NCBI RefSeq assembly: GCF_007997285.1
Contig: NZ_VORX01000001.1
Coordinates: 310,001-374,000, forward strand
DNA: 64,000 nt
From: Gelidibacter salicanalis
GTDB taxonomy: Bacteria > Bacteroidota > Bacteroidia > Flavobacteriales > Flavobacteriaceae
Reading direction: 5' to 3'
Made by a program: the position numbers and the translations under genes. The notes beneath the pieces are model-generated. The model had not been told where the DNA came from. It saw nothing but the letters and a program-made list of their open reading frames with translations, and did no database searches. Positions within the stretch are counted from its first letter, which is position 1; each line of letters opens with the position of its first letter. Shown in pieces: positions 1-64,000 of this stretch.

Positions 1-214
1 CCATGCCTCTTTCTACAGCTTCCTTCACATCTTTGACGTTCATTTTGTCAAAAGCCGGAACGCCATCAAAAGGACCGGTCCATTCTTGCAGCAGAATGTT
101 TTCGTTTTTCGCCATAGTGTCTTGTTTTTTTTCGTCGTCCTTACAACTGGTCGTAAAGGCAATTAGCGCACATAAACTCAAGGTTTTAATGTGTCTGAAA
201 TTGTGTTTTGTCAT
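1..214 (-). CDS. dcp: M3-family peptidyl-dipeptidase (Dcp-like) lipoprotein, N-terminal part
   Basis: Only the first 71 codons are inside the window; the gene runs off the left edge. From ATG at 214 the product has a short basic start, a hydrophobic stretch and a lipobox (TTSC, Cys near residue 23) followed by Asp/Glu/Lys, so it is probably a lipoprotein. The following residues (LLQEWTGPFDGVPAFDKM) match the conserved N-terminus of M3 peptidyl-dipeptidases, zinc enzymes that release dipeptides from peptide C-termini. The catalytic HExxH lies outside the window. It sits 61 bp downstream of the cyclophilin gene in the same direction and may be co-transcribed. A second in-frame ATG at 115 would make a protein without the signal peptide. 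Confidence 0.75.
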   Translation of the reverse strand, partial: MTKHNFRHIKTLSLCALIAFTTSCKDDEKKQDTMAKNENILLQEWTGPFDGVPAFDKMNVKDVKEAVERGM

Positions 215-275
215 TGGTTATAGTGTTGATTTTTAAAGTTTCCAAGATATTGAATTAAAGACTGAAATTTCTTAA

Positions 276-983
276 TTAATCTATAATTTCCACGTTCCTG
301 ATGTAGATGTTATGTAATGGCCATTCAGAACCATCTGTTTCCTGGGAAGCTATGGTGTCTACAACGTCCATCCCTTCTGTAACGCGGCCAAAAACAGTAT
401 AGTCACCATCTAAATGATGGGCGCCTCCAGGCTTCTGAACGATGAAAAACTGATAAGGAGAAGCTAGTTTATATGGGTTTTCTATCTCGCTGCTCGGCAT
501 ACTCACGACGCCGCGGTCATGTTGAAATCCGCGATTGGTATCCGTAGGAAGTAGATATTGTCCTATTTTTTGGCGTCGCTCAGCAATCGACATGTCGTCA
601 CTACTGCCGCCTTGAATGATGAAATTATTAACAATACGGTAGAATTGAGTATTGTTAAAATATTTTTGCTTGGTTAAAAAGATAAAATTGGCACGGTGAA
701 ACTTGGTTTCGTTAAATAGCAAAATATCAATGGTTCCAAAATCGGTAGTAATGCGCACCTTATTCTCTTTGTGTTCCTTCTCGAACTCTAGAAAGAAGTC
801 CATCGCGTTTTTATCGGTGAGTTTTGGGTATTGGCGTTCAGGCTTTTTGTCTGACTTTTTTGCGGCCTGAGAAGTCTGGGTAGCTAAGGAATCTGATGGT
901 GAATTGTTTACTTTTTGACGGGATTGTTTATCTTCACAATTAAGAAAAATGAAAAAAACGCCAATGCACATTAAAATTCTCAT
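276..983 (-). CDS. Cyclophilin-type peptidyl-prolyl isomerase, lipoprotein
   Basis: The 235-residue product catalyses cis-trans isomerisation of prolyl bonds, probably helping proteins fold in the periplasm. The first 16 residues form a lipoprotein signal ending FLNC, then a Lys/Ser-rich linker to about residue 75. The cyclophilin domain (about 76-234) shows the usual blocks: TDFGTIDILLF, a QFYRIVNNFIIQGG active-site stretch, GVVSMPSS, QFFIV and YTVFGRVTEGMDVVD. The active-site Arg and the Gln of the FIIQGG motif are present. Its start codon lies only 6 bp from the start of the divergent Nudix gene. The neighbouring Dcp-like gene lies downstream in the same direction, suggesting a small envelope protein-quality unit. 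Confidence 0.9.
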   Translation of the reverse strand: MRILMCIGVFFIFLNCEDKQSRQKVNNSPSDSLATQTSQAAKKSDKKPERQYPKLTDKNAMDFFLEFEKEHKENKVRITTDFGTIDILLFNETKFHRANFIFLTKQKYFNNTQFYRIVNNFIIQGGSSDDMSIAERRQKIGQYLLPTDTNRGFQHDRGVVSMPSSEIENPYKLASPYQFFIVQKPGGAHHLDGDYTVFGRVTEGMDVVDTIASQETDGSEWPLHNIYIRNVEIID

Positions 984-989
984 GACTAA

Positions 990-1631
990 ATGAATTTTGA
1001 AACATTTTTAAAATCTATTTCAAAAATAGAACATATTCCACTTCCCGGCCAAGAATCGCAGTTTAAAATGTCCCCGCCGTACCGTAATATATTGATTAGG
1101 CAGCAAGAAGAAGCTATGAAAACAGCCAAGCAGGCAGGGGTGATGGCTTTATTTTATCCAGATAGAGAACAGAATACAAAGTTGATGTTAATCTTGAGAA
1201 AAACCTACAGAGGGGTGCATTCGGCACAGGTAGGTTTTCCTGGCGGTAAACTGGAAGCTGACGATCCATCCATCGAATACGCGGCTTTACGAGAAACATT
1301 TGAAGAAGTTGGTGTGCCATTAGGAATGATAACCGTATTAAAACAAATGACAAGTTTATATATTCCACCCAGTAATTTTACGGTATATCCTTTTTTAGGC
1401 ATCGCTAAGGAGACGCCTACATTTCTTAAACAAGACGATGAAGTTGAAGATCTTATTGAAGTGAATTTCAGAGACTTCATTAACGATAATCATGTAACGT
1501 CACAAATGATAATGACCTCTTTGAAGCAACAAGTTGAGGTGCCTGTCTTTAAATTAAACGGACATACGGTGTGGGGCGCCACGGCCATGATGTTGAGCGA
1601 AATAAAAGACTTGTTAAAAACTGTGCTCTAA
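990..1631 (+). CDS. Nudix hydrolase, CoA pyrophosphatase type
   Basis: The 213-residue protein has a Nudix box at about residues 85-108 (GGKLEA...LRETFEEVG). In front of it is the CoA-Nudix (UPF0035) signature, here LRKTYRGVHSAQVGFPGG. Family members cut CoA or oxidised CoA to 3',5'-ADP and phosphopantetheine. The N-terminal 50 residues fit the length of flavobacterial homologues, so ATG 990 is kept even though only 6 bp separate it from the divergent cyclophilin start. The promoter must therefore lie inside the neighbouring reading frame. Substrate is inferred from the motif only. Confidence 0.88.
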   Translation: MNFETFLKSISKIEHIPLPGQESQFKMSPPYRNILIRQQEEAMKTAKQAGVMALFYPDREQNTKLMLILRKTYRGVHSAQVGFPGGKLEADDPSIEYAALRETFEEVGVPLGMITVLKQMTSLYIPPSNFTVYPFLGIAKETPTFLKQDDEVEDLIEVNFRDFINDNHVTSQMIMTSLKQQVEVPVFKLNGHTVWGATAMMLSEIKDLLKTVL

Positions 1632-1720
1632 GTGACGGTTTTTATTAAATTTGTTTTCTAGAATCTGCTGAAAAGGCCTTTGTAATGCTGTCAGCAAATC
1701 ATAATTCATAAAAAGAAATA

Positions 1721-2557
1721 ATGGGATTATTTAAGAAAAACCCTTTTGGACATATACTTTTCGTGAAAAAATGGCTCATCCGTATCTTGGGTGCCTTAAC
1801 GCATAGGCGTTTTAGAGGTTTTAACGAACTTCAAATAGACGGTTCTGAAATCATTAAGAATTTGCCGGACACCAATGTGCTCTTCATTTCCAATCATCAG
1901 ACTTATTTTGCTGATGTTGTGGCGATGTTTCACGTGTTCAATGCGAGTTTAAGTGATCGGGATGACAACATCAAAAATATTGGCTACCTGTGGAATCCGA
2001 AACTGAACATCTACTACGTTGCGGCAAAGGAGACCATGAAATCTGGCTTGTTGCCTAAAATCCTAGCTTATGTAGGATCAATCAGCATTGAGCGCACCTG
2101 GAGAGCGCAAGGTCAGGAGGTTAATCGCCAAGTTAAGATGAGTGATATTACAGCAATATCTAAAGCATTGGATGATGGTTGGGTAATCACATTTCCGCAA
2201 GGCACTACAACGCCATTTAAGCCTATTAGAAAGGGTACTGCGCACATCATTAAACGCTATAAGCCTATTGTGGTCCCTATTGTAATTGACGGCTTTAGAC
2301 GTTCATTCGATAAAAAGGGAATTCGCATTAAGAAAAAGAATATTCTTCAATCTATGGAGATTAAGGCGCCGTTAGTCATCGATTACGAGAACGAAACTAT
2401 CGAGCAGATTGTAGAGAAGATTGAGTATGCAATTGAACAGCACCCGTCATTCTTAAAGGTTATACCTCAAGCAGAGATTATGGCGCAGCAAGAGTTGAAC
2501 AAGCTTCGTAAATGGAAGATAGAAGAAGTTAAAGAAAAGGAAGATAGAAGAAGTTAA
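1721..2557 (+). CDS. 1-acyl-glycerol-3-phosphate acyltransferase-like protein (PlsC family)
   Basis: The 278-residue product belongs to the PlsC/LPLAT acyltransferases of phospholipid synthesis. The acyltransferase block is seen at about residues 55-70 (FISNHQTYFAD), with an HX5D spacing instead of the textbook HX4D. The usual FPEGTRS motif reads FPQGTTTPF at about residues 165-173, with Gln for Glu. These variants suggest a divergent subgroup with an uncertain acceptor. The last codons were altered by a 25-bp tandem duplication (2515-2539 and 2540-2564): a single copy would end the protein ...VKEKE, but the frame-shifting second copy makes it ...KEKEDRRS. Confidence 0.82.
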   Translation: MGLFKKNPFGHILFVKKWLIRILGALTHRRFRGFNELQIDGSEIIKNLPDTNVLFISNHQTYFADVVAMFHVFNASLSDRDDNIKNIGYLWNPKLNIYYVAAKETMKSGLLPKILAYVGSISIERTWRAQGQEVNRQVKMSDITAISKALDDGWVITFPQGTTTPFKPIRKGTAHIIKRYKPIVVPIVIDGFRRSFDKKGIRIKKKNILQSMEIKAPLVIDYENETIEQIVEKIEYAIEQHPSFLKVIPQAEIMAQQELNKLRKWKIEEVKEKEDRRS

Positions 2558-2564
2558 AGAAAAG
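2515..2564 (+). repeat. 25-bp perfect tandem duplication at the 3' end of the acyltransferase gene
   Basis: Two identical 25-bp units (GAAGATAGAAGAAG... through ...AAAGAAAAG) lie head to tail at 2515-2539 and 2540-2564, followed by GAATGA. Because 25 is not a multiple of three, the second copy is read in another frame and supplies the present stop codon (TAA, 2555-2557). The ancestral stop is most simply the TGA at 2568-2570. Confidence 0.9.
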
Positions 2565-2577
2565 GAATGATCTATCC

Positions 2578-3225
2578 CTAAGACAGCATTTCCAATTTCT
2601 TTAATTCCTTATAATTTCTATTTAATTTCCTGAGCAACAGTCCATAAATCAGCCAATAGAAGAATAACAATACGCCCGCAAATACGGCGATTACACCCGC
2701 AACCATTAAAATGATCTTACCATAAAACATAAAGACTTCTCCATTTGCAGCGGCCACTTGAGCCCTTCTTATGAGTGCTTGATCTTGATCGAACTCAATA
2801 TAGAGCACGGCAGCAAATGAGGCTACCATAAACAGCAGATTAAAAAGCACGTAGTTTTTAACGGTACGACGTGTCCTAAGGATGTTTTCCATAAGTATTT
2901 TAGCGTTATCCGTTACCGAGATACGCCTGTAGTTTCTATAGAATAAGTAAAAGAAATAAGCTAAGATCACGTAGCCTAATACACTTAAGGGGATAAGAAG
3001 AAAGTCCGAGTCCAGCTTATCAAAATTTTGTGTGCTTTTAGAGCCTTTAAAAAATAGGGCTAAGCCAGTCCAGAGACCAAACTCCAACAGGCTAATTATG
3101 AGCACCCATTTAACGATGGACGATGATCTTTTTAGGATCATTTTATATATAGCATTGGCAGAGACATGAGGGTATTGGGCCCCGTCTTTTTGCCAATGTT
3201 TTTTTAATAGTTCTAATTCATCCAT
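2578..3225 (-). CDS. Membrane protein paired with ECF sigma factor (possible anti-sigma)
   Basis: The 215-residue protein has a soluble, charged N-terminus of about 37 residues (start MDELELLKKHWQKD). About four transmembrane helices follow (roughly 38-60, 75-96, 122-142 and 168-198). I do not recognise a named domain. It follows the ECF sigma gene by only 4 bp, so the two are almost certainly co-transcribed. That arrangement is typical of a membrane anti-sigma or sigma-modulating partner, with the short N-terminal segment as the likely sigma-binding part. This role is inferred from position, not from a motif. Confidence 0.7.
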   Translation of the reverse strand: MDELELLKKHWQKDGAQYPHVSANAIYKMILKRSSSIVKWVLIISLLEFGLWTGLALFFKGSKSTQNFDKLDSDFLLIPLSVLGYVILAYFFYLFYRNYRRISVTDNAKILMENILRTRRTVKNYVLFNLLFMVASFAAVLYIEFDQDQALIRRAQVAAANGEVFMFYGKIILMVAGVIAVFAGVLLFFYWLIYGLLLRKLNRNYKELKKLEMLS

Positions 3226-3229
3226 AAGC

Positions 3230-3724
3230 TTACGGATTAAGTATTGTTCTTAATTTGTTTTTGATCCTGTTCATTTTCACTCTGGCATTCACCTCGCTAA
3301 TTCCCAAGGTGTCACTAATTTCTTTGTAATCTTTATCTTCTAAATAGAGAAATACAAGCGCTTTCTCAATATCGTTCAGCTGGCGAACGGCGTCATAGAG
3401 CAGCTTCAATTGCTGTTCTTCAGTGTCGTCATATTCTTCCGCGCTGAGTTTAAACTGGTATGTTTCTAATTCATAAGTATTGATGGTGCGCTTAGATTTT
3501 CGATACAAGGTGATGGCTGTATTTAAGCCAACACGATACATCCAAGTGCTGAATTTTGCATCGCCACGAAACTTTGGGTAGGCCTTCCATAACTGTATGG
3601 TTATTTCCTGAAACAAATCATTGTGCGCTTCTCTGTGGTTTGTATAAAGTCTACAAACCTTGTGCACAATGTTCTGATGCTCCTCTAGCAACGCGACAAA
3701 ATTATGTTCTAATTCTTTGTCCAA
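3230..3724 (-). CDS. ECF-type sigma-70 family RNA polymerase sigma factor
   Basis: At 164 residues it has the ECF layout: region 2 at about 20-85 (DLFQEITIQLWKAYPKF, then FSTWMYRVGLNTAI, the -10 recognition and melting part) and region 4 at about 110-160. The region 4 helix-turn-helix reads YKEISDTLGISEVNARVKMNR. It would direct RNA polymerase to a small set of stress or envelope promoters. The membrane protein immediately downstream is its probable regulator. The 167 bp upstream are very AT-rich and probably hold its promoter, but I see no clear autoregulatory motif. Confidence 0.92.
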   Translation of the reverse strand: MDKELEHNFVALLEEHQNIVHKVCRLYTNHREAHNDLFQEITIQLWKAYPKFRGDAKFSTWMYRVGLNTAITLYRKSKRTINTYELETYQFKLSAEEYDDTEEQQLKLLYDAVRQLNDIEKALVFLYLEDKDYKEISDTLGISEVNARVKMNRIKNKLRTILNP

Positions 3725-3891
3725 ATCGGGTAGTTAGTTAGAGTGTTAGTAGTACAATCATTCTATTTGTTACAAGAAATTTAAATTCTTTTCAGATAAA
3801 ATTTAAAATAGTTTATATTAAATTAAAGCTTTATAATATATAATGTAAATGTCTCATCGTTAATAATTAAACGTATAGGTATTGACAAAAG

Positions 3892-4560
3892 CTATCGCTG
3901 TTTTAAGAGGCCTAAAACAATTAAATATTGTGCTAAGCCGTAGGTCAACATAATAAATAGTGCTGAAAAATGAATGGGCATATAAAATTTATTCAAAGCC
4001 AAAATGCTATCTGAAATTGCAAATAATAGTGCGCCAATAAAAACCAGAATGAAGCTTAACTGACTCAATTTTCCGCTTCGTAAATAAGAGGTGATGACCA
4101 TAGCTAAAATGACGATCATGTATATGATAACCGGAATCAGCAAATGGCCTAAACTGTTTTTTAGGAGATAGAAAAATCCCAAAGCATAGAGCAATAAAAT
4201 TAAACTTAGGCCAAACGCATTTCGATTTACATTTCTATTTTTTAAGAAAACGATGGAGTAAAATACATGGGCCAATAAAAAGGAGAGTAGTCCTAAGATG
4301 AAATAAATGGCAAAACGGTCGTCGAACATTAAAAATACATCCCCCAATAAAGAGCAGCCCAAAGCCAGCAATGTGATCAATCTTGTTGTAGTGTTTAAAC
4401 TTTTACTTTGAGTGTAGAAATAAATTAAGAGGCTTATGAGTAAAGAGGGCTTTGTAATATAGTGGAAAGTTGCTAGGCTGGCGATGCTGCCGCAAATAAG
4501 CTCAGCACTAAGAAGGCAGCTGAAAATGAAGGCAAATTGTTTGTCGGTTATAGTTAACAT
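3892..4560 (-). CDS. YhhN/TMEM86-family membrane protein (lysoplasmalogenase-like)
   Basis: The 222-residue protein is almost wholly hydrophobic, with about eight transmembrane segments. It carries the YhhN family landmarks LGCSLLGDVFLMF (about residues 68-80) and FLLAHVFYSIVFL (about 96-109). The eukaryotic relative TMEM86B hydrolyses the vinyl-ether bond of lysoplasmalogens, with the conserved membrane Asp residues implicated. The bacterial substrate is usually unknown. It stands alone between the sigma operon and the endonuclease-like gene, in the same direction as both. Confidence 0.8.
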   Translation of the reverse strand: MLTITDKQFAFIFSCLLSAELICGSIASLATFHYITKPSLLISLLIYFYTQSKSLNTTTRLITLLALGCSLLGDVFLMFDDRFAIYFILGLLSFLLAHVFYSIVFLKNRNVNRNAFGLSLILLLYALGFFYLLKNSLGHLLIPVIIYMIVILAMVITSYLRSGKLSQLSFILVFIGALLFAISDSILALNKFYMPIHFSALFIMLTYGLAQYLIVLGLLKQR

Positions 4561-4665
4561 GGGTTGAAAATTTATGGTAGAAGCTAGATTGGTCGAGTTT
4601 TCTCGCTCACTTTCTCTTCAAGAAGCCTAAATCCGAACATTTGATTTTAAAAAAAAGCTTAAAGT

Positions 4666-5757
4666 TTATTGCTGTTGCTTCTTTTTTAGTTTGTCTAATT
4701 GTTCTTGGGCTTTTTCTAATTGTTCTTTAGTAACGGGTTTAGGGAGTTGCTGTTTTGCTTGTTCTGGTTCATAGGATAGTTCGACGTATAGTGGGAAATG
4801 ATCCGAATCTATTGAATTCCCCACTTGCAAATCGGCCAGTCTAAATTCTGGAGACACAAAAATATGATCTAAGGGCCAACGGAAGAGGTGCTTGTTAGCA
4901 TCAAATGTACTGTAGAATCCACGTCCTACGCGAACATCGAGCAATTCGCTCGTGTCTTGGAATAGAAGTGTAGTCGGAGACCAAGCCACATCATTAAAAT
5001 CGCCCAAAACTATAACTGGTAGTCTAGAATTGCGTGCTAATTCTGAGATCATCATCAATTCTGCGTCTCGATCAGTAGATAGGGGGTTTTCTTGGGGCAT
5101 TGGTGGCGTAGGGTGAATGGCATACAATTGCGCAAGATCGCCTTGGGGCATACGTACTTTGCTATGAATGGACGGGATAGAATCAGTAACCATAAATTTT
5201 ACCTCCGGATTAACGAGTTCTAATTTAGAATACATCAAAATTCCATACGTATTATCGAGCGGAAGCTCCACTTTGTATTTATAAGTGCCGGTAACCGTTT
5301 GAGCTATAGCATCGCGCCATCTGGTATTGGCTTCGGTAAATACCATAATGTCTGCATCCAGTTCTTTAATGATTGCTTTTAAGCCATCATCATGTTCGTT
5401 TTTCTGTAACACATTTGCCGTTAGGAGTTTAATAGTTGGGTATTCTCTATTTGTCGAAGCATCCATAACTTCTTTCTTGTACAAGAACGTATAGGGTACA
5501 ATCTTAATAAATTGAAATATAAAGCAGCCTATCAACAACCCAATAAACACATAATCTTTGATATTTTTAAAATCGAATTTTATGAGATAGATAAGAATCG
5601 CAACAAAAGTTAAGCTTGTTAATTGGATATGAGGAAAATCGAACATTCGAATCCACCAGTAATCAGAAGGAATTAAAGGGATTAGCGTAAATACAATAGC
5701 AATAATGCCGAAGCCTATTAAAATTTTTTTTAAGAGCATATCTGAAATTTGATTCAA
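4666..5757 (-). CDS. Endonuclease/exonuclease/phosphatase-family membrane protein
   Basis: The N-terminal 90 residues hold three transmembrane helices. From about residue 105 an EEP (DNase I-like) domain follows, with the expected metal and catalytic residues: Asn in LLTANVLQKNE, Glu in VFTEANTRW, Asp/Asn in VLGDFND and the closing DSDHFPL histidine. The last 30 residues are Lys/Gln-rich and look like a coiled tail. The topology suggests the catalytic domain sits at the membrane face. Substrates of this membrane-anchored group (nucleic acid, phosphoester or lipid) cannot be told from sequence. Confidence 0.85.
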   Translation of the reverse strand: MNQISDMLLKKILIGFGIIAIVFTLIPLIPSDYWWIRMFDFPHIQLTSLTFVAILIYLIKFDFKNIKDYVFIGLLIGCFIFQFIKIVPYTFLYKKEVMDASTNREYPTIKLLTANVLQKNEHDDGLKAIIKELDADIMVFTEANTRWRDAIAQTVTGTYKYKVELPLDNTYGILMYSKLELVNPEVKFMVTDSIPSIHSKVRMPQGDLAQLYAIHPTPPMPQENPLSTDRDAELMMISELARNSRLPVIVLGDFNDVAWSPTTLLFQDTSELLDVRVGRGFYSTFDANKHLFRWPLDHIFVSPEFRLADLQVGNSIDSDHFPLYVELSYEPEQAKQQLPKPVTKEQLEKAQEQLDKLKKKQQQ

Positions 5758-5879
5758 ATTAACTATAAAAATTTAACCTGTGCAGAAAAAATTTCAAATA
5801 AAGGTTTAGCGTTAAATCTTTTAGCAATTGAAATACCCTTAATATACGAAAATTGTGAAATTGCAATAAATTTTCTATT

Positions 5880-6197
5880 ATGAAAACAGCATATCAAAAG
5901 TGTATTGAGGCTTGCCAAAAATGTTTGGTAGACTGTCAAAATTGCCTGATTGAAATGGCGGGCAAATCAAGTATGAACGATTGTCCAAAGTGTTGCGTAG
6001 AATGTATAGATGCCTGTTTGGTCAGCATCAAAATGATGTCAGCAGATAGCGAGCACGCCGCAGCCTATTGTAAACTATGTGCAGAAATATGCGAATGGTG
6101 TGCAGAACAGTGCAGCCAACACGATCATGAGCATTGCCAAATTTGTGCAGAATCATGTAGACAATGTGCTGAAGAGTGCAGAAAAATGGCCGCTTAA
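5880..6197 (+). CDS. Four-helix-bundle copper-binding protein (DUF326, Csp-like)
   Basis: The 105-residue product has 20 cysteines in CxxxC and CxxC spacings along the whole chain (KCIEACQKCLVDCQNC and so on), plus a His cluster (HDHEHC). No signal peptide is seen, so it should be cytosolic. This is the pattern of DUF326/copper storage proteins, in which Cys thiolates inside a four-helix bundle hold many Cu(I) ions. The gene lies 27 bp before the GH3 gene. It fits the copper-using enzymes elsewhere in the window (NirK, SCO, Cu/Zn SOD) but is not linked to them. Confidence 0.88.
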   Translation: MKTAYQKCIEACQKCLVDCQNCLIEMAGKSSMNDCPKCCVECIDACLVSIKMMSADSEHAAAYCKLCAEICEWCAEQCSQHDHEHCQICAESCRQCAEECRKMAA

Positions 6198-6224
6198 TTT
6201 TATTTTTAAACCTATACATAACTT

Positions 6225-7748
6225 ATGGCAATACTTGGTAACATCATCAAAGGTTTTATTGATGTCAAAGAATCCTTTTCCTCAGAACATAATCCAATAA
6301 AAGAACAACAGGCTGTTTTAAATAAACTGTTATCAAAGGCGAAAGACACCGCCTTTGGAACGCATTATGATTTTCAGTCCATTTTAGATGCTGAACATCC
6401 TGAAAAAGCGTTCGCAAAGGCAGTGCCTTATTTCGATTACAACAAAATTCAAGAAGAGTGGTGGCACAGATTGCAAGATGGTGAAGAAGATGTGACCTGG
6501 CCTGGGCATCCAAAATATTTTGCGCTCAGCTCTGGTACAACCGGTAAATCGAGCAAACGTATTCCGGTGACGGATGACATGATTGATGCCATTAAGCAAA
6601 CGGGTATTCAGCAAGTTTTTGCTTTAAGTAATTTCGATTTTCCGGCCGATTTTTTCGAAAAGGAAATCATGATGTTGGGCAGTTCAACAGAATTGCAGCA
6701 GCATAACGATCATTTGGAAGGTGAGATTAGTGGTATTAGCGCTAGTAATATTCCATTTTGGTTCAAATCCTATTACAAACCGGGTGAAGATATCGCCAAG
6801 ATTGACGATTGGGATGCGCGTGTACAGCGGATTGCAGAAAATGCCGAGAATTGGGACATTGGCGCGTTGAGTGGCATCCCGTCGTGGATTGAACTCATGT
6901 TACAAAAGGTGATCAGTCATCACAACCTAAATAATATTCACGAGATTTGGCCTAATCTTCAGGTCTACACCTCTGGAGGTGTTGCTTTTGGTCCGTACGA
7001 AAAAAGCTTTAATGCTTTAATGGGGCGCCCAATTACTGTAATTGATACGTATTTAGCATCTGAAGGTTTTGTGGCGTTTCAATCACGCCCAGAGACCGCT
7101 TCCATGAAATTGGTCACAGATGAGGGGGTTTATTTTGAATTTGTACCTTTTAAACCCGAGTACATCAATGAAGATGGTTCGTTGGTGCATGATGCGCCAT
7201 CAGTAACTTTGGCAGAGGTTACTACAGATCAGGACTATGTGCTCATTATGAGTACCGTTAGTGGTGCTTGGCGCTATGAAATTGGAGATACTATTGCTTT
7301 TACGGATGTTGAGCGCGCCGAAATTATTATTACTGGACGCACCAAATTCTTCCTGAACACTGTTGGGTCGCAACTTTCAGTCAATAAAATGGATGATGCT
7401 ATGAAGCACCTCGAAAGTGAATTCGCTACTAAAATTCCTGAATATACAATTTGTGCAAAACGCTGTGAAGATGGCGAATTTTACCACTGTTGGTATATTG
7501 GGACTGACGATCAACTCAATGAAGAAGAGATCTCAGCTCGTTTAGATAGCTTTTTAAAGGACGCTAATAAGAATTACAAGGTAGCTCGAAGCAAAGCTTT
7601 AAAAGGCGTGAGAGTAACTACAATTGCCCCTACTGTGTTTCATGAATGGAGTGGCGCCAATAAGAAAAAAGGTGGGCAAGTGAAAATGGAACGTGTGATG
7701 AAGGAAGATAAATTTAAAGAATGGGAAGAATTTGTTACTGCACAATAG
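6225..7748 (+). CDS. GH3-family acyl-acid amido synthetase-like protein
   Basis: The 507-residue protein matches the GH3 branch of the adenylate-forming (ANL) superfamily. It has an ATP loop at about residue 103 (LSSGTTGKSSKRIPVT), a second motif YLASEGFVAFQ near 275, WRYEIGD near 345 and ITGRTKFF near 366. Plant GH3 enzymes activate a carboxylic acid as acyl-AMP and join it to an amino acid. The role of the common Bacteroidota version is unknown. It is probably co-transcribed with the copper-storage protein 27 bp upstream. Its 3' end overlaps the convergent peptidase-like gene by 14 bp. Confidence 0.9.
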   Translation: MAILGNIIKGFIDVKESFSSEHNPIKEQQAVLNKLLSKAKDTAFGTHYDFQSILDAEHPEKAFAKAVPYFDYNKIQEEWWHRLQDGEEDVTWPGHPKYFALSSGTTGKSSKRIPVTDDMIDAIKQTGIQQVFALSNFDFPADFFEKEIMMLGSSTELQQHNDHLEGEISGISASNIPFWFKSYYKPGEDIAKIDDWDARVQRIAENAENWDIGALSGIPSWIELMLQKVISHHNLNNIHEIWPNLQVYTSGGVAFGPYEKSFNALMGRPITVIDTYLASEGFVAFQSRPETASMKLVTDEGVYFEFVPFKPEYINEDGSLVHDAPSVTLAEVTTDQDYVLIMSTVSGAWRYEIGDTIAFTDVERAEIIITGRTKFFLNTVGSQLSVNKMDDAMKHLESEFATKIPEYTICAKRCEDGEFYHCWYIGTDDQLNEEEISARLDSFLKDANKNYKVARSKALKGVRVTTIAPTVFHEWSGANKKKGGQVKMERVMKEDKFKEWEEFVTAQ

Positions 7749-8355
7749 TTTCAGTTTCTTTCAGTTCATCATTGCGTTTTTCTATAACGTCCATAATTTC
7801 CTCTGGAGATAGATAATATTTCTTTATCCTAAGTTTATAGGCTTCATGGATGTCTGCATTATTTAAAATAAACTCTTTCGTTTTAAGTATGTATTCTTCC
7901 ATGTTGTGTTGCACGGCATAGGTATCTGCCGCACGTTCAGCTTCCACAATATGGTTATCTGATAAGAGGTATTTAATGCCAAACCAAATCAAATTGAGTT
8001 TGTTTCTATTGGTGTAATCCATCACATGTCCCAATTCGTGGCCAATCCAACCAATCAAAATGTCTGATGGAATATGTACGGTCAGAAATTCTTTGTCCGC
8101 AATTTTAAAGGATTCACTTATTAAAATCACATATTCCCTGTTTTTCCGACTTCTAAAGAAGCTGCCAAATTTTGGTCTGGCCTGCATGGTAGATTTTTTG
8201 ATTTTCGATTTAAATCGAAATTCAATTGGGGTGTCTTTAAGTTCCGGGTAAAACTCTAATGCGGTTTGGACTTCATTAGTAATTGAATTGGGTATAATGT
8301 GTTGTGCGTTCATTGACATGGTCATACTTAAAAATAAATATATAAAGTGTTTCAT
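7735..8355 (-). CDS. Exported zinc-metallopeptidase-like protein (HExxH)
   Basis: The 206-residue protein starts with a cleavable signal peptide (to about residue 17, FLSMTMSMNAQ). It carries one zinc-protease motif, GHELGHVMDY, at about residues 105-114. A possible third ligand lies in VEAERAADTYA (about 134-144), the EXXXD pattern seen in gluzincins such as M48. It is much shorter than BepA/HtpX and has no transmembrane helices, so it is probably a small secreted or periplasmic peptidase. It converges on the GH3 gene, sharing 14 bp. Confidence 0.72.
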   Translation of the reverse strand: MKHFIYLFLSMTMSMNAQHIIPNSITNEVQTALEFYPELKDTPIEFRFKSKIKKSTMQARPKFGSFFRSRKNREYVILISESFKIADKEFLTVHIPSDILIGWIGHELGHVMDYTNRNKLNLIWFGIKYLLSDNHIVEAERAADTYAVQHNMEEYILKTKEFILNNADIHEAYKLRIKKYYLSPEEIMDVIEKRNDELKETETIVQ

Positions 8356-8479
8356 AGGGTGGAAACTTTAAAATACATTTATTTTAAAGAAAACAGTGAA
8401 GGTTTTGCTTTTATTTAACGAAATAGGCATACCGTTAAAGTCTGTATGTTTAGCGATACACTCCTGTGCTCTATTATAA

Positions 8480-8487
8480 TATTTTTG
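8480..8487 (+). promoter_or_regulatory. TAnnTTTG promoter element (TATTTTTG) for a candidate small RNA
   Basis: The octamer matches the Bacteroidota -7 consensus on the plus strand, yet no plus-strand gene follows. A well-formed hairpin and terminator do follow. There is no clear TTTG about 20 bp upstream, so the match alone is weak. Confidence 0.4.
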
Positions 8488-8493
8488 CACTAC

Positions 8494-8576
8494 AAAAGTA
8501 GCATATATCAGTCCCCACTGATTATCAATTTTTGCCCCAATTTATTTGAAAAAGACGGTTTTTGACCGTTTTTTTT
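8494..8576 (+). ncRNA. Candidate small RNA with CCCC-loop hairpin and terminator
   Basis: A transcript starting about 7 nt after the TATTTTTG element would be about 83 nt long. It would contain a perfect 6-bp hairpin with a CCCC tetraloop (ATCAGT 8507-8512 and ACTGAT 8517-8522), then a single-stranded TGCCCC stretch. It would end in an intrinsic terminator (stem 8551-8559/8565-8573, U run to 8576). No open reading frame of note is inside. Its position between two minus-strand genes means it is not simply a leader or tail of either. This is a prediction from structure only. Confidence 0.4.
8551..8576 (+). terminator. Intrinsic terminator, possibly bidirectional
   Basis: The core stem ACGGT/ACCGT is extended by A-T pairs, has a 5-nt loop and is followed by eight T on the plus strand. 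On the minus strand the same hairpin is followed by C and five T and could end the gene at 8597-9868. Confidence 0.65.
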
Positions 8577-8596
8577 ATGTCCTATTCTGAGGATGC

Positions 8597-9868
8597 CTAA
8601 TAGCACTCAAAGCATTTGAGGTAATGCCCGTTAAACTCGACATCCTCTGAGCCTTTTAATACTTTTGTTGGATAATCTTTCTCATCCAGAATGCGTTTAA
8701 ATGCTTTGGCATAGGTGAGCAATTCAGCTCTCCTGCTTTTAAGTTTCTTTTCGATAGCTTTCCCGTCCAATTCATAAATTTCGGCTGGCCACTGACGCAG
8801 TGCCTTTTTAATAACGGCGTCTGTCAAGAGGTTCTGTAGCTTTTTTGCTTCCTCAACGAACACAGTTTCTGGGGTACTCTTTAAAAAATAAACATCAAAA
8901 TCGTGGATCAAACCAGGCATGTAATCGATGTCCGCCTGAAACGGACGCATTTCTGGCGTTACATTTTTGCTCGCAATAATGTTGGGAATAATACCACTGA
9001 TATTAAAAAAGGCATTATCTCTATCCGAGGGGAGTGGAATTGCAACTTGGCCGTCATCCGTGTTTTTTATGATCCAACCCCACTGTTTGGCATGTCTATC
9101 CCAATCGCCAATCACCAAATCGAATAAGCGCGCTCTCACTAAGGCACGTTCGTCAATTTTGAGTTTCTCACCACGTTCTAATTTTAATTCTTGCAAATCG
9201 TCAGTTTCAATAATTTCACTCACATTTTCTTCTGAAGTCCAATTAGTGCCACTTTCGGTCTCGTGTTCAAAAACAAAAAGTTTGTTGCCGTAAGCGTCAT
9301 TATATTCCATTAAAGATTCTTGTTTAGGAATAAAATAGATCTTTGGGTCGGTATGATGTATGTGGGCAGCATCCGCTAAAATTGCAACCACTGTTGCGGC
9401 ATAAGGGTGTTGGGCTGAAATGCCATCGACGATAATATTCTCAAGACCTAAGGTTTTGGCGAATTCAGGCACTAAAGGAGCCGGTGTTTTATTGATGCTT
9501 CTTAGGGTGTATTTATTGCCAATGCTATCTTCAAGTTTTAAAGATTTTGTCTGGTTGCCACCACCTTCCTTTACGACCTTAAGACCTCCCAATAGTGTAT
9601 CTAAAAAAGCGACTTTAACTCTGAGTGGCGTGGCCCAAGCTTTGCGGTAATGTTCGCCTTGCATCATCTTTTTCAAATCGTTTGCTTCGTATAGCGTGCT
9701 AGCGGCAATGGTGAGCGAATCATAATCCTTAAAATTCATGTCCTCGATATTTTCCGGACTGATGATGGTTGAAGTTTTATAATCTTCAGGCGTGCTATTT
9801 AATGAGGTGTAGAGCAAAATGATAAAAAGAAGCAGTACTACGCCAATAACTATTATAATTTTTTTCAT
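8597..9868 (-). CDS. Membrane-anchored protein of unknown function with kinase-like GDxDRH motif
   Basis: The 423-residue protein has one N-terminal helix (about 4-23) and a large domain that is probably extracytoplasmic. The core holds YTLRSINK (about 120-127), LVIGDWDRHAKQWGW (251-265) and SDRDNAF (281-287). A basic residue in a strand, then a DRH catalytic-loop-like motif, then an Asp is the order found in HipA, Fam20 and lipid kinase-like folds. The GDWDRH...DRD signature also recurs in Bacteroidota surface proteins. The C-terminus ends CFECY. Kinase activity is inference; the family is uncharacterised as far as I know. The gene stands alone, with a terminator-like hairpin just downstream. 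Confidence 0.6.
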   Translation of the reverse strand: MKKIIIVIGVVLLLFIILLYTSLNSTPEDYKTSTIISPENIEDMNFKDYDSLTIAASTLYEANDLKKMMQGEHYRKAWATPLRVKVAFLDTLLGGLKVVKEGGGNQTKSLKLEDSIGNKYTLRSINKTPAPLVPEFAKTLGLENIIVDGISAQHPYAATVVAILADAAHIHHTDPKIYFIPKQESLMEYNDAYGNKLFVFEHETESGTNWTSEENVSEIIETDDLQELKLERGEKLKIDERALVRARLFDLVIGDWDRHAKQWGWIIKNTDDGQVAIPLPSDRDNAFFNISGIIPNIIASKNVTPEMRPFQADIDYMPGLIHDFDVYFLKSTPETVFVEEAKKLQNLLTDAVIKKALRQWPAEIYELDGKAIEKKLKSRRAELLTYAKAFKRILDEKDYPTKVLKGSEDVEFNGHYLKCFECY

Positions 9869-9941
9869 GAAAGTTGCTTATTTGTAAATATAATGGAGGC
9901 ATTTGTATCAGCAAGGTGCTGCCTATTGGGCAACCTGTTCG

Positions 9942-10502
9942 TTATTCTTTACGCCATTTAATGTTACAGCCTAAGCTGGGTTTTTGATCTTGTGGCGGGG
10001 CTTGGTTATCCAACAGCAAATTTAAAGCATTTTTTAAATCTTCACCAGAAACAGGGATGTCATTACCAGGTCTCGACCCATCTAATTGACCTCGGTAAAA
10101 TAATTCGAGACGTGCATCAAAAAGATAAAAATCAGGTGTACAGGCTGCATTATAAGCTCTTGCGACGCTTTGGGTCTGATCGTATAAATAGGGAAAAATA
10201 AAACCTTCTTCTATGCCGTTTTTTCTCATCAATTCAGGACTGTCCAGAGGGTAGTTTACCACGTCATTACTAGAAATAGCAATACACTCAATCCCTTTCG
10301 ATTTGTAGGTTTTGGCTAGTTTCACCAACTCAGCATTCACATGTTTTACATACGGACAATGATTACAGATAAACATAATGACCGTACCTTTAAGACCTTT
10401 GCAACTGTCTAAAGAACGCTTTGTGTCACTCATTGTGTCCAGCAATCTAAAGTCAGGAGCTTTCGTGCCTAAGGGCAACATATTAGAAGGGGTTCTGGCC
10501 AT
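9942..10502 (-). CDS. Thioredoxin-fold (AhpC/TSA-like) protein
   Basis: The 186-residue protein has a thioredoxin fold of the peroxiredoxin/TlpA-like kind. It starts with LGTKAPDFRL, then a strand and a redox motif CNHCPYVKHV (Cys46, Cys49), with a cis-Pro region near TPDFYLFDA. No signal peptide is seen, so it is probably cytosolic. The CxxCPYxKH motif belongs to a common family annotated only as thioredoxin family protein; the natural partner is unknown. It is transcribed away from the tRNA-binding-domain gene, with a 42-bp gap between the starts. Confidence 0.85.
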   Translation of the reverse strand: MARTPSNMLPLGTKAPDFRLLDTMSDTKRSLDSCKGLKGTVIMFICNHCPYVKHVNAELVKLAKTYKSKGIECIAISSNDVVNYPLDSPELMRKNGIEEGFIFPYLYDQTQSVARAYNAACTPDFYLFDARLELFYRGQLDGSRPGNDIPVSGEDLKNALNLLLDNQAPPQDQKPSLGCNIKWRKE

Positions 10503-10544
10503 AACATTATTTTTTTATCTTGTAACTTGTTTTAAAATTTAAGA

Positions 10545-10880
10545 ATGGAAAAGATAATAACTTTTGAGGATTTCACCAAAGTAGATTTACGTATCGGGAC
10601 TATTATTGAAGTCTCTGATTTTCCGGAAGCAAGAAACCCTGCATATCAATTGGTTATTGACTTTGGAGGCTTAGGTGTTAAGAAATCTTCTGCTCAAATA
10701 ACCACGATTTACACTAAGCAAGATCTCTTAAACAGACAAATTGTTGCAGTTATCAATTTTCCAAGGAAACAAATTGCAAAATTTATGAGCGAATGTCTTG
10801 TAGTTGGAGCGGTCAAGGAAAAGGATGTGGTCTTATTGCATCCGGAGCACAAGGTGCAAAATGGATCGGCGGTGCTGTAA
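10545..10880 (+). CDS. csaA: tRNA-binding (EMAPII/CsaA) domain protein
   Basis: The 111-residue protein is a single OB-fold tRNA-binding domain of the CsaA type: VDLRIGTIIEV at 13-23, a YQLVIDFGGLGVKKSS middle and a FPRKQIAKFMSECLVVGA stretch. Bacillus CsaA has chaperone activity and binds tRNA. The same domain is appended to MetRS and PheRS, but here it is free-standing at the usual CsaA length. It is divergent from the thioredoxin-like gene and convergent with the M14 peptidase. Confidence 0.9.
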   Translation: MEKIITFEDFTKVDLRIGTIIEVSDFPEARNPAYQLVIDFGGLGVKKSSAQITTIYTKQDLLNRQIVAVINFPRKQIAKFMSECLVVGAVKEKDVVLLHPEHKVQNGSAVL

Positions 10881-10910
10881 ATCCTAAACTCAAATACATA
10901 GTTTAAATAG

Positions 10911-10967
10911 ACAATCCAAAGCTCGACTGATGTACGCTATAACGTGGCTGTCTTAACTTTGGATTGT
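10911..10967. repeat. 11-bp inverted repeat between convergent genes
   Basis: ACAATCCAAAG (10911-10921) and CTTTGGATTGT (10957-10967) are perfect inverted copies with a 35-nt spacer, placed between the ends of the CsaA-like and M14 genes. There is no T run on either side, so it is not a standard terminator. It may fold in the mRNAs as a stabilising 3' structure. Confidence 0.6.
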
Positions 10968-10988
10968 GTGTGATGTTCCTGATTTGAT

Positions 10989-13496
10989 TTACAATTCCTC
11001 TCTAAAAAAGATGGCGTTCATCATCAGCTTATTGGTGCCAAACCAAAAGGCTCTGAAATTCGTATTGTCAGTGAAGGCAACCACTTTTCCGCGTTTTAAG
11101 CGTTGCATTTGATACGGAACGCTCAAACTTAAACTATCTAAATTTGATTTTGACACATACCCGCTCAACAACGGATTTTTAATGTATTGAATGGGGTTGT
11201 TATAGCTCTGTTTGTCAGGGTTCATAAATATGGTCGAACCTCTAAATAAAGGTAATCGATCATTTTTATAGCCGAAATTTATGGGGTGAGAACGGTCTAA
11301 TTTCGCTTCAAAGATGGCACCGCCAATGACTTGTGCGCCGTTATAGTCGCTCCGGTCTTCAAAAGTCACATTTTTTGCAACCCGCTCTGATTTTTTAAAT
11401 TCTAATGTGACGAGCTTATTTGTTGTCAGCCATTTTACCGCATTTTCAAAGCCAATAAGTGTCCCGCCAGTCTCTACCCAGTCTGTTAGTTTTTCGGCAG
11501 CGCCTTTGCTTAAATTACCGCTTGGCAAAATGATGGTGTTATAACGCGTCAAATCTGCGCGCTCTAAATTATCGGTATCGAGTTTAGTTAAAGTCATATC
11601 GTACCGTTGGTCTAACAAATGCCAAATCTCGCCAGCATCATATGGCGATACACCACGACCAACAATAAGCGCAACTTTGGGTTGGCTCAAGGCTCTAAAA
11701 TGGTTGCTGCCCAAATCTATACCTTGCGTTAATCCCGTGGCTACGGCATCAATTTGAACATGACCTTCAGCGGCTATTTCCTTCAAAAAGGCGTAAAGTT
11801 CGTCTGGGTTTTTAGATTGATTTTGAACGGGAATCATGATCGTACCATAATCGTATTCTTTTCCGTTGGTAGTAAATTGTTTCATGGCCACGCGTGCACG
11901 CAAATCGTTTTTAAGAATTTGATTCAAAACCTTGGGCGTGTAGTACTCGTGCCACTCCATCAGATATGCGTAATTGCTTTGGGCAGCAACCTGGCCCATT
12001 GGCATTTTTAAATCAGTCACCAAAGCACCCATGTTTGAATTTGAAACCCCATCAGCATAATCGAGATTAAAGGCTAACGGCAAGGTCCATGCGGATATAT
12101 CGTAAAATAAACTGTCCTGAAAGGTGGTGCGCTTTTCAAACATGGCATTAAGCAGGCGCGTATTCTTTTGATTTTTAGGAATGACATAGCTGTAACCACG
12201 CTTAAAGGCTTTACCATCAATAGTAGCATCTTCCTTAAGCTCGTAGATTTTAATTTGATGTCTCCTCAGGATTTCTGCCAATTCATAAGTTTTGGCCGCA
12301 TCTTTCGAATCTCCGAAAACAATGTTCTTAGCACTTTCTTTTTTTGCTTCAGCGCGGGCATTGTTAAAGAAATCATGTTGGTATTGTAAAAGTTCCTCGC
12401 GCATATTTTCAGCAGCCTCTAAAGTTGATAGTGCAGCGGTAAATTGATTGCGGATGGTAAATGGAAACGTCAAGAGTCCATTGTCACTTTCCTGAACGTG
12501 ACCTCTAGAGCTGGCTTGTTCAAAAAGAATTCCGATCCCGCCATTAATATCGGGAAAGGTCGATCCTTTTCCATAGTAAAAATCGTCAAAACTTTCTTCC
12601 GTATAATAAAAAGAACCTATTTTGTCCAACGCTTTGGCATGGAAATCGCCAATGCGTCTCGTTAATTCCTGATTTAATTTGGGCGTTAGAGGATGGGTTC
12701 TGCTCGGGATGCCTGGCTGAAAAAAGAAGGATGAATTGGTGCCCATTTCGTGATGGTCTGTCAAGATATTAGGCAACCACTTGTGAAAAGTTTCTAAGCG
12801 CACTTTCGATTCTGGCAATTGCACTGGCAACCAATCTCGGTTCATGTCAAACCAGTAATGATTGCTCCTTCCGCCAGGCCACACTTCAGAAAATTCACGA
12901 TCATTAGGATCTGGATTTAAATTTTTGTTTCTATTGGAATTTGCCCAATACGCAAAGCGCTGCAGCCCGTCAGGATTAAATGAAGGATCGAACAAAATGA
13001 CCATAGTGTCTAACATGTCATTTACGGCAGTGCTTTCTGCCGCAGCGAGGTAATAGGCTACTAAAAGTGCTGCATTGGAGCCGCTCGGCTCATTACCGTG
13101 AATAGAAAAACCTTGATTAACAACAACTGGCATATTATTCGTGTCCACCGTGGCATCAGCTTCAGTCGCGGCAAGATGCTGTTCTCGAATCGCCTCAATA
13201 TTTTGATGGTTTTTTGGCGCTGTGATGGTGAGTAGTATTAAAGGTCTACCTTCAAAGGTTGTGCCTCTGCTTTCTAGAGTGATTCTATCGGAGCTCGCCA
13301 CTAAGGCCTTCATGTATTCAACCAGTTTGTCATGCGTCACATGCCATTCGCCAACATCATGCCCGATGACGGATTTTGGAGTTGGGATGGCTGGATTGTA
13401 AGTGGTGTTTTGAGGCAAATAATAGGAGAGGTCCGTTTGATTTTGTCCAACACTAATGGAGGATACTAAAAAAATAAAAAGGTATAGGAATTTCAT
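10989..13496 (-). CDS. M14-family zinc carboxypeptidase, exported
   Basis: The 835-residue protein has a signal peptide (cleavage near VSSISVGQN, residue 17-18). An M14 domain follows at about 60-380. Zinc-site motifs include the HGNEPSGSNA block (His...Glu, about 133-142) and TDHHEMGTN near 247. The remainder (about 560-830) reads like a class I glutamine-amidotransferase-like fold (VALIVGRGVSPYDAGEIW, TIILPSG, GGTLIGF), a fusion common in flavobacterial M14 proteins. It probably trims C-terminal residues from peptides in the periplasm or outside. It is a single gene facing the CsaA-like gene. Confidence 0.9.
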   Translation of the reverse strand: MKFLYLFIFLVSSISVGQNQTDLSYYLPQNTTYNPAIPTPKSVIGHDVGEWHVTHDKLVEYMKALVASSDRITLESRGTTFEGRPLILLTITAPKNHQNIEAIREQHLAATEADATVDTNNMPVVVNQGFSIHGNEPSGSNAALLVAYYLAAAESTAVNDMLDTMVILFDPSFNPDGLQRFAYWANSNRNKNLNPDPNDREFSEVWPGGRSNHYWFDMNRDWLPVQLPESKVRLETFHKWLPNILTDHHEMGTNSSFFFQPGIPSRTHPLTPKLNQELTRRIGDFHAKALDKIGSFYYTEESFDDFYYGKGSTFPDINGGIGILFEQASSRGHVQESDNGLLTFPFTIRNQFTAALSTLEAAENMREELLQYQHDFFNNARAEAKKESAKNIVFGDSKDAAKTYELAEILRRHQIKIYELKEDATIDGKAFKRGYSYVIPKNQKNTRLLNAMFEKRTTFQDSLFYDISAWTLPLAFNLDYADGVSNSNMGALVTDLKMPMGQVAAQSNYAYLMEWHEYYTPKVLNQILKNDLRARVAMKQFTTNGKEYDYGTIMIPVQNQSKNPDELYAFLKEIAAEGHVQIDAVATGLTQGIDLGSNHFRALSQPKVALIVGRGVSPYDAGEIWHLLDQRYDMTLTKLDTDNLERADLTRYNTIILPSGNLSKGAAEKLTDWVETGGTLIGFENAVKWLTTNKLVTLEFKKSERVAKNVTFEDRSDYNGAQVIGGAIFEAKLDRSHPINFGYKNDRLPLFRGSTIFMNPDKQSYNNPIQYIKNPLLSGYVSKSNLDSLSLSVPYQMQRLKRGKVVAFTDNTNFRAFWFGTNKLMMNAIFFREEL

Positions 13497-13543
13497 AAGC
13501 GGTAAATCTTAATTGTACAAGATAAGTATAGTTTAAATATAAA

Positions 13544-13570
13544 AAAACCGCTAATTAAGGAAGCGGTTTT
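13544..13570 (-). terminator. Intrinsic terminator of the DUF3276 gene
   Basis: A 9-bp stem (AAAACCGCT 13544-13552 with AGCGGTTTT 13562-13570) has a 9-nt loop. On the minus strand it is followed by seven T (complement of 13541-13547). Confidence 0.88.
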
Positions 13571-13594
13571 AATAGAGTACATAATGTATGTGGT

Positions 13595-13984
13595 TTAAAT
13601 ATCTTCAAAATTGATATTTGTAAAGCTTTCTGCAGTTTTTATTGGCTCTTCGTCCAACGTTTCAGATTCAGAATCAAATTCATCTTTCTTGAAATCTTTT
13701 TGGTGGCGTTCACTGATGACTTCGTCACCTTTTTCATTTATGACATAATCGGTCATTTCTTTTAAAATGTCATTAAATTCACTAAAGTCTTCTTTGTAAA
13801 GATAGATTTTATGTTTTTTGTAGTGAAAAGAACCATCATCATTGGTGAATTTTTTACTCTCAGTAATTGTAAGGTAATAATCTCCAGCTTTGGTAGCTCT
13901 AACGTCAAAAAAATAGGTTCTTCGTCCTGCGCGCAATACCTTAGAGAATATTTCCTCTTTCTCCATCATTCCGTGATCACTCAT
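13595..13984 (-). CDS. DUF3276 / PUR-domain nucleic-acid-binding protein
   Basis: The 129-residue protein carries the Bacteroidota DUF3276 domain at about 10-85 (EEIFSKVLRAGRRTYFFDVRA, then GDYYLTITESKK, HKIYLYKEDFSEF). This domain is related to the PUR repeat of eukaryotic Pur-alpha, which binds single-stranded DNA and RNA. The C-terminal 45 residues are acidic and Lys-rich, probably disordered. It is a single gene with its own terminator. Its cellular role in Bacteroidota is not established; housekeeping nucleic-acid binding is the usual expectation. Confidence 0.88.
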   Translation of the reverse strand: MSDHGMMEKEEIFSKVLRAGRRTYFFDVRATKAGDYYLTITESKKFTNDDGSFHYKKHKIYLYKEDFSEFNDILKEMTDYVINEKGDEVISERHQKDFKKDEFDSESETLDEEPIKTAESFTNINFEDI

Positions 13985-14201
13985 AGATTTTTTATTTTTA
14001 TTAGTAACAGTTTACGTACCAAAAATCTAAAAAATAATTATAGTAACCAACAATTTCTGATATTTCTTTTAAGGAAATTTTAAGAATTAATTGAGAGTCG
14101 TTAAAAAGTGAAGGTTTGGACTTCGGTTACTGAGCATTCATCGCTTGATCAGCACAACATGTTGAACGTTTTATGATAAAGCTAAAAGCAAATCTTATAG
14201 C

Positions 14202-15956
14202 TTAATTGTTTTCCGTCAACTGTTTAATGTAAAGTTCTTTATAGTAACCTTCTACTCCAATTAACGTATCGTGTGAACCAGATTGAAGGATTTGACCATC
14301 GTCTAACACAATAATTTTGTCCGCGCCCTTGGCAGAAGAAATACGATGGCTCACAATTATGGTTGTTTTACCTTGGGTAATCCTTTTTAAATTGTTGAGG
14401 ATTTTTTCTTCGGTCTCCGTATCTACGGCCGATAAACAGTCATCAAAAAGTAAAATTTGAGGTGCTTTAATAATGGCGCGCGCAATGGAGATACGCTGTT
14501 TTTGTCCTCCAGAAAGCGTGATACCGCGCTCGCCCAAAACAGTGTCATAACCCTTGACAAAGCCTTTAATATTTTTATGGACATCAGCATTTTTAGCTGC
14601 ATTAATCACCTCTTCTTCCGTAGCGTTCTCTTTTCCAAACATAATGTTATTGCGGATACTGTCGGAGAATAAGAAAGCATCTTGCGGCACATAGCCCATA
14701 TTATTTCTTAAACTCGTTAAGTTCAGGTTTTCAATAGGCGTACCATCAATTGTGATCTCACCTGATTGCACATCATATAAACGACCAATAAGGTCGAGAA
14801 TGGTTGATTTTCCAGAGCCTGTTTTGCCAATGATAGCCATCGTTTCGCCTTTGTTCAACTCAAAGCTCACATTATTCAAGGCTTGAATATTGGTATCCGG
14901 ATAGGTAAAGCTGACCTTATTAAAGGCAATATGTCCCTCAATATTTGAAGGCTCAGGGTTGTTGTTTTTTATGCTTGGTTCCTGCTTCAAAAATTCGTTG
15001 ATTCGTTTTTGAGAAGCTTCCGCCTGTTGTACTACAGAAGTTACCCAGCCTACGGTGGCTACAGGCCAGGTTAGTAAATTGACGTAGATAATAAATTTCG
15101 CAATGACGCCTAAACTTTCAATTTCACCATCAATATATTGTTTACCGCCAATATAAATAACGATGATATTACTCAACCCGATTAAAAAGATCATTAAAGG
15201 AAAAAACAAGGCCTGGATTTTAACCAAATCAATGTTTTTTTGCCTGCTCTCTGCTGACAACTTGTCAAAATCAGCATTGGTACTGCCTTCCAAACCATAG
15301 GATTTGATGACGCTGATACCGCTAAAAGTTTCTTGTGAAAAAGTAGACAACTTAGAGAGCCATTGTTGCACAATAGTACTGCGCTTATGGATTTTTTTGC
15401 TTAAAATATAAATAAAATAGGAGAGAATAGGCAAGGGGATAATGGTGTACAAGGTAAGCTCTGGAGCGGATCTGAACATCAAAATTAAAGCAATAATAAA
15501 TAAGGTGGCCGTATTGATGCTATACATAAGTGCAGGACCTGCATATTCTCTGACTTTGCCGACATCTTCGCTAATTCTACTCATTAAGTCACCCGTACGG
15601 TTAGATTTGTAGAAATCTAAAGATAAGCGTTGGTATTGTTGATACACCTCGTTTTTTAAATCATATTCAATTTCTCGAGACACATAAATGATGGTCTGAC
15701 GCATCAAAAAAGTAAAAATTCCACCTATGATTGCTGCACCAACGATGTACAGAATATTAACCAATAGTTCGCTTTTTACAACATCAATATCCGTGGTGAT
15801 GCCTTTTCTGTAATTATCAATCACATCAACAGAATTCCCAACTAATTCAGGCGTAAAAAGAAGAAAGATTCGCGCAACAATGGTTATTAAAATTCCTGCG
15901 AGCAGCTTGTATCTGTATTTATAAAAATATTTATTAACGTGTTTTAATTCTTTCAT
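14202..15956 (-). CDS. ABC exporter, fused permease and ATPase (MsbA/MdlB type)
   Basis: The 584-residue half-transporter has six transmembrane helices in residues 1-310 and a nucleotide-binding domain from about 335. Walker A reads GKTGSGKST (about 377-385), the signature is LSGGQ (about 480), Walker B is ILLFDDCLSAVD and the H-loop is IIVSHR. All catalytic residues are present, so it should work as a homodimeric ATP-driven exporter of lipids, drugs or peptides. The substrate is not evident from sequence or neighbours. The gene stands alone. Confidence 0.92.
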   Translation of the reverse strand: MKELKHVNKYFYKYRYKLLAGILITIVARIFLLFTPELVGNSVDVIDNYRKGITTDIDVVKSELLVNILYIVGAAIIGGIFTFLMRQTIIYVSREIEYDLKNEVYQQYQRLSLDFYKSNRTGDLMSRISEDVGKVREYAGPALMYSINTATLFIIALILMFRSAPELTLYTIIPLPILSYFIYILSKKIHKRSTIVQQWLSKLSTFSQETFSGISVIKSYGLEGSTNADFDKLSAESRQKNIDLVKIQALFFPLMIFLIGLSNIIVIYIGGKQYIDGEIESLGVIAKFIIYVNLLTWPVATVGWVTSVVQQAEASQKRINEFLKQEPSIKNNNPEPSNIEGHIAFNKVSFTYPDTNIQALNNVSFELNKGETMAIIGKTGSGKSTILDLIGRLYDVQSGEITIDGTPIENLNLTSLRNNMGYVPQDAFLFSDSIRNNIMFGKENATEEEVINAAKNADVHKNIKGFVKGYDTVLGERGITLSGGQKQRISIARAIIKAPQILLFDDCLSAVDTETEEKILNNLKRITQGKTTIIVSHRISSAKGADKIIVLDDGQILQSGSHDTLIGVEGYYKELYIKQLTENN

Positions 15957-16088
15957 TTAATGTACTAAACCGTTTTGTGTTGGCGATATGATAATTTAGC
16001 TACTATATTTTTGCTAAAACTGTAATATTAATTTATTTTTATCTAGAATTTTTAGAAACTCTAAAAAAGCTGAATAAAATAAAATTAT

Positions 16089-17189
16089 ATGAATTCACAA
16101 ATTATAAGTGCTAAGGAAATTGCCAAGGCAGACCCTGTCTTTGGACAACTTTCTTTTGATAATCATGAACAAATTGTTTTTTGCAACGACAAAGATACTG
16201 GTTTAAAAGCAATAATTGGTATCCATAATACCGTTTTAGGCCCAGCTTTAGGCGGGACGCGCATGTGGAATTACGCCAACGAATGGGAGGCCTTAAATGA
16301 TGTTTTACGTCTCAGTAGAGGGATGACCTTTAAATCGGCCATAACCGGATTAAACTTGGGAGGGGGCAAAGCAGTCATTATTGGCGATGCCAAAACTCAA
16401 AAAACACCAGAATTGATGCGAAAATTTGGAGAGTTTGTCAACTCCTTGGGCGGCAAGTATATTACGGCAGAAGATGTAGGGATGAGCACTGAAGATATGG
16501 ATATTGTAAGAGAGGTGACGCCGCACGTTACGGGGATTTCTGAAAGTAAAGGCGGGTCTGGTAATCCATCGCCCGTAACGGCTTACGGTGTTTTTATGGG
16601 CATGAAAGCAGCGGCAAAGTATAAATTTGGTTCTGATAATTTAAATGGTAAAGCAGTCTTTGTTCAGGGCATTGGTAACGTAGGAGAGGCCTTGGTAGGC
16701 TATTTGGTTAAGGAAGGTGCGAATGTGACCATTACGGATTTGAGTGAGGAGCGTATGGACCAGGTGAGTAGGTCTTATGGCGTATCTAGCTATAAAGGAA
16801 ACGATATTTTTAGCCAGACCATGGACATCTATGCGCCATGTGCATTAGGTGCGACAATTAATGATGACACCATTAATAAGATAAAAGCTCAGGTGATCGC
16901 CGGAGCGGCAAACAATCAATTGGCTGAAGATCGGCACGGCGTGCTATTACAGGAAAAAGGAATTGTGTATGCGCCCGATTTTGTGATCAATGCCGGCGGT
17001 ATTATTAATGTGTATGCTGAGCTTGAAAAGTATGATAAACAGGAAATTATGCGTAGAACAGAAAACATATACAATACGACCTTAGAAATCTTGGAACGGG
17101 CGGCTGCCAATGGTGTTACTCCAAATGTGGCTGCGGTAAATACGGCCAAGGAACGGATTGCCAAGAGAAAAAGTGAACAAGCAAATTAA
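16089..17189 (+). CDS. Leucine/Glu/Phe/Val dehydrogenase (NAD-dependent)
   Basis: The 366-residue protein matches branched-chain amino-acid dehydrogenases, which deaminate Leu/Val/Ile to 2-oxo acids with NAD+. The N-terminal catalytic domain has GPALGGTRMW, the Lys motif NLGGGKAVIIGD and the catalytic GNPSPVTAYG. The C-terminal Rossmann domain starts FVQGIGNVGEALVGYL (about 198). A TATTTTTG element at 16006-16013 with TTG at 15980-15982 could be the promoter, about 75 nt upstream of the ATG. The gene is followed by a strong terminator. Substrate preference (Leu rather than Phe or Glu) is inferred from overall similarity. Confidence 0.9.
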   Translation: MNSQIISAKEIAKADPVFGQLSFDNHEQIVFCNDKDTGLKAIIGIHNTVLGPALGGTRMWNYANEWEALNDVLRLSRGMTFKSAITGLNLGGGKAVIIGDAKTQKTPELMRKFGEFVNSLGGKYITAEDVGMSTEDMDIVREVTPHVTGISESKGGSGNPSPVTAYGVFMGMKAAAKYKFGSDNLNGKAVFVQGIGNVGEALVGYLVKEGANVTITDLSEERMDQVSRSYGVSSYKGNDIFSQTMDIYAPCALGATINDDTINKIKAQVIAGAANNQLAEDRHGVLLQEKGIVYAPDFVINAGGIINVYAELEKYDKQEIMRRTENIYNTTLEILERAAANGVTPNVAAVNTAKERIAKRKSEQAN

Positions 17190-17212
17190 GGCAATATATC
17201 TTCTAAATTTGT

Positions 17213-17241
17213 TTTGAAGTTATAAATTAATACTATTTTTG
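17213..17241 (+). promoter_or_regulatory. Putative nusB-operon promoter
   Basis: TTTG (17213-17216) and TATTTTTG (17234-17241) are 17 bp apart, a usable Bacteroidota -33/-7 pair. The start point would fall near 17248, inside the left arm of the upstream gene's terminator, so the nusB mRNA would lack part of that hairpin. Confidence 0.5.
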
Positions 17242-17242
17242 C

Positions 17243-17273
17243 AGGGCGAAAAGTCGAATGGACTTTTCGCCCT
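17243..17273 (+). terminator. Strong intrinsic terminator after the amino-acid dehydrogenase gene
   Basis: A perfect 13-bp stem (AGGGCGAAAAGTC 17243-17255 with GACTTTTCGCCCT 17261-17273) has a 5-nt loop and is followed by TTTT. It overlaps the likely nusB start region. Confidence 0.85.
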
Positions 17274-17296
17274 TTTAATTTAATAAGTTCTTACAA

Positions 17297-18241
17297 ATGC
17301 TAAATAGAAGACATATTCGTATAAAAGTGATGCAAACCCTTTATGCGTATAAAGGTGGAGAAAGTGATGATTTTAAAAAAGATGAGCGGTTCTTGCTGCA
17401 AAGTCTAGATCACATGTATGATTTACACCTCTTAATGTTATCGCTTTTAATTGAAGTGCAAAAACGTGCGGAAGATTATCAAGATAAATCCCAACGTAAA
17501 ATTTTAGCAACTAAAGAAGAAAAAAATCCCAACACCAAATTTATTAATAACGAAGTTTTACAACTCCTACGAGAAGACAGAGGGCTTCAAATTGAGATGG
17601 AAAAACGTAAAATCGATTATTGGTATCTCGATTTTGAATACGTAGACATCATTTTTAAAAGCATTTTGGAAAGTGAGCTGTATAAAGATTATATGGCCAC
17701 TTCAGTATCGGATTTTAAAGAAGACCGGAATTTTATTGTTGATGTTTTTACTGAAATTGTAGCGCCTAATGAAAAGCTCTACGATTATATAGAAGACAAA
17801 CGATTGACTTGGCTAGACGATTTACCTGTGGTTAATACGGGTATTTTAAAGCTTTTAAGAAAAGTAAGGCCAGAAAACAATGCCACTTACTTTACTCCAA
17901 AATTGTTTAAGGACACAGAGGACAGGGAATTTGCGACCTCCTTGTTTAAGAAGTCCATTCTGAACAGATCGAAATTTCATGAAGAAATCACCGCTAAAAC
18001 AAAAAACTGGGATGCCGATCGCATTGCTAGTTTAGATGCCGTTTTATTACAAATGGCCATTTGCGAATTTCAAAAATTCCCATCCATCCCTGTAAAGGTG
18101 ACCATCAATGAATATATTGATATCGCTAAGGAATACTCCACGCCAAAGAGTAGTTTTTTTATTAACGGAATTTTAGATAAAATAGTTAAGGAATACACCG
18201 AGAATGGCGATTTAAATAAAATAGGACGCGGGTTGATGTAA
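17297..18241 (+). CDS. nusB: Transcription antitermination protein NusB (long Bacteroidota form)
   Basis: The 314-residue protein begins with the NusB signature NRRHIRIKVMQTLYAYK and ends with the conserved NusB helical core (about 190-310), including NEYIDIAKEYSTPKSSFFINGILDKI. NusB with NusE forms the boxA-binding complex that supports rRNA transcription. At over 300 residues it is about twice E. coli NusB because of a long middle insertion, which is normal for this phylum. It heads the group nusB, DUF1573 lipoprotein, yajC, a conserved order in Flavobacteriia. Confidence 0.93.
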   Translation: MLNRRHIRIKVMQTLYAYKGGESDDFKKDERFLLQSLDHMYDLHLLMLSLLIEVQKRAEDYQDKSQRKILATKEEKNPNTKFINNEVLQLLREDRGLQIEMEKRKIDYWYLDFEYVDIIFKSILESELYKDYMATSVSDFKEDRNFIVDVFTEIVAPNEKLYDYIEDKRLTWLDDLPVVNTGILKLLRKVRPENNATYFTPKLFKDTEDREFATSLFKKSILNRSKFHEEITAKTKNWDADRIASLDAVLLQMAICEFQKFPSIPVKVTINEYIDIAKEYSTPKSSFFINGILDKIVKEYTENGDLNKIGRGLM

Positions 18242-18309
18242 TAAGAAATAATGCTTATTTTTACCCTTTCAAATTTGTTTTTAATTAAAACATTTTAAAA
18301 TAGAGTACA

Positions 18310-18858
18310 ATGAAAAAAATGATGTTAGGTGTTAGCGCACTATGTATGTTAGCTTTTATGTCTTGTAAAGAAGACGCTACTGCAAAAATTAAATCAGAAA
18401 ATGTTGCAGAAGCAGCACAAAGAGATGCTAATTCTGGTAGCTCTGCAGTGATTGAATTTGAAGAAATTGAACACGACTTTGGTACGATACAACATGGAAC
18501 TCCAGTAGAAACTGTATTTAGATATACAAATACTGGTACTTCTCCATTAGTTGTTAGTAACATTCAAAGTACGTGCGGATGTACCGTACCATCAGATTGG
18601 ACAAAACAAGTTGCACCTGGCGAAACTGGAGAATTTAATGTCAAGTTTGACGGGAAAGGAAATGGGATGGTTACAAAATCGATCACCATGTCTACCAATA
18701 CTGAAAAAGGTGCAGAAACGGTAAGAATTAAAGCAATGATTGAAGGTGGTGATAGTCCAATGCAGCCAGCTGTTCAAAGTGGTACACAATCGATCATGCA
18801 ACAACCAGTTCGAAAATCGAGCACACAACCTGGTCATGAAGGCCATAATCACGATTAA
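18310..18858 (+). CDS. DUF1573 lipoprotein
   Basis: The 182-residue protein has a lipoprotein signal (AFMSC, Cys near 19). A DUF1573 domain follows at about 55-140: IEFEEIEHDFGTIQHGTPVE, FRYTNTGTSPLVVSN, the STCGCT cysteine pair and a GEFNVKFDGKG ending. This is an immunoglobulin-like (ASPM/SPD-2/Hydin-type) beta-sandwich of unknown function. The C-terminus is low-complexity, Gln/Ser/His-rich. It lies 68 bp after nusB and 16 bp before yajC, so it is probably one transcript. Confidence 0.9.
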   Translation: MKKMMLGVSALCMLAFMSCKEDATAKIKSENVAEAAQRDANSGSSAVIEFEEIEHDFGTIQHGTPVETVFRYTNTGTSPLVVSNIQSTCGCTVPSDWTKQVAPGETGEFNVKFDGKGNGMVTKSITMSTNTEKGAETVRIKAMIEGGDSPMQPAVQSGTQSIMQQPVRKSSTQPGHEGHNHD

Positions 18859-18874
18859 TAATATTTAAGAATCA

Positions 18875-19186
18875 ATGGGAGAAGGAATCAGTTCGTTTTT
18901 ACCTTTTATAGCCATGTTTGCTGTAGTGTATTTTTTTATGATTGCACCACAGATGAAACGCGCTAAAAAGGAGAAAAAATTTGCAAGTGAATTAAAGAGA
19001 GGCGATAAAGTCATTACAAAAAGCGGAATGCATGGTAAGATTGTCGACTTAAATGATAAAGATAGCAGTTGTGTTATTGAAACTTTAGCAGGAAAAATCA
19101 AGTTTGATCGCTCGGCAATTTCAATGGAAATGAGCAGCAAGCTCAATGTTGATCCAGCAACAACGACAACAACTACTACAAAATAA
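18875..19186 (+). CDS. yajC: Preprotein translocase subunit YajC
   Basis: The 103-residue protein has a single N-terminal transmembrane helix (about 5-24, FLPFIAMFAVVYFFMIAPQ) and the YajC soluble part (KKFASELKRGDKVITKSGMHGKI). It ends in a run of seven Thr and a Lys. YajC associates with SecDF at the Sec translocon. It follows the DUF1573 gene by 16 bp and is closed by a terminator. Confidence 0.94.
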   Translation: MGEGISSFLPFIAMFAVVYFFMIAPQMKRAKKEKKFASELKRGDKVITKSGMHGKIVDLNDKDSSCVIETLAGKIKFDRSAISMEMSSKLNVDPATTTTTTTK

Positions 19187-19204
19187 TCTGAGATTATAGT
19201 TTTT

Positions 19205-19234
19205 AAAAAAGCCACTGAAAAGTGGCTTTTTTTG
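19205..19234 (+). terminator. Intrinsic terminator after yajC
   Basis: AAAAAAGCCACT (19205-19216) pairs with AGTGGCTTTTTT (19221-19232) around a GAAA tetraloop, with a T run. The near-symmetrical A and T tails could also serve the convergent PepT gene. Confidence 0.9.
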
Positions 19235-19298
19235 TTTGATTATTTTTTAAACGAACGAGGCATTTTTTTTTGGTTGCAACGATTTATGGCAATTATTC

Positions 19299-20546
19299 TT
19301 AGTTGTCCAAGGCTTTGATTGCCGTTAACTCCGCAATTTTGCAAATCACTTCTGTCGCCTTTATCATGCTCTCTACAGGAACATACTCATAACGGCCGTG
19401 GAAATTATGGCCTCCGGCAAAAATATTAGGACATGGCAATCCCATATAGCTCAATTGCGAACCATCTGTGCCGCCTCTGATTGGCTTTATAAGGGGTTTT
19501 ATATTTAGGGCAAGCATTGCTTCTTCCGCGATATCGACAATATACATGACCGGCTCAATTTGTTCTTTCATGTTGAAATACTGATCCTTAATTTCAATGG
19601 TAACAACTTCCCGTTCATATTGTGTGTTAAGATCAAAGGTCAACTGGCGCATGGCTTCTTTCCGAGCGTTAAAATGGTCCTTATCATGATCTCTGACAAT
19701 ATACTTTAATACTGTTTCTTCCACACTGCCGTCGATGCTGGCCAAGTGGAAAAATCCTTGGTAATTTTCGGTGTGTTCCGGTGTTTCCAGCATAGGGAGT
19801 GAGTTGATAAACTCCGTTGCAATATACATGGAGTTAACCATTTTGCCTTTGGCGTATCCAGGATGCACAATAGTGCCTTTTATTTTAACGGTAGCGCCGG
19901 CGGCATTGAAATTCTCAAATTCCAATTCGCCAATTTGGCTTCCGTCCATGGTATAAGCCCATTCGGCACCAAATTTTTCAACATCAAATTTATGGGCACC
20001 ACGTCCAATTTCCTCATCTGGGGTAAATCCGACGCGAATTTCGCCATGTTTAATTTCCGGATGCTGAATTAAATATTCCATTGCAGAAACGATTTCTGTA
20101 ATTCCAGCTTTATCATCAGCGCCCAAAAGCGTATTCCCGTCTGTAGTGATGAGTGTTTGTCCTGTATATTGCAGCAAATCGTCAAATATATCAGGAGATA
20201 AAACAATGTCTTTCTCGGCATCTAAAACAATGTCCTTTCCATCGTACTGTTCTATAATTTGTGGGTTCACATTGGCTCCTGTAAAATCAGGAGAGGTGTC
20301 AAAGTGAGAGATAAAACCAATTACTGGCGTCTCATGGTCAACATTGCTGGGCAACGTGGCCATAATATAAGCGTTTTGGTCTATAGAGACGTCTTTCATG
20401 CCAATTGCCGTAAGTTCCTTAACCAAGACATGGGCTAAATCCCATTGCTTTTCGGTACTTGGGGTAGTGTCAGAATTTGGGTCGGATTCCGTGTCAATGT
20501 TGACGTAGCTTATAAATCTGTCAATGATGTGTTTCTTGTCAATCAT
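19299..20546 (-). CDS. pepT: Peptidase T (tripeptide aminopeptidase)
   Basis: This M20 di-zinc peptidase removes the N-terminal residue from tripeptides in the cytosol. Zinc-site motifs are all seen: [33 protein letters not shown] and the late [17 protein letters not shown], with [13 protein letters not shown] near the end. I start it at ATG 20546 ([15 protein letters not shown]), which aligns with the E. coli PepT start. An in-frame ATG 39 bp further up would only add a non-conserved tail. The product is 415 residues, the usual length. Confidence 0.93.
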
Positions 20547-21095
20547 ATTATTTTTCTTTAACGATGCAAAATAAAGCATATTCAAATGAACAATTACTAT
20601 GTAATAATATTTTCAGTAAATATTCCCATTATAACGGTGTGACCTTAACTACTTTATTAAAGAAATTAACGCAATCAATCAATTGTTTTCTTATATTTGA
20701 GTAATAAGATTGAATTAAGTGTTAATTTTTTGCGTTTATTTAATCATATTAATTGTGATTTAACGACTTATATAAGAATTTTTAAATCAAAAGTTGTTTA
20801 CAATCATTGTAGTGTAATTGCAGACAAAACAGGATTTTTTATAAATCAACCCTACCTTCTTTTTGCTTGCGCTTAGCACCTTGTCCCCTCTGTTTTTTAG
20901 CATCAATTAGCATCTATTCGAAGCCCCGCTAGTAATTTTTTAAGATTAAATATACTCCAGCTTAGCCGTTTTGTTTTAAGCTTAAGATGGTGAATTATAG
21001 CTTTTTAAGCATATTGCTCTAAGCTTTCTATAAGCTTATTGGATAGTTGCGTTATGGGAATTTCTTATGAATCATTAATCTTTAAACCATATATT
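20547..21095. other. 549-bp intergenic region between pepT and a TonB-receptor gene
   Basis: No convincing gene or riboswitch is seen. The left half is very AT-rich. A more C-rich block lies at about 20848-20930. The last 120 bp contain several copies of TAAGCTT or AAGCTTA (around 20978-21037) that could form alternative hairpins in the receptor mRNA leader. Promoter position is uncertain. Confidence 0.6.
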
Positions 21096-23963
21096 ATGAT
21101 GAAAAATTACATTTTAATTTTGCTGATTATGTTTTCGTATTCATTACATGCCCAAAAAGTTGGGGGTGTTGTGAAAGATGAGAACAACCAACCTTTAAGT
21201 GGTGTTACCATTGTGGTAAAAGGCACTTTAGCGGGTACAATTTCCGATTTTGATGGTAAATTTGAGGTAAAGGCTGATGTTGGAGACAAATTGATATTCT
21301 CTTACGTGGGTTATAATTCCCAAGAGCTGACGGTAGATGGAACAACGCTAAATGTAACTATGAAGCCTGGGGTGTCCTTAAATGAAATCAACCTGATTGG
21401 GAGTAGAAATCCAGCCAGGACTGCGGTCAACTCCTTGTCGCCGGTAGATGTGATTGATGTTTCTGAAATTACAGGAAGCAGTCCGCAAGTCAATCTGAAT
21501 CAAATCCTAAATTTTGTAGCGCCATCATTTACCTCAAATACCCAAACCATTGCTGATGGTACTGATCATATAGATCCTGCTTCATTAAGAGGACTCGGAC
21601 CAGACCAGGTTTTGGTGTTGATCAATGGTAAACGTCGCCACACCTCCTCCCTGATCAATGTCAATGGTACCTTTGGAAGAGGAAGCGTAGGGACTGATTT
21701 AAATGCCATTCCCACCGCAGCCATCCGACGTATTGAAGTGTTGCGAGACGGTGCCGCTGCACAATACGGTAGTGATGCCATTGCAGGGGTCATTAATATT
21801 GTACTTGATAATGCCACAAACGAACTAAAACTAAATGTCACCACAGGAGCACATTTCACCAAAAATGCCAATGAACAAACAGGGGGTGTGGATGGAGCGA
21901 CCACAAATATTAGTGCCAATTATGGTCTAAACATTGGCGATAAAGGCGGGTATATCAACTTTACGGGAGATTTTGATTATAGAGATGATTACAACCGGAT
22001 GAAAGAATGGGAAGGTTCAGTATTTAATAAATATAATACGGTAGAACGGTTTGCCTCTGCGGACGGCTATGATTTATCGAAATTGTTGGATGATGATGTC
22101 GCTGATGTCATTAATTATGGGAACCAAGCCGGGTTTAATTTGGATCCTAACGCTACCAAAGCCGATTTGCGGACCATTCTGGGCGCGAATAATACAGATG
22201 CCGAATTGGCCAGTAGAAACCTGGCCCGCTCAGATTTTAATATGCGTGTCGGACAATCCGAAGTGCGAGGAGGTCGATTTTTTGCGAACTTTTCTTTGCC
22301 TTTAGATGATAACGGTTCTGAAGTGTATTCTTTCGGCGGGCTGAGTTCCCGTACCGGAAACTCTGGCGGTTTCTTTCGTCTGCCCAATCAGAGTAGAACC
22401 TATACACCAGCTTACATTAATGGATTTTTACCGGAAATAAATTCGACAATCACCGATCAATCCCTCTCTGTGGGTGTCAAAGGCAAAATTGGCGATTGGA
22501 ATGCTGATTTTAGTAACACTTATGGTAAGAACAAGTTTATCTATACGATTGGGAACACTTTTAACGCCTCTTTACAAAATGCGTCGCCTACCACTTTTGA
22601 TGCTGGCGGCTTTAATTTTGCACAGAACACTGTTAACTTAGACCTTAATCATTTCTATGAGGACGTTTTCTCAGGACTCAACGTGGCGTTTGGCGCGGAA
22701 TACCGTTTAGAGAATTATGAGATTGAGGCCGGTGAAGCAGCGTCCTATTTGCAATATACCGCTCAAGGCGAAGGCATCACTTTGTCTACGCAACAACCAG
22801 CGGTCGACTTTTTTGGAAGTGCACGTCCTGGCGGTTCTCAGGTTTTTCCGGGATTTAGTCCTAAAAATGAGGTTAATAGAGGCCGCAACAGTGTGGCGGG
22901 TTATATTGATTTAGAGGCGGACATTACAGAATCCTTTTTATTAAGTCTCGCCTCCAGATTTGAAGATTATTCTGATTTTGGTTCTACTATCAATTTTAAA
23001 TTGGCCGCTCTTTTAAAGGTTAGTGAAAGTTTAAACTTAAGAGTTGCGGGTAATACAGGATTTAGAGCACCGTCATTACATCAGTTATACTTTAATTCAA
23101 CCTCCACAATTTTTGATCAGAATGGCAATCCTCAAGAAGTGGGAACGTTTGCAAATGACAGTCGTGCCGCAAAATTATTGGGCATTCCTGAACTGAAACA
23201 AGAAACTTCAGAAAGTGTCAGTTTAGGTGTCACTGTTAAATTACCTGATGCGGGCATCAACATCACCTTAGATGGTTATTTTGTGGCTATTGATGACAGA
23301 GTGGTTTATACGGGTCAATTTGCAGGACCGGGCACAGGATCAGAATTGGATAAATTATTAGCGCAAGCCAATGCTACGGCAGCTTCCTTTTTTGCCAATG
23401 CCATTGATACGGAATCTAAGGGCTTAGATTTGGTAGTGACCCACCGCATGAATGTCGGTACGGACATGCTTCTTAAAAATGATTTGGCGGCAACCTTCTC
23501 CCAAACTAAGCAAGTTGGAGCAATCAAAGCCTCTCGTGTGCTTGAGGATGCAGGATTGGTAGGTACCTATTTCCCGGAAGACAGCCGGATATATCTTGAA
23601 GAAGCGGTGCCAAGTACCAAAGTCAACTTATCTCATACCTTAAGTTCTGGCGCATTTAACTTTTTCTTGCGAAATGTTTACTTTGGAGAGGTGACAGAGG
23701 CAACCACCAATCCTGCATTACAGGAAATTTTCAGCTCAAAAATTGTCACGGATCTTTCCGTTGGATACCGTCTCGCGGAAAGTTTTATGATTACCGTTGG
23801 CGCGAATAATATTTTTGATATTTATCCTGACCGTTTGAAAACAGACATTGATGGTCTGGGCAACAATCGTAGTGATGGACGCTTTGATTGGTCCAGAAGA
23901 GCACAACAATTTGGGGTAGGTGGCCGTTTTTTGTTTGCAAGGCTAAGTTTAAACCTCAAATAG
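21096..23963 (+). CDS. TonB-dependent outer-membrane receptor
   Basis: From ATG 21096 (MMKNYILILLIMFSYSLHAQ) the product is about 955 residues. It has a signal peptide, a carboxypeptidase-like regulatory domain (about 20-100, VVKDENNQPLSGVTI) and a plug domain (LRGLGPDQVLVLINGKRRH...AIRRIEVLRDGAAAQYGSDAIAGVIN). A 22-strand barrel follows, with a C-terminal segment ending FARLSLNLK. It imports a bulky ligand across the outer membrane using TonB energy. No SusD-like gene follows, so it is not a SusC-type glycan system. The ligand is unknown. An in-frame ATG at 21039 would place 19 non-signal residues in front and is rejected. Confidence 0.9.
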   Translation: MMKNYILILLIMFSYSLHAQKVGGVVKDENNQPLSGVTIVVKGTLAGTISDFDGKFEVKADVGDKLIFSYVGYNSQELTVDGTTLNVTMKPGVSLNEINLIGSRNPARTAVNSLSPVDVIDVSEITGSSPQVNLNQILNFVAPSFTSNTQTIADGTDHIDPASLRGLGPDQVLVLINGKRRHTSSLINVNGTFGRGSVGTDLNAIPTAAIRRIEVLRDGAAAQYGSDAIAGVINIVLDNATNELKLNVTTGAHFTKNANEQTGGVDGATTNISANYGLNIGDKGGYINFTGDFDYRDDYNRMKEWEGSVFNKYNTVERFASADGYDLSKLLDDDVADVINYGNQAGFNLDPNATKADLRTILGANNTDAELASRNLARSDFNMRVGQSEVRGGRFFANFSLPLDDNGSEVYSFGGLSSRTGNSGGFFRLPNQSRTYTPAYINGFLPEINSTITDQSLSVGVKGKIGDWNADFSNTYGKNKFIYTIGNTFNASLQNASPTTFDAGGFNFAQNTVNLDLNHFYEDVFSGLNVAFGAEYRLENYEIEAGEAASYLQYTAQGEGITLSTQQPAVDFFGSARPGGSQVFPGFSPKNEVNRGRNSVAGYIDLEADITESFLLSLASRFEDYSDFGSTINFKLAALLKVSESLNLRVAGNTGFRAPSLHQLYFNSTSTIFDQNGNPQEVGTFANDSRAAKLLGIPELKQETSESVSLGVTVKLPDAGINITLDGYFVAIDDRVVYTGQFAGPGTGSELDKLLAQANATAASFFANAIDTESKGLDLVVTHRMNVGTDMLLKNDLAATFSQTKQVGAIKASRVLEDAGLVGTYFPEDSRIYLEEAVPSTKVNLSHTLSSGAFNFFLRNVYFGEVTEATTNPALQEIFSSKIVTDLSVGYRLAESFMITVGANNIFDIYPDRLKTDIDGLGNNRSDGRFDWSRRAQQFGVGGRFLFARLSLNLK

Positions 23964-23987
23964 TTTTATTTAAAATGATTCACTTTA

Positions 23988-24016
23988 AAAACTACCCTAT
24001 ATTTGGGTAGTTTTTT
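23988..24016 (+). terminator. Intrinsic terminator after the TonB-receptor gene
   Basis: AAAACTACCC (23988-23997) pairs with GGGTAGTTTT (24005-24014) around a 7-nt loop, ending in six T. It lies right in front of pyrD. Confidence 0.88.
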
Positions 24017-24029
24017 ATTTTTGTATCCT

Positions 24030-25064
24030 ATGTATAAATTCGTACTGCGTCCATTATTATTTTCTTTCGATCCTGAATCTGTCCATCATTTTACCTTCAA
24101 AATGATACGCTTGGCCAATACGGTTGGTCTGGGCGGACTATTTAAAACGAAAGATCACGTTGATAATCCATTATTAAAAAGAGAGCTCTTTGGTCTTCAA
24201 TTTCCCAATCCGGTAGGTCTTGCCGCGGGTTTTGATAAAGATGCCAAACTGTTCAAGGAGCTGTCAAATATAGGCTTCGGTTTTATTGAAATTGGCACGG
24301 TTACTCCAAAACCGCAAGGCGGAAATGAACAACCGCGATTGTTCAGATTAAAGGAAGACGCCGCCATCATCAATAGAATGGGCTTTAATAATGGCGGGGT
24401 AGACGAAGCAGTAGAGCGTTTAAAATCTAATGCCGCAGTAGGGGATAAAAATCATGTCTTAATTGGCGGTAACATTGGTAAAAATAAGGTGACGCCAAAT
24501 GAAGAAGCCGTTAATGATTATATCATCTGTTTTGATGCTCTGTTCGATTATGTCGATTATTTTGTGGTCAACGTCAGCTCTCCCAATACTCCAAATCTAA
24601 GGGCTTTGCAGGAAAAGAAACCCTTAACCGATTTATTGCAAACGCTTCAAAATAAAAACAATCTAAAACCACAGCGCAAACCTATCCTTTTAAAAATAGC
24701 GCCCGATTTAGCGAACGAGCAGCTCCTGGATATTATAGATATCGTGGCCATCACAAAAATAGATGGGGTTATTGCAACCAATACCACTATTTCTCGAGAA
24801 GGTTTACAAAGCGATCATAAGAATGAAATGGGAGGATTAAGTGGGCGACCATTAACCCAACGCTCCACGGAAGTGATTCGGTTTTTAGCCGAAAAAAGTC
24901 AAAAAGCATTCCCAATTATTGGTGTAGGAGGGATCCATACCGCGAAAGATGCTTTAGAAAAATTGGATGCAGGCGCGGATTTGGTACAGTTGTATACTGG
25001 TTTTATCTACGAAGGGCCCCAATTGATTAAAGACATTAATAAAGCACTTTTAAGCAAGGTTTAA
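24030..25064 (+). CDS. pyrD: Dihydroorotate dehydrogenase (quinone), class 2
   Basis: This FMN enzyme oxidises dihydroorotate to orotate in pyrimidine synthesis, passing electrons to membrane quinones. The N-terminal membrane-association helices ([21 protein letters not shown]) mark class 2. The active-site blocks [37 protein letters not shown] (with the class 2 catalytic Ser) and [32 protein letters not shown] are intact. I use ATG 24030, since a TTG start at 24003 would lie inside the preceding terminator. A TATTTTTG element at 24016-24023 puts the predicted transcript start almost on the ATG. Confidence 0.94.
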
Positions 25065-25114
25065 AACTTATAAATTTTATTGACTCAACTCAAATTGATC
25101 TGTGCTGCCTCACC

Positions 25115-25729
25115 ATGTTTGAAACGCTTATCTCCTTTTCCCTAGCCACCCTTGCTTTGGCCATTTCTCCAGGACCGGACAACATCTATGTCCTGACCCA
25201 ATCATTAATTAACGGGACGAAAAGCGGTATTGCCACAACGGCCGGATTAATCAGTGGGTGCATAGTGCATACCAGTTTATTGGCTTTTGGCATTTCAGCA
25301 ATCATTACTACCTCAGAATCTCTATTTTATGTTATAAAAGTATTGGGAGCATGCTATTTGCTCTATTTGGCCTATACGGTGTATCGGAGCGATCATACCA
25401 TTTTAATAACTTCAGATGCTCCTAAAAAATCCTATTGGTCACTTTTTAAGACGGGGGTAGTTATGAATCTTTTGAATCCGAAAGTGATGATTTTCTTTCT
25501 AGCATTTTTCCCTGGATTTCTGTGGGATAAAGCCGGAAATACTGTGGTTCAATTTTATGTGTTAGGTTTGGTCTTTATGTTGGTGTCGTTTCTAGTCTTT
25601 AGTGCCATCGCTCTATTGGCAGGCCGAATTTCAAATGTGATTTTAGAGAAAAAGGGGATTGGCGTATTTTTAAAATGGCTCCAAATTCTCGTGTTTGTCG
25701 GCATTGCGCTGTATATCATTGCTGCCTAA
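25115..25729 (+). CDS. LysE/RhtB-family amino-acid exporter
   Basis: The 204-residue membrane protein has about six transmembrane helices. It shows the LysE family N-terminus SPGPDNIYVLTQSL (about 18-31), GIATTAGLISGC and MNLLNPKVMIFFLAFFPGF (about 110-128). Relatives export basic amino acids, homoserine or threonine by proton exchange; the substrate here is open. It lies 50 bp after pyrD and 79 bp before the HMG-CoA lyase gene, all on one strand. Confidence 0.9.
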   Translation: MFETLISFSLATLALAISPGPDNIYVLTQSLINGTKSGIATTAGLISGCIVHTSLLAFGISAIITTSESLFYVIKVLGACYLLYLAYTVYRSDHTILITSDAPKKSYWSLFKTGVVMNLLNPKVMIFFLAFFPGFLWDKAGNTVVQFYVLGLVFMLVSFLVFSAIALLAGRISNVILEKKGIGVFLKWLQILVFVGIALYIIAA

Positions 25730-25808
25730 AAAAGCATGTTTACCGTTCTGAAGTGATTTTTTTAAAGGGATGGATTTTGTCTTCAAATGAATTCCTATCT
25801 TTGAAGCC

Positions 25809-26669
25809 ATGCAACACGTAAAAATCATAGAATGTCCGCGCGACGCCATGCAAGGCATCAAGGACTTTATTCCAACAGATAAAAAAGTACAGTACATCCA
25901 ATCGCTGTTGCGTGTCGGTTTTGACACTATTGATTTTGGAAGTTTCGTGTCGCCCAAAGCCATTCCACAAATGGTAGATACTGCTGAGGTGCTCTCCAAA
26001 TTAGATCTTTCTAAAACAACCAGCAAACTTTTAGCCATTATCGCAAATACTCGAGGGGCTGAAGAGGCTTCAGTACATCCAGAAATTAATTACTTGGGCT
26101 ATCCATTCTCCATTTCTGAGAACTTTCAAATGCGGAACACTCATAAAACTATTGCAGAGTCTGTTGTCACTCTAAATGAGATTTTAGAAATTGCCGATAA
26201 GACCAATAAGGATGTTGTGGTATATATTTCTATGGGATTTGGTAATCCTTATGGTGATCCATGGAATGTAGATATTGTGGGAGATTGGACAGAACGCTTG
26301 GCTAATATGGGCGTAAAGATTCTTTCGTTGAGTGATACTGTAGGAACTTCCAATCCGGAAAATATCAACTATTTGTTTTCTAATTTGATTCCGAAATATC
26401 CCCATATCGAGTTTGGAGCGCATTTACATACAACACCCGCTTTATGGCACGAAAAAGTAGATGCTGCCTTTAAGGCGGGATGCGCACGTTTTGACGGCGC
26501 TATTCAAGGTTTTGGCGGATGCCCTATGGCCAAGGATGATCTCACCGGAAATATGCCCACCGAGAAATTACTCTCCTATTTTACCAGTAAGCAACGTTCA
26601 GATTTGAATGCCTTAAGCTTCGAAAGTGCCTACAACGAAGCCACAAAAATTTTCTCCAGCTATCACTAG
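25809..26669 (+). CDS. mvaB: Hydroxymethylglutaryl-CoA lyase
   Basis: The 286-residue TIM-barrel enzyme cleaves HMG-CoA to acetoacetate and acetyl-CoA, the last step of leucine breakdown. Seen are the start VKIIECPRDAMQGIKDFIPT, SLSDTVGTSNPENI, the metal-site HLHTT and the catalytic-Cys loop FGGCPMAKDDLTGNMPTE. It may work with the leucine-type dehydrogenase 8.7 kb upstream. A TATCTTTG element (25796-25803) with TTTG at 25776-25779 lies so close to the ATG that the mRNA could be leaderless. Confidence 0.93.
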   Translation: MQHVKIIECPRDAMQGIKDFIPTDKKVQYIQSLLRVGFDTIDFGSFVSPKAIPQMVDTAEVLSKLDLSKTTSKLLAIIANTRGAEEASVHPEINYLGYPFSISENFQMRNTHKTIAESVVTLNEILEIADKTNKDVVVYISMGFGNPYGDPWNVDIVGDWTERLANMGVKILSLSDTVGTSNPENINYLFSNLIPKYPHIEFGAHLHTTPALWHEKVDAAFKAGCARFDGAIQGFGGCPMAKDDLTGNMPTEKLLSYFTSKQRSDLNALSFESAYNEATKIFSSYH

Positions 26670-26718
26670 CAATTTCTTAGCTTCTTAAGATCAGAAAAAT
26701 AAGGGTGCTGTTCAACTC

Positions 26719-26741
26719 TTATTTTAAATTAATCTAAATAA
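26719..26741 (+). promoter_or_regulatory. Fur-like palindromic operator
   Basis: This is a 23-bp imperfect palindrome with perfect outer arms TTATTT and AAATAA and an inner TTAATCTAAAT half similar to Fur boxes. It ends 2 bp before the TTTG of the promoter, so a bound repressor would block polymerase. The downstream imelysin and FecA-like receptor genes are of iron-regulated families. Fur binding is inferred. Confidence 0.6.
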
Positions 26742-26743
26742 GC

Positions 26744-26775
26744 TTTGATTTTTTTAATTCCATGTCTTACTTTTG
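26744..26775 (+). promoter_or_regulatory. Near-consensus Bacteroidota promoter of the imelysin unit
   Basis: TTTG (26744-26747) and TACTTTTG (26768-26775) are separated by 20 bp, matching the TTTG-N(19-21)-TAnnTTTG consensus. The start would be near 26782, about 34 nt before the DUF4856 ATG. Confidence 0.7.
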
Positions 26776-26815
26776 TGCCGAAATCAAACACTATTTATAT
26801 TAAGACTAAATAACA

Positions 26816-28015
26816 ATGAGAAAAATTTTATTAGGATTAGCCATAACATCCACTTTATTGACATCCTGTTCAAGTGATGACGAGGTTAACAACCCAACGA
26901 TAACGGTGGAAGCACCTGCAACCTACAAATTTACACGTGATGGAAATTCTACTGTAGATTTTAATGGTCAAACAACGAGGATTAAGATGGCCATGGAATT
27001 GCGTTCTGCCTTAAAAGATAATACAAAATCAGCCGCTGAATTACAAGCCTTATTTTCCCATCGTGAGGGGGACATTGATTTTTCAGATGCTGAGTTAAAT
27101 GCTTCTAAGAAAAATGTACGTAATAAAGTAGCAGCATCCAAAGACCTTTTTGGTGCAAACACCACACTATCAAACGAAATTAAGAGTCTTATGGATTCTT
27201 GGATTGAGCAACAAGCAACTACAGTGTTTCCAAATTGGGAGATGACAGCAACCGCTGGATCAGCGGGTCAATTGCAACAAGCAGGAGGCGGAGCTGTGAG
27301 ATATGTAAATGGTAAAGGTCTTGAATTGGATCAAGCCGTAGCAAAAACACTGATTGGTGGGTTAATGACTGACCAAATGCTTAACAATTACCTGAGTACT
27401 TCTGTGTTAGATGAAGCTTCAAATATTCAAAACAATGACAACGCTATTGTGGAGTCAGGTAAATTCTATACCACTATGGAGCACAAATGGGATGAAGCTT
27501 ATGGCTATTTGTACGGCAATGAAGTGGATCCTGCAGTGCCCGTATTAGGTGCGGATAGTTTCTTGAATACCTATTTAAATCAAGTAGACGCCGATGCTGA
27601 TTTTGCAGGTACGGCTGCTGCGGTTTATGATGCCTTCAAATTGGGAAGAGCTGCTATTGTGGCCAAAAACTATGACTTAAGAGATGAACAAGTGGCCATC
27701 ATTAGAAAAAATGTTTCCTTAGTGCCTGCCGTTCGTGCAGTTCATTATTTGCAAGAAGGAAAACTTAGTATGGCAGCAGGAGATACCGCAAAAGCATTTC
27801 ATGCCTTATCTGAAGCTTTAGGGTTTATCAACAGTTTGCAATTTACAAGACAGCCAAATACCAATAGTCCTTATTTTACTAATGCAGAAGTAACCGCATT
27901 TATGGACACATTGTTGGCTGAAAATGGATTTTGGGATGTAACTCCAGAAACTTTAGACAGCATATCGGGAACAATTGCTTCAAAATTTGGATTTCCAGTG
28001 GCAGCAGCTAATTAA
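26816..28015 (+). CDS. DUF4856 lipoprotein
   Basis: The 399-residue protein has a lipoprotein signal (STLLTSCSSDDE, Cys near 18), the usual Cys-Ser-Ser-Asp-Asp surface-lipoprotein start of this phylum. The body begins TYKFTRDGNSTVDFNGQTTR, the hallmark opening of DUF4856. It contains helical repeats and a WDEAYGYLYG motif near 225. No enzyme motif is visible. DUF4856 genes often sit next to imelysin genes, as here, and I infer a surface component of an iron or haem uptake unit. It is the first gene after the Fur-like box and promoter. Confidence 0.88.
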   Translation: MRKILLGLAITSTLLTSCSSDDEVNNPTITVEAPATYKFTRDGNSTVDFNGQTTRIKMAMELRSALKDNTKSAAELQALFSHREGDIDFSDAELNASKKNVRNKVAASKDLFGANTTLSNEIKSLMDSWIEQQATTVFPNWEMTATAGSAGQLQQAGGGAVRYVNGKGLELDQAVAKTLIGGLMTDQMLNNYLSTSVLDEASNIQNNDNAIVESGKFYTTMEHKWDEAYGYLYGNEVDPAVPVLGADSFLNTYLNQVDADADFAGTAAAVYDAFKLGRAAIVAKNYDLRDEQVAIIRKNVSLVPAVRAVHYLQEGKLSMAAGDTAKAFHALSEALGFINSLQFTRQPNTNSPYFTNAEVTAFMDTLLAENGFWDVTPETLDSISGTIASKFGFPVAAAN

Positions 28016-28030
28016 TATTAAAATAGATGA

Positions 28031-28066
28031 GGTGGTGGTTGCATTATTAGGAATGCAATCACTACT
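28031..28066 (+). other. Intercistronic hairpin between the DUF4856 and imelysin genes
   Basis: A 15-bp stem including G-U pairs (core TTGCATT 28039-28045 with AATGCAA 28052-28058) has a 6-nt loop. No long T run follows, so an mRNA-stability or processing element is more likely than a full terminator. Confidence 0.55.
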
Positions 28067-28106
28067 TATTTAAATTTGCAGACACATTAAGAAAATATAA
28101 TTTTCC

Positions 28107-29225
28107 ATGTTAAAAAAAATAGCTTTAGTATTCAGTTTGGCCCTTATCGTGGCCTGTAGTTCTTCAGATGACTCCTCGCAAGGTGGCACAACCGATACCT
28201 TTGACCGCTCGGCACTGCTGAAAAACCTTGCCGATAATATCATTATACCAGCGTACCAAGATTTTGGTATAAAATTGACCAATTTAAAAGGCTCTATTAA
28301 CGCTTTTGTGGCCACACCAAATCAGAATACGTTAGATGCAGCGCGCAAAACGTGGCTAACAGCGTATAGTGCATGGCAGCACCTAGAAATGTATAATATT
28401 GGGAAGGCTGAAGCTTTAAATCAATATTATTACTTTATGAATATTTATCCGGTAACGGTGTCTGATATCGAAAATGGGGTTTTGACCGGCGCTTTTGATT
28501 TGAACACACCAAGTTATCATGATGCACAAGGGTTTCCGGCGCTAGATTATTTATTGTACGGACTTGCAGCAGATGATGCGGGGATTATTGCCAAATTTTC
28601 TACAGATAAAAATGCCCAAGGGTATAAAGATTATTTGACCGCAGTGATCAATCAAATGGATAAGTTGACAAAAGATGTGATTACAGATTGGACAACCGTG
28701 TATCGTGACCAATTCGTGAATTCTTCACAAAATACAGCGACAAGCTCGTTGAACAAGTTTGTAAATGACTATATTTTCTATTACGAAAAGGGCTTACGTG
28801 CCAATAAAATTGGAATTCCAGCAGGCGTATTTTCTTCAACACCTTTACCAAATAAGGTAGAAGGGTATTACAATCAGAAAGTTTCAAAAGCCTTGAGTCT
28901 TGAAGCTTTAAATGCGGTTCAGAATGTTTTTAATGGCAAATCATTTAACGGCTCTGCAACTGGTGCAAGTTTTAAAACCTATCTCGATTATTTAGAGACA
29001 AATAAAGAAGGAGAGAAACTCAGCATGCTAATAAACAATCAATTCGATTTAGCACGTACCAAAATTCAAGCGTTAGACTCCAATTTTAGTGCCCAAATAA
29101 ATGCTGACAATTCGAAAATGACGGCTGCCTATGATGCTCTACAACGTGCAGTAGTCTATTTAAAGGTTGATATGGTTCAGGCATTTAATATCAGCGTAGA
29201 TTATATAGATGCTGACGGGGATTAA
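28107..29225 (+). CDS. Imelysin-family (M75) lipoprotein
   Basis: The 372-residue lipoprotein (LIVACSSSDD, Cys near 17) matches the imelysin fold: an all-helical two-domain protein linked to iron uptake in several bacteria. The conserved block reads QGFPALDYLLYGL at about 148-160. The GxHxxE metal motif of classical imelysin/EfeO-like proteins is replaced by GFPALD, so the His is missing and Glu is Asp. It may bind its ligand differently or be structural. It is second in the DUF4856-imelysin-HTTM-receptor unit. Confidence 0.9.
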   Translation: MLKKIALVFSLALIVACSSSDDSSQGGTTDTFDRSALLKNLADNIIIPAYQDFGIKLTNLKGSINAFVATPNQNTLDAARKTWLTAYSAWQHLEMYNIGKAEALNQYYYFMNIYPVTVSDIENGVLTGAFDLNTPSYHDAQGFPALDYLLYGLAADDAGIIAKFSTDKNAQGYKDYLTAVINQMDKLTKDVITDWTTVYRDQFVNSSQNTATSSLNKFVNDYIFYYEKGLRANKIGIPAGVFSSTPLPNKVEGYYNQKVSKALSLEALNAVQNVFNGKSFNGSATGASFKTYLDYLETNKEGEKLSMLINNQFDLARTKIQALDSNFSAQINADNSKMTAAYDALQRAVVYLKVDMVQAFNISVDYIDADGD

Positions 29226-29251
29226 TTATTTTTTGAACTAATATAAAAAAG

Positions 29252-29286
29252 AAGATTCTTTAAACAGCTTAGAGAATCTTTTTTTT
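29252..29286 (+). terminator. Terminator-like hairpin between the imelysin and HTTM genes
   Basis: AAGATTCT (29252-29259) pairs with AGAATCTT (29273-29280) across a 13-nt loop, followed by eight T ending 6 bp before the HTTM ATG. In the middle of an apparent operon this could reduce, rather than end, transcription of the two downstream genes. Confidence 0.7.
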
Positions 29287-29292
29287 GGTTTT

Positions 29293-30657
29293 ATGAACAC
29301 TAGGTTTAAAACATATCTGAATACACCAACTTCCGCGGCACCTTTAGCTGTTTTCAGGATAGGCTTTGGCGTGATGATGCTTTTAAGTATTGTACGCTTT
29401 TGGTGGCATGGGTGGATTAAAACTCTTTACGTGTTACCTAAATTCCATTTTTCATATTACGGTTTTGAATGGATTAAACCCATCGGCGACTATACCTATC
29501 TTATTTTTGCTCTTTGTGGGATTTCTGCTTTTCTTGTGGCCATCGGACTCAAATATCGGTTGGCCATCATCACCTTTTTTCTGAGTTTCACCTACATTGA
29601 ACTCATGGATAAGACCGCGTATCTCAATCATTATTATTTTATAAGTGTTTTGAGTTTTTTAATGGTGTTCTTGCCAGCGAACGCTTATTTCTCGGTCGAT
29701 AATCTTCTTAAAAAAAGAACTTATACGTCCATTCCAAAATGGACTATTGACAGTATCAAATTATTGGTCAGCATCGTTTATATCTATGCAGGCCTTGCAA
29801 AATTAAATTCCGATTGGTTATTTAAAGCCATGCCGTTAAGAATATGGCTGCCTTCTAAATACGATTTGCCGTTTGTAGGGGTGTCATTTATGCAACAAGA
29901 ATGGGTCCATTATGCCATGAGTTGGTCCGGAATGTTGTATGATTTATGTATTCCATTTTTGTTATTTTATAAACGCACCCGTTGGTTTGCTTTTGCATTG
30001 GTAGTATTCTTTCATGTGTTTACACGGGTATTGTTCCCGATTGGGATGTTTCCCTACATCATGATCGTGACAGCGCTTATTTTCTTTGATGCGAATTTCC
30101 ATCGACGTATTTTAAGCGTTATCAAAATCTTATTAAAGCCCTTAAACATCAATTCTCAAACTTGGCGAGCTGAGGTTTACCACTACACAAATCGGAAAAT
30201 CATCCTTCCGATTATTGCGGTGTTTTTTGTTTTTCAGATGGTATTTCCATTTCGCTATCTCCTTTATCCCGATGAATTATTTTGGACAGAGGAGGGCTAT
30301 CGATTCTCTTGGCGAGTGATGCTCATGGAAAAGATGGGCTACACCACATTCAAAATTGTTGATGCCGAAACTGGGCATGGTTTTTTAGTTGACAATTCAG
30401 ATTTTTTAACCCCACTTCAGGAAAAACAAATGAGTTTTCAACCAGATTTTATCTTGGAATATGCCCATTATTTGGGCGACCATTTTAAAAGTCAAGGTCA
30501 TAAAAATGTACAAGTATTCGCAGAAAGTTATGTAGCGCTAAACGGACGTTTAAGTCAGCCGTATATTAACACAACTACGGATTTATATAAAGAAAAAGAA
30601 TCATTCCGGCCTAAACGCTGGATTTTACCATTACATGATGAAATTAAAGGATTTTAG
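29293..30657 (+). CDS. HTTM-domain membrane protein (vitamin-K-dependent carboxylase-like)
   Basis: The 454-residue protein has an N-terminal HTTM region (about 10-290) with seven or eight transmembrane helices. Family marks include APLAVFRIGFGVMMLLS, LNHYYFISVLSFLM and YIYAGLAKLNSDWL. A soluble tail of about 150 residues follows. The domain is shared with animal gamma-glutamyl carboxylase. The catalytic assignments are not visible to me, and bacterial members have mostly unknown substrates. Its last 23 bp overlap the TonB-receptor gene, so the two are translationally linked and the membrane protein probably works with that receptor. Confidence 0.87.
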   Translation: MNTRFKTYLNTPTSAAPLAVFRIGFGVMMLLSIVRFWWHGWIKTLYVLPKFHFSYYGFEWIKPIGDYTYLIFALCGISAFLVAIGLKYRLAIITFFLSFTYIELMDKTAYLNHYYFISVLSFLMVFLPANAYFSVDNLLKKRTYTSIPKWTIDSIKLLVSIVYIYAGLAKLNSDWLFKAMPLRIWLPSKYDLPFVGVSFMQQEWVHYAMSWSGMLYDLCIPFLLFYKRTRWFAFALVVFFHVFTRVLFPIGMFPYIMIVTALIFFDANFHRRILSVIKILLKPLNINSQTWRAEVYHYTNRKIILPIIAVFFVFQMVFPFRYLLYPDELFWTEEGYRFSWRVMLMEKMGYTTFKIVDAETGHGFLVDNSDFLTPLQEKQMSFQPDFILEYAHYLGDHFKSQGHKNVQVFAESYVALNGRLSQPYINTTTDLYKEKESFRPKRWILPLHDEIKGF

Positions 30658-33061
30658 TATCGTACTACTGTTATTGGTAGGGCTGTCAGCGCTATCACAA
30701 AACACTATTTCTGGAGTTGTTATAAATTCCCAAACGCAGCGGCCAGTGGCCAACGTGGAGGTTTATGACAAGGTTTCCGGCCTCTTGACCAAAAGTGATG
30801 CAGCAGGATTCTACACTTTTAAAACTGAAAAAAGTGACCTTACTTTGGTCTTTTTTTCTTACGAATTTGAAGCGAAGGAGCAGGTCTTAAAAGTGACTAC
30901 TGATACCGAATTAAATGTGTCTTTAAAAGCTCTTGGCGTAGCTTTGTCAGAAGTGGAAATCACGGCGAGAAAGACGAAAGTTTTTGAACTCTCCCGATTG
31001 AAGGATGTTGAAGGCACATCTATATTTGCAGGAAGGAAAACAGAAGTGGTTTTGGTAGAACAGTCCATGGCCAATTTGGCTTCCAATAATGCGCGACAAA
31101 TTTACAGCCAAGTGGCAGGATTAAACATTTACCAAAATGATGATGCAGGATTACAGCTCAATGTTGGCGGACGTGGTTTAGACCCGAACAGAACGGCTAA
31201 TTTTAATACCAGACAAAATGGATATGACATCAGTGCTGATGTGTTGGGGTATCCTGAAAGTTATTATACTCCCGCTTCTGAAGGCCTCAGTGAAATACAA
31301 ATCATTCGAGGAGCGGCATCCTTACAATACGGCACCCAATTTGGCGGTCTTATCAATTTTAAGATGAAAGCACCCCATCCGGATAAACCTTTTGAACTGA
31401 TTACTAGAAACACTGTGGGCAGTTCTGGTCTTTATACCAATTTCACTAGTGTTAGTGGTACAAAAAACAAGTGGAGTTATTACGGATATTTCAACTATAA
31501 AAAAGGGGATGGCTTCCGACCTAATTCGGAGTTTGAATCGAAAAACGCCTATGTCCATATTGGGTATCAGTTTAATGAAAAGACTTCCCTAAATGGCGAA
31601 GTCAGTTACTTGCGCTATTTGGCGCAACAAGGTGGTGGACTTACTGACCAAATGTTTGAAAACGATCCTTATCAAAGTAACCGCTCGCGAAATTGGTTTC
31701 AGGTGGATTGGTTGTTGTACAATTTCAATTTTGATCATAAATTTTCAGAACACACCAATTTTAGCTTTAATGCCTTTGGCCTGAATGCCTCACGCTACGC
31801 CCTGGGGTTTCGGACCAATCGGGTAGATCAAATTGACCCAATGCAGGAACGAGATTTGATAAAAGGCGATTTTAAAAATTATGGTTTTGAAGCTCGAATT
31901 CTTAGTAAATACGAACTGTTTGAAAAAGCGTCTACCTTTTTACTGGGCACAAAATTTTACCGTGCCAATAACGCCGAGGAGCAAGGTCCGGGAAGTGAAG
32001 GTATCGGTCCTAATTTTGAAATCCAATCGGATAGATTTCCCAATTATTCCAATCAGTCGGCATTTGATTTTCCCAATTTCAATATGGCAGTGTTTGGAGA
32101 AAACATTCTTTACGCCACTGATCAGTTTTCAGTTACGCCAGGTTTCCGATTCGAATACATAAAAACCCAAAGCGAAGGGTTTTACAAGCGTATTAATACG
32201 GACGCTGCTGGAAATGTTATTTTTGAAGAATCTGTAGCCGATAATCGTGACTTTGAACGAGCGTTCGTGCTATTGGGGGTAGGATTGAGTTATAAGCCGA
32301 ATACTGCTTTTGAAGCTTATGGCAACATTTCCCAAAATTACCGTTCGGTAACGTATTCAGACATCAACATCAATAATCCGGCTTTCGCCATCAATCCGAA
32401 CATTACGGATGAAAAAGGTTTTACTTCAGATGTAGGTGTTCGTGGCAATTTTAAAAACCTAGTGTCCTATGATTTGGGCGTTTTTGGATTGTTTTATAAC
32501 GGCAGAATAGGTTTTATTCAAAAGGAACTTTCAGATGGTCGTATCGTTAGCGAACGCGGAAATGTAGGTGACGCCGTGATGTATGGCGTAGAATCTTTAT
32601 TTGATTTTAATCTGAAAAAAATCTTAAATCTGAACAATAGGTTTAGCATGAATTATTTTATCAATAGTTCATTTATCAATTCGGAATACACCACCTCTGA
32701 GCAGTCTGGGGTTGTGGGGAATCAAGTCGAATTTGTGCCAGATGTGAATATTAAGACAGGATTGAAATTCGGATACCGAAACTTATTAGCAAATATCCAA
32801 TATACCTACCTCTCGCAACAGTTTACAGATGCTACCAATTCTCAAGCAGCCAATATCAGCGGGGTTATTGGGGAGATACCGAGTTATGATATTATGGATG
32901 TGTCCTTGTCTTATGCTTATAAACGTTTTAAATTGGAAACAGGCATCAATAATTTACTGGATAACGCCTATTTTACAAGACGAGCCACCGGATATCCTGG
33001 CCCTGGAATCATTCCGTCAGCACCTCGTAATTGGTATATGACCTTTCAAATTAAAATTTAA
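30635..33061 (+). CDS. TonB-dependent receptor, FecA-like
   Basis: The 808-residue protein has a signal peptide (cleavage near GLSALSQ, residue 22), a carboxypeptidase-like domain (about 24-105) and a plug. The plug carries LNVGGRGLDPNRTANFNTRQNG and IQIIRGAASLQYGTQFGGLINF. A beta-barrel follows, ending NWYMTFQIKI. The plug resembles FecA (ferric dicitrate) receptors, which fits the Fur-like box 3.9 kb upstream at the head of the unit. It starts within the HTTM gene (ATG 30635 or 30638). Confidence 0.9.
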   Translation: MMKLKDFSIVLLLLVGLSALSQNTISGVVINSQTQRPVANVEVYDKVSGLLTKSDAAGFYTFKTEKSDLTLVFFSYEFEAKEQVLKVTTDTELNVSLKALGVALSEVEITARKTKVFELSRLKDVEGTSIFAGRKTEVVLVEQSMANLASNNARQIYSQVAGLNIYQNDDAGLQLNVGGRGLDPNRTANFNTRQNGYDISADVLGYPESYYTPASEGLSEIQIIRGAASLQYGTQFGGLINFKMKAPHPDKPFELITRNTVGSSGLYTNFTSVSGTKNKWSYYGYFNYKKGDGFRPNSEFESKNAYVHIGYQFNEKTSLNGEVSYLRYLAQQGGGLTDQMFENDPYQSNRSRNWFQVDWLLYNFNFDHKFSEHTNFSFNAFGLNASRYALGFRTNRVDQIDPMQERDLIKGDFKNYGFEARILSKYELFEKASTFLLGTKFYRANNAEEQGPGSEGIGPNFEIQSDRFPNYSNQSAFDFPNFNMAVFGENILYATDQFSVTPGFRFEYIKTQSEGFYKRINTDAAGNVIFEESVADNRDFERAFVLLGVGLSYKPNTAFEAYGNISQNYRSVTYSDININNPAFAINPNITDEKGFTSDVGVRGNFKNLVSYDLGVFGLFYNGRIGFIQKELSDGRIVSERGNVGDAVMYGVESLFDFNLKKILNLNNRFSMNYFINSSFINSEYTTSEQSGVVGNQVEFVPDVNIKTGLKFGYRNLLANIQYTYLSQQFTDATNSQAANISGVIGEIPSYDIMDVSLSYAYKRFKLETGINNLLDNAYFTRRATGYPGPGIIPSAPRNWYMTFQIKI

Positions 33062-33212
33062 AATACCCGTTTTTTAAGGACGTTTTATATAAAATTCTTG
33101 TTTGAGAACAGTTGCTACTTATAGCGTCCTGTACCTGTGTGCTTCCAGAGAACGAATACATAATTGATCAGAAATTTTTCAGCGTTGTGAAAGATTGCAT
33201 CTTGGTGCTTAT

Positions 33213-33248
33213 TTTGGCTTAAATTTTAATAATTTTTCCGTAAATTTG
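33213..33248 (+). promoter_or_regulatory. Putative guaB promoter
   Basis: TAAATTTG (33241-33248) matches the -7 consensus. TTTG at 33213-33216 is 24 bp away, longer than ideal. The start would be near 33255, giving a leader of about 17 nt. Confidence 0.5.
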
Positions 33249-33271
33249 CACGCAATTAAACTACAATTGCA

Positions 33272-34744
33272 ATGACAGCACACGAAAGCAAAATAGTAGG
33301 TGAGGGATTAACCTATGATGACGTCCTACTAATCCCAGCCTACTCCGAAGTCCTTCCCCGAGAGGTCAATATCCAATCTCAGTTTACCCGTAATATCAAG
33401 ATCAATATTCCTATTGTATCTGCTGCTATGGATACGGTTACTGAAAGCGCAATGGCTATTGCCATGGCTAGAGAGGGCGGTATTGGGGTGCTGCATAAAA
33501 ACATGACTATTGCGCAACAAGCCAATGAGGTGCGCAAGGTGAAACGTGCGGAAAGCGGAATGATTATCGATCCGGTGACTTTACCAATGACGGCGACGGT
33601 TTCAGATGCTACCCAAAACATGGCGGAACACAGTATTGGCGGTATTCCAATTATTGATGATCAAGGTGTTTTAAAAGGCATTGTGACCAATCGTGATTTA
33701 CGCTTTGAAAAAGATGGCTCTCGTGCCATTGTGGACGTGATGACCAAAGATAATTTGGTGACAGCCCCTATCGGTACTTCTTTACAAGATGCTGAAGGTA
33801 TTCTACAAAAAAATAAAATTGAAAAATTATTGATCGTTGACGAAGGTTATAAACTTGCCGGTTTAATCACTTTTAGAGATATAACGAAACTAACCACCAA
33901 GCCAATTTCTAACAAAGATTCTTTTGGGCGTTTGCGCGTTGCTGCGGCCATTGGTGTTACCGGGGATGCGGTAGAAAGGGCAGAAGCATTAGTGAATTCT
34001 GGTGTTGATGCGGTAATTATTGATACGGCTCACGGGCATACCAAAGGTGTGGTAACCGTTCTGAAGACCATCAAAAAACGCTTTCCAAATCTTGAAGTTA
34101 TCGTCGGCAATATTGCGACAGGAGAAGCCGCTAAATATTTGGTTGATGCTGGCGCAGATGGTATAAAAGTGGGCATTGGTCCAGGTTCCATTTGTACCAC
34201 GCGTGTGGTTGCAGGTGTTGGTTTCCCGCAGTTTTCTGCAGTCTTAGAAGTTGCCGCTGCCATTAAAGGTTCGGGAGTTCCGGTGATTGCGGATGGTGGC
34301 ATCCGTTATACGGGCGATATTCCCAAAGCTATTGCAGCGGGCGCGGATACTGTTATGTTAGGATCTTTATTGGCAGGAACTAAAGAATCGCCAGGAGAAA
34401 CTATTATTTACGAAGGTCGTAAATTTAAGGCTTATCGCGGCATGGGCTCTATAGATGCCATGAAGCAAGGCAGTAAAGACCGTTATTTTCAAGATGTTGA
34501 AGATGATATTAAGAAACTCGTACCAGAAGGCATCGTAGGTCGTGTCCCGTACAAAGGCGAAGTCATAGAAAGCATCCACCAATTTATTGGAGGACTGCGT
34601 GCCGGAATGGGGTATTGTGGTGCTAAGGATGTTGAAACCTTAAAGGAAACCGGACGGTTTGTGAAAATCACCTCTTCAGGAATCAATGAAAGTCACCCAC
34701 ATGATGTGACCATTACTGAGGAGTCGCCAAATTACTCAAGATAA
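33272..34744 (+). CDS. guaB: Inosine-5'-monophosphate dehydrogenase
   Basis: The 490-residue enzyme converts IMP to XMP with NAD+, the committed step to GMP. The TIM barrel is interrupted by a CBS pair (about 95-215). The catalytic Cys loop [20 protein letters not shown] (about 300-319) and the [11 protein letters not shown] flap region are intact. It is a single gene with its own promoter and terminator. Its length and motifs are standard, with nothing unusual seen. Confidence 0.97.
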
Positions 34745-34768
34745 GCTACTGATGTAATTATAGATAAA

Positions 34769-34798
34769 ACACGACCATGATAGGTCGTGTTTTTTTTA
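34769..34798 (+). terminator. Intrinsic terminator after guaB
   Basis: ACACGACC (34769-34776) pairs with GGTCGTGT (34783-34790) around a 6-nt loop, followed by seven more T. Confidence 0.9.
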
Positions 34799-34850
34799 TG
34801 AATTTTGATAATGTTTTAAATAATTTTGAAAGACACTATTAGAGTTGTAA

Positions 34851-35354
34851 TCAAGGATAATCAATCTTTTTGATTTCAAAACTTCGATCCTCCTTGGCCA
34901 ATTTTAGAACAGCGACGTCGCCCACTTTTTTGTCGGTCAATAACTTGGCTATGGGTGATAGAAAGGAAATTTTTCCTTTAGAGATATCCGCTTCGTCCAC
35001 GCCGACAATTTGATATTTTTGCAGGCTTTTCTCATTGCCAATCTTTAAAGTGACTTGTGCGCCAAAACGAACTTCGTCTTGAGGTTGATTGGATAAATCC
35101 ACGATTTTAGCGGTTAGAATACGATTGTTTAACAGCTGCAATTTAGCATTGATATAATTGGTAGTAATCCGTTTTTCCTTTTCATTGATCGCCTCTAATT
35201 GATCGCGTTCTGCTGTTACACGCGCTCTCTCATCCAACAGTGCGTCCATGCCAACTTGGGTCACATAGTTGACGGCGCCTTCAGGCAAATCTGCTCTTGG
35301 TGGCACCATTGGTACTTCTTCCTGATCCTCTTCCTTTACAAATCCTCTGCTCAT
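34851..35354 (-). CDS. GreA/GreB-family transcript-cleavage-factor-like protein
   Basis: The 167-residue protein has an N-terminal coiled coil (about 35-85) and a GreA/GreB C-terminal FKBP-like domain (about 90-165: VRFGAQVTLKIGNEK, YQIVGVDEADISKGKISFLSPIAKLL, KVGDVAVL). Gre factors enter the RNA polymerase secondary channel and stimulate cleavage of backtracked RNA. The coiled coil begins GMDALLDERARVTAERDQLE. It keeps acidic residues, but I cannot confirm the catalytic Asp-Glu tip. It is therefore either a true GreB-like factor or a channel-binding relative. Confidence 0.85.
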   Translation of the reverse strand: MSRGFVKEEDQEEVPMVPPRADLPEGAVNYVTQVGMDALLDERARVTAERDQLEAINEKEKRITTNYINAKLQLLNNRILTAKIVDLSNQPQDEVRFGAQVTLKIGNEKSLQKYQIVGVDEADISKGKISFLSPIAKLLTDKKVGDVAVLKLAKEDRSFEIKKIDYP

Positions 35355-35426
35355 GATTTTTGCTTTTGATGTTTCAGCGAACAGAATTAACCCTATTAAA
35401 CGCTAAAACGATGATTTATGAAGCTA

Positions 35427-35528
35427 CTAATAATACTTTAAACCTCTTGACTGTAAGAGGTAATTCATGAATGCTATGGCTACAAGCACCGTAACATTGA
35501 TGATTATGTACCCACTCAGGATGATCAG
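35427..35528 (-). CDS. Possible small membrane peptide (CTG start), uncertain
   Basis: Immediately after the DsbA-like gene an open frame of 33 codons reads as one hydrophobic helix (IILSGYIIINVTVLVAIAFM) plus a basic tail (YLLQSRGLKYY). The only start in a sensible place is CTG at 35528, overlapping the DsbA stop as CTGA, which would allow coupled translation. There is no ATG upstream. The helix-plus-basic-tail composition is protein-like, but the start is non-standard, so this could be chance. Confidence 0.25.
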   Translation of the reverse strand: MIILSGYIIINVTVLVAIAFMNYLLQSRGLKYY

Positions 35529-36172
35529 GATTCTTTAATGAGTTCCGTTAATACTTGTTTAAAGACATCCACTGGTTGTGCACCAGTAACGGCACTTTTC
35601 CTATTGAATACAATCGTTGGTACTGAGGTTACACCTAATTGACGCCAAAACTCTTCAGCATTCTTTATATCAGTTCGTGCTTGTTCGTCCTCGAGCTTTG
35701 CTAAGGCTTCATCTGCATTTAAACTTACATCCAATAAAATTTGCTTTAAGACGGCTCTATCTGAAACATCTTTTCGTTCGCTAAAAAAAGCAGTTGTCAA
35801 TCGCATCTTTAATTCCGTCTGCTTACCGAATTGCTTGGCGTAGTCTAATAAAATATGCGCATCGAGGGTGTTGACAATTCGCATGTCATCAAAATAATCG
35901 AACTTAAAATCGACCTCTTCGCCCGCAGCAACCATGTGTTGGTGTGATGCATCTTGCTGTTCAGAAGTAGACCCATATTTTTCGGCGAGATGTTCTTTCA
36001 AATTTTGTCCTTCCGTTGGCATGTTTGGATTTAGTTCAAAAGGCTGCCATTCAATGTCTACTTGATCTTGAATGCCCATTTCAATAATGGCTTTTTCTAA
36101 GCGTTTGTAGCCGATGGTACACCAAGGACATACCACATCAGAAACGATATCTATTTTTAATTTCTCTTTCAT
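35525..36172 (-). CDS. DsbA-family oxidoreductase (FrnE-like)
   Basis: The 215-residue protein has a thioredoxin fold with a helical insert. The redox motif VVCPWCTIGYKRLEKA lies near the N-terminus, and the cis-Pro region TSVPTIVFN is at about 180. No signal peptide is present when started at ATG 36172 (MKEKLKIDIVSD), so it is a cytosolic FrnE-type oxidoreductase, often linked to oxidative stress. An in-frame start at 36292 would overlap the upstream gene and add 40 non-conserved residues. It lies 70 bp downstream of the carboxymuconolactone-decarboxylase-like gene, same strand. Confidence 0.9.
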   Translation of the reverse strand: MKEKLKIDIVSDVVCPWCTIGYKRLEKAIIEMGIQDQVDIEWQPFELNPNMPTEGQNLKEHLAEKYGSTSEQQDASHQHMVAAGEEVDFKFDYFDDMRIVNTLDAHILLDYAKQFGKQTELKMRLTTAFFSERKDVSDRAVLKQILLDVSLNADEALAKLEDEQARTDIKNAEEFWRQLGVTSVPTIVFNRKSAVTGAQPVDVFKQVLTELIKES

Positions 36173-36242
36173 GTTTTTTGGATAATTTACTATTATAACT
36201 TCTGTAAATACTACGGAAGGTTTATTGTTTTGATTGGTAATC

Positions 36243-36806
36243 TTAGACCTTTTGATACTCTTTAGACCAGGCAAATTTTTCAAAAGGCGCATCTACAGGG
36301 GTGTTGGCAATATGATTAGTGTAATTGCTGATCACTTTTTGAGAAATTCCTAAAATGATATCCAATACTTGTCTTTCTTCATAACCTGCGGCATAAAAAG
36401 TCTCTAATTCTGCAGCATTCACCTGTCCGCGATTACGGACAAGATTTAAGGTCATGGTACGTAACGCTTCTAATTTCGAGTTTTCTAATGGGGTTTGGTT
36501 GCGGAGCGCTTCAGTAATGGCCTCGTCAACTTTCATCATTTTGGCAATTCCGGTATGTGCAGGAACACAGTAATGACAGGCATGTTCGACGTTTATGGTT
36601 TGCCACACCACGGTCAATTCGTCATTATCAAAAGATGATTCTGTAAATAACTTATGTATCGTTTGGTAGGCTTCTAGAAGACCTGGAGAGCCTGCCAATA
36701 CACCGTGCAACCCAGGTATCATGCCATTTGCTTTTTGTGAGTATTCTAAAAATGGTTTGCTATCTTCTGGTGCAGTCTCGATAGTGTGAATTTTTAAACT
36801 TGTCAT
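36243..36806 (-). CDS. Carboxymuconolactone-decarboxylase (AhpD-like) family protein
   Basis: The 187-residue helical protein carries the AhpD-like redox signature EHACHYCVPAHTGIAKM (about 74-90), a CxxC pair plus His. Further helices lie at VRNRGQVNAAELETFYAAGY. AhpD-type members act as thiol peroxidases or reductants. Next to a DsbA-like oxidoreductase and a TetR regulator, it probably belongs to a small redox or electrophile-response operon. A strong 22-bp palindrome lies 26 bp upstream of the start. Confidence 0.88.
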   Translation of the reverse strand: MTSLKIHTIETAPEDSKPFLEYSQKANGMIPGLHGVLAGSPGLLEAYQTIHKLFTESSFDNDELTVVWQTINVEHACHYCVPAHTGIAKMMKVDEAITEALRNQTPLENSKLEALRTMTLNLVRNRGQVNAAELETFYAAGYEERQVLDIILGISQKVISNYTNHIANTPVDAPFEKFAWSKEYQKV

Positions 36807-36831
36807 AATTTTTAAATTTAATAATTAGTGG

Positions 36832-36853
36832 CAACCCAACTCTAGTTGCGTTG
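36832..36853. promoter_or_regulatory. 22-bp palindrome upstream of the AhpD-like/DsbA-like pair
   Basis: The arms CAACCCAACT and AGTTGCGTTG are near-perfect inverted copies around a CT centre (18 of 22 positions symmetrical). Its placement 26 bp before the start codon fits an operator or a 5'-leader hairpin. It is unlike the palindrome in front of the TetR gene. Confidence 0.5.
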
Positions 36854-36960
36854 TTTGTTGCGGGTGAACATCTTTAAAATTCACCGCTTTGTTGTTAAGG
36901 ATAAGTATAGATGCATTATGTGTGCGTAAACTATCCTTAATATAGCGCTTTCAAAAAGCG

Positions 36961-37521
36961 TTAAATATTTTTAAAAGTCATTTCTATAAAACCTTCTATC
37001 TCCTGCTCAGAATTCACACGTGTGGCCGCTGCTAAACCGTGTTTTGCCAAGAGTAAGAAATTGGCTTGTTTTAAAATAGTGGTCTCATCTTTGGTGGCAT
37101 CCATTTTTAGTTTTTCGATGAATGAAGTTTTCAGATGCTCCATAAACAGAGTCATTTGTTCATTGATTAAAGCATCTTCGCGCTCTGAAAATTCATAATA
37201 GGTATTGGTTATTAAACATCCTTTGAGCGTGCCTTCTTTACCTATACTAACAGAATCATAGAAAAACTGTTTAATGTCCGCAACACCCTTGTTCGCCGAA
37301 TTAAATTTTTCAAATATGGCGTTCACCTTGGTTTTGTAGGCCTTTATACTTTCGAGAAAAACACCATGTTTACTGCCAAAACTGGAGTAAATGGAGAATT
37401 TATTAATGCCCATTTCCTTCTCTAGCATTTGCATGGAAGTGTTTTCGTAACCATAGCGCCAAAAAAGATGCATTGCTTTTTCGATGACTTCATCTTCTAA
37501 ATATTCTTTTTTTCGTGCCAT
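36961..37521 (-). CDS. TetR/AcrR-family transcriptional regulator
   Basis: The 186-residue protein has an N-terminal TetR helix-turn-helix (about 8-52: DEVIEKAMHLFWRYGYENTSMQMLEKEMGINKFSIYSSF split across helices 1-3). A divergent helical ligand domain follows, containing GCLITNTYYEFS. The KEYLEDEVIEKAMHLFWRYGYE type is close to regulators of reactive-compound responses. It lies upstream of the AhpD-like and DsbA-like genes on the same strand (154 bp gap) and is probably their repressor as well as its own. A palindrome sits 24 bp upstream of its start. Confidence 0.9.
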   Translation of the reverse strand: MARKKEYLEDEVIEKAMHLFWRYGYENTSMQMLEKEMGINKFSIYSSFGSKHGVFLESIKAYKTKVNAIFEKFNSANKGVADIKQFFYDSVSIGKEGTLKGCLITNTYYEFSEREDALINEQMTLFMEHLKTSFIEKLKMDATKDETTILKQANFLLLAKHGLAAATRVNSEQEIEGFIEMTFKNI

Positions 37522-37544
37522 TGGTTTTTGATTCTAGCACAAAA

Positions 37545-37560
37545 CTAAACGATTGGTTAG
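37545..37560. promoter_or_regulatory. Putative TetR operator
   Basis: CTAAACGATTGGTTAG is an imperfect palindrome with CTAA/TTAG ends, 24 bp upstream of the TetR start codon. Position and size fit autoregulation. No second copy was found in front of the AhpD-like gene. Confidence 0.45.
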
Positions 37561-37783
37561 AAACAAAAAAAGAATAAACAAAGTTTTACTGTTTTCCTAT
37601 CGTTCCTATGTCTCTTAGGGGGGATTAGAGTTTGTTTGATCAATGGCTAGGACCGCTAGTAGTATTGATTAGTTAACTGTTATAGCGCTCATGAAGTATG
37701 GTTTTACTAAATATTAAATCATAAATTTCAAGTTTATAAAACCATAAAACAGTAATTTCGCGCGTAAATAATTATGACATTCA

Positions 37784-38545
37784 ATGACGGATTTTAAACC
37801 TATTATTAAGGTTCTTGAAGAGGCTTATGAAATCCCACATTTGCAGGCTACCAGAAAAATATCTGCGTTGTTGCCTTACAATTACTATGAAACGGATAAA
37901 CATTTCCCTGTGCTGTACTTGCAGGATGGGCAAAATTTGTTTAACCCCATGTCTCCTTTTGGCGATTGGGCTATAGATCAGTCGTTGGCAAAACTGGCTG
38001 AGCAGGGCATGAGTGATATTATTGTTATTGCTATAGACCATGGAGAAGACGAGCGTATCAGTGAGTATTTGCCGTATTACCATCCGAGATATGGTGAAGG
38101 GAAAGGCAATTTCTACATTCAGTTTATCATTGAAAAATTAATTCCTTACATTAACAGTAATTATAGGACGCTGCCTGATTTTCAAAATACGGGCATTGGT
38201 GGTAGTTCGTTGGGAGGGCTGATCAGCCTACATGCGGGATTGTCAAATCCGGGTGTTTTTGGTAAAATGATGATCTTTTCGCCAAGTCTGTGGATTGCGA
38301 AAACAATTTTCAATCAAACGGAGTCTTTTCAGCCTTTACAAAAGTCTAAAATTTATTTGTATTCTGGAGGTAATGAAAGTGCAGAACATTTGCCAAACGC
38401 TCAGAAATTGGAAGCCATTTTTAGAGAAAAAATGGTAGAGAATCATGCGATAGAGTTCCATTTTTCAGTCAATGAAATAGGAAAGCATGCCGAAATTTAT
38501 TGGAAACATGAGTTTCCAAAAGCTGTCAAATGGCTTTACTTTTAA
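37784..38545 (+). CDS. Alpha/beta-hydrolase esterase (Fes/esterase-D-like)
   Basis: The 253-residue protein is an alpha/beta hydrolase of the putative esterase group. It has VLYLQDGQNLF, a nucleophile elbow GGSSLGGLISL (Ser near 140), an acid region VNEIGKHAE with the His near 238, and FSPSLWIAK. No signal peptide is seen. It lies 10 bp before the M17 aminopeptidase gene and in one run with the ATP-grasp gene, forming the plus-strand half of the amidoligase island. Substrate unknown; carboxyl esters or peptide esters are plausible from context. Confidence 0.85.
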   Translation: MTDFKPIIKVLEEAYEIPHLQATRKISALLPYNYYETDKHFPVLYLQDGQNLFNPMSPFGDWAIDQSLAKLAEQGMSDIIVIAIDHGEDERISEYLPYYHPRYGEGKGNFYIQFIIEKLIPYINSNYRTLPDFQNTGIGGSSLGGLISLHAGLSNPGVFGKMMIFSPSLWIAKTIFNQTESFQPLQKSKIYLYSGGNESAEHLPNAQKLEAIFREKMVENHAIEFHFSVNEIGKHAEIYWKHEFPKAVKWLYF

Positions 38546-38554
38546 TTCGATATT

Positions 38555-39967
38555 ATGATTTTTAAACACATTACCCAACTCAATATCCATCAAGATGTCA
38601 TAGTGCCTTGTCGTAAAGGGCAGTTAGACCATCTTAGTCAGTATACCACTATTAAAACTCCAGATTTTGATGGCGAATTTTCAACCGTTCAAATGCTATA
38701 TGGTGCAGAAGGCAATAGAGTGTATTTGCTAGGACTAGGTGAGGAGAGGGATGCCGTTAAAATTGATGACGCTTATAGAAAACTTAGTTTCGATTATAAA
38801 AAATATTGGAAAGAACCCGTTCAAATTATCACAGAAGGTTTTTCTGATGCTGAACTTCGCAAAGTGGTGATTGGATTAGAAATGTCGGCTTATAACATAG
38901 GCACTTTCAAATCTAAAAAAGAACAGGAAGGCCCAATTACCTTTGAAATTGTCAATTCCCAAGACGTGACCGCTCTTCTCGAAGAATCTCAAGCGATTGG
39001 CGCAACCATTAACAGAATTAAAACTTTAGTAGATGCACCGGCCAATCAAAAAACTCCTGAGTTTTTAGGGCAGTGGGCTCAAGCCTCTGCGCATGATGCT
39101 AATTATACGTGCACAGTGTTGCACAAAAAGGAACTTGAAGCACAAGGTTTTCACGCCGTTATGGCTGTAGGGCAAGGCAGTGTGAATCCGCCAGTGGTTA
39201 TTGTAACTCAATATATGCCCAAAGAAGGTGCGCCCGTAGATATCGGTTTGGTAGGTAAAGGCATCACCTTTGATACGGGTGGTTTGTCAATTAAGCCTTC
39301 AACCAATCTTCATTATATGAAAAGCGATATGGGTGGCGCTGCTGTAGTGCTAGGCGTTGTAGAGTTGGTGGCAAAACTGAAACTTAACGTCAATGTTATT
39401 GGGGTGGTAGCTTCTGCAGAAAATGCGGTAGATAGTAATAGTTACCGTCCAGGGGATGTCATTAACAGTTATTCTGGAAAAACCATTGAAATTATTGATA
39501 CGGATGCTGAAGGCCGCCTAGTCTTAGCAGATGGTTTGAATTATATTATCAAGGAATTTCACCCCAATCAAGTCATTGATCTTGCCACGTTGACCGGAAG
39601 TGTGGTACAAACTCTGGGCTATTCGGCTGCGGGGATGTTTACTAACAATACCGAGATGGCTCAGAATCTTTCAAAAATAGGTTTCGAAATTAATGAACGG
39701 GTTTGGCCTTTACCTTTATTTGCCGATTTTGATAGTGATTTGGATAGTGATATTGCGGACCTCAGAAACTTTAGCGGGAAACCGATTGCCGGTGCAACCA
39801 CCGCAGCCAAGTTTTTAGAAGCATTTACAGAAGAGCATCCAGCATGGATGCATTTGGATATTGCGGGTGTATCGTTTGGCGACTCTAAGTATGCTAAAAT
39901 GAAATGTGCAAGTGGCTATGGTGTACAATTAATGGTAGATTATATCAAATCTATTTCTGAGAACTAA
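38555..39967 (+). CDS. pepA: Leucyl aminopeptidase, M17 family
   Basis: The 470-residue protein has the M17 C-terminal catalytic domain with the two-metal motifs VGKGITFDTGGLSIKP (Lys and Asp), MKSDMGGAAVV and DTDAEGRLVLADGL. The N-terminal domain (about 1-150) is the usual divergent macro-like part. It removes N-terminal residues from peptides; some M17 enzymes also process Cys-Gly or glutathione-derived peptides. It lies 10 bp after the esterase. Being flanked by peptide-bond-forming ligases raises the chance that it handles the product or a precursor of that pathway. Confidence 0.94.
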   Translation: MIFKHITQLNIHQDVIVPCRKGQLDHLSQYTTIKTPDFDGEFSTVQMLYGAEGNRVYLLGLGEERDAVKIDDAYRKLSFDYKKYWKEPVQIITEGFSDAELRKVVIGLEMSAYNIGTFKSKKEQEGPITFEIVNSQDVTALLEESQAIGATINRIKTLVDAPANQKTPEFLGQWAQASAHDANYTCTVLHKKELEAQGFHAVMAVGQGSVNPPVVIVTQYMPKEGAPVDIGLVGKGITFDTGGLSIKPSTNLHYMKSDMGGAAVVLGVVELVAKLKLNVNVIGVVASAENAVDSNSYRPGDVINSYSGKTIEIIDTDAEGRLVLADGLNYIIKEFHPNQVIDLATLTGSVVQTLGYSAAGMFTNNTEMAQNLSKIGFEINERVWPLPLFADFDSDLDSDIADLRNFSGKPIAGATTAAKFLEAFTEEHPAWMHLDIAGVSFGDSKYAKMKCASGYGVQLMVDYIKSISEN

Positions 39968-40082
39968 GGGTTTATTTTGTATTTTGTGTGTGAATTAAGC
40001 TGAGGCAACCGTTGCTTCAGTGAATGATTTTGAGTAGGGAAGCTTATTTGAAATCCTTTATCATTAAAAATCCCACCAAAAT

Positions 40083-41285
40083 ATGTCTACAAAACGACCA
40101 CTCAATTTTCTATGTGTTACCACGTATCATAAAGGCGCCGATTTTATAAAAAGCTGTAAAGCTGAAGGCAATAATGTGTATTTATTGACCAAAAAGAAAT
40201 TGGAACACGAGGTGTGGCCTTGGGAAGCCATAGATGATGTGTTTTACGTGGAAAATTGGAATCAGAATGATGTCACCAAAGGCATTGCTTATAAATTCAG
40301 AACAATAAAATTCGATCGTTTTGTGGCCTTAGATGATTTTGATGTCGAAAAAGTAGCGCTTTTACGAGAACACTTCAGAATGCCTGGTATGGGGAGAACC
40401 ACCTCACACTATTTTAGAGATAAATTGGCCATGCGTATGAAAGCGCAGGAGGAAGGTGTTAATGTGCCCAAGTTTACAGCGCTTTTTAATGACGTCGACA
40501 TTAATGCTTATGCGGATAATGTGAGTCCGCCCTGGTTCTTAAAACCGCGTTTGGAAGCTTCTGCAACCGGTATTAAGAAGATCAACAATCGCGAAGAACT
40601 TTGGCAAATAGTCAACGCGCTTCAAGACGAACGGGACAATTATTTAATTGAAAAGTTTGCCCCAGGCGATGTGTACCATGTAGACAGTTTGACGCTTGAC
40701 GGAAAAGTCATATTTTCCAGAGTGAGCAAATATTTAGATACGCCTTTCGAAGTGGCCCATGGCGGCGGGGTGTTCAGATCTGCCACTTGTAAAATTGGCA
40801 CAAAAATAGAAAAGGCATTGACCAAAATGAATGCTGAGGTCATGACCGCTTTCGGAATGCAATTTGGTGCTTCGCATACTGAGTTTATCGAATCTAAAGA
40901 CACAGGCGAGTTGTTTTTTCTGGAAACATCTTCACGAGTAGGTGGGGCCAATTTAGCGGAAATGGTAGAGTTGGCATCGGGCATTAACCTTTGGGGAGAA
41001 TGGGCGCGTATTGAAAGTGCAACCTTAAGACATGAAGTGTATACCTTACCTAAGGTCAAAAATCAGTATGCGGGGATTGTGGTGTCCTTAAGTAAATTTG
41101 AGAATCCAGATATGTCCAGTTTTAATGACCCTGAAATTGCCTGGCGAATGCATAAAAAATGGCACATCGGGATGATTGTAGTTTCTGAGAGTGCTGATCG
41201 AGTGATGGAATTGTTGGATAGTTATACCAAACGTATTGCGACAGATTTCCATGCGAGTATTCCGGCACCGGATAAGAGTTTGTGA
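40083..41285 (+). CDS. ATP-grasp ligase
   Basis: The 400-residue protein has a pre-ATP-grasp domain (FLCVTTYHKGADFIKSC) and a full ATP-grasp fold. Seen are HYFRDKLAMRMKAQEEGVNVPKF, the nucleotide Lys in WFLKPRLEASATGIKKI, YLIEKFAPGDVYHVDS and the metal-site FFLETSSRVGGANL near 285. Such enzymes join a carboxylate, activated as acyl phosphate, to an amine or thiol. The acceptor is unknown. It follows the M17 gene by 115 bp and faces the oppositely oriented ligase cluster across the repeat-filled spacer. Confidence 0.9.
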   Translation: MSTKRPLNFLCVTTYHKGADFIKSCKAEGNNVYLLTKKKLEHEVWPWEAIDDVFYVENWNQNDVTKGIAYKFRTIKFDRFVALDDFDVEKVALLREHFRMPGMGRTTSHYFRDKLAMRMKAQEEGVNVPKFTALFNDVDINAYADNVSPPWFLKPRLEASATGIKKINNREELWQIVNALQDERDNYLIEKFAPGDVYHVDSLTLDGKVIFSRVSKYLDTPFEVAHGGGVFRSATCKIGTKIEKALTKMNAEVMTAFGMQFGASHTEFIESKDTGELFFLETSSRVGGANLAEMVELASGINLWGEWARIESATLRHEVYTLPKVKNQYAGIVVSLSKFENPDMSSFNDPEIAWRMHKKWHIGMIVVSESADRVMELLDSYTKRIATDFHASIPAPDKSL

Positions 41286-41296
41286 TTCAGAATATA

Positions 41297-41385
41297 GAAC
41301 TCTGATAACGCCGATCATTGATGATTTTCACTGATTTTTAAATAGAAATCTGCGAAAATCTGTTTGATCAGCGTCATCAACGTTC
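41297..41385 (-). repeat. Palindromic dispersed repeat, copy 1
   Basis: This 89-bp element shares a perfect 19-nt core (TTTTCGCAGATTTCTATTT, minus strand 41358-41340) and related ends with the copy at 42051-42130, in inverted orientation. Its right end runs into the toxin reading frame and supplies its last codons and stop. The GATCAGCG/AACGTT-rich ends are typical of REP-like elements in this phylum. Confidence 0.7.
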
Positions 41386-41571
41386 AAAGTAATGTTGTTT
41401 GTTTATTTCAGGAACGGCTTGTCCAGAATAAATCTGAGAATGTAGAATCTTCGTGCGTTTCTTGATTCTTATAACTTGAAGTTTAGCGTAGTTTTTAGAA
41501 TCTTTTGAAATGTAATCAAAAATAGCTCTTAAGTCTGCAACAGATTGATGAGTCCAATTTATTAGAACCAT
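41377..41571 (-). pseudogene. RelE/ParE-type toxin gene truncated by a repeat
   Basis: The 64-residue reading frame starts like a complete ParE toxin (INWTHQSVADLRAIFDYISKDS, then VIRIKKRTKIL, YSGQAVPEI). It breaks off at NKQHYFER, where the conserved IREL...YRI...H core should follow. Full toxins are about 95-100 residues. The last codons and stop come from the palindromic repeat at 41297-41385, and no remainder lies beyond it, since the ATP-grasp gene ends at 41285. The missing third contains the catalytic and gyrase-facing C-terminus, so the toxin is probably dead. It overlaps the antitoxin gene by 10 bp. Confidence 0.75.
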
Positions 41572-41741
41572 TTTTCTAGTTCAGTAGTTAAATCAGATTC
41601 AGAAACATAATTCCCACTTTCAGACTGTTGGTACCCGCTCTCTATTTTTTCAATTAGAATTAATCGCTCAATGAGTTCATCAATAGTAAATTCATCAGAT
41701 AAACTTTCGATTTGTTCTTTTAATTTAGTCTTTGTAATCAT
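41562..41741 (-). CDS. Antitoxin of the ParE-type module
   Basis: The 59-residue acidic protein (start MITKTKLKEQIESLSDEF, then TIDELIERLILIEKIE) has the small helical look of a type II antitoxin. It ends VSESDLTTELEKWF, the tail that usually wraps the toxin. It overlaps the toxin frame by 10 bp in the standard antitoxin-then-toxin order. I prefer ATG 41741; an upstream in-frame ATG at 41774 would add 11 unlikely residues reaching close to the inverted-repeat element. With the toxin broken, it is probably a relic. Confidence 0.7.
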   Translation of the reverse strand: MITKTKLKEQIESLSDEFTIDELIERLILIEKIESGYQQSESGNYVSESDLTTELEKWF

Positions 41742-41777
41742 CGCACAAGACTGAAATCTAATATACAGAATCATTAG

Positions 41778-41988
41778 TGTCCGATAAAAATAAATAATAA
41801 ATTAACAAACTCATTTAAAGCAAGGGACATTAGAAGATTTCCGAAATGAGACCTTGCATTTTAGAAACTGTTTCTACCGAGAGGGAATGTGCTATTTTAA
41901 TTTAAATGATCGTTGTTTGTCAGTTAGTTGCAAACAAGTCTTAATTCTTTATTCTAACAGCGCAGCGGTCTTGATTCTTTATCGGACA
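41778..41988. mobile_element. 211-bp MITE-like element or IS remnant with 11-bp terminal inverted repeats
   Basis: TGTCCGATAAA (41778-41788) and TTTATCGGACA (41978-41988) are perfect inverted copies. The interior has no open frame. Near the right end there is an internal direct repeat: GTCTTAATTCTTTAT and GTCTTGATTCTTTAT. No clear target duplication flanks it. This fits a non-autonomous transposon or the joined ends of a deleted insertion sequence. Confidence 0.6.
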
Positions 41989-42050
41989 ACAATGATACAA
42001 AATTATTGATTTGGTCTACTTAATAAGGGAATTAACTTGGTAATCCCATA

Positions 42051-42130
42051 GAACGCTGATTTAGCTAATTTTCGCAGATTTCTATTTGTAATTCATTGAA
42101 AATCATAAACAATCAGCGTCCTCAGCGTTC
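42051..42130 (+). repeat. Palindromic dispersed repeat, copy 2
   Basis: This 80-bp element is bounded by perfect inverted ends GAACGCTGA (42051-42059) and TCAGCGTTC (42122-42130). It contains the 19-nt core TTTTCGCAGATTTCTATTT at 42069-42087, the inverted counterpart of copy 1. It lies just beyond the stop of the minus-strand ligase cluster. Confidence 0.75.
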
Positions 42131-42152
42131 AATCAACAGCGTTCCAACCATC

Positions 42153-43352
42153 TCAAGGCTCAAAAAAGCCTGTGCTGCCACCAACCCAAGTTTTATCCTT
42201 GTTGTATTTTACACCCACCATTTCGCCTTTACTCAGTCGCATCAAATTACTGACAATTTGAGTTTGATTCGTTTTGCTGTTATGGAGTAACATCATTCGG
42301 ATCTCACACTTTGCCGGTTCGTCCATGGTTTGGATGATTGGCGCATAAGCTACTTTTTCTTGTAATAGGTAATTCGATTTATCTTTAACAGCGTCAATCT
42401 TCGCTTGGTCTACATGTATTTCAACGCCAGCACCCGCAAAAGAGTAAAGCGGTTTTAAAACATAATTTTCTAAATCTGTCGGGATGTATTCGAGTTGGTC
42501 CAAGTAATAGGATTTTGGAACATAATCGCCTGTTAAAAGGGGCATTGTGTATTTGCTAATTCTGAAAAACCAATTCGGGTGTCCAATCCACTCTATATCC
42601 ACGGCGTCCTTGAAATCAAATTCCCGATCTAAATCTGGCCGTTGGTCCAACTCATCAAAAATGATGCGGTTATAAATCTTTAAGACTCGTATTTCTTCGC
42701 CATTACCGTCCACATAAAATAACTGCTTGCCTCTTTTAATCAATTTGGAAATGCACAACACTTTAATCCCCAACAACGCTTCCGTGGCATAAAAGTCGAT
42801 AGCTGTAGCCTGTTTTTCAGGCTCAATTTCTAAAAGAATCACTTGTTTGGGAGCGGTGTCTCCAACAATCTCGGTGCGTAACAATTCAAGATATTCCTCA
42901 GAAGTTATTCCGTTAAGGTGCTGTGAAAAATCAGCAGGGATGCCTTCATAATGTTTGCGATACATTCTGCCCATCAATTCCTGAAAAAAATAAAGGGACG
43001 GAAACCCCTGCAATTCGATCAGTTTTGGGGTGAGTTGTCCTTTTTCATCTAAACACACGCCAAAATCCAACTGCAAAAACTTTGCCTGTGCATCTTCATT
43101 AGGAACTCTCATCCGTTCATTGAAAAAAGCACCATCTGTGAGGTCTTTAAAATCAGGCTGATTAATCACTTTCATGATGTCCTCGCAAGCTTCGACCAAT
43201 TGCTGTTTTAATGCTTTTGGAATAAAAACCGGCGTTTCGGCAATTTTAAATTTAGGCGTATAATTGAATTGCGTATGGATATCAGCCAGCATGCCAGCGT
43301 ATTTTTCCACAGTATATTGGGCATTGAATGCTTGGCGTAATTTGGCGATCAT
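42153..43352 (-). CDS. ATP-grasp-like ligase resembling glutathionylspermidine synthase
   Basis: The 399-residue protein is not a textbook family member for me. The C-terminal half, HPNWFFRISKYTMPLL, then YVLKPLYSFAGAGVEI (nucleotide Lys plus glycine loop), then CEIRMMLL and MVGVKYNKDKTWVGG, follows the order of glutathionylspermidine-synthase-type ATP-grasp enzymes. An acidic PKLIELQGFPSLYFF motif comes earlier (about 113-127). It would form an amide with an amine or polyamine-like acceptor. I use ATG 43352, 4 bp after the amidotransferase stop. It is the last gene of the minus-strand operon. Confidence 0.7.
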   Translation of the reverse strand: MIAKLRQAFNAQYTVEKYAGMLADIHTQFNYTPKFKIAETPVFIPKALKQQLVEACEDIMKVINQPDFKDLTDGAFFNERMRVPNEDAQAKFLQLDFGVCLDEKGQLTPKLIELQGFPSLYFFQELMGRMYRKHYEGIPADFSQHLNGITSEEYLELLRTEIVGDTAPKQVILLEIEPEKQATAIDFYATEALLGIKVLCISKLIKRGKQLFYVDGNGEEIRVLKIYNRIIFDELDQRPDLDREFDFKDAVDIEWIGHPNWFFRISKYTMPLLTGDYVPKSYYLDQLEYIPTDLENYVLKPLYSFAGAGVEIHVDQAKIDAVKDKSNYLLQEKVAYAPIIQTMDEPAKCEIRMMLLHNSKTNQTQIVSNLMRLSKGEMVGVKYNKDKTWVGGSTGFFEP

Positions 43353-43356
43353 AAAG

Positions 43357-44175
43357 TTATGCAATTAGTTCTGGTGACAAGTGCTTAATAGCGCTTGCTA
43401 TATAATTTGGTAGAATGATTTTATGAGTTCTAATGATCTTATCCGGATCGTCCATTTTATCCATCATGTCATCATATTTTTCTTCGCCAAAATTGGCGAT
43501 GACTTTGTGTTTATTGGCATCGGCAAGAAAATGGGCACGCATCCCGATAGGATCAGCTTCCGGATGAAATTGTGTACCTACAAATTCCTTAGAAAAACGT
43601 ACCGCCATAATGGCGCGCTCATAACTGACGTGGCTGCGAAGCTTTTCTAAACTTAAAATGGATGCGCCTTGTTCTTTAAAGACTTTCAGTCGGGGTTGTA
43701 CCAATTGCCAATCCCGAGAATCTACAGCATAAAACGGATCGTCCAAACCTTCTAAAAGTGAGTCTTTTAACCCTGCTTTAGTTTTGTGAATGGGTAAAAC
43801 CCCAAAAGAAGTACTGCGTCTTGGTCGCATTTCTCCTAATTGAAAATAATCGCATACCACTTGAAAGGAGTAGCAAATGAAGAACATGTATTTCTTTTGA
43901 TCTGAGGACCTTTTATTGAAATCCCACAATTCTTGAACCAAATTCAGATAGGGAATGCGCCAAGGTCCATCCTCAAGCGGACTGTCCGGTCCGCCGCTCG
44001 AAATATAAATATCGTAAGAGCTGTCTGGTAATTCATCAGCACCTCTCACATTAAATATGGTATAATCAACGTCATCTTCAAAGCCTCTCACAATATCTGC
44101 AATACAACGCAAGCCTTGGTTGGGTTGGTTGTTGTTCATATCGAGAATGGCTACTTTTAGCTTGTCTTTAGGCAT
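43357..44175 (-). CDS. Class I glutamine amidotransferase-like protein
   Basis: The 272-residue protein has the class I GATase fold with the oxyanion-side motif YISSGGPDSPLEDGP, nucleophile FFICYSFQVV (Cys near 107) and the catalytic His-Glu in GTQFHPEADP (about 200). The nucleophile elbow is CYSFQ rather than the usual CLGHQ. No synthetase domain is fused. It may supply ammonia to a neighbouring ligase, or act as a gamma-glutamyl hydrolase like PuuD. Gaps of 10 bp to the COG2170 ligase and 4 bp to the next ligase indicate one operon. Confidence 0.87.
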   Translation of the reverse strand: MPKDKLKVAILDMNNNQPNQGLRCIADIVRGFEDDVDYTIFNVRGADELPDSSYDIYISSGGPDSPLEDGPWRIPYLNLVQELWDFNKRSSDQKKYMFFICYSFQVVCDYFQLGEMRPRRSTSFGVLPIHKTKAGLKDSLLEGLDDPFYAVDSRDWQLVQPRLKVFKEQGASILSLEKLRSHVSYERAIMAVRFSKEFVGTQFHPEADPIGMRAHFLADANKHKVIANFGEEKYDDMMDKMDDPDKIIRTHKIILPNYIASAIKHLSPELIA

Positions 44176-44185
44176 GTATAATGTT

Positions 44186-45280
44186 CTAAGTTCCTAAAAC
44201 GGTCTGTGCAATAATATAATCGACCACCTTGGTCAAATCCTTGGTGTCTTCATAAACGGCAATTTGCCGATCAGCTCCAGTTCCGTTAACTAACATAGTC
44301 TTAATATGTTCTATTTCCTTACGCGATCCGAGTTCATCTACCACATCATCAACAAAATCAAGTAATTCGAGCATTAATTCTTTGGTAGGCACTTCAATTT
44401 CCTTTCCAAAATCAATCATCTTGCCTTCAAGTCCGTATCTGCTGGCACGCCATTTATTCTCATTTATTAAGGCGCGATGGTAGAGCATAAAATTAAGATT
44501 TTGAGTCCTTAATTTATAAAGTTTAGCAACCAAAGCTTGAATTAGGGCCGCGATGCTCAGAGTTTCCTCAATGGTCATCGGTACGTCACAAATCCGTACT
44601 TCCACCGTTGGAAAAACGGGGTGGATACGAATGTCCCACCAAATTTTTTTCGGGTTGTCAATACACTTTGTTTTGATCAGGATGTCAATGTAATGCTCGT
44701 ATTCCGCCACGGTTTGAAAAACGCCAGGAATTCCGGTTCGTGGAAATTTGTCAAATATCTTTGAACGAAATGATTTAAACCCTGTATTCCGGCCTTCCCA
44801 AAAAGGCGAATTGGTAGACAATGCATATAAATGGGGTAAAAAATAACGCATGGCATTGGTTAAATGCAAGGCCAACTGTTTGTCTTCAATACCAATATGC
44901 ACATGCAGTCCGAAAATTAAATTGGAGCGGGCAGTATCTTGAAGTTCATTAACAATCTCGTCGTACCGAGGATTTGGCGTCATCAATTGTGTTTCCCATT
45001 TGGTAAATGGATGGGTGCCAGCCGCGGCAATTTTAAATCCTAAGGTGCCGGCAATGTCTGATATGGATTTTCGTAAATGGGTTAGCTCCGTTCGTGCTTC
45101 GCTAATGTCCTTACAGATATTCGTACCTACCTCCACAACAGCCTGGTGCATCTCAGCTTTTACTTGCTCATTTAAAAGTTTGGCCGCTTCTGATACAATT
45201 TGCTGATCATGCGATATCAATTCTCGTGTTTTCGGACAGATGACTTGGTATTCTTCTTCAATGCCTAATGTGAATTTCAT
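44186..45280 (-). CDS. Carboxylate-amine ligase (COG2170, GCS2/YbdK family)
   Basis: The 364-residue protein starts with the GCS2 signature FTLGIEEEYQVICPKTREL and has FGLHVHIGIEDKQLA (about 120-134) and an RICDVPMTIEETLSIAALIQ stretch. It belongs to the glutamine-synthetase-like amidoligases related to plant-type glutamate-cysteine ligase. Members activate a gamma-carboxylate and join it to an amine such as Cys. With two ATP-grasp-type ligases, an amidotransferase and an esterase in the same operon, it probably makes the first amide of a peptide-like compound. The actual amino acids are unknown. Confidence 0.92.
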   Translation of the reverse strand: MKFTLGIEEEYQVICPKTRELISHDQQIVSEAAKLLNEQVKAEMHQAVVEVGTNICKDISEARTELTHLRKSISDIAGTLGFKIAAAGTHPFTKWETQLMTPNPRYDEIVNELQDTARSNLIFGLHVHIGIEDKQLALHLTNAMRYFLPHLYALSTNSPFWEGRNTGFKSFRSKIFDKFPRTGIPGVFQTVAEYEHYIDILIKTKCIDNPKKIWWDIRIHPVFPTVEVRICDVPMTIEETLSIAALIQALVAKLYKLRTQNLNFMLYHRALINENKWRASRYGLEGKMIDFGKEIEVPTKELMLELLDFVDDVVDELGSRKEIEHIKTMLVNGTGADRQIAVYEDTKDLTKVVDYIIAQTVLGT

Positions 45281-45354
45281 AAGATACAGTTGGTTTTGAT
45301 TACGATTACGACACTTTCTTTTGTTTACAGATCTTTCAAACGATCAAGCAAAAG

Positions 45355-46317
45355 TTATTTATATGTGGTTTTTTTACCAGTAATTTGATCTTTTACAAAA
45401 GTGCCCCAGGTGAGATTCATTTTATCTTTCTTAAATTTCTTGGCCTTCGCAATAGCCATGTTGGCTGCGTTTTCCACAATCCAATCAAAATTGTCCTGAC
45501 CTACGGAATTGACATCGGCATCAGGTGCTGGATTACAGAAATCGATGGCATAAGGGATGCCGTCTCTTACGGCAAATTCTATCGTGTTAAAATCGTAGCC
45601 TAAGGCTTTATTAAGTCGGATACAGTATTTTTTAATCAAATCTAATAGCTCTTGTTTTATCGGTGGCCCGTCAATGACATAGCGTAAATGGTGCGGATTT
45701 CGGGGTTCATACTGCATAATATGCACATTGTCCGTGTCTAACACGTAACATCTGAAATACTCGGTGAAATTGATTTCTTCCTGCAACATCATCACCAGGT
45801 TTTCGGTTTCGCCGTGTTTTTTCCACAAATCTTGCGAATTTTCAACCCGGTATACACTTTTCCAGCCGCCACCATCATGAGGTTTCATATAGGCAGGAAA
45901 GCCAATGGTATCGAACATATGTTCCCAAGCAAAAGGGAATTTCATATTTCTAAAAGAGTTTTCATCTGTATCAGGCGGACGGTGTGAAGACGGTAGAATG
46001 AATGTTTTTGGTACCGGAACACCCACTTTTTCTGCCAAGGCATTATTGAAGAATTTTTCGTCTGCACTCCACCAAAACGGATTGTTGATGACTGCGGTCC
46101 CTGAAATGGCCGCGTTCTTTAAATAAGCGCGATAAAACGGAACGTCCTGAGATATTCTGTCAATAATTACCGCATAATCCGTAGGTTTTGCCTGTTCTAC
46201 CATGTCGATAGAAACAGCTTCCGCCATAACGTTTTTCACTTTCTTCTCATTAACGCGATCTATAAATGCCTGTGGAAAGGTGTTTTCTTTTCCGAATAGG
46301 ATGCCAATTTTTTTCAT
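45355..46317 (-). CDS. ATP-grasp ligase
   Basis: The 320-residue protein starts at ATG 46317 (MKKIGILFGKENTFPQAF). A longer in-frame start at 46512 lies inside the upstream esterase gene and is rejected. The ATP-grasp fold shows DEKFFNNALAEKVGVPVPKTF, the nucleotide Lys in YMKPHDGGGWKSVYRV and MMLQEEINFTEYFRCYVL. The metal-binding Asn/Asp site is in FNTIEFAVRDGIPYAIDFCNPAPDADV. It is similar in build to glutathione-synthetase/RimK-type ligases. It lies 34 bp after the esterase and 74 bp before the COG2170 ligase. Confidence 0.9.
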   Translation of the reverse strand: MKKIGILFGKENTFPQAFIDRVNEKKVKNVMAEAVSIDMVEQAKPTDYAVIIDRISQDVPFYRAYLKNAAISGTAVINNPFWWSADEKFFNNALAEKVGVPVPKTFILPSSHRPPDTDENSFRNMKFPFAWEHMFDTIGFPAYMKPHDGGGWKSVYRVENSQDLWKKHGETENLVMMLQEEINFTEYFRCYVLDTDNVHIMQYEPRNPHHLRYVIDGPPIKQELLDLIKKYCIRLNKALGYDFNTIEFAVRDGIPYAIDFCNPAPDADVNSVGQDNFDWIVENAANMAIAKAKKFKKDKMNLTWGTFVKDQITGKKTTYK

Positions 46318-46351
46318 ATGTATAAATTTTTGGTGGTGTATCTTAATTAGT

Positions 46352-47056
46352 TTAAAGTTTTGAAAGGTATTCCGGGAACATATCGCGCCATAGGGGCCAA
46401 TCGTGTTTTGCCCATTTTCGGACATCATACCAAAAGGGAATATTTTTATCGCGAAGTATTTGGGCCATTTTTTGGTTCGCTTCCAAACAAATATCCCACT
46501 CGCCAACGCCAAGGATGATCTTCATCTTCCATAAATCGGGATGGTTATTTCCAGGTAAGAAATCGATGGGATTATTGAAAAACACGTTGTTATCATAATG
46601 CCCGTCTACAAACGATTTAATATCAAAAGCGCCACTCATACTAAACATATGGCTTACTTTTTCAGGATGCTTAAACGCAAAGTTTGAGGCTTGATAACCC
46701 CCAAAACTCGGTCCAGCTACAGCAACCTTGGACAGTCCTTTGTCCTGACAAATAGGGTTAACGATTTCATTCATAATAAACTGATCGTACCATTCATGAT
46801 TTTTTGCCCGTTGGGATGGATGAATTTTTTTATTGTACCAACTCAGTTCGTTAATCCCATCAGGGCAATAAATTTGGACTTTACCTTGCTCTACAAACCA
46901 TCGGACAGATTCTACAAGCTTCATGTCTTTACATTCATTGTGTTTCCCCATGGTGGTTGGAAATAATATGACAGGATACCCGGCGTGTCCAAAAACGAGC
47001 ATTTCTATATCCTTACTAAGGGTTGGGGAGTACCATGTGTGGTGTTGTTCTTTCAA
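46352..47056 (-). CDS. Alpha/beta-hydrolase esterase, first gene of the ligase operon
   Basis: The 234-residue protein is a putative esterase of the esterase-D/Fes group. It shows GYPVILFPTTMGKHNE near the start, the nucleophile elbow VAGPSFGGYQASNF (Ser near 116) and a C-terminal His in WAKHDWPLW. No signal peptide is seen. It is the second esterase of the island, and the pair may be functionally related. As the first gene of the minus-strand operon it could remove a protecting or activating ester from substrate or product. Confidence 0.87.
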   Translation of the reverse strand: MKEQHHTWYSPTLSKDIEMLVFGHAGYPVILFPTTMGKHNECKDMKLVESVRWFVEQGKVQIYCPDGINELSWYNKKIHPSQRAKNHEWYDQFIMNEIVNPICQDKGLSKVAVAGPSFGGYQASNFAFKHPEKVSHMFSMSGAFDIKSFVDGHYDNNVFFNNPIDFLPGNNHPDLWKMKIILGVGEWDICLEANQKMAQILRDKNIPFWYDVRKWAKHDWPLWRDMFPEYLSKL

Positions 47057-47266
47057 TTGTTAGGTGCTTTAGAGTGTAAGGCGTTTTGATAAAACTATGT
47101 GTGAACGTAGGTCAGGCATAGGTTGAACTTGTGTTATTGTAAATTGCAACAGATACAACAATATACTTTTTTTAATTATAAATTGCCATATAATACGGTG
47201 AGATTCTTAAATTTTTGTAGAAAACGGATTAAAGTTGGAATAGCAGTGGTGTTTATCTCATTTGTA

Positions 47267-47407
47267 ATGATAAAAGTTAGGATGTTATCAGCGCTACAAC
47301 AAGGTTTCTTGCTGGTTGGTAGCGAGAACTCGCAACTTCAAAAAAAATTAAGCACCTATAATGATGAGGAGTTTATCTTGGCCAGAGAGCAGTTAAAAAA
47401 GTTTTAA
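47267..47407 (+). CDS. Possible 46-residue protein, doubtful
   Basis: From ATG 47267 the frame reads MIKVRMLSALQQGFLLVGSE and continues with a charged helix ending EQLKKF. The composition is protein-like, but there is no recognised family, no clear promoter, and it lies between two minus-strand genes. A longer TTG-started version (47123) adds a Cys/aromatic-rich stretch that looks like noise. Confidence 0.3.
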   Translation: MIKVRMLSALQQGFLLVGSENSQLQKKLSTYNDEEFILAREQLKKF

Positions 47408-47421
47408 ATAAGCTGGAATAG

Positions 47422-48594
47422 TTACTCATCAATCCTGTTTTCGTCAAACGCGGAAGGAAGCAATTTTGGAATGAACTTGACAAATAAAGGTAGTAACAGC
47501 GCCCCGCCAGGCAACATAAAGATGGCCAAACTTGGTATGGACTTAAAAATGTCCATTAATTGTTCCTGAACTTTTTTGTGCTCCGCGGGCGTCAAATCTC
47601 TTTTAGTAGATTTTGTTAATAGCACCATCAATTCTTTACTTTCTTTGAGTTCTTGTAATAAGCGTTTGCTGTTTCTGCTGATGAGCTTCATGACCATCTT
47701 GCTCGAGTTATCATAAAAACTCTTCACAAAATTTTTAGAGCCTAAGGCCGCAATCTTACTTTTATTTGAGCTATAAAACAAGTCAATATCAACTATAGAT
47801 TGTGTCAAGACCGCTAATTCCAGATCTAGATGCTCGCAAAATTGGGCTAAAAAAAGGTTTTCACTTTTATCAATCACATTATCCGTCCAAGAAGCCATAC
47901 AGGCAATATCAATGATGTACCGTTTTTCTAAAGAGGTTTGTAACGTATGAATAGCTTCACCATAATCTAAAGGGCCATTAGAATGGTAGCGTCTGGATAG
48001 TTTAAAAAGTTTGGTTAAACTGTCATCATACTTGGTTTTTTGCAGTTTCGATTCAAAAACTTCTATGACAATAGTCTCAATAGATGTTTCAATGTTTTGT
48101 AAATACCTATCCGAGACGGTATTGGTGTCCAAAAATTTCTGATAGGCCAACACATCTACAAACAAAAGGGCATTGGTGATGAAATAATTAAAATTCTTGG
48201 TAAACACATTGTCATCAATATGGACGCGTTTTTCAATAAGGTCTTCCAAAAGCGCCGCAGATTTATTCTTAATTAAAAGCAATTGAAAAATGGAGGTTTT
48301 ACTGACCGTGATGGTACTATAAAAACTAATAACCGTATCAATAAATTTTTCTTCGGAAGGGTTTCGCTTATAAAAATAGAAAAATGCCAGTATTAAATTG
48401 ACTTTACACAACTCTTCGTCGGTTAAGTCTTTTTTGGGAATAGCATTGCTAACCACATCCACATTACTGCCATAAATAAATCCACACTGCTTAAGTTCTT
48501 GATAAAAGTGTTCAAGAGTGTTGTTTAGAAAGGTTTCATCTCCAGAAACTTCTTTTAGTAATTTTTTGATCCAGCCAGAGGCAGAGGGATTCAT
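47422..48594 (-). CDS. LETM1-related protein
   Basis: The 390-residue protein is largely helical. It ends with a LETM1-like segment (about 330-380): KRDLTPAEHKKVQEQLMDIF, then SIPSLAIFMLPGGALLLPLF. This matches the ribosome-binding/membrane-proximal motif of mitochondrial LETM1, which acts in K+/H+ exchange. Bacteroidota relatives are annotated as LETM1-related, some as biofilm-associated. A single hydrophobic segment near the end suggests membrane association. A K+/H+ antiporter lies 3.4 kb away, but they are not in one operon. Confidence 0.83.
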   Translation of the reverse strand: MNPSASGWIKKLLKEVSGDETFLNNTLEHFYQELKQCGFIYGSNVDVVSNAIPKKDLTDEELCKVNLILAFFYFYKRNPSEEKFIDTVISFYSTITVSKTSIFQLLLIKNKSAALLEDLIEKRVHIDDNVFTKNFNYFITNALLFVDVLAYQKFLDTNTVSDRYLQNIETSIETIVIEVFESKLQKTKYDDSLTKLFKLSRRYHSNGPLDYGEAIHTLQTSLEKRYIIDIACMASWTDNVIDKSENLFLAQFCEHLDLELAVLTQSIVDIDLFYSSNKSKIAALGSKNFVKSFYDNSSKMVMKLISRNSKRLLQELKESKELMVLLTKSTKRDLTPAEHKKVQEQLMDIFKSIPSLAIFMLPGGALLLPLFVKFIPKLLPSAFDENRIDE

Positions 48595-48740
48595 AGTCGT
48601 TAATCAATTAGACTGCAAAGATACTTTTAAAAATAAAATTCCGCCGTTTTTTAAGTTAACGAAATTTTAACAAAACCATGCTTTTTGTTTTTCCGTAGTT
48701 ATGCACAGAGACATTAATAATTAACAAAAATCTCATTTTT

Positions 48741-49391
48741 ATGAAAAAATCAAAAATTTTATTAGGAGTAGCGGTTATTGCGGTAACTGGCTTCTTTGCA
48801 ATTGCGGCAGATCACATGGATGCGCCAGCAGTTACTGGTGGATCAAATGACATCACTGACTTTTATGCCTTTCAGGGGCAAAACACTAACAACATTGTAT
48901 TTGTGACAAATGTTCAAGCTCTTTTATCGCCGACGGACACTCAATCCGCAAAATTTGATGAGAATACAATGTTGGAAATCAACATCGATACCAATGGCGA
49001 TGCCATTGAAGATTTGGTCATCCAAGCCATTCCTAAAGATGGCAAGATGTATTTCTTTGGACCAATTGCTCCTGCGCAAACAGGTTTAAGCAGTACTGTA
49101 AGAAGTACAGGAATGGCTTCTAATGTTGCTATTACAGCTCCAGGAGCTAACGCCATAATTGCTACTAATGCAGGAATGAGCTTTTTTGCCGGTCCACGTG
49201 ATGATCCTTTCTTCTTTGATGTTGATCAATACAAAGCTATTATAGCGGGTACTGCAACAGGATTTGAAAATCCAGGTACAGATTCGTATGCAGGAACAAA
49301 TGTCCTATCAGTTGTTGTAGAAGTGCCAAAATCAATGATTGGTGGTTCAGGCAAAATCAATTCATGGGTAGAAACAAAAAGAAAACAATAA
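48741..49391 (+). CDS. DUF4331 protein (first of a pair)
   Basis: The 216-residue protein has a signal peptide (cleavage near FFAIAADH) and the DUF4331 opening ADHMDAPAVTGGSNDITDFYAFQG. The His-Met-Asp-Ala-Pro start is the strongest mark of the family. DUF4331 proteins are exported, of unknown function, and often in pairs. It lies 18 bp before the second DUF4331 gene, and the pair is followed by a TPR lipoprotein and a broken TonB receptor on the same strand. It probably covers only the N-terminal half of longer DUF4331 proteins. Confidence 0.87.
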   Translation: MKKSKILLGVAVIAVTGFFAIAADHMDAPAVTGGSNDITDFYAFQGQNTNNIVFVTNVQALLSPTDTQSAKFDENTMLEINIDTNGDAIEDLVIQAIPKDGKMYFFGPIAPAQTGLSSTVRSTGMASNVAITAPGANAIIATNAGMSFFAGPRDDPFFFDVDQYKAIIAGTATGFENPGTDSYAGTNVLSVVVEVPKSMIGGSGKINSWVETKRKQ

Positions 49392-49409
49392 ACTCTAAAA
49401 AACTTAATT

Positions 49410-49958
49410 ATGAAATTCAATACTATAAAAATAACTGCAATCGCAGCATTAGCATCACTTACTGCCTTTAACTGCAGTAATGATGACGACTCCAACGGAC
49501 CTAAAGTTCCAGAATTTGCTGGCACTTATGTACAAGAAGATCAAATGGCACGACCAGCTATCAGCACAGTGTTTGTGTCAATGGGAAACAAAGATGCATT
49601 TAATGTCACTGTGCCCTCCAAGCAGGCGGCAGGTTACCAAGCTGCTTTTCAAAATAAATTGTTAGCTCTAAACCCTGGGTACACAACAAATGCATTAGGT
49701 ATGGACGCTGCAACTTTTACTGGAGCTCTAGCAACCGATGTCTTAACGGTTACATTAGACGGAAAGACTACATTTTTTGATGGCACTAACGTACTTACAG
49801 GACGTATGTTGACAGATGATGTTATCGATGTAGAATTACTACTGATCTTTGGTGGTCCAATGGGCACTGATAATAGTACTTTGTCAAGTGATAATGTTGA
49901 TGCGAATGATAAACCATTCTCAAACACATTCCCTTATTTGGCGGCACCGCATATGTAA
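49410..49958 (+). CDS. DUF4331-like lipoprotein (second of a pair)
   Basis: The 182-residue lipoprotein (LTAFNCSNDDD, Cys near 22) contains DQMARPAISTVF and a FGGPMGTDNSTLSSDNV region. These correspond to the C-terminal half of long DUF4331 proteins. It ends FPYLAAPHM. The two genes may be a split version of one longer ancestral protein. Function is unknown. It is co-oriented with its neighbours, 85 bp before the TPR gene. Confidence 0.78.
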   Translation: MKFNTIKITAIAALASLTAFNCSNDDDSNGPKVPEFAGTYVQEDQMARPAISTVFVSMGNKDAFNVTVPSKQAAGYQAAFQNKLLALNPGYTTNALGMDAATFTGALATDVLTVTLDGKTTFFDGTNVLTGRMLTDDVIDVELLLIFGGPMGTDNSTLSSDNVDANDKPFSNTFPYLAAPHM

Positions 49959-50043
49959 GAATACCATTCCCTGAAGTACTGTCTCACCTTATTTCAGGGA
50001 ATAATTTAAACGACGCAAAACAATAAAACTTAAAAACGACCCC

Positions 50044-51333
50044 ATGAACCCTAAACATATTTTAGCACTTTGTTTTTTGGTGATTGTTAGCAGTTGCTCT
50101 ACATCTCCCGAAAACATTACAAACATTTCAGACTACGATCATTATTTGGACAGAACTGAAAATGAAACTTGGAGCAATGCCCAAAAGAATTATGATTTTT
50201 GGAATACTAAATTAGAAAAAGCACCCAACCAACACAGTTATTTAAGTAAAATTTCAAATTCTAACGCTGCGATGTTTGCAGCAACCGGCAATATCGATTA
50301 TTTAAAATCGGCAGAAAGCAATCTTGTTAAACTAAATGAAGTGAGAAATTACGAAGCTTCTGGTCCGTTGAAAAGTTTGGCTGCCAACTATATTTCCCAG
50401 CATAAATTTAAGGAGGCTTTGCAATTATTGTACAAAGCAGAAATGAATGGCGATCATCTTAAGGACACTCAAAAAATGTTGTTTGATGTGCATTTAGAAT
50501 TGGGTAATTATAAAATGGCAAAAACGTATCTCGAAGGTTTTAAAAACATGTCCGATTTTGATTATTTGATCAGACTCTCTAAATGGAGTGATCATCAAGG
50601 TAATTTGGACGCTGCTATAAAATATATGGAGAAAGCTAAGGCCATTGCAGAAACCTCTAATAGGGATGCTATCAAACAATGGTCTTATACCAATTTGGCC
50701 GATTTTTACGGGCATGCCGGTAGAATTGAAGATTCCTATCAGCATTTTTTAAAAGCTTTAGAACTTGATCCAAATGATGCCTATGCTAAAAAGGGAATTG
50801 CATGGATTGTGTATTCCCATGAGAAAAATCCCGATGAAGCTTTGCGCATTTTAAATTCAGTAATGAAAGATTATCAAGCTCCTGATTATTACTTGTTAAA
50901 ATCGCAGATTTATGAGTTTAAAGGCGATATGAATGCTAAAAATGAGCAATTGGAACACTATTATAAAGCAGTTGAAAATGAAGCTTATGGTGCTATGTAC
51001 AACCAGTACAATGTGCAGTTGTACACGCAAGAGAACCGAAATTTAAGAGAAGCGATTGCTATTGCAAAAATGGAAGTAGAAAACCGTCCAACACCGCATT
51101 CTTATGATTTATTGGCTTGGTCTTATTTTAAAAACGGACAATTGCTAGAAGCATTACAATTGACTAAGAACAATGTATTAGGACATACTTCAGAACCTAA
51201 GGCGTTATATCATAGTGCTGAAATATTAAAGGCTTCGGGTAATTTAGAAAAAGTAAAGGAACTCAAGCCAGATCTCATGGCAAGCGCATATGAATTGGGA
51301 CCGATAATGGCAGAAAAAGTAAGCCGACTTTAA
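50044..51333 (+). CDS. TPR-repeat lipoprotein
   Basis: The 429-residue lipoprotein (VIVSSCSTSP, Cys near 19) consists of helical tetratricopeptide repeats. A clear one lies at about 213-250 (SYTNLADFYGHAGRIEDSY, then ALELDPNDAYAKKGIAWIVY). TPR solenoids bind other proteins, so it is probably a periplasmic scaffold for the DUF4331 proteins or their receptor. It is followed within 14 bp by the remains of a TonB receptor, suggesting a once four-gene operon. Confidence 0.87.
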   Translation: MNPKHILALCFLVIVSSCSTSPENITNISDYDHYLDRTENETWSNAQKNYDFWNTKLEKAPNQHSYLSKISNSNAAMFAATGNIDYLKSAESNLVKLNEVRNYEASGPLKSLAANYISQHKFKEALQLLYKAEMNGDHLKDTQKMLFDVHLELGNYKMAKTYLEGFKNMSDFDYLIRLSKWSDHQGNLDAAIKYMEKAKAIAETSNRDAIKQWSYTNLADFYGHAGRIEDSYQHFLKALELDPNDAYAKKGIAWIVYSHEKNPDEALRILNSVMKDYQAPDYYLLKSQIYEFKGDMNAKNEQLEHYYKAVENEAYGAMYNQYNVQLYTQENRNLREAIAIAKMEVENRPTPHSYDLLAWSYFKNGQLLEALQLTKNNVLGHTSEPKALYHSAEILKASGNLEKVKELKPDLMASAYELGPIMAEKVSRL

Positions 51334-51346
51334 CTGGAAGCCACTT

Positions 51347-51657
51347 ATGAAAATATCATATTTAGCGACATCATTTGTAGTGTTGGGTGGCATAGCGATA
51401 ACTCAAGCACAACAGATAAAATGAAGATAATTCTATAAGTGGCGGAAGGTTATTTTTTCACTGATATGAATGCCAATTACAAGTTTGATACGATCACAAT
51501 AGGATTTGCAATTGAAAACCTATTTGATGTAGCTTGGAATGAAACCCAGTTTGCCACGGAATCAAGACTACAAAATGAAGCACAGTCAGTAGAAGAAATT
51601 CATTTTACACCTGGCACACCATTTTTTATTAAAGGCACTATTGCCTATACATTTTAA
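51347..51657 (+). pseudogene. TonB-dependent receptor reduced to its two ends
   Basis: ATG 51347 starts a normal receptor signal peptide (MKISYLATSFVVLGGIAITQ, then AQQIK) that hits TGA at 51422-51424. From 51439, in another frame, about 70 codons encode the last beta-strands of a receptor barrel: MNANYKFDTITIGFAIENLF, WNETQFATESRL, TPGTPFFIKGTIAYTF with the C-terminal Phe. The 700 or so residues between (plug and most of the barrel) are gone. The cluster has therefore lost its outer-membrane channel by an internal deletion. The C-terminal piece alone cannot form a receptor. Confidence 0.85.
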
Positions 51658-51701
51658 ATAGTACGATTTTAAGTCTGATGAGGTTACATTCATTAAGACT
51701 T

Positions 51702-51726
51702 GCAAAATGAATGTCGTTCATTTTGC
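51702..51726. other. 10-bp perfect hairpin
   Basis: GCAAAATGAA (51702-51711) and TTCATTTTGC (51717-51726) flank a 5-nt loop just after the receptor remnant. There is no T run, so it is a weak terminator at best. Confidence 0.5.
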
Positions 51727-51810
51727 GAAGAGACCACGTGAGTTGTGGTAGTTTTTAGAGTTTTTGTTAGTGGAAAGCACTTGGCCGTAGAGATAGGGTT
51801 AGGTGCTTTC

Positions 51811-51972
51811 CTAATTAATATCCTTAGTTTTTTTTGATTTTGTCAATAAAAGAAAAATACTAATCGCCACCAATATGCTTGACAAAAGCTTGGCTATGCT
51901 ATGATCAACTAAGAAATAAATGACTAGGCCAGCGATCCAAAACAGGAGGCCTAAAGTTCTTTTTTTACTCAT
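51811..51972 (-). CDS. Small membrane protein, 53 residues
   Basis: From ATG 51972 the product has a basic start (MSKKRT), a first helix (LGLLFWIAGLVIYFL), a short VDHSIAK link, a second helix (LLSSILVAISIFLLL) and a Lys-rich tail ending DIN. The two helices of the right length and the basic ends make it a believable protein. No family is recognised. It lies 58 bp downstream of the K+/H+ antiporter stop region on the same strand and could be a small partner, though position is the only evidence. Confidence 0.62.
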   Translation of the reverse strand: MSKKRTLGLLFWIAGLVIYFLVDHSIAKLLSSILVAISIFLLLTKSKKTKDIN

Positions 51973-52030
51973 ATAAATAGATATTAATAATCAAGTTTTG
52001 TTGAAAGCTTCAATTGCCATGTTATAACAA

Positions 52031-53494
52031 CTACTTATATTTCAACGATTCGTGTACTTTGATATACTCTTGCTGATCATCAGCAAGGACCATTAAGATG
52101 TCGTTAGCCATTATTTCTGTGGAACCTCCCGGCCGGATAAATTGATTGTCGCGTTTTATCATGATGATAAACGCCGATCTTGGAAAGTTTAAATCGACAA
52201 TACGTTTGTTGACCGCGAAAAAATCTGGGGAAATCGTGAATTCTTGTAAGGACGATTTTGGTAATTCTAAAAGCAGTTGGTCAACTTCATTAATAATCTT
52301 CGATTTTTCAGGGAGTCCTACATTGAGCCATTTGGCTAAAACAGATAAGGTGGTTCCTTGAATTAAAATGGATGTTACCGAGATAAAGAACACGATACTA
52401 AAGATCATATTCGCCTTTTCAATACCCGCCAATAGGGGATAGGTGGCAAATACAATTGGTACGGCGCCTCGTAATCCTACCCAGGAAATATAAAAGCGGC
52501 GTCGCATTTTCATTTTAAAAAACACTAAACTGATCATCACACCAATGGGTCTCGCTACGAAGATCAAAAACAATGAAATTAACATTCCGATGCCGATATA
52601 AGGCACAATTTGCGAAGGAAAGACCAACAAGCCTAAGGTAAGGAAAAGTACTATTTGCATCAACCAAGCCAATCCATCAAACATTTTTAAAATGGTGGCT
52701 TTATGAATGATATCCTGATTGCCCAGATATACAGCACAAATATAGATGGCAAGAAACCCGTTTCCGCCCACAAAATCCGTGGCTGAAAAGGTCATGAACA
52801 TAAGGGCGATGACCAATACGGGGTAGAGACCTTCAAAATCGAGCCTGATTCTATTGATTATAAATTTACTGGCCACACCAAAGCCAAACCCTGCAGCGGC
52901 ACCTACTACCATTTGCTTAATAAACATTGGGATTATGGAAACCAAACCTTGGTCTTGATTGATAACTAAGGTTAAAAACGCAATTGTCAAGACATACGCC
53001 ATAGGGTCATTACTACCGCTTTCCAATTCGAGAGTTGGTCTGAGGTTAGTTTTTAAGGCGAGATTTTTAGAGCGTAAAATTGAAAATACCGCGGCAGCAT
53101 CTGTAGATGATACTATAGAACCCAATAACATGCTTTCGTAAATCGTAAAATCGGTCACATAATACACAAATGTGCCTAAGGACACTGCAGTGAGCAAAAC
53201 CCCGAAAGTTGAGAGCATAATTCCTTCTTTCAAAACGGGTTTTATCGAACTCCAATTGGTGTCCAATCCCCCAGAAAATAAGATGAAATTGAGTGAGATA
53301 ATCCCGATAAGCTGTGCGTTTTTTGGGTTATCAAAACGGATGCCCGCTATGCCATCAGATCCCGCCAACATGCCAATGGCTAAGAACAATATTAAGGTTG
53401 GAACTCCGAATTTATAGGATGTTTTTCCAACTACTACACTGATAAAAAGTAATAACGAACCAACTAATAGAATGTTTTCAATGGTTAATTGCAT
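52031..53494 (-). CDS. K+/H+ (CPA1-type) antiporter with TrkA-C domain
   Basis: The 487-residue protein has about 12 transmembrane helices of the monovalent cation:proton antiporter fold. The ion-binding region reads LELESGSNDPMAYVL (Asn-Asp pair near 160) and the earlier conserved SIVSSTDAAAVFSIL. From about 405 a cytosolic TrkA-C/RCK-C domain follows (LQEFTISPDFFAVNKRI, MANDILMVLADD). That domain typically senses nucleotides or regulates the channel, as in NhaP2/CvrA-type K+/H+ antiporters. It would control cytoplasmic K+, pH and volume. A single gene, perhaps with the small membrane protein downstream. Confidence 0.92.
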   Translation of the reverse strand: MQLTIENILLVGSLLLFISVVVGKTSYKFGVPTLILFLAIGMLAGSDGIAGIRFDNPKNAQLIGIISLNFILFSGGLDTNWSSIKPVLKEGIMLSTFGVLLTAVSLGTFVYYVTDFTIYESMLLGSIVSSTDAAAVFSILRSKNLALKTNLRPTLELESGSNDPMAYVLTIAFLTLVINQDQGLVSIIPMFIKQMVVGAAAGFGFGVASKFIINRIRLDFEGLYPVLVIALMFMTFSATDFVGGNGFLAIYICAVYLGNQDIIHKATILKMFDGLAWLMQIVLFLTLGLLVFPSQIVPYIGIGMLISLFLIFVARPIGVMISLVFFKMKMRRRFYISWVGLRGAVPIVFATYPLLAGIEKANMIFSIVFFISVTSILIQGTTLSVLAKWLNVGLPEKSKIINEVDQLLLELPKSSLQEFTISPDFFAVNKRIVDLNFPRSAFIIMIKRDNQFIRPGGSTEIMANDILMVLADDQQEYIKVHESLKYK

Positions 53495-53648
53495 GCGTTT
53501 ACCTTTTTGTTTTCGATTTAAGCGAAGATACTTTTTTTTATTTTAGAATTTAAAACCATCGATTCCTTGACGAACCTAATTCATTTGTCTTTTTTTTGGG
53601 TCAGAATTAAAATTAAATGGTAGGCTGATTCGGGATGTTAGTTTTTAA

Positions 53649-53697
53649 GAATACCTTATTAAGGATATGCTAAGGAATGGGTATTGTTTTTTTTTTT
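53649..53697 (+). other. Hairpin followed by an 11-T run, no upstream gene
   Basis: AATACC...GGTATT (6-bp arms with an inner CTTA/TAAG pairing) is followed on the plus strand by T11 (53687-53697). It looks like a terminator, but the nearest genes on both sides are on the minus strand. It may end an unseen plus-strand transcript, or be chance. Confidence 0.4.
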
Positions 53698-53722
53698 AAG
53701 AAAAATTATAGTGTGTGAGACC

Positions 53723-54337
53723 TTATTTGTCCAAAGAAGGCACCTTCATTTTTAGATTAATATTTTCCATAGATTTTAATAGATAGCTTATAGATAATTC
53801 ACCCGGAATGTATTTTTTAGCCACCAAAACTGTAAAGTTAAATGGAGTTTCAATTTTTAAATTCTGGTATTGTTCCATAATACTGCTATTTTGAAAATAG
53901 GGGAAATTATTGACATCCGAATCTTCAACGATTAATTGGTATGTAGCAACTTTTTTGTTATGATCATCTATTAGTGTTAGTTTTAAAGTCTTTTTTTTAT
54001 TTCTTAGTTTAATATCTGAAAACATGTAGCGATATCTGTTAGTCCTATCCTTAAAAGATTCGGTTTTTAAATAGACTAATGAATCGGCTTTGTTCAAACG
54101 AAAATAGTGTATTTGATTTTTTTTATAATCGTGAATGTCTGATTTCAGCGAATCGTTTTCTTGATATGCAATCATTGTATAACTAAAATCTTCAGAATTA
54201 TAAAAAACAGTATGGTCACTGGTGGGTGTATATTTTGAAAACAGAATATTATGGACTAATTTAGTGAAGGCATATTGTTGTCCATGACTTAAATTTACTA
54301 ATAATAGAAATGCTGCAATGCATAGGAATTTCATCAT
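53723..54337 (-). CDS. Exported protein of unknown function
   Basis: The 204-residue protein starts with a signal peptide (cleavage near LLLVNLSHGQQ, residue 19-20). The rest is rich in Lys, Asn and Tyr and predicted to be mostly beta-strand (FYNSEDFSYTMIAYQENDSL, TLKLTLIDDHNKKVATYQLI). No domain or catalytic motif is recognised. The flanks are more AT-rich than neighbouring genes. It lies isolated between the antiporter and the sigma/anti-sigma operon. Confidence 0.65.
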   Translation of the reverse strand: MMKFLCIAAFLLLVNLSHGQQYAFTKLVHNILFSKYTPTSDHTVFYNSEDFSYTMIAYQENDSLKSDIHDYKKNQIHYFRLNKADSLVYLKTESFKDRTNRYRYMFSDIKLRNKKKTLKLTLIDDHNKKVATYQLIVEDSDVNNFPYFQNSSIMEQYQNLKIETPFNFTVLVAKKYIPGELSISYLLKSMENINLKMKVPSLDK

Positions 54338-54560
54338 GAGTGTTGGTTATTATGAAGTCATCTTTGATAAAAATACGGATTAAACATTAGAGGATAAATT
54401 ATTGCCATTTTATTTTATCTTCTGAAATTCATAAATACGCTTTCGAAATTTTAGAGGATTACTTTTCTCTCTGCCATTTTTTTAGCTCAAATTAAACTTA
54501 TAATCAAGATAAACCTTATCATTATTAGGCTAATTAGCGATGGCGAATTACATTCATAAA

Positions 54561-54588
54561 AAAAGCACCAACAAATGCTGGTGCTTTT
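54561..54588 (-). terminator. Intrinsic terminator of the anti-sigma/sigma operon
   Basis: AAAAGCACCA (54561-54570) pairs with TGGTGCTTTT (54579-54588). On the minus strand the stem is followed by seven T, 20 bp after the anti-sigma stop. Confidence 0.9.
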
Positions 54589-54608
54589 AGATATAAATTA
54601 ATTCTAAT

Positions 54609-55430
54609 TTACGGTGCTGCCGCTACCACAACTCCCAAGGTATACAATTGCTCCATTGTAGGTGTTTCACTACCACCTTCAGGTTCTAAAGTAATCCCAA
54701 AGGCTTCACTCTCGTTAGAATTGGCAATGGCGAATATTTTGTTATCGTCTGTATTAAAATCGTCAATAGTGCCTAAACTTGTAGGCGTTAACGGATTTAA
54801 TTTTAAAGACCATACTTGGTACACTTTACCAGCAGGAGCTTCCGGCAAGCCCTGAGCATCTAAATAAATACTGTTATCATTTTTATTCCAATATACTTTG
54901 GCGTAGGTGTCGGCAAATTCACCTTGACCACCCAAGGGTACCGAAATTATATCCTTATCTCGTAAAATATTTAACAAGTTTTTAGATGCGGCAAGATCTG
55001 TTTTTGAATTGGCAATTTGTTCCTCCAAATAAGCGTTTTCAATCTCGGCTGTGGTTAAAGTAGATTCCAAATCTTTGTTCTGATTCAATGTCCAAAGCAA
55101 ACCTGCTCCAATTATAAATGCAGCGGCCCAACCCGTATAAGTTATCCAATCGTATTTAGATTTGCCCATTGACACAACTTTTGGCTCTGAGCTAATTGTT
55201 GACGCCTGATTTTGAACTTTTGTTTTGATGGTGTTAAAAGAGCCACGGCCTGTTTTTGGAGCTGCCGCAGCAGTTAATTTGGTGATTGCAGCCTCAATTT
55301 GTTCAACTTCCTTTTGAATTTCCGGATGTTGACGCATTAATAAGTAGACCTCCTTGTTTTCCTTTTCATTGAGGGCACCAGCAACGTAAAGCTCCAAAAT
55401 TCCAGATTCTATGTAAGCAGTTATGTCCAT
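54609..55430 (-). CDS. Anti-sigma factor, RskA-like
   Basis: From ATG 55430 (MDITAYIESGILELYVAGAL) the 273-residue protein has an N-terminal cytosolic sigma-binding helix bundle (about 1-90). One transmembrane helix follows (about 97-117, WITYTGWAAAFIIGAGLLW), then a coiled segment and a periplasmic anti-sigma-K domain (AKVYWNKNDNSIYLDAQGLP, KVYQVWSLKLNPLTPTSLG). It would hold the sigma factor inactive at the membrane until proteolysed. The start is one base after the sigma stop codon, so translation is coupled. Confidence 0.92.
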   Translation of the reverse strand: MDITAYIESGILELYVAGALNEKENKEVYLLMRQHPEIQKEVEQIEAAITKLTAAAAPKTGRGSFNTIKTKVQNQASTISSEPKVVSMGKSKYDWITYTGWAAAFIIGAGLLWTLNQNKDLESTLTTAEIENAYLEEQIANSKTDLAASKNLLNILRDKDIISVPLGGQGEFADTYAKVYWNKNDNSIYLDAQGLPEAPAGKVYQVWSLKLNPLTPTSLGTIDDFNTDDNKIFAIANSNESEAFGITLEPEGGSETPTMEQLYTLGVVVAAAP

Positions 55431-55431
55431 A

Positions 55432-55962
55432 TTATTCAAGTACAATAGTTCTTAGTTCCTTAATGCAATTTCTGTTCCTAGTTTTAATAGTACCAATGGG
55501 CATATCTAGTGTTTCCGAGGCTTCTTTTTGGGTATATCCTTTAAAGTAAAGTAACTCAATAACTTCAATGCATTTTTTGGCCAGTTGGCTCACAAACTTT
55601 TTAATTCCGATGGCGTCAGTTTGTTCATCCAAACTATCTCCATGTTGTAGAATATCTACGAAATATTCAGCATCCAGGTTTTTTTTGGAATTCTTAAATG
55701 CTTTAGATCTGGTTTTGTCGATGGCCGTGTTTCTGGCAATGTTCAAAATCCAGGTAAAGAAGCGTCCTTTTTCCGCGGAATAACTATCGGCATTGTTCCA
55801 GGCTTTGATAAATACATCCTGCATGAGTTCTTCAGCAATATTATGATCTCTCACAATATTATAGATAACGCCATGCATGCTGTCTCTGTACATATTGTAA
55901 AGCTCTTCAAATGCCCTGACATCTTTGAGCTTGAATTTTGAAACTAATGATTCTAATTGCAT
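55432..55962 (-). CDS. ECF sigma factor (SigK-like), partner of RskA-like anti-sigma
   Basis: The 176-residue protein has region 2 (about 20-85: NIAEELMQDVFIKAWNNADS, GRFFTWILNIARNTAIDKTR) and region 4 (about 120-172: LYFKGYTQKEASETLDMPIG, TIKTRNRNCIKELR). It is an extracytoplasmic-function sigma factor of the SigK/RskA-paired group and is presumably released by an envelope or oxidative signal. The Cu/Zn superoxide dismutase gene immediately upstream on the same strand is a possible target, but it is separated by a terminator. Confidence 0.93.
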   Translation of the reverse strand: MQLESLVSKFKLKDVRAFEELYNMYRDSMHGVIYNIVRDHNIAEELMQDVFIKAWNNADSYSAEKGRFFTWILNIARNTAIDKTRSKAFKNSKKNLDAEYFVDILQHGDSLDEQTDAIGIKKFVSQLAKKCIEVIELLYFKGYTQKEASETLDMPIGTIKTRNRNCIKELRTIVLE

Positions 55963-56007
55963 AAGGTTATTTTGGAGGTATGAATATGTGGACTTTAAAG
56001 AAGAAAA

Positions 56008-56032
56008 AAAGCCACTGTAGGTAGTGACTTTT
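56008..56032 (-). terminator. Probable terminator of the superoxide dismutase gene
   Basis: AAAGCCACT (56008-56016) pairs, with one G-U, with AGTGACTTT (56023-56031). The minus strand then runs into T residues. It is weaker than the other terminators here. Confidence 0.6.
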
Positions 56033-56060
56033 TAATATGTTAACAGTGTAACGAGCAAAA

Positions 56061-56642
56061 TTATTGAATGATGCCACCACAACTAACACGACCACCAGCA
56101 TTACCCGTTGGCTGTGTTTTAAAATCATCAACACCTTCATGGACAATGATTGATTTGCCTACAATATTTTTGTTGGCATCACCGCAATCAATACACCATT
56201 CATCAGTAGTTACGGTTATTGTTCCGTTACCGTTGGCATCGGCTTTAAAGTTTCCAATATCACCTTTGTGGTATCCATCTGAACTTCCCCATTTACCGTG
56301 AGGCTGATTGGTCGGGTTCCAGTGACCACCAGCAGAGCTTCCGTCGTCAGCAGAACAATCGGCGTTTTCGTGTAAATGAATTGCGTGTTCGCCTTCTTTC
56401 AATCCATCCATAACTGCAACCATAGTGACTACACCATTCTCTTGGGTAAATACGGCGTTTCCTTTTACGGTACTGCCACTTTTAGACTCTAAAGCGATTT
56501 TTAGTTTTTTAACCTCGTTCGTCTTAGTTTCCTTAGGCATTTCTTTGGTTACTTCTGCAGGAGTGTCCTTCTTGTCTTTTTTACAAGATGTGGTCATGGT
56601 CAAGGCAAAAACAGCGATGAATATGAGTGATAATCGTTTCAT
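56061..56642 (-). CDS. sodC: Cu/Zn superoxide dismutase, lipoprotein
   Basis: The 193-residue protein has a lipoprotein signal (LTMTTSCKKDKK, Cys near 20). The SOD fold has the copper ligands in HAIHLHENADCS, the bridging/zinc His in SAGGHWNP and PHGKW, and the Asp of the metal loop. The last copper His is in IIVHEGVDDF, and the disulphide Cys is in GRVSCGGI. It removes superoxide in the periplasm. A 7-bp inverted repeat lies about 55 bp upstream of the start. Confidence 0.93.
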   Translation of the reverse strand: MKRLSLIFIAVFALTMTTSCKKDKKDTPAEVTKEMPKETKTNEVKKLKIALESKSGSTVKGNAVFTQENGVVTMVAVMDGLKEGEHAIHLHENADCSADDGSSAGGHWNPTNQPHGKWGSSDGYHKGDIGNFKADANGNGTITVTTDEWCIDCGDANKNIVGKSIIVHEGVDDFKTQPTGNAGGRVSCGGIIQ

Positions 56643-56697
56643 GGGTTATAGTTTTTTAAAGTTAATGATTAAAGTTACTGTTATTTTAGGGCTTATA

Positions 56698-56722
56698 CAA
56701 TCATCTTTTGAAAAAATGATTG
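56698..56722. promoter_or_regulatory. Inverted repeat upstream of sodC
   Basis: CAATCAT (56698-56704) and ATGATTG (56716-56722) are perfect inverted copies with 11 bp between. The site lies between the divergent sodC and hemN genes and could bind a regulator of either. Confidence 0.4.
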
Positions 56723-56782
56723 GCCGATAAAAAAATGATATTAGAAAATCAATTGATAAAATTACCAAAATGCATTTGTGAG

Positions 56783-56828
56783 ATATGACTTATATCATAT
56801 TTTTTATAGCTGATTTAAAATAATTTTG
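56783..56828 (+). promoter_or_regulatory. Crp/Fnr-type box and promoter of hemN
   Basis: The palindrome ATATGACTTATATCATAT (56783-56800) is centred 33 bp upstream of the centre of TAATTTTG (56821-56828). No -33 TTTG is present; the box takes its place, as expected for an activator-dependent (class II) promoter. Two other promoters in the window have the same geometry. Confidence 0.68.
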
Positions 56829-56848
56829 AATCAAATTTAAGAAAATTC

Positions 56849-58213
56849 ATGATGAGGTCTTTAGTTGATAAGTACAATGTTGCAGGTCCGAGATACACAA
56901 GTTATCCTACAGTTCCGTATTGGGATGTGGATACATTTTCAATGAAAAAGTGGCGGGAGTCGCTGGTCAAGGCTTTCGAAGAAAGCAATGATGAAGAAGG
57001 GGTAAGCCTGTATTTACACTTGCCATTTTGCGAAAGTTTATGCACTTTTTGCGGGTGTCATAAACGCATTACCAAGCAACACAGTGTGGAAACACCATAT
57101 ATTAACGCGTTGATAAAGGAGTGGGATTTATATTGTGATGTGTTGCCAACCAAACCCAAACTTAAAGAATTGCACTTGGGCGGAGGGACACCAACTTTCT
57201 TTTCACCTGAGAATTTAAATTTACTGATCAGTAGTCTCTTAAACCGCACAACTTTGGCTGAAGATTATGAGTTTAGTTTTGAAGGGCATCCCAATAATAC
57301 CACTAAAGAGCATTTACAAACATTTTATGATCTTGGGTTTAGACGGGTGAGCTATGGAGTGCAGGATTATAATGAAATTGTACAAAAAGCCATACACAGA
57401 ATACAACCTTTTGAAAACGTAAAACGGGTTACGGAACAGGCAAGAGCCATTGGATACACCTCGGTAAGCCACGATATAATATTTGGATTGCCCTTTCAAA
57501 CCGAGGCTCATGTTAAAGAAACGATAGCTAAAACTAAATCTTTGAAGCCTGACCGAATTGCCTTTTATAGCTACGCCCATGTGCCTTGGATTAAGGGGAA
57601 TGGCCAGCGGGGATTTGACGAAAGTAATTTGCCTTCTGGAACTGCAAAACGTCAACAGTATGAATTGGGTAAAGTGTTGCTGGCAGAAGCTGGTTATCAT
57701 GAAATTGGGATGGATCACTTTGCGTTGGCATCAGACTCCCTGTACCAATCCATGACCAACAACACCCTGCATCGCAATTTTATGGGCTATACGGCTTCTA
57801 AAACTAAAGTTATGATCGGGTTGGGCGTATCGTCTATCAGTGATAGTTGGTATGGGTTTGCGCAAAATGTAAAAAGTATTGAGGAATATTACAGTTTAAT
57901 TAATGAAGGGATTATTCCAGTGGTTAAGGGTCATATTTTAAATACCGAAGATTTGATCATCAGACGGCACATTCTAAATTTAATGTGTCAGTTTGAAACG
58001 GCTTGGGACAGTAATGGATTATTTTTTGAAGAACTGCCAGAGGTGTTGCTTGGCTTGGAGGAAATGGAACAAGATGGTTTATTGATACGCACTGAAAAGA
58101 GCTTGATAGTCACAGGAAAAGGCAAGCCATTTGTAAGAAATATTTGTATGGCCTTCGATCTGCTCTTAAAGCGGAAACAACCGCAAACACGAATATTTTC
58201 AATGACGGTGTAA
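56849..58213 (+). CDS. hemN: Oxygen-independent coproporphyrinogen III oxidase
   Basis: The 454-residue radical-SAM enzyme makes protoporphyrinogen IX without oxygen, for haem in low-oxygen growth. The iron-sulphur motif is seen in HLPFCESLCTFCGCHKR (CxxxCxxC followed by xC, about 55-71). Further blocks are LHLGGGTPTFFSPENL, SFEGHPNNT, YGVQDYNEIVQKAIHRIQ and the C-terminal winged-helix-like HemN domain. The start motif NVAGPRYTSYPTVPYW confirms true HemN rather than HemW. Its Fnr-type promoter fits its anaerobic role. Confidence 0.96.
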   Translation: MMRSLVDKYNVAGPRYTSYPTVPYWDVDTFSMKKWRESLVKAFEESNDEEGVSLYLHLPFCESLCTFCGCHKRITKQHSVETPYINALIKEWDLYCDVLPTKPKLKELHLGGGTPTFFSPENLNLLISSLLNRTTLAEDYEFSFEGHPNNTTKEHLQTFYDLGFRRVSYGVQDYNEIVQKAIHRIQPFENVKRVTEQARAIGYTSVSHDIIFGLPFQTEAHVKETIAKTKSLKPDRIAFYSYAHVPWIKGNGQRGFDESNLPSGTAKRQQYELGKVLLAEAGYHEIGMDHFALASDSLYQSMTNNTLHRNFMGYTASKTKVMIGLGVSSISDSWYGFAQNVKSIEEYYSLINEGIIPVVKGHILNTEDLIIRRHILNLMCQFETAWDSNGLFFEELPEVLLGLEEMEQDGLLIRTEKSLIVTGKGKPFVRNICMAFDLLLKRKQPQTRIFSMTV

Positions 58214-58290
58214 TTTGCCAAGTGAAAGTCTTATACCTTTCAAATTTAATATCACTTCTTTTTAGAAATAAAAGTTAAATAATCACCATT

Positions 58291-59121
58291 ATGAAAAAAA
58301 TAATTGTCCCCATCGATTTTTCAAAATATTCAGAGTATGCTCTTGAGGCTGCAGCTATTTTGGCAAAAAAACATAATGCAGAAATCCTGGCTTTGCACAT
58401 GCTCGAAATGTCAGACGGTCTTTTTGCCAGTTCTGACGCAGGTCAAAAACCAAAGGTGTTATTTTTCCTTAAACTGGCTGAGCAAAAATTTAAAGAATTT
58501 TTGAACAAAGCATACTTAGAAGGTATTAAAATTACGCCTATCGTTAAACAATCTAAAGTGTTTAGTGAAGTGAGCGAGGTAGCTGAGCAACATCATGCTG
58601 ACCTTATTGTAATGGGCTCACATGGGGTGAGTGGTTTTACAGAAGTTTTTGTAGGCTCAAATACGGAAAAAGTGGTACGACACTCAAAAATTCCCGTACT
58701 GGTCATCAAACAAAAACCAAATAATTTAAACTTTGATACGGCGATCTTTGCTTCAAATTTTTCGGAAGAAGCCGTGGGGCCTTATATTAAAGCATCCAAA
58801 ATGTTGCCCGAAACATCCAAATTGCAATTGTTGTATGTGAATGTTCCGGGAGAAAATTTTAAAAGCACCGCTGAAATGGAACAGCAGGTAGCCAATTTCT
58901 TGAAGAAAGCTGATGGGCATTTGGATCAACTCAATACGGTTAATTACGTTTCAGACTATTCCATTGAAAAGGGAATTGTAAATTTCTCTAACCTAGCAGG
59001 AGCAGATCTGATCATGTTGCCAACGCACGGGAGAAAAGGCTTAGCCCACTTTTTTGAAGGTAGTATTTCTGAAGATTTAGTCAACCATGCTAACCTGCCT
59101 GTAATGACTTTTAAAATTTGA
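58291..59121 (+). CDS. Universal stress protein, two UspA domains
   Basis: The 276-residue protein has two tandem UspA domains. The first (about 1-145) carries a full nucleotide-binding pattern (GSHGVSGFTEVFVGSNTEKV, G-2x-G-9x-G-S/T). The second (about 150-276) has PTHGRKGLAHFFEGSISEDL. Such proteins bind ATP or adenosine signals and are often induced when respiration slows. Its place between hemN and nirK supports that. No copy of the Fnr-type palindrome was found directly in front of it; 77 bp separate it from hemN. Confidence 0.93.
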   Translation: MKKIIVPIDFSKYSEYALEAAAILAKKHNAEILALHMLEMSDGLFASSDAGQKPKVLFFLKLAEQKFKEFLNKAYLEGIKITPIVKQSKVFSEVSEVAEQHHADLIVMGSHGVSGFTEVFVGSNTEKVVRHSKIPVLVIKQKPNNLNFDTAIFASNFSEEAVGPYIKASKMLPETSKLQLLYVNVPGENFKSTAEMEQQVANFLKKADGHLDQLNTVNYVSDYSIEKGIVNFSNLAGADLIMLPTHGRKGLAHFFEGSISEDLVNHANLPVMTFKI

Positions 59122-59196
59122 AAACTGCACCATTGACAATAGGAACCTATGGAAGCTGGACGAAAGTTCAGCTTCTTTTGAATCTAACCTTATGTC

Positions 59197-59210
59197 GGAT
59201 AAATTCATCC
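59197..59210 (+). promoter_or_regulatory. GGATAAATTCATCC palindrome upstream of nirK
   Basis: This 14-bp near-perfect palindrome lies one base upstream of the Crp/Fnr-type box. The same motif occurs at 63826-63839 in the same arrangement. It is probably the site of a second regulator, such as a nitric-oxide or nitrite sensor. Confidence 0.6.
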
Positions 59211-59211
59211 T

Positions 59212-59257
59212 ATATGACGAGCGTCATATTTTTCCTATATTTAAAAATTTATTTTTG
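59212..59257 (+). promoter_or_regulatory. Crp/Fnr-type box and promoter of nirK
   Basis: The perfect palindrome ATATGACGAGCGTCATAT (59212-59229) is centred 33 bp from the centre of TATTTTTG (59250-59257). The start would be near 59264, so the box sits near -42. Confidence 0.72.
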
Positions 59258-59277
59258 AACACTAAATAATTTATCAC

Positions 59278-60723
59278 ATGAAATCACAAACTCTATTAAA
59301 ATCAGTGTCGCTACTGTCGTTACTATTAATGTTCAGTTGCTTTAAAGACAAGAAAACTGAATATGCTTCTGCTGAAGAGATTCCCGTAAGTCGAGAAATG
59401 ATTGCGGAATTGACCGCCCCGCCTCACGTACCTGCACCTGTAGGAAAGCGTAAAGCTAAAAAGCTCATTGTTAAAATGGAAATCCTTGAAGAAGAAGGAG
59501 AAATTACTGATGGTGTACGTTATGTATACTGGACTTTTGGTGGCTCGGTACCGGGTAGTTTTATCCGCGCTCGTGTTGGAGATGAAATTGAATTCCATTT
59601 ACAAAATCACCCAGACAATAAATTACCCCACAACATTGATTTACATGCGGTGAACGGACCGGGTGGAGGTGCAGAATCTTCTTTTGTGGCACCAGGCCAT
59701 GAAAAAGTGTTCTCTTTTAAAGTGTTGAACCCAGGTCTTTATGTGTACCATTGTGCTACGGCTCCTGTTGGGATGCACATTGCCAACGGAATGTACGGTC
59801 TAATTTTAATTGAACCAGAAGGCGGTTTACCTCCAGTAGATAAGGAGTATTACGTTATGCAGGGCGATTTTTACACCAAAGGTGCCAATGGCGAGCGTGG
59901 ATTACAACCTTTTGATATGCAAAAAGCTGTTGATGAAAGAGCAGATTACGTGGTATTTAATGGTAAAGTAGGTTCTCTTACGGGAGACGGCGCTTTAACC
60001 GCTAAGGTTGGAGAAACAGTCCGCCTATTTGTAGGTAATGGTGGTCCTGGGTTGGTATCGTCCTTCCACGTTATTGGAGAAATTTTTGACAAAGTGTATG
60101 TTGAAGGTGGAGATCTCGTAAATACCAACGTTCAGACCACATTAATTCCTGCTGGTGGTGCAGCTATTGTCGAATTTAAGGTGGAAGTGCCTGGAACATT
60201 TATTTTGGTCGATCACTCCATCTTCAGAGCATTTAATAAAGGTGCCTTGGGGATGCTGAAAGTAGAAGGAGAAGAAAATAAGAAAATATTCTCAGGAGAG
60301 TTGATGGATAACATCTACATTCCAGAAGGACCAGGTATTCAAACCATGCCAACCACTGATGAGATTAAAGAATCTGATATTCCAGCAAAATCGTTTGCAG
60401 AACAAATGGAATTTGGAAAACAAATTTACGGTCAGACCTGTATTGCGTGTCACCAATCAGAAGGACAAGGTATTGCCGGTGCATTCCCTCCTTTAGCAAA
60501 GTCTGATTATCTTAATGCTGATGTTGATAGAGCCATTAGTGCTGTGCTTCATGGATTAAGTGGAGAAATTACCGTAAATGGTGAGAAATACAACAGTATC
60601 ATGACCAAGCAAATGATTTCTCAAGAGGAAGTTGCTAATGTGATGACCTATGTGTACAACAGTTGGGGCAATAACAAAACAGTCGTAACGCCAGCAATGG
60701 TTAAAAAAGTGAGTGGTAAATAG
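59278..60723 (+). CDS. nirK: Copper nitrite reductase with C-terminal cytochrome c domain
   Basis: This 481-residue lipoprotein-like enzyme (FSCFKDKK, Cys near 21) reduces nitrite to nitric oxide. Cupredoxin domain 1 carries type 1 and type 2 copper ligands and the catalytic Asp (PHNIDLHAVNGPGG; YHCATAPVGMHIANGM). Domain 2 has SSFHVIGEIFD and the catalytic His in LVDHSIFRAF. After about residue 375 a cytochrome c domain follows (YGQTCIACHQSEGQGIAGAF, CxxCH near 389, distal Met in the C-terminal helices). It brings its own electron donor. It leads the nirK-SUMF1-SCO-porin group. Confidence 0.94.
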   Translation: MKSQTLLKSVSLLSLLLMFSCFKDKKTEYASAEEIPVSREMIAELTAPPHVPAPVGKRKAKKLIVKMEILEEEGEITDGVRYVYWTFGGSVPGSFIRARVGDEIEFHLQNHPDNKLPHNIDLHAVNGPGGGAESSFVAPGHEKVFSFKVLNPGLYVYHCATAPVGMHIANGMYGLILIEPEGGLPPVDKEYYVMQGDFYTKGANGERGLQPFDMQKAVDERADYVVFNGKVGSLTGDGALTAKVGETVRLFVGNGGPGLVSSFHVIGEIFDKVYVEGGDLVNTNVQTTLIPAGGAAIVEFKVEVPGTFILVDHSIFRAFNKGALGMLKVEGEENKKIFSGELMDNIYIPEGPGIQTMPTTDEIKESDIPAKSFAEQMEFGKQIYGQTCIACHQSEGQGIAGAFPPLAKSDYLNADVDRAISAVLHGLSGEITVNGEKYNSIMTKQMISQEEVANVMTYVYNSWGNNKTVVTPAMVKKVSGK

Positions 60724-60732
60724 TGTATAGGG

Positions 60733-60810
60733 GAAATTGAAGTTGAAATCGAAATTGAAATTGAAATTGAAATTGAAAATGAAATTGAAAATGAAATTGA
60801 AATCGAAATA
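60733..60810 (+). repeat. Hexanucleotide tandem repeat, 13 units of GAAATT
   Basis: Thirteen 6-bp units (GAAATT with GAAGTT, GAAATC, GAAAAT and GAAATA variants) lie between nirK and the SUMF1-like gene. Being intergenic within a probable operon, length changes could alter spacing or mRNA structure. The Phe/Asn-repeat frame on the other strand is an artefact of the repeat. Confidence 0.9.
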
Positions 60811-60871
60811 AACAACGAAACTCATCTCCCAAACCTAATACCACATACCTAATCCCTAATACCAATAAATT

Positions 60872-61651
60872 ATGCGCACCAAATTCTTCAGATTGTCCTT
60901 TGTGTTACTGTTTATCCATATGTTTAGTTTTGGGCAATCTGAAGGTATGGTTCGTATTGATGGGGCAAGATACATTCCTTTATACGGGAGAGATTCCACA
61001 GTTGTTGCTGTGAATGACTTTCAACTGGATGTGTATCCTGTTACTAACCAAGAGTACCTTCAATTCGTAAAAAGCGTTCCAAAGTGGCAAAAATCCAAAG
61101 CAAAGAAAATATTTGCAGATGGCTCTTATTTAAGAAACTGGAAGAACGATCTTGAACTGAATGATACTGAATTGCTGAACAGCCCCGTTACCTATGTCAG
61201 TTGGTTTGCGGCAAAAGCGTATTGTGAATGTCAGGGCAAGCGTTTACCAACTATGGATGAGTGGGAATACGCGGCAATGGCGGATGAAACCGTCAAAGAT
61301 GCCCGCGTTAAAAAATCTTATAACGAAAAGATTCTATCATGGTATGAAGCGCCAAGATCTAATGAAAACGAGATTGGCCAAAATGCAAAAAACTTTTGGG
61401 GTATACATGATCTGCACGGTTTGGTATGGGAATGGACCTCTGATTTCAATTCCGTTTTACTTTCGGGAGAATCCCGTAAGGATAATGAAAAAGATAACAA
61501 TCTCTTCTGCGGAAGTGCCTCATTAGGCTCTACAGATTTAATGAATTATGCAGCATTTATGCGCTATGCCTTTAGAGGAAGTGTCAAAGCAAATTATACC
61601 ATTAAAAATCTAGGTTTTAGATGCGCTAAAGACGCTGATAACATTAAATAA
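60872..61651 (+). CDS. SUMF1/formylglycine-generating-enzyme-like protein
   Basis: The 259-residue protein has a signal peptide (cleavage near HMFSFGQS, residue 21) and an FGE-sulfatase (SUMF1) domain. Seen are VNDFQLDVYPVTNQEYLQFV, VTYVSWFAAKAYCECQGKRLPTMDEWEYAA (in two parts), HDLHGLVWEWTSDF and LGFRCAKD. Only scattered Cys are seen, and the copper-binding Cys pair of true formylglycine enzymes is not evident, so it may be a structural relative. SUMF1-like genes are often next to nitrite or nitrous-oxide reductase genes. A role in NirK assembly is inference. Confidence 0.85.
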   Translation: MRTKFFRLSFVLLFIHMFSFGQSEGMVRIDGARYIPLYGRDSTVVAVNDFQLDVYPVTNQEYLQFVKSVPKWQKSKAKKIFADGSYLRNWKNDLELNDTELLNSPVTYVSWFAAKAYCECQGKRLPTMDEWEYAAMADETVKDARVKKSYNEKILSWYEAPRSNENEIGQNAKNFWGIHDLHGLVWEWTSDFNSVLLSGESRKDNEKDNNLFCGSASLGSTDLMNYAAFMRYAFRGSVKANYTIKNLGFRCAKDADNIK

Positions 61652-61653
61652 AG

Positions 61654-62361
61654 ATGAAAAAATTATTATTTCTATTGTGTAGCGTTTTTTTTATCGGCTT
61701 ATCTGCCTGTAAAAATGAGACGGCTAAATCCTCAGATGAGGTAGCTTACTACTGTCCGATGGAGTGTGAAGGCGATAAAACGTATGATGCTCCTGGGAGC
61801 TGTCCGGTGTGTAAGATGGACTTAGTTCCTGTTGAAAAAGCGTCAGACCTAGCGTCCGATGACATATCAGAAACTTCCATTTTCAATTTAACCTCTACCT
61901 GGACCAATCAAAATGGTGAAGATCTTCAGTTGGAAGATTTGAAAGGCGATGTGTTAGTCGTGGTGATGATTTACACTTCTTGCAAAGCCGCTTGCCCAAG
62001 GTTGGTGGCAGATATGCGAAACATTGAAGAACGACTTCCTAAAAATGCCAAAGACCATTTAAAAATGATCTTTGTCAGCATCGATCCTAAAACCGATTCG
62101 CCCGAGCGCCTAAAGGCTTTTGCAGAAGAGAATGTCATGGATAAAGCGCCTTGGTTGTTCTTGCGATCATCAGAAGATAATACGCGAGAATTTTCAGCAG
62201 TACTAGCAGTTAATTACAAAAAGATTTCGCCTATAGATTTTTCGCATTCTAATATCATCAGCGTGTTTAACAAGCAAGGGGAGCTGGCATTCCAGCAAGA
62301 GGGACTTGGGGTAAACTCAGATGCTACCGTGAAACATATTGAGGACGCCCTAGCACAATAA
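61654..62361 (+). CDS. SCO1/SenC copper chaperone with heavy-metal-binding domain
   Basis: The 235-residue lipoprotein (IGLSACKNET, Cys near 19) has a short heavy-metal-binding domain (YYCPMECEGDKTYDAPGSCP, then VCKMDLVP, about 29-57). An SCO thioredoxin-like domain follows, with the copper pair in YTSCKAACPRL and the His in IDFSHSNII. It delivers copper to cuproenzymes, here most likely NirK three genes upstream. It starts 2 bp after the SUMF1-like stop, so the two are co-translated. Confidence 0.92.
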   Translation: MKKLLFLLCSVFFIGLSACKNETAKSSDEVAYYCPMECEGDKTYDAPGSCPVCKMDLVPVEKASDLASDDISETSIFNLTSTWTNQNGEDLQLEDLKGDVLVVVMIYTSCKAACPRLVADMRNIEERLPKNAKDHLKMIFVSIDPKTDSPERLKAFAEENVMDKAPWLFLRSSEDNTREFSAVLAVNYKKISPIDFSHSNIISVFNKQGELAFQQEGLGVNSDATVKHIEDALAQ

Positions 62362-62396
62362 AACGTTAATAGCATCCTATTAAAATTCAATAAATC

Positions 62397-63650
62397 ATGA
62401 AAAAGCTTATTATCTTCACGTGTCTGGGCACGCTAGGTCTTACTACCTTTGCCCAAGAATTTGCAATCGATCTTCAATTACGGCCACGGGTTGAATATAG
62501 ACATGGTTATAAAACATTAGTGCCTGACAATGCGGATGCCGCTACCTTCGTGTCGCAACGGTCCCGACTTAATTTTAACTATGGCAGCGAAAGGTTGCAG
62601 GCCTATATATCCTTACAGAATGTACGGACTTGGGGTGATGTGGGCACGCTCTCAGCAAATGATGTTAACGGTACCGCCATTCATGAAGCGTGGGCTTCTT
62701 TTAAATTAGACTCTTTATTTAGCTTCAAAATGGGACGTCAAGAGATTATATACGACGATTCCCGCATTTTTGGAAATGTTGATTGGGCACAAACTGGTCG
62801 TAGTCATGATGCATTTATAGCAACTTACCAACCCAACGCTAACAATCGTCTCGATTTAGGGCTAGCGTTGAATGAAGAGGACGAAACGCTTTTTAAAACC
62901 GATTATAACGTTAACAATTACAAGGCCTTTCAATACGTGCGGTACCATACCAATTTTGATGATTTCAACCTAAGTCTGCTAGCGCTGAATACAGGTTTTA
63001 CTTTTGATCAGGACGGCACACAGGAAGTAGATTACAATCAAACATTTGGGGGATATCTCGCTTTTGGGAAACAGAGGTTGAAAGCAAATGCTTCTGCTTA
63101 TTACCAAACAGGGCAGATTGCAAATCGTAATTTGAATGCCTATAATGTGGCAGGGAATTTACACTTACAGACTACTACGCATTTAAATATTGGCATTGGC
63201 GCCGAATATCTTTCAGGAACGTCTATGAATCGTACGGATTCCGATATCACATCATTCAACCCATTGTTCGGGACCAATCATAAATTCAACGGTTGGATGG
63301 ATTATTTTTATGTAGGCAACCATATCAATACGGTGGGTTTATTGGATATCAATCTCCCGATAAAATATCAGCATGAGAAATGGACCTTCCAACTTATCCC
63401 GCACGTATTTTCTGCTGCTGCAACTGTCGTGGATCTCAATGGCCGCGTTCAAGATGACTATTTAGGGACCGAAATTGATGTGTCATTAGGCTATAAAATT
63501 GCTAACGACATCGATTTTCAGATGGGATATTCTCAAATGTTTGCTTCAGAGACCATGCAACTGCTAAAAAGTGGAAATAAAGATGCCACCACTAATTGGG
63601 CATGGGCAATGTTCGTCTTTAAACCAACACTTTTTAGACATACAAAATGA
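62397..63650 (+). CDS. Outer-membrane porin, alginate-export-like
   Basis: The 417-residue protein has a signal peptide (cleavage near LTTFAQEF) and a beta-barrel of about 16-18 strands matching the alginate-export porin family: FAIDLQLRPRVEYRHGY, FVSQRSRLNFNYGSERLQ, AWASFKLDSLFSFKMGRQEI. It ends NWAWAMFVFKPTLF. In this operon it may pass nitrite, nitrate or a copper chelate across the outer membrane rather than alginate. It lies 35 bp after the SCO gene and is closed by a terminator. Confidence 0.85.
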   Translation: MKKLIIFTCLGTLGLTTFAQEFAIDLQLRPRVEYRHGYKTLVPDNADAATFVSQRSRLNFNYGSERLQAYISLQNVRTWGDVGTLSANDVNGTAIHEAWASFKLDSLFSFKMGRQEIIYDDSRIFGNVDWAQTGRSHDAFIATYQPNANNRLDLGLALNEEDETLFKTDYNVNNYKAFQYVRYHTNFDDFNLSLLALNTGFTFDQDGTQEVDYNQTFGGYLAFGKQRLKANASAYYQTGQIANRNLNAYNVAGNLHLQTTTHLNIGIGAEYLSGTSMNRTDSDITSFNPLFGTNHKFNGWMDYFYVGNHINTVGLLDINLPIKYQHEKWTFQLIPHVFSAAATVVDLNGRVQDDYLGTEIDVSLGYKIANDIDFQMGYSQMFASETMQLLKSGNKDATTNWAWAMFVFKPTLFRHTK

Positions 63651-63694
63651 GACTTATGTTACAGGCGGCCCTCCTGTAATTGCATTAGAAAAAT

Positions 63695-63733
63695 CCTTCT
63701 AAATTCATTTCTGAATTTTGAGGGCTTTTTTTT
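63695..63733 (+). terminator. Intrinsic terminator of the nirK operon
   Basis: CCTTCTAAATTCA (63695-63707) pairs at 11 of 13 positions with TGAATTTTGAGGG (63712-63724) around a 4-nt loop, followed by C and nine or more T. Confidence 0.88.
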
Positions 63734-63824
63734 TGACAAATTTAAAATAGTTATTGGTTTTCTTTTTATAAATGAGAAAATGATGTTAAGGTCACAGCTT
63801 TCTGGAATAATCTTTATTTTAAAT

Positions 63825-63840
63825 AGGATAAATTTATCCT
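63825..63840 (+). promoter_or_regulatory. AGGATAAATTTATCCT palindrome, second copy
   Basis: This is a perfect 16-bp palindrome whose inner 14 bp match the nirK-upstream motif at 13 of 14 positions. It lies 2 bp upstream of the Crp/Fnr-type box. Confidence 0.65.
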
Positions 63841-63842
63841 CT

Positions 63843-63888
63843 ATATGATTTTTATCATGTTTTATGAGGCGCTAAGATTTTAAATTTG
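63843..63888 (+). promoter_or_regulatory. Crp/Fnr-type box and promoter of the right-edge gene
   Basis: ATATGATTTTTATCATGT (63843-63860; ATGAT/ATCAT arms) is centred 33 bp from the centre of TAAATTTG (63881-63888), the same spacing as at hemN and nirK. Confidence 0.68.
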
Positions 63889-63971
63889 TTAAATAAAACC
63901 AAAAATAGAGCTCACGTTCTGTTTCAATGAATGGGGTTTTAGAATTTAATAATAAATTAAACTTAGACACA

Positions 63972-64000
63972 ATGAAAAAAGTAGTAATGATTATTACAGG
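63972..64000 (+). CDS. Start of a gene cut by the window edge
   Basis: ATG 63972 opens a frame reading MKKVVMIIT with a basic then hydrophobic start, as in a signal peptide. Too little is visible to identify it. Its promoter carries the same two palindromes as nirK, so it probably belongs to nitrogen-oxide respiration or detoxification. Confidence 0.6.

Follow-up and report, generated by a model that had tools for sequence, protein, structure and literature searches.

Eight intact genes, all with open frames, lie at positions 37784-47056 of the window, that is, the whole 64,000-nucleotide stretch of Gelidibacter salicanalis DNA that was analyzed. They form two convergent runs, three genes on the plus strand and five on the minus strand (Table 1), with the strands and coordinates that a sequence-only reading of this DNA had given for its eight named genes. 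In the plus run, an esterase gene (EST1) is followed by genes for an M17 peptidase and an ATP-grasp ligase (ATPG3). The minus run comprises, in order of transcription, an esterase (EST2), a RimK-like ATP-grasp (RIMK), a COG2170 ligase (GCS2), a class I GATase-fold protein (GAT), and a GSP-like ligase (GSP). For the GSP-like gene, the conserved ATG at 43352 is the most likely start, in preference to the TTG at 43364, as judged from an alignment of 23 sequences in which M5 was invariant. With this start, the gaps in the minus run are 34, 74, 10, and 4 bp, matching the 4-74 bp read earlier for this operon. Counts of promoter-like sites (22 vs 32.8 expected) and terminator-like sites (12 vs 9.2 expected) were uninformative, no regulatory RNA matched at gathering score in 37000-48000, and none of the eight proteins matched PADLOC anti-phage defence models at E 0.001.

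Table 1. Genes of the two convergent runs, with predicted products and the matches on which the predictions rest.
Gene and predicted product	Position	Strand	Evidence
EST1, alpha/beta-hydrolase, esterase family PF00756	37784..38545	+	106.8 bits, cut-off 22; adjoins M17 and ATPG3 in relatives
M17 leucyl-aminopeptidase-type peptidase	38555..39967	+	PF00883, 371.7 bits
ATPG3, ATP-grasp ligase nearest L-amino acid (dipeptide) ligases	40083..41285	+	ATP-grasp_4, 30.9 bits, cut-off 27; 4wd3, E 1.3e-24
GSP-like ligase, glutathione synthetase/glutathionylspermidine synthetase/YgiC fold	42153..43352	-	Pfam GSP_synth PF03738, 15.9 bits, below gathering score 29.3
GAT, class I GATase fold, Cys101-His204-Glu206, probable gamma-glutamyl peptidase	43357..44175	-	PF00117, 32.7 bits, cut-off 22.8
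GCS2, COG2170 (YbdK-type) carboxylate-amine ligase, GhExE motif	44186..45280	-	PF04107, 218.5 bits, cut-off 21; PRK13515, 532.6, cut-off 371
RIMK, RimK/R2K-like ATP-grasp ligase	45355..46317	-	Below cut-off of every family listed (Pfam, NCBIfam)
EST2, alpha/beta-hydrolase, esterase, invariant Ser117-Asp188-His218	46352..47056	-	34.5 bits, cut-off 22

Only two NCBIfam models were reached by any of the ligases, namely PRK13515 (generic carboxylate-amine ligase) and TIGR02050 (YbdK subfamily), and no ligase reached the cut-off of a model for an ordinary glutathione or housekeeping ligase. In the COG2170 ligase, G6, E8, and E10 of the GhExE motif, reported as the motif of carboxylate-amine/ammonia ligases (PMC2588565), were invariant in 20 sequences. 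The same protein matched the YbdK structure 1r8g with an E value of 6.3e-65; E. coli YbdK is reported to ligate Glu and Cys slowly (PMC9563957). The GSP-like protein showed a whole-length structural match to the glutathione synthetase/Gsp synthetase fold. RIMK scored 35.6 bits against the RimK alpha-L-glutamate ligase model TIGR00768 (cut-off 143.4) and 23.6 bits against the R2K_2 ATP-grasp model PF18299 (gathering score 26.2), below both thresholds. The solved relatives nearest to ATPG3 by sequence were 4wd3 and, at E 6.2e-13, 3vot; 4WD3 is RizA (PMC6920838).

Among loci found with the RimK-like protein alone, 67 of 80 kept the order RimK-like>COG2170>GATase>GSP-like on a single strand, in a span of no more than 8 kb, these being the best 80 of at least 585 confirmed relatives, with several genera sampled many times. 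The neighborhood at 37784-47056 is therefore not due to chance. The GSP-like protein alone as query found 18 relatives, 16 of them with a complete EST2-RIMK-GCS2-GAT-GSP core in their stretch; all eight genes were on one strand in 11 of the 18, which are loci of another family. Over 80 loci with the complete set of five core genes, mean pairwise identity was highest for RIMK (0.72, compared with 0.50-0.65 for the other four). Where a reference contained a stop, the alignment row was dropped (L079 for GSP and RIMK, L060 for RIMK, L130 for GCS2), and four RIMK rows were trimmed at their 3' ends. Outside the set, no family was seen in over 20 of the 98 loci. Small recurring families, for example F11 (115 aa) and F17 (110 aa), were confined to a few related genera.

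We compared the distribution of the genes in 198 Bacteroidota genomes, using Fisher tests and 5000 shuffles stratified by family. A RimK-like match was present in 72 genomes, including three distant ones (G125, G197, G262; 32-43% identity) that were still counted. For ATPG3, 43 of 65 genomes were kept, all with E below 1e-100, and genomes with weak matches only were dropped; EST2 and M17 were counted at E 1e-30 and 1e-20, respectively, and the marginal matches of GSP in G158 and of GAT in G164 and G197, with E values between about 4e-4 and 7e-4, were left out. The ten pairs among RIMK, GSP, GCS2, GAT, and ATPG3 gave Fisher p values of 2.7e-12 to 2.4e-37, and the observed co-occurrence was reached by 0 of 5000 within-family shuffles for each pair. 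Likewise, 0 of 5000 shuffles reached the observed value for EST2 with RIMK (69 genomes) or with ATPG3 (43 genomes), an EST2 relative being present in 69 of the 72 RIMK genomes. As a control, cyanophycin synthetase (CphA) was not associated with RIMK, GSP, GAT, or GCS2 (reached by 1391 to 1432 of 5000 shuffles). Partners often lay on different contigs or were separated by over 50 kb (RIMK-ATPG3 in 33/43 genomes, RIMK-GSP in 23/58, RIMK-GAT in 15/49, RIMK-GCS2 in 15/58). These homologue counts show that four putative ATP-dependent carboxylate-amine ligase-type enzymes and their dedicated hydrolases are co-inherited whether or not their genes are linked. Co-inheritance even of unlinked genes therefore points to an uncharacterized pathway for a small peptide-like compound.

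Parts of the set are exchangeable between lineages, like for like. In all 11 genomes that lack GSP and bear the GATase, a circularly permuted ATP-grasp (CP_ATPgrasp_2) replaces the GSP-like gene. The replacing ligase is no simple ortholog, because the GSP-like and CP_ATPgrasp_2 profiles matched only weakly in hhalign (probability about 5); the RimK-like and ATPG3 profiles also matched weakly (about 5). Likewise, four loci, drawn from at least two families, carry an M29 metallopeptidase in the position of the GATase.

The latter exchange bears on the function of GAT, which had been read as a class I glutamine amidotransferase. The PF00117 match and the Cys-His-Glu triad stand, the three residues being invariant in 21 sequences. 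The predicted model (mean pLDDT 92.3) ranked in fold searches with gamma-glutamyl peptidase 1, with homoserine O-succinyltransferase and stand-alone GATases tying; a family missing from the structure lists of matches is not thereby ruled out. Because an M29 peptidase can take the place of GAT and the GAT model ranks with gamma-glutamyl peptidase 1, GAT probably acts as a gamma-glutamyl peptidase rather than as an ammonia donor. We consider it unlikely, though worth keeping in view, that GAT is a true glutamine amidotransferase feeding ammonia to the GSP-like ligase, the pair forming a terminal carboxamide. The PF00117 score above cut-off and the stand-alone GATases among the best fold matches would fit this alternative, as would the adjacency of GAT and GSP, with a 4 bp gap here and no other member of the set found within the L023 and L024 stretches. 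RIMK, GSP, and GCS2 occur without GAT in 20 of 198 genomes, where a substitute ammonia donor is possible.

Taken together, we think it fairly probable that the eight genes encode a single Bacteroidota pathway, dispensable and patchy in its inheritance, for the non-ribosomal synthesis and processing of a small peptide-like compound. It would proceed by successive ligation, including a gamma-glutamyl step, followed by hydrolytic trimming. The COG2170 enzyme would make a gamma-glutamyl-type amide, the GSP-like enzyme and the RimK-like ATP-grasp would add further amine or amino-acid units, and ATPG3, resembling L-amino-acid ligases, would supply or add an alpha-linked unit. The GATase-fold protein (or M29) may remove the gamma-glutamyl group or trim the product, and the esterases may act on an acyl or ester group by hydrolysis or transfer. 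The gamma-glutamyl moiety could either remain in the final compound, as in glutathione, or serve as a protecting group that is later removed, as it does in the Puu pathway. The pathway proposed from the sequence alone thus survives in outline, in that homologues co-occur strongly elsewhere, the two halves are not distributed independently of each other, and none of the ligases reaches an NCBIfam cut-off for glutathione synthesis or housekeeping; the roles it assigned to the amidotransferase and the M17 peptidase are revised. More tentatively, the set may represent a phylum-wide second glutathione-like gamma-glutamyl peptide system beside bacillithiol, with four ligases, lineage-wise swaps for unrelated enzymes that share their chemistry, and its own gamma-glutamyl peptidase and acyl-hydrolases, a possibility to which we give clearly less credence. 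The set does not replace bacillithiol, because the bacillithiol gene bshC was found in 196 of 198 genomes (192 above its cut-off), and a replacement low-molecular-weight thiol was rejected on this ground.

The ligases might instead modify a protein or other macromolecule, as in RimK-like tagging. R2K relatives have been proposed as protein modifiers (PMC4431377), and the higher conservation of RIMK is what a fixed macromolecular partner would demand. However, no linked target stands out, because recurrence in over 20 of the 98 loci is confined to set members, and four ligases of different folds with exchangeable peptidases would better suit stepwise small-molecule chemistry. We therefore regard a macromolecular substrate as rather improbable.

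The M17 peptidase had been taken as a part of the pathway; no second M17 gene was found in the G. salicanalis genome. The peptidase accompanies ATPG3 in 43 of 43 genomes and follows only this gene. It is not a general member, being present in 134 of 198 genomes and showing no within-family association with RIMK (the observed value is reached by 601 of 5000 shuffles). This wide distribution, together with loci read in families f29, f41, and f47 that have no M17 within four genes of ATPG3, would suit two unrelated operons converging by accident, the plus-strand half serving ordinary peptide catabolism. However, RIMK is present in each of the 43 genomes with ATPG3, the two genes being distant from each other or on separate contigs in 33 of these, and all eight genes are co-directional in 11 loci, so that this improbable alternative is already disfavoured. 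Graspetide pathways, in which ATP-grasps act on a ribosomal precursor peptide, typically combine ATP-grasp ligases with peptidases as seen here, but we hold such a pathway to be highly improbable, since the ligase operon on the minus strand of the window contains no precursor gene, its 4-74 bp gaps being too short for one, and F11 and F17 (with frames of at least 50 aa called) do not extend beyond their few genera.

Two further links were rejected. In eight loci of one genus, genes named by eye as CphA, cyanophycinase, and isoaspartyl peptidase adjoin the cluster. When CphA was then searched as TIGR02068, it was above cut-off in 21 of 198 genomes and was not co-inherited with RIMK, which occurred in 10 of these 21 vs 62 of the 177 others (1425 of 5000 shuffles); for ATPG3-CphA, 156 of 5000 shuffles reached the observed value. 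Spread by plasmids was rejected because plasmid records held no RimK-like match and the 204 records matching ATPG3 were all below 60% identity (26-31% for the ten listed).

About a third of the sampled Bacteroidota genomes (72/198) thus seem to devote several ligases and hydrolases to a compound unnamed in the literature found. The portions of open-licence full texts available to us hold no description of this gene set, which the 2009 amidoligase survey may list. Co-inheritance delimits the genes involved, and the exchanges seen in nature yield predictions on the chemistry of each enzyme; therefore, metabolomics of deletions could reveal a new peptide metabolite or cofactor.

Among known systems, the L-amino acid ligases (RizA, BacD, BL00235) share the ATP-grasp_4 match and include the nearest solved relatives of ATPG3, whereas ATPG3 sits in a multi-ligase set and its dipeptide activity is putative. 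Compared with glutathione biosynthesis by type 2 GCL and eukaryote-type glutathione synthetase, the set has two further ATP-grasps and dedicated peptidases and esterases, and identity is low (10-15% in the best 18 rows). Unlike the glutathionylspermidine, YgiC, and YjfC acid-amine ligases, the GSP-like protein is below the GSP_synth cut-off and has no fused amidase domain, its partner hydrolase being the GATase-fold or M29 protein. Relative to gamma-glutamyl peptidase 1 (GGP1) and C26-type hydrolases, GAT shows 13-16% identity, homoserine O-succinyltransferase and stand-alone GATases tie in the fold ranking, and its peptidase activity is predicted. Finally, Iyer, Aravind and colleagues reportedly described in 2009 amidoligase neighborhoods that combine several ligase folds with peptidases and were predicted to make peptide-like metabolites. 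The present set is of the same general kind, and the slot exchanges and the co-inheritance of unlinked genes come from the present analysis.

Using the glutathionylspermidine-synthase-like ligase gene GSP alone as a query, we searched 119 genomes of the order and found a match in 19, the own genome included. In 16 of the 18 other loci, GSP stood together with genes for an esterase (EST2), a RimK/R2K-like ATP-grasp (RIMK), the COG2170 ligase (GCS2) and a GATase-fold protein, probably a gamma-glutamyl peptidase (GAT), as EST2-RIMK-GCS2-GAT-GSP; only GAT-GSP was present within the stretch read in the other two. Eleven of the 18, all from two genera of family f5, carried eight co-directional genes, EST1-M17-ATPG3-EST2-RIMK-GCS2-GAT-GSP, in which EST1 is a second esterase, M17 a peptidase and ATPG3 an L-amino-acid-ligase-like ATP-grasp; a twelfth locus, truncated by the contig start, contained seven of the eight. 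Genes for cyanophycin synthetase, cyanophycinase and isoaspartyl peptidase adjoined the eight-gene operon in one genus (L027-L030, L032, L034, L036, L038).

RIMK alone, searched against a collection of 84,980 species, yielded at least 585 confirmed relatives. Among the best 80 of these, RIMK>GCS2>GAT>GSP lay on one strand within 8 kb in 67 loci, and the stretch read contained EST2 in 71, ATPG3 in 19 and M17 in 17, contig ends being the cause of some missing members. No gene family outside the set occurred in more than 20 of 98 clustered loci. Pairwise distances of the five core genes (RIMK, GCS2, GAT, GSP, EST2) correlated at 0.85-0.93 across a second set of 80 loci, in which all five were present, as expected of co-inherited genes, with common species history also contributing. 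One typical Bacteroidota run, EST2-RIMK-GCS2-GAT-GSP, was on a contig labelled as a Bifidobacterium breve MAG (L118), which is probably mis-binned. A histidine ammonia-lyase-like gene, named by eye, directly followed RIMK in L127 and L128 (family f37).

Features between and beside the halves of the island, and a fusion in a relative
Feature	Sequence	Position	Strand	Details
RelE/ParE-like toxin-type frame (64 aa) and antitoxin-like frame (70 aa)	window	41377-41774	-	named by eye; between the two halves
81-nt inverted repeat, first copy	window	41294-41374		79%; one side of the inter-half space
81-nt inverted repeat, second copy	window	42053-42133		79%; other side of the inter-half space
LETM1-related biofilm-associated protein	window	47422-48594	-	NF040639, 485.9 bits; upstream of EST2
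Symporter-ligase fusion	L174	4636-7239		867-aa single frame; sodium:solute symporter (PF00474) fused to GSP-like ligase

The toxin frame looks truncated. A 20-nt motif inside the repeat occurs in the window only at the two repeat sites, with up to three mismatches allowed, and the repeat resembles an insertion or a dispersed element. The LETM1-related gene lies outside the conserved set.

We then counted gene presence in 198 Bacteroidota genomes after removal of weak-match rows: RIMK was found in 72, GSP in 60, GCS2 in 62, GAT in 50, ATPG3 in 43 and EST2 in 77, and the first five were all absent from 122. All ten pairs among these five were associated (Fisher p ≤2.7e-12), and none of 5000 within-family shuffles matched the observed overlap of any pair. 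EST2 was tested with RIMK (69 genomes in common, RIMK only in 3, EST2 only in 8) and with ATPG3 (43 genomes together), each giving 0/5000 shuffles. The control gene for cyanophycin synthetase, CphA, put through the same procedure, had no association with RIMK, GSP, GAT or GCS2 (1391 to 1432 of 5000 shuffles); its overlap with ATPG3 was reached in 156/5000, one informative family being behind this result.

Co-inheritance holds even where the genes sit apart on the chromosome. Of the 43 genomes with both RIMK and ATPG3, 33 had the two more than 50 kb apart or on different contigs; the corresponding figures for separation from RIMK were 23 of 58 for GSP, 15 of 49 for GAT and 15 of 58 for GCS2. 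Strict separation, on the same contig and beyond 50 kb, was seen in 7, 4, 1 and 2 genomes, respectively. For ATPG3 at least, assembly fragmentation is a minor cause of separation, because 19 of 20 unlinked loci fetched had the complete 15 kb around the gene. Of the 69 genomes with both RIMK and EST2, 34 had the two genes no more than 8 kb apart; many of the remaining EST2 matches show 29-40% identity and may be paralogues. An amidohydrolase gene directly adjoined unlinked GSP in L175, L177 and L178 (families f37 and f40; PF07969 tested for L177), and a relative of it sat beside GAT in L169. An M24 peptidase gene lay within four genes of unlinked GAT in family f29 (L159, L161, L162, L163; PF00557 tested for L159).

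Unlike the other members, M17 was present in 134 of the 198 genomes. Overall it was associated with RIMK (Fisher p 0.011), but within families the two were not associated (601/5000 shuffles). M17 was found in all 43 ATPG3 genomes (0/5000 shuffles); when only the 49 genomes related at class level or more closely were counted, M17 was in 12 of 12 with ATPG3 versus 6 of 37 others (1/5000).

RIMK and GAT occurred without GSP in 11 of the 198 genomes. All eleven loci were read, and each had a circularly permuted ATP-grasp between RIMK and GAT; of two such proteins tested against PF14403 (cut-off 32), that of L119 scored 37.3 bits and that of L124 fell below at 20.9. A third kind of esterase followed GAT in GSP-less loci of families f31, f34 and f44. 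In four loci, the gene between GCS2 and GSP encoded not GAT but an M29 metallopeptidase, assigned by PF02073 for L102, with the proteins of L079, L182 and L130 62-98% identical. No GAT turned up in these four stretches, or anywhere in the two genomes that were searched in full, G168 (source of L130) and G202 (source of L182). The L182 and L102 proteins were 98% identical, with that of L079 at 89%, and we therefore count two or more independent exchanges, in families f32 and f43. Thus, an ATP-grasp was swapped for an ATP-grasp of different architecture, and a GATase-fold protein for a peptidase.

We found no description of this gene set in open-licence literature. Multi-ligase amidoligase neighbourhoods are, as a general kind, reportedly known from prediction in a 2009 survey. 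The general kind was thus already predicted, and the new evidence is the unlinked co-inheritance together with the slot exchanges.
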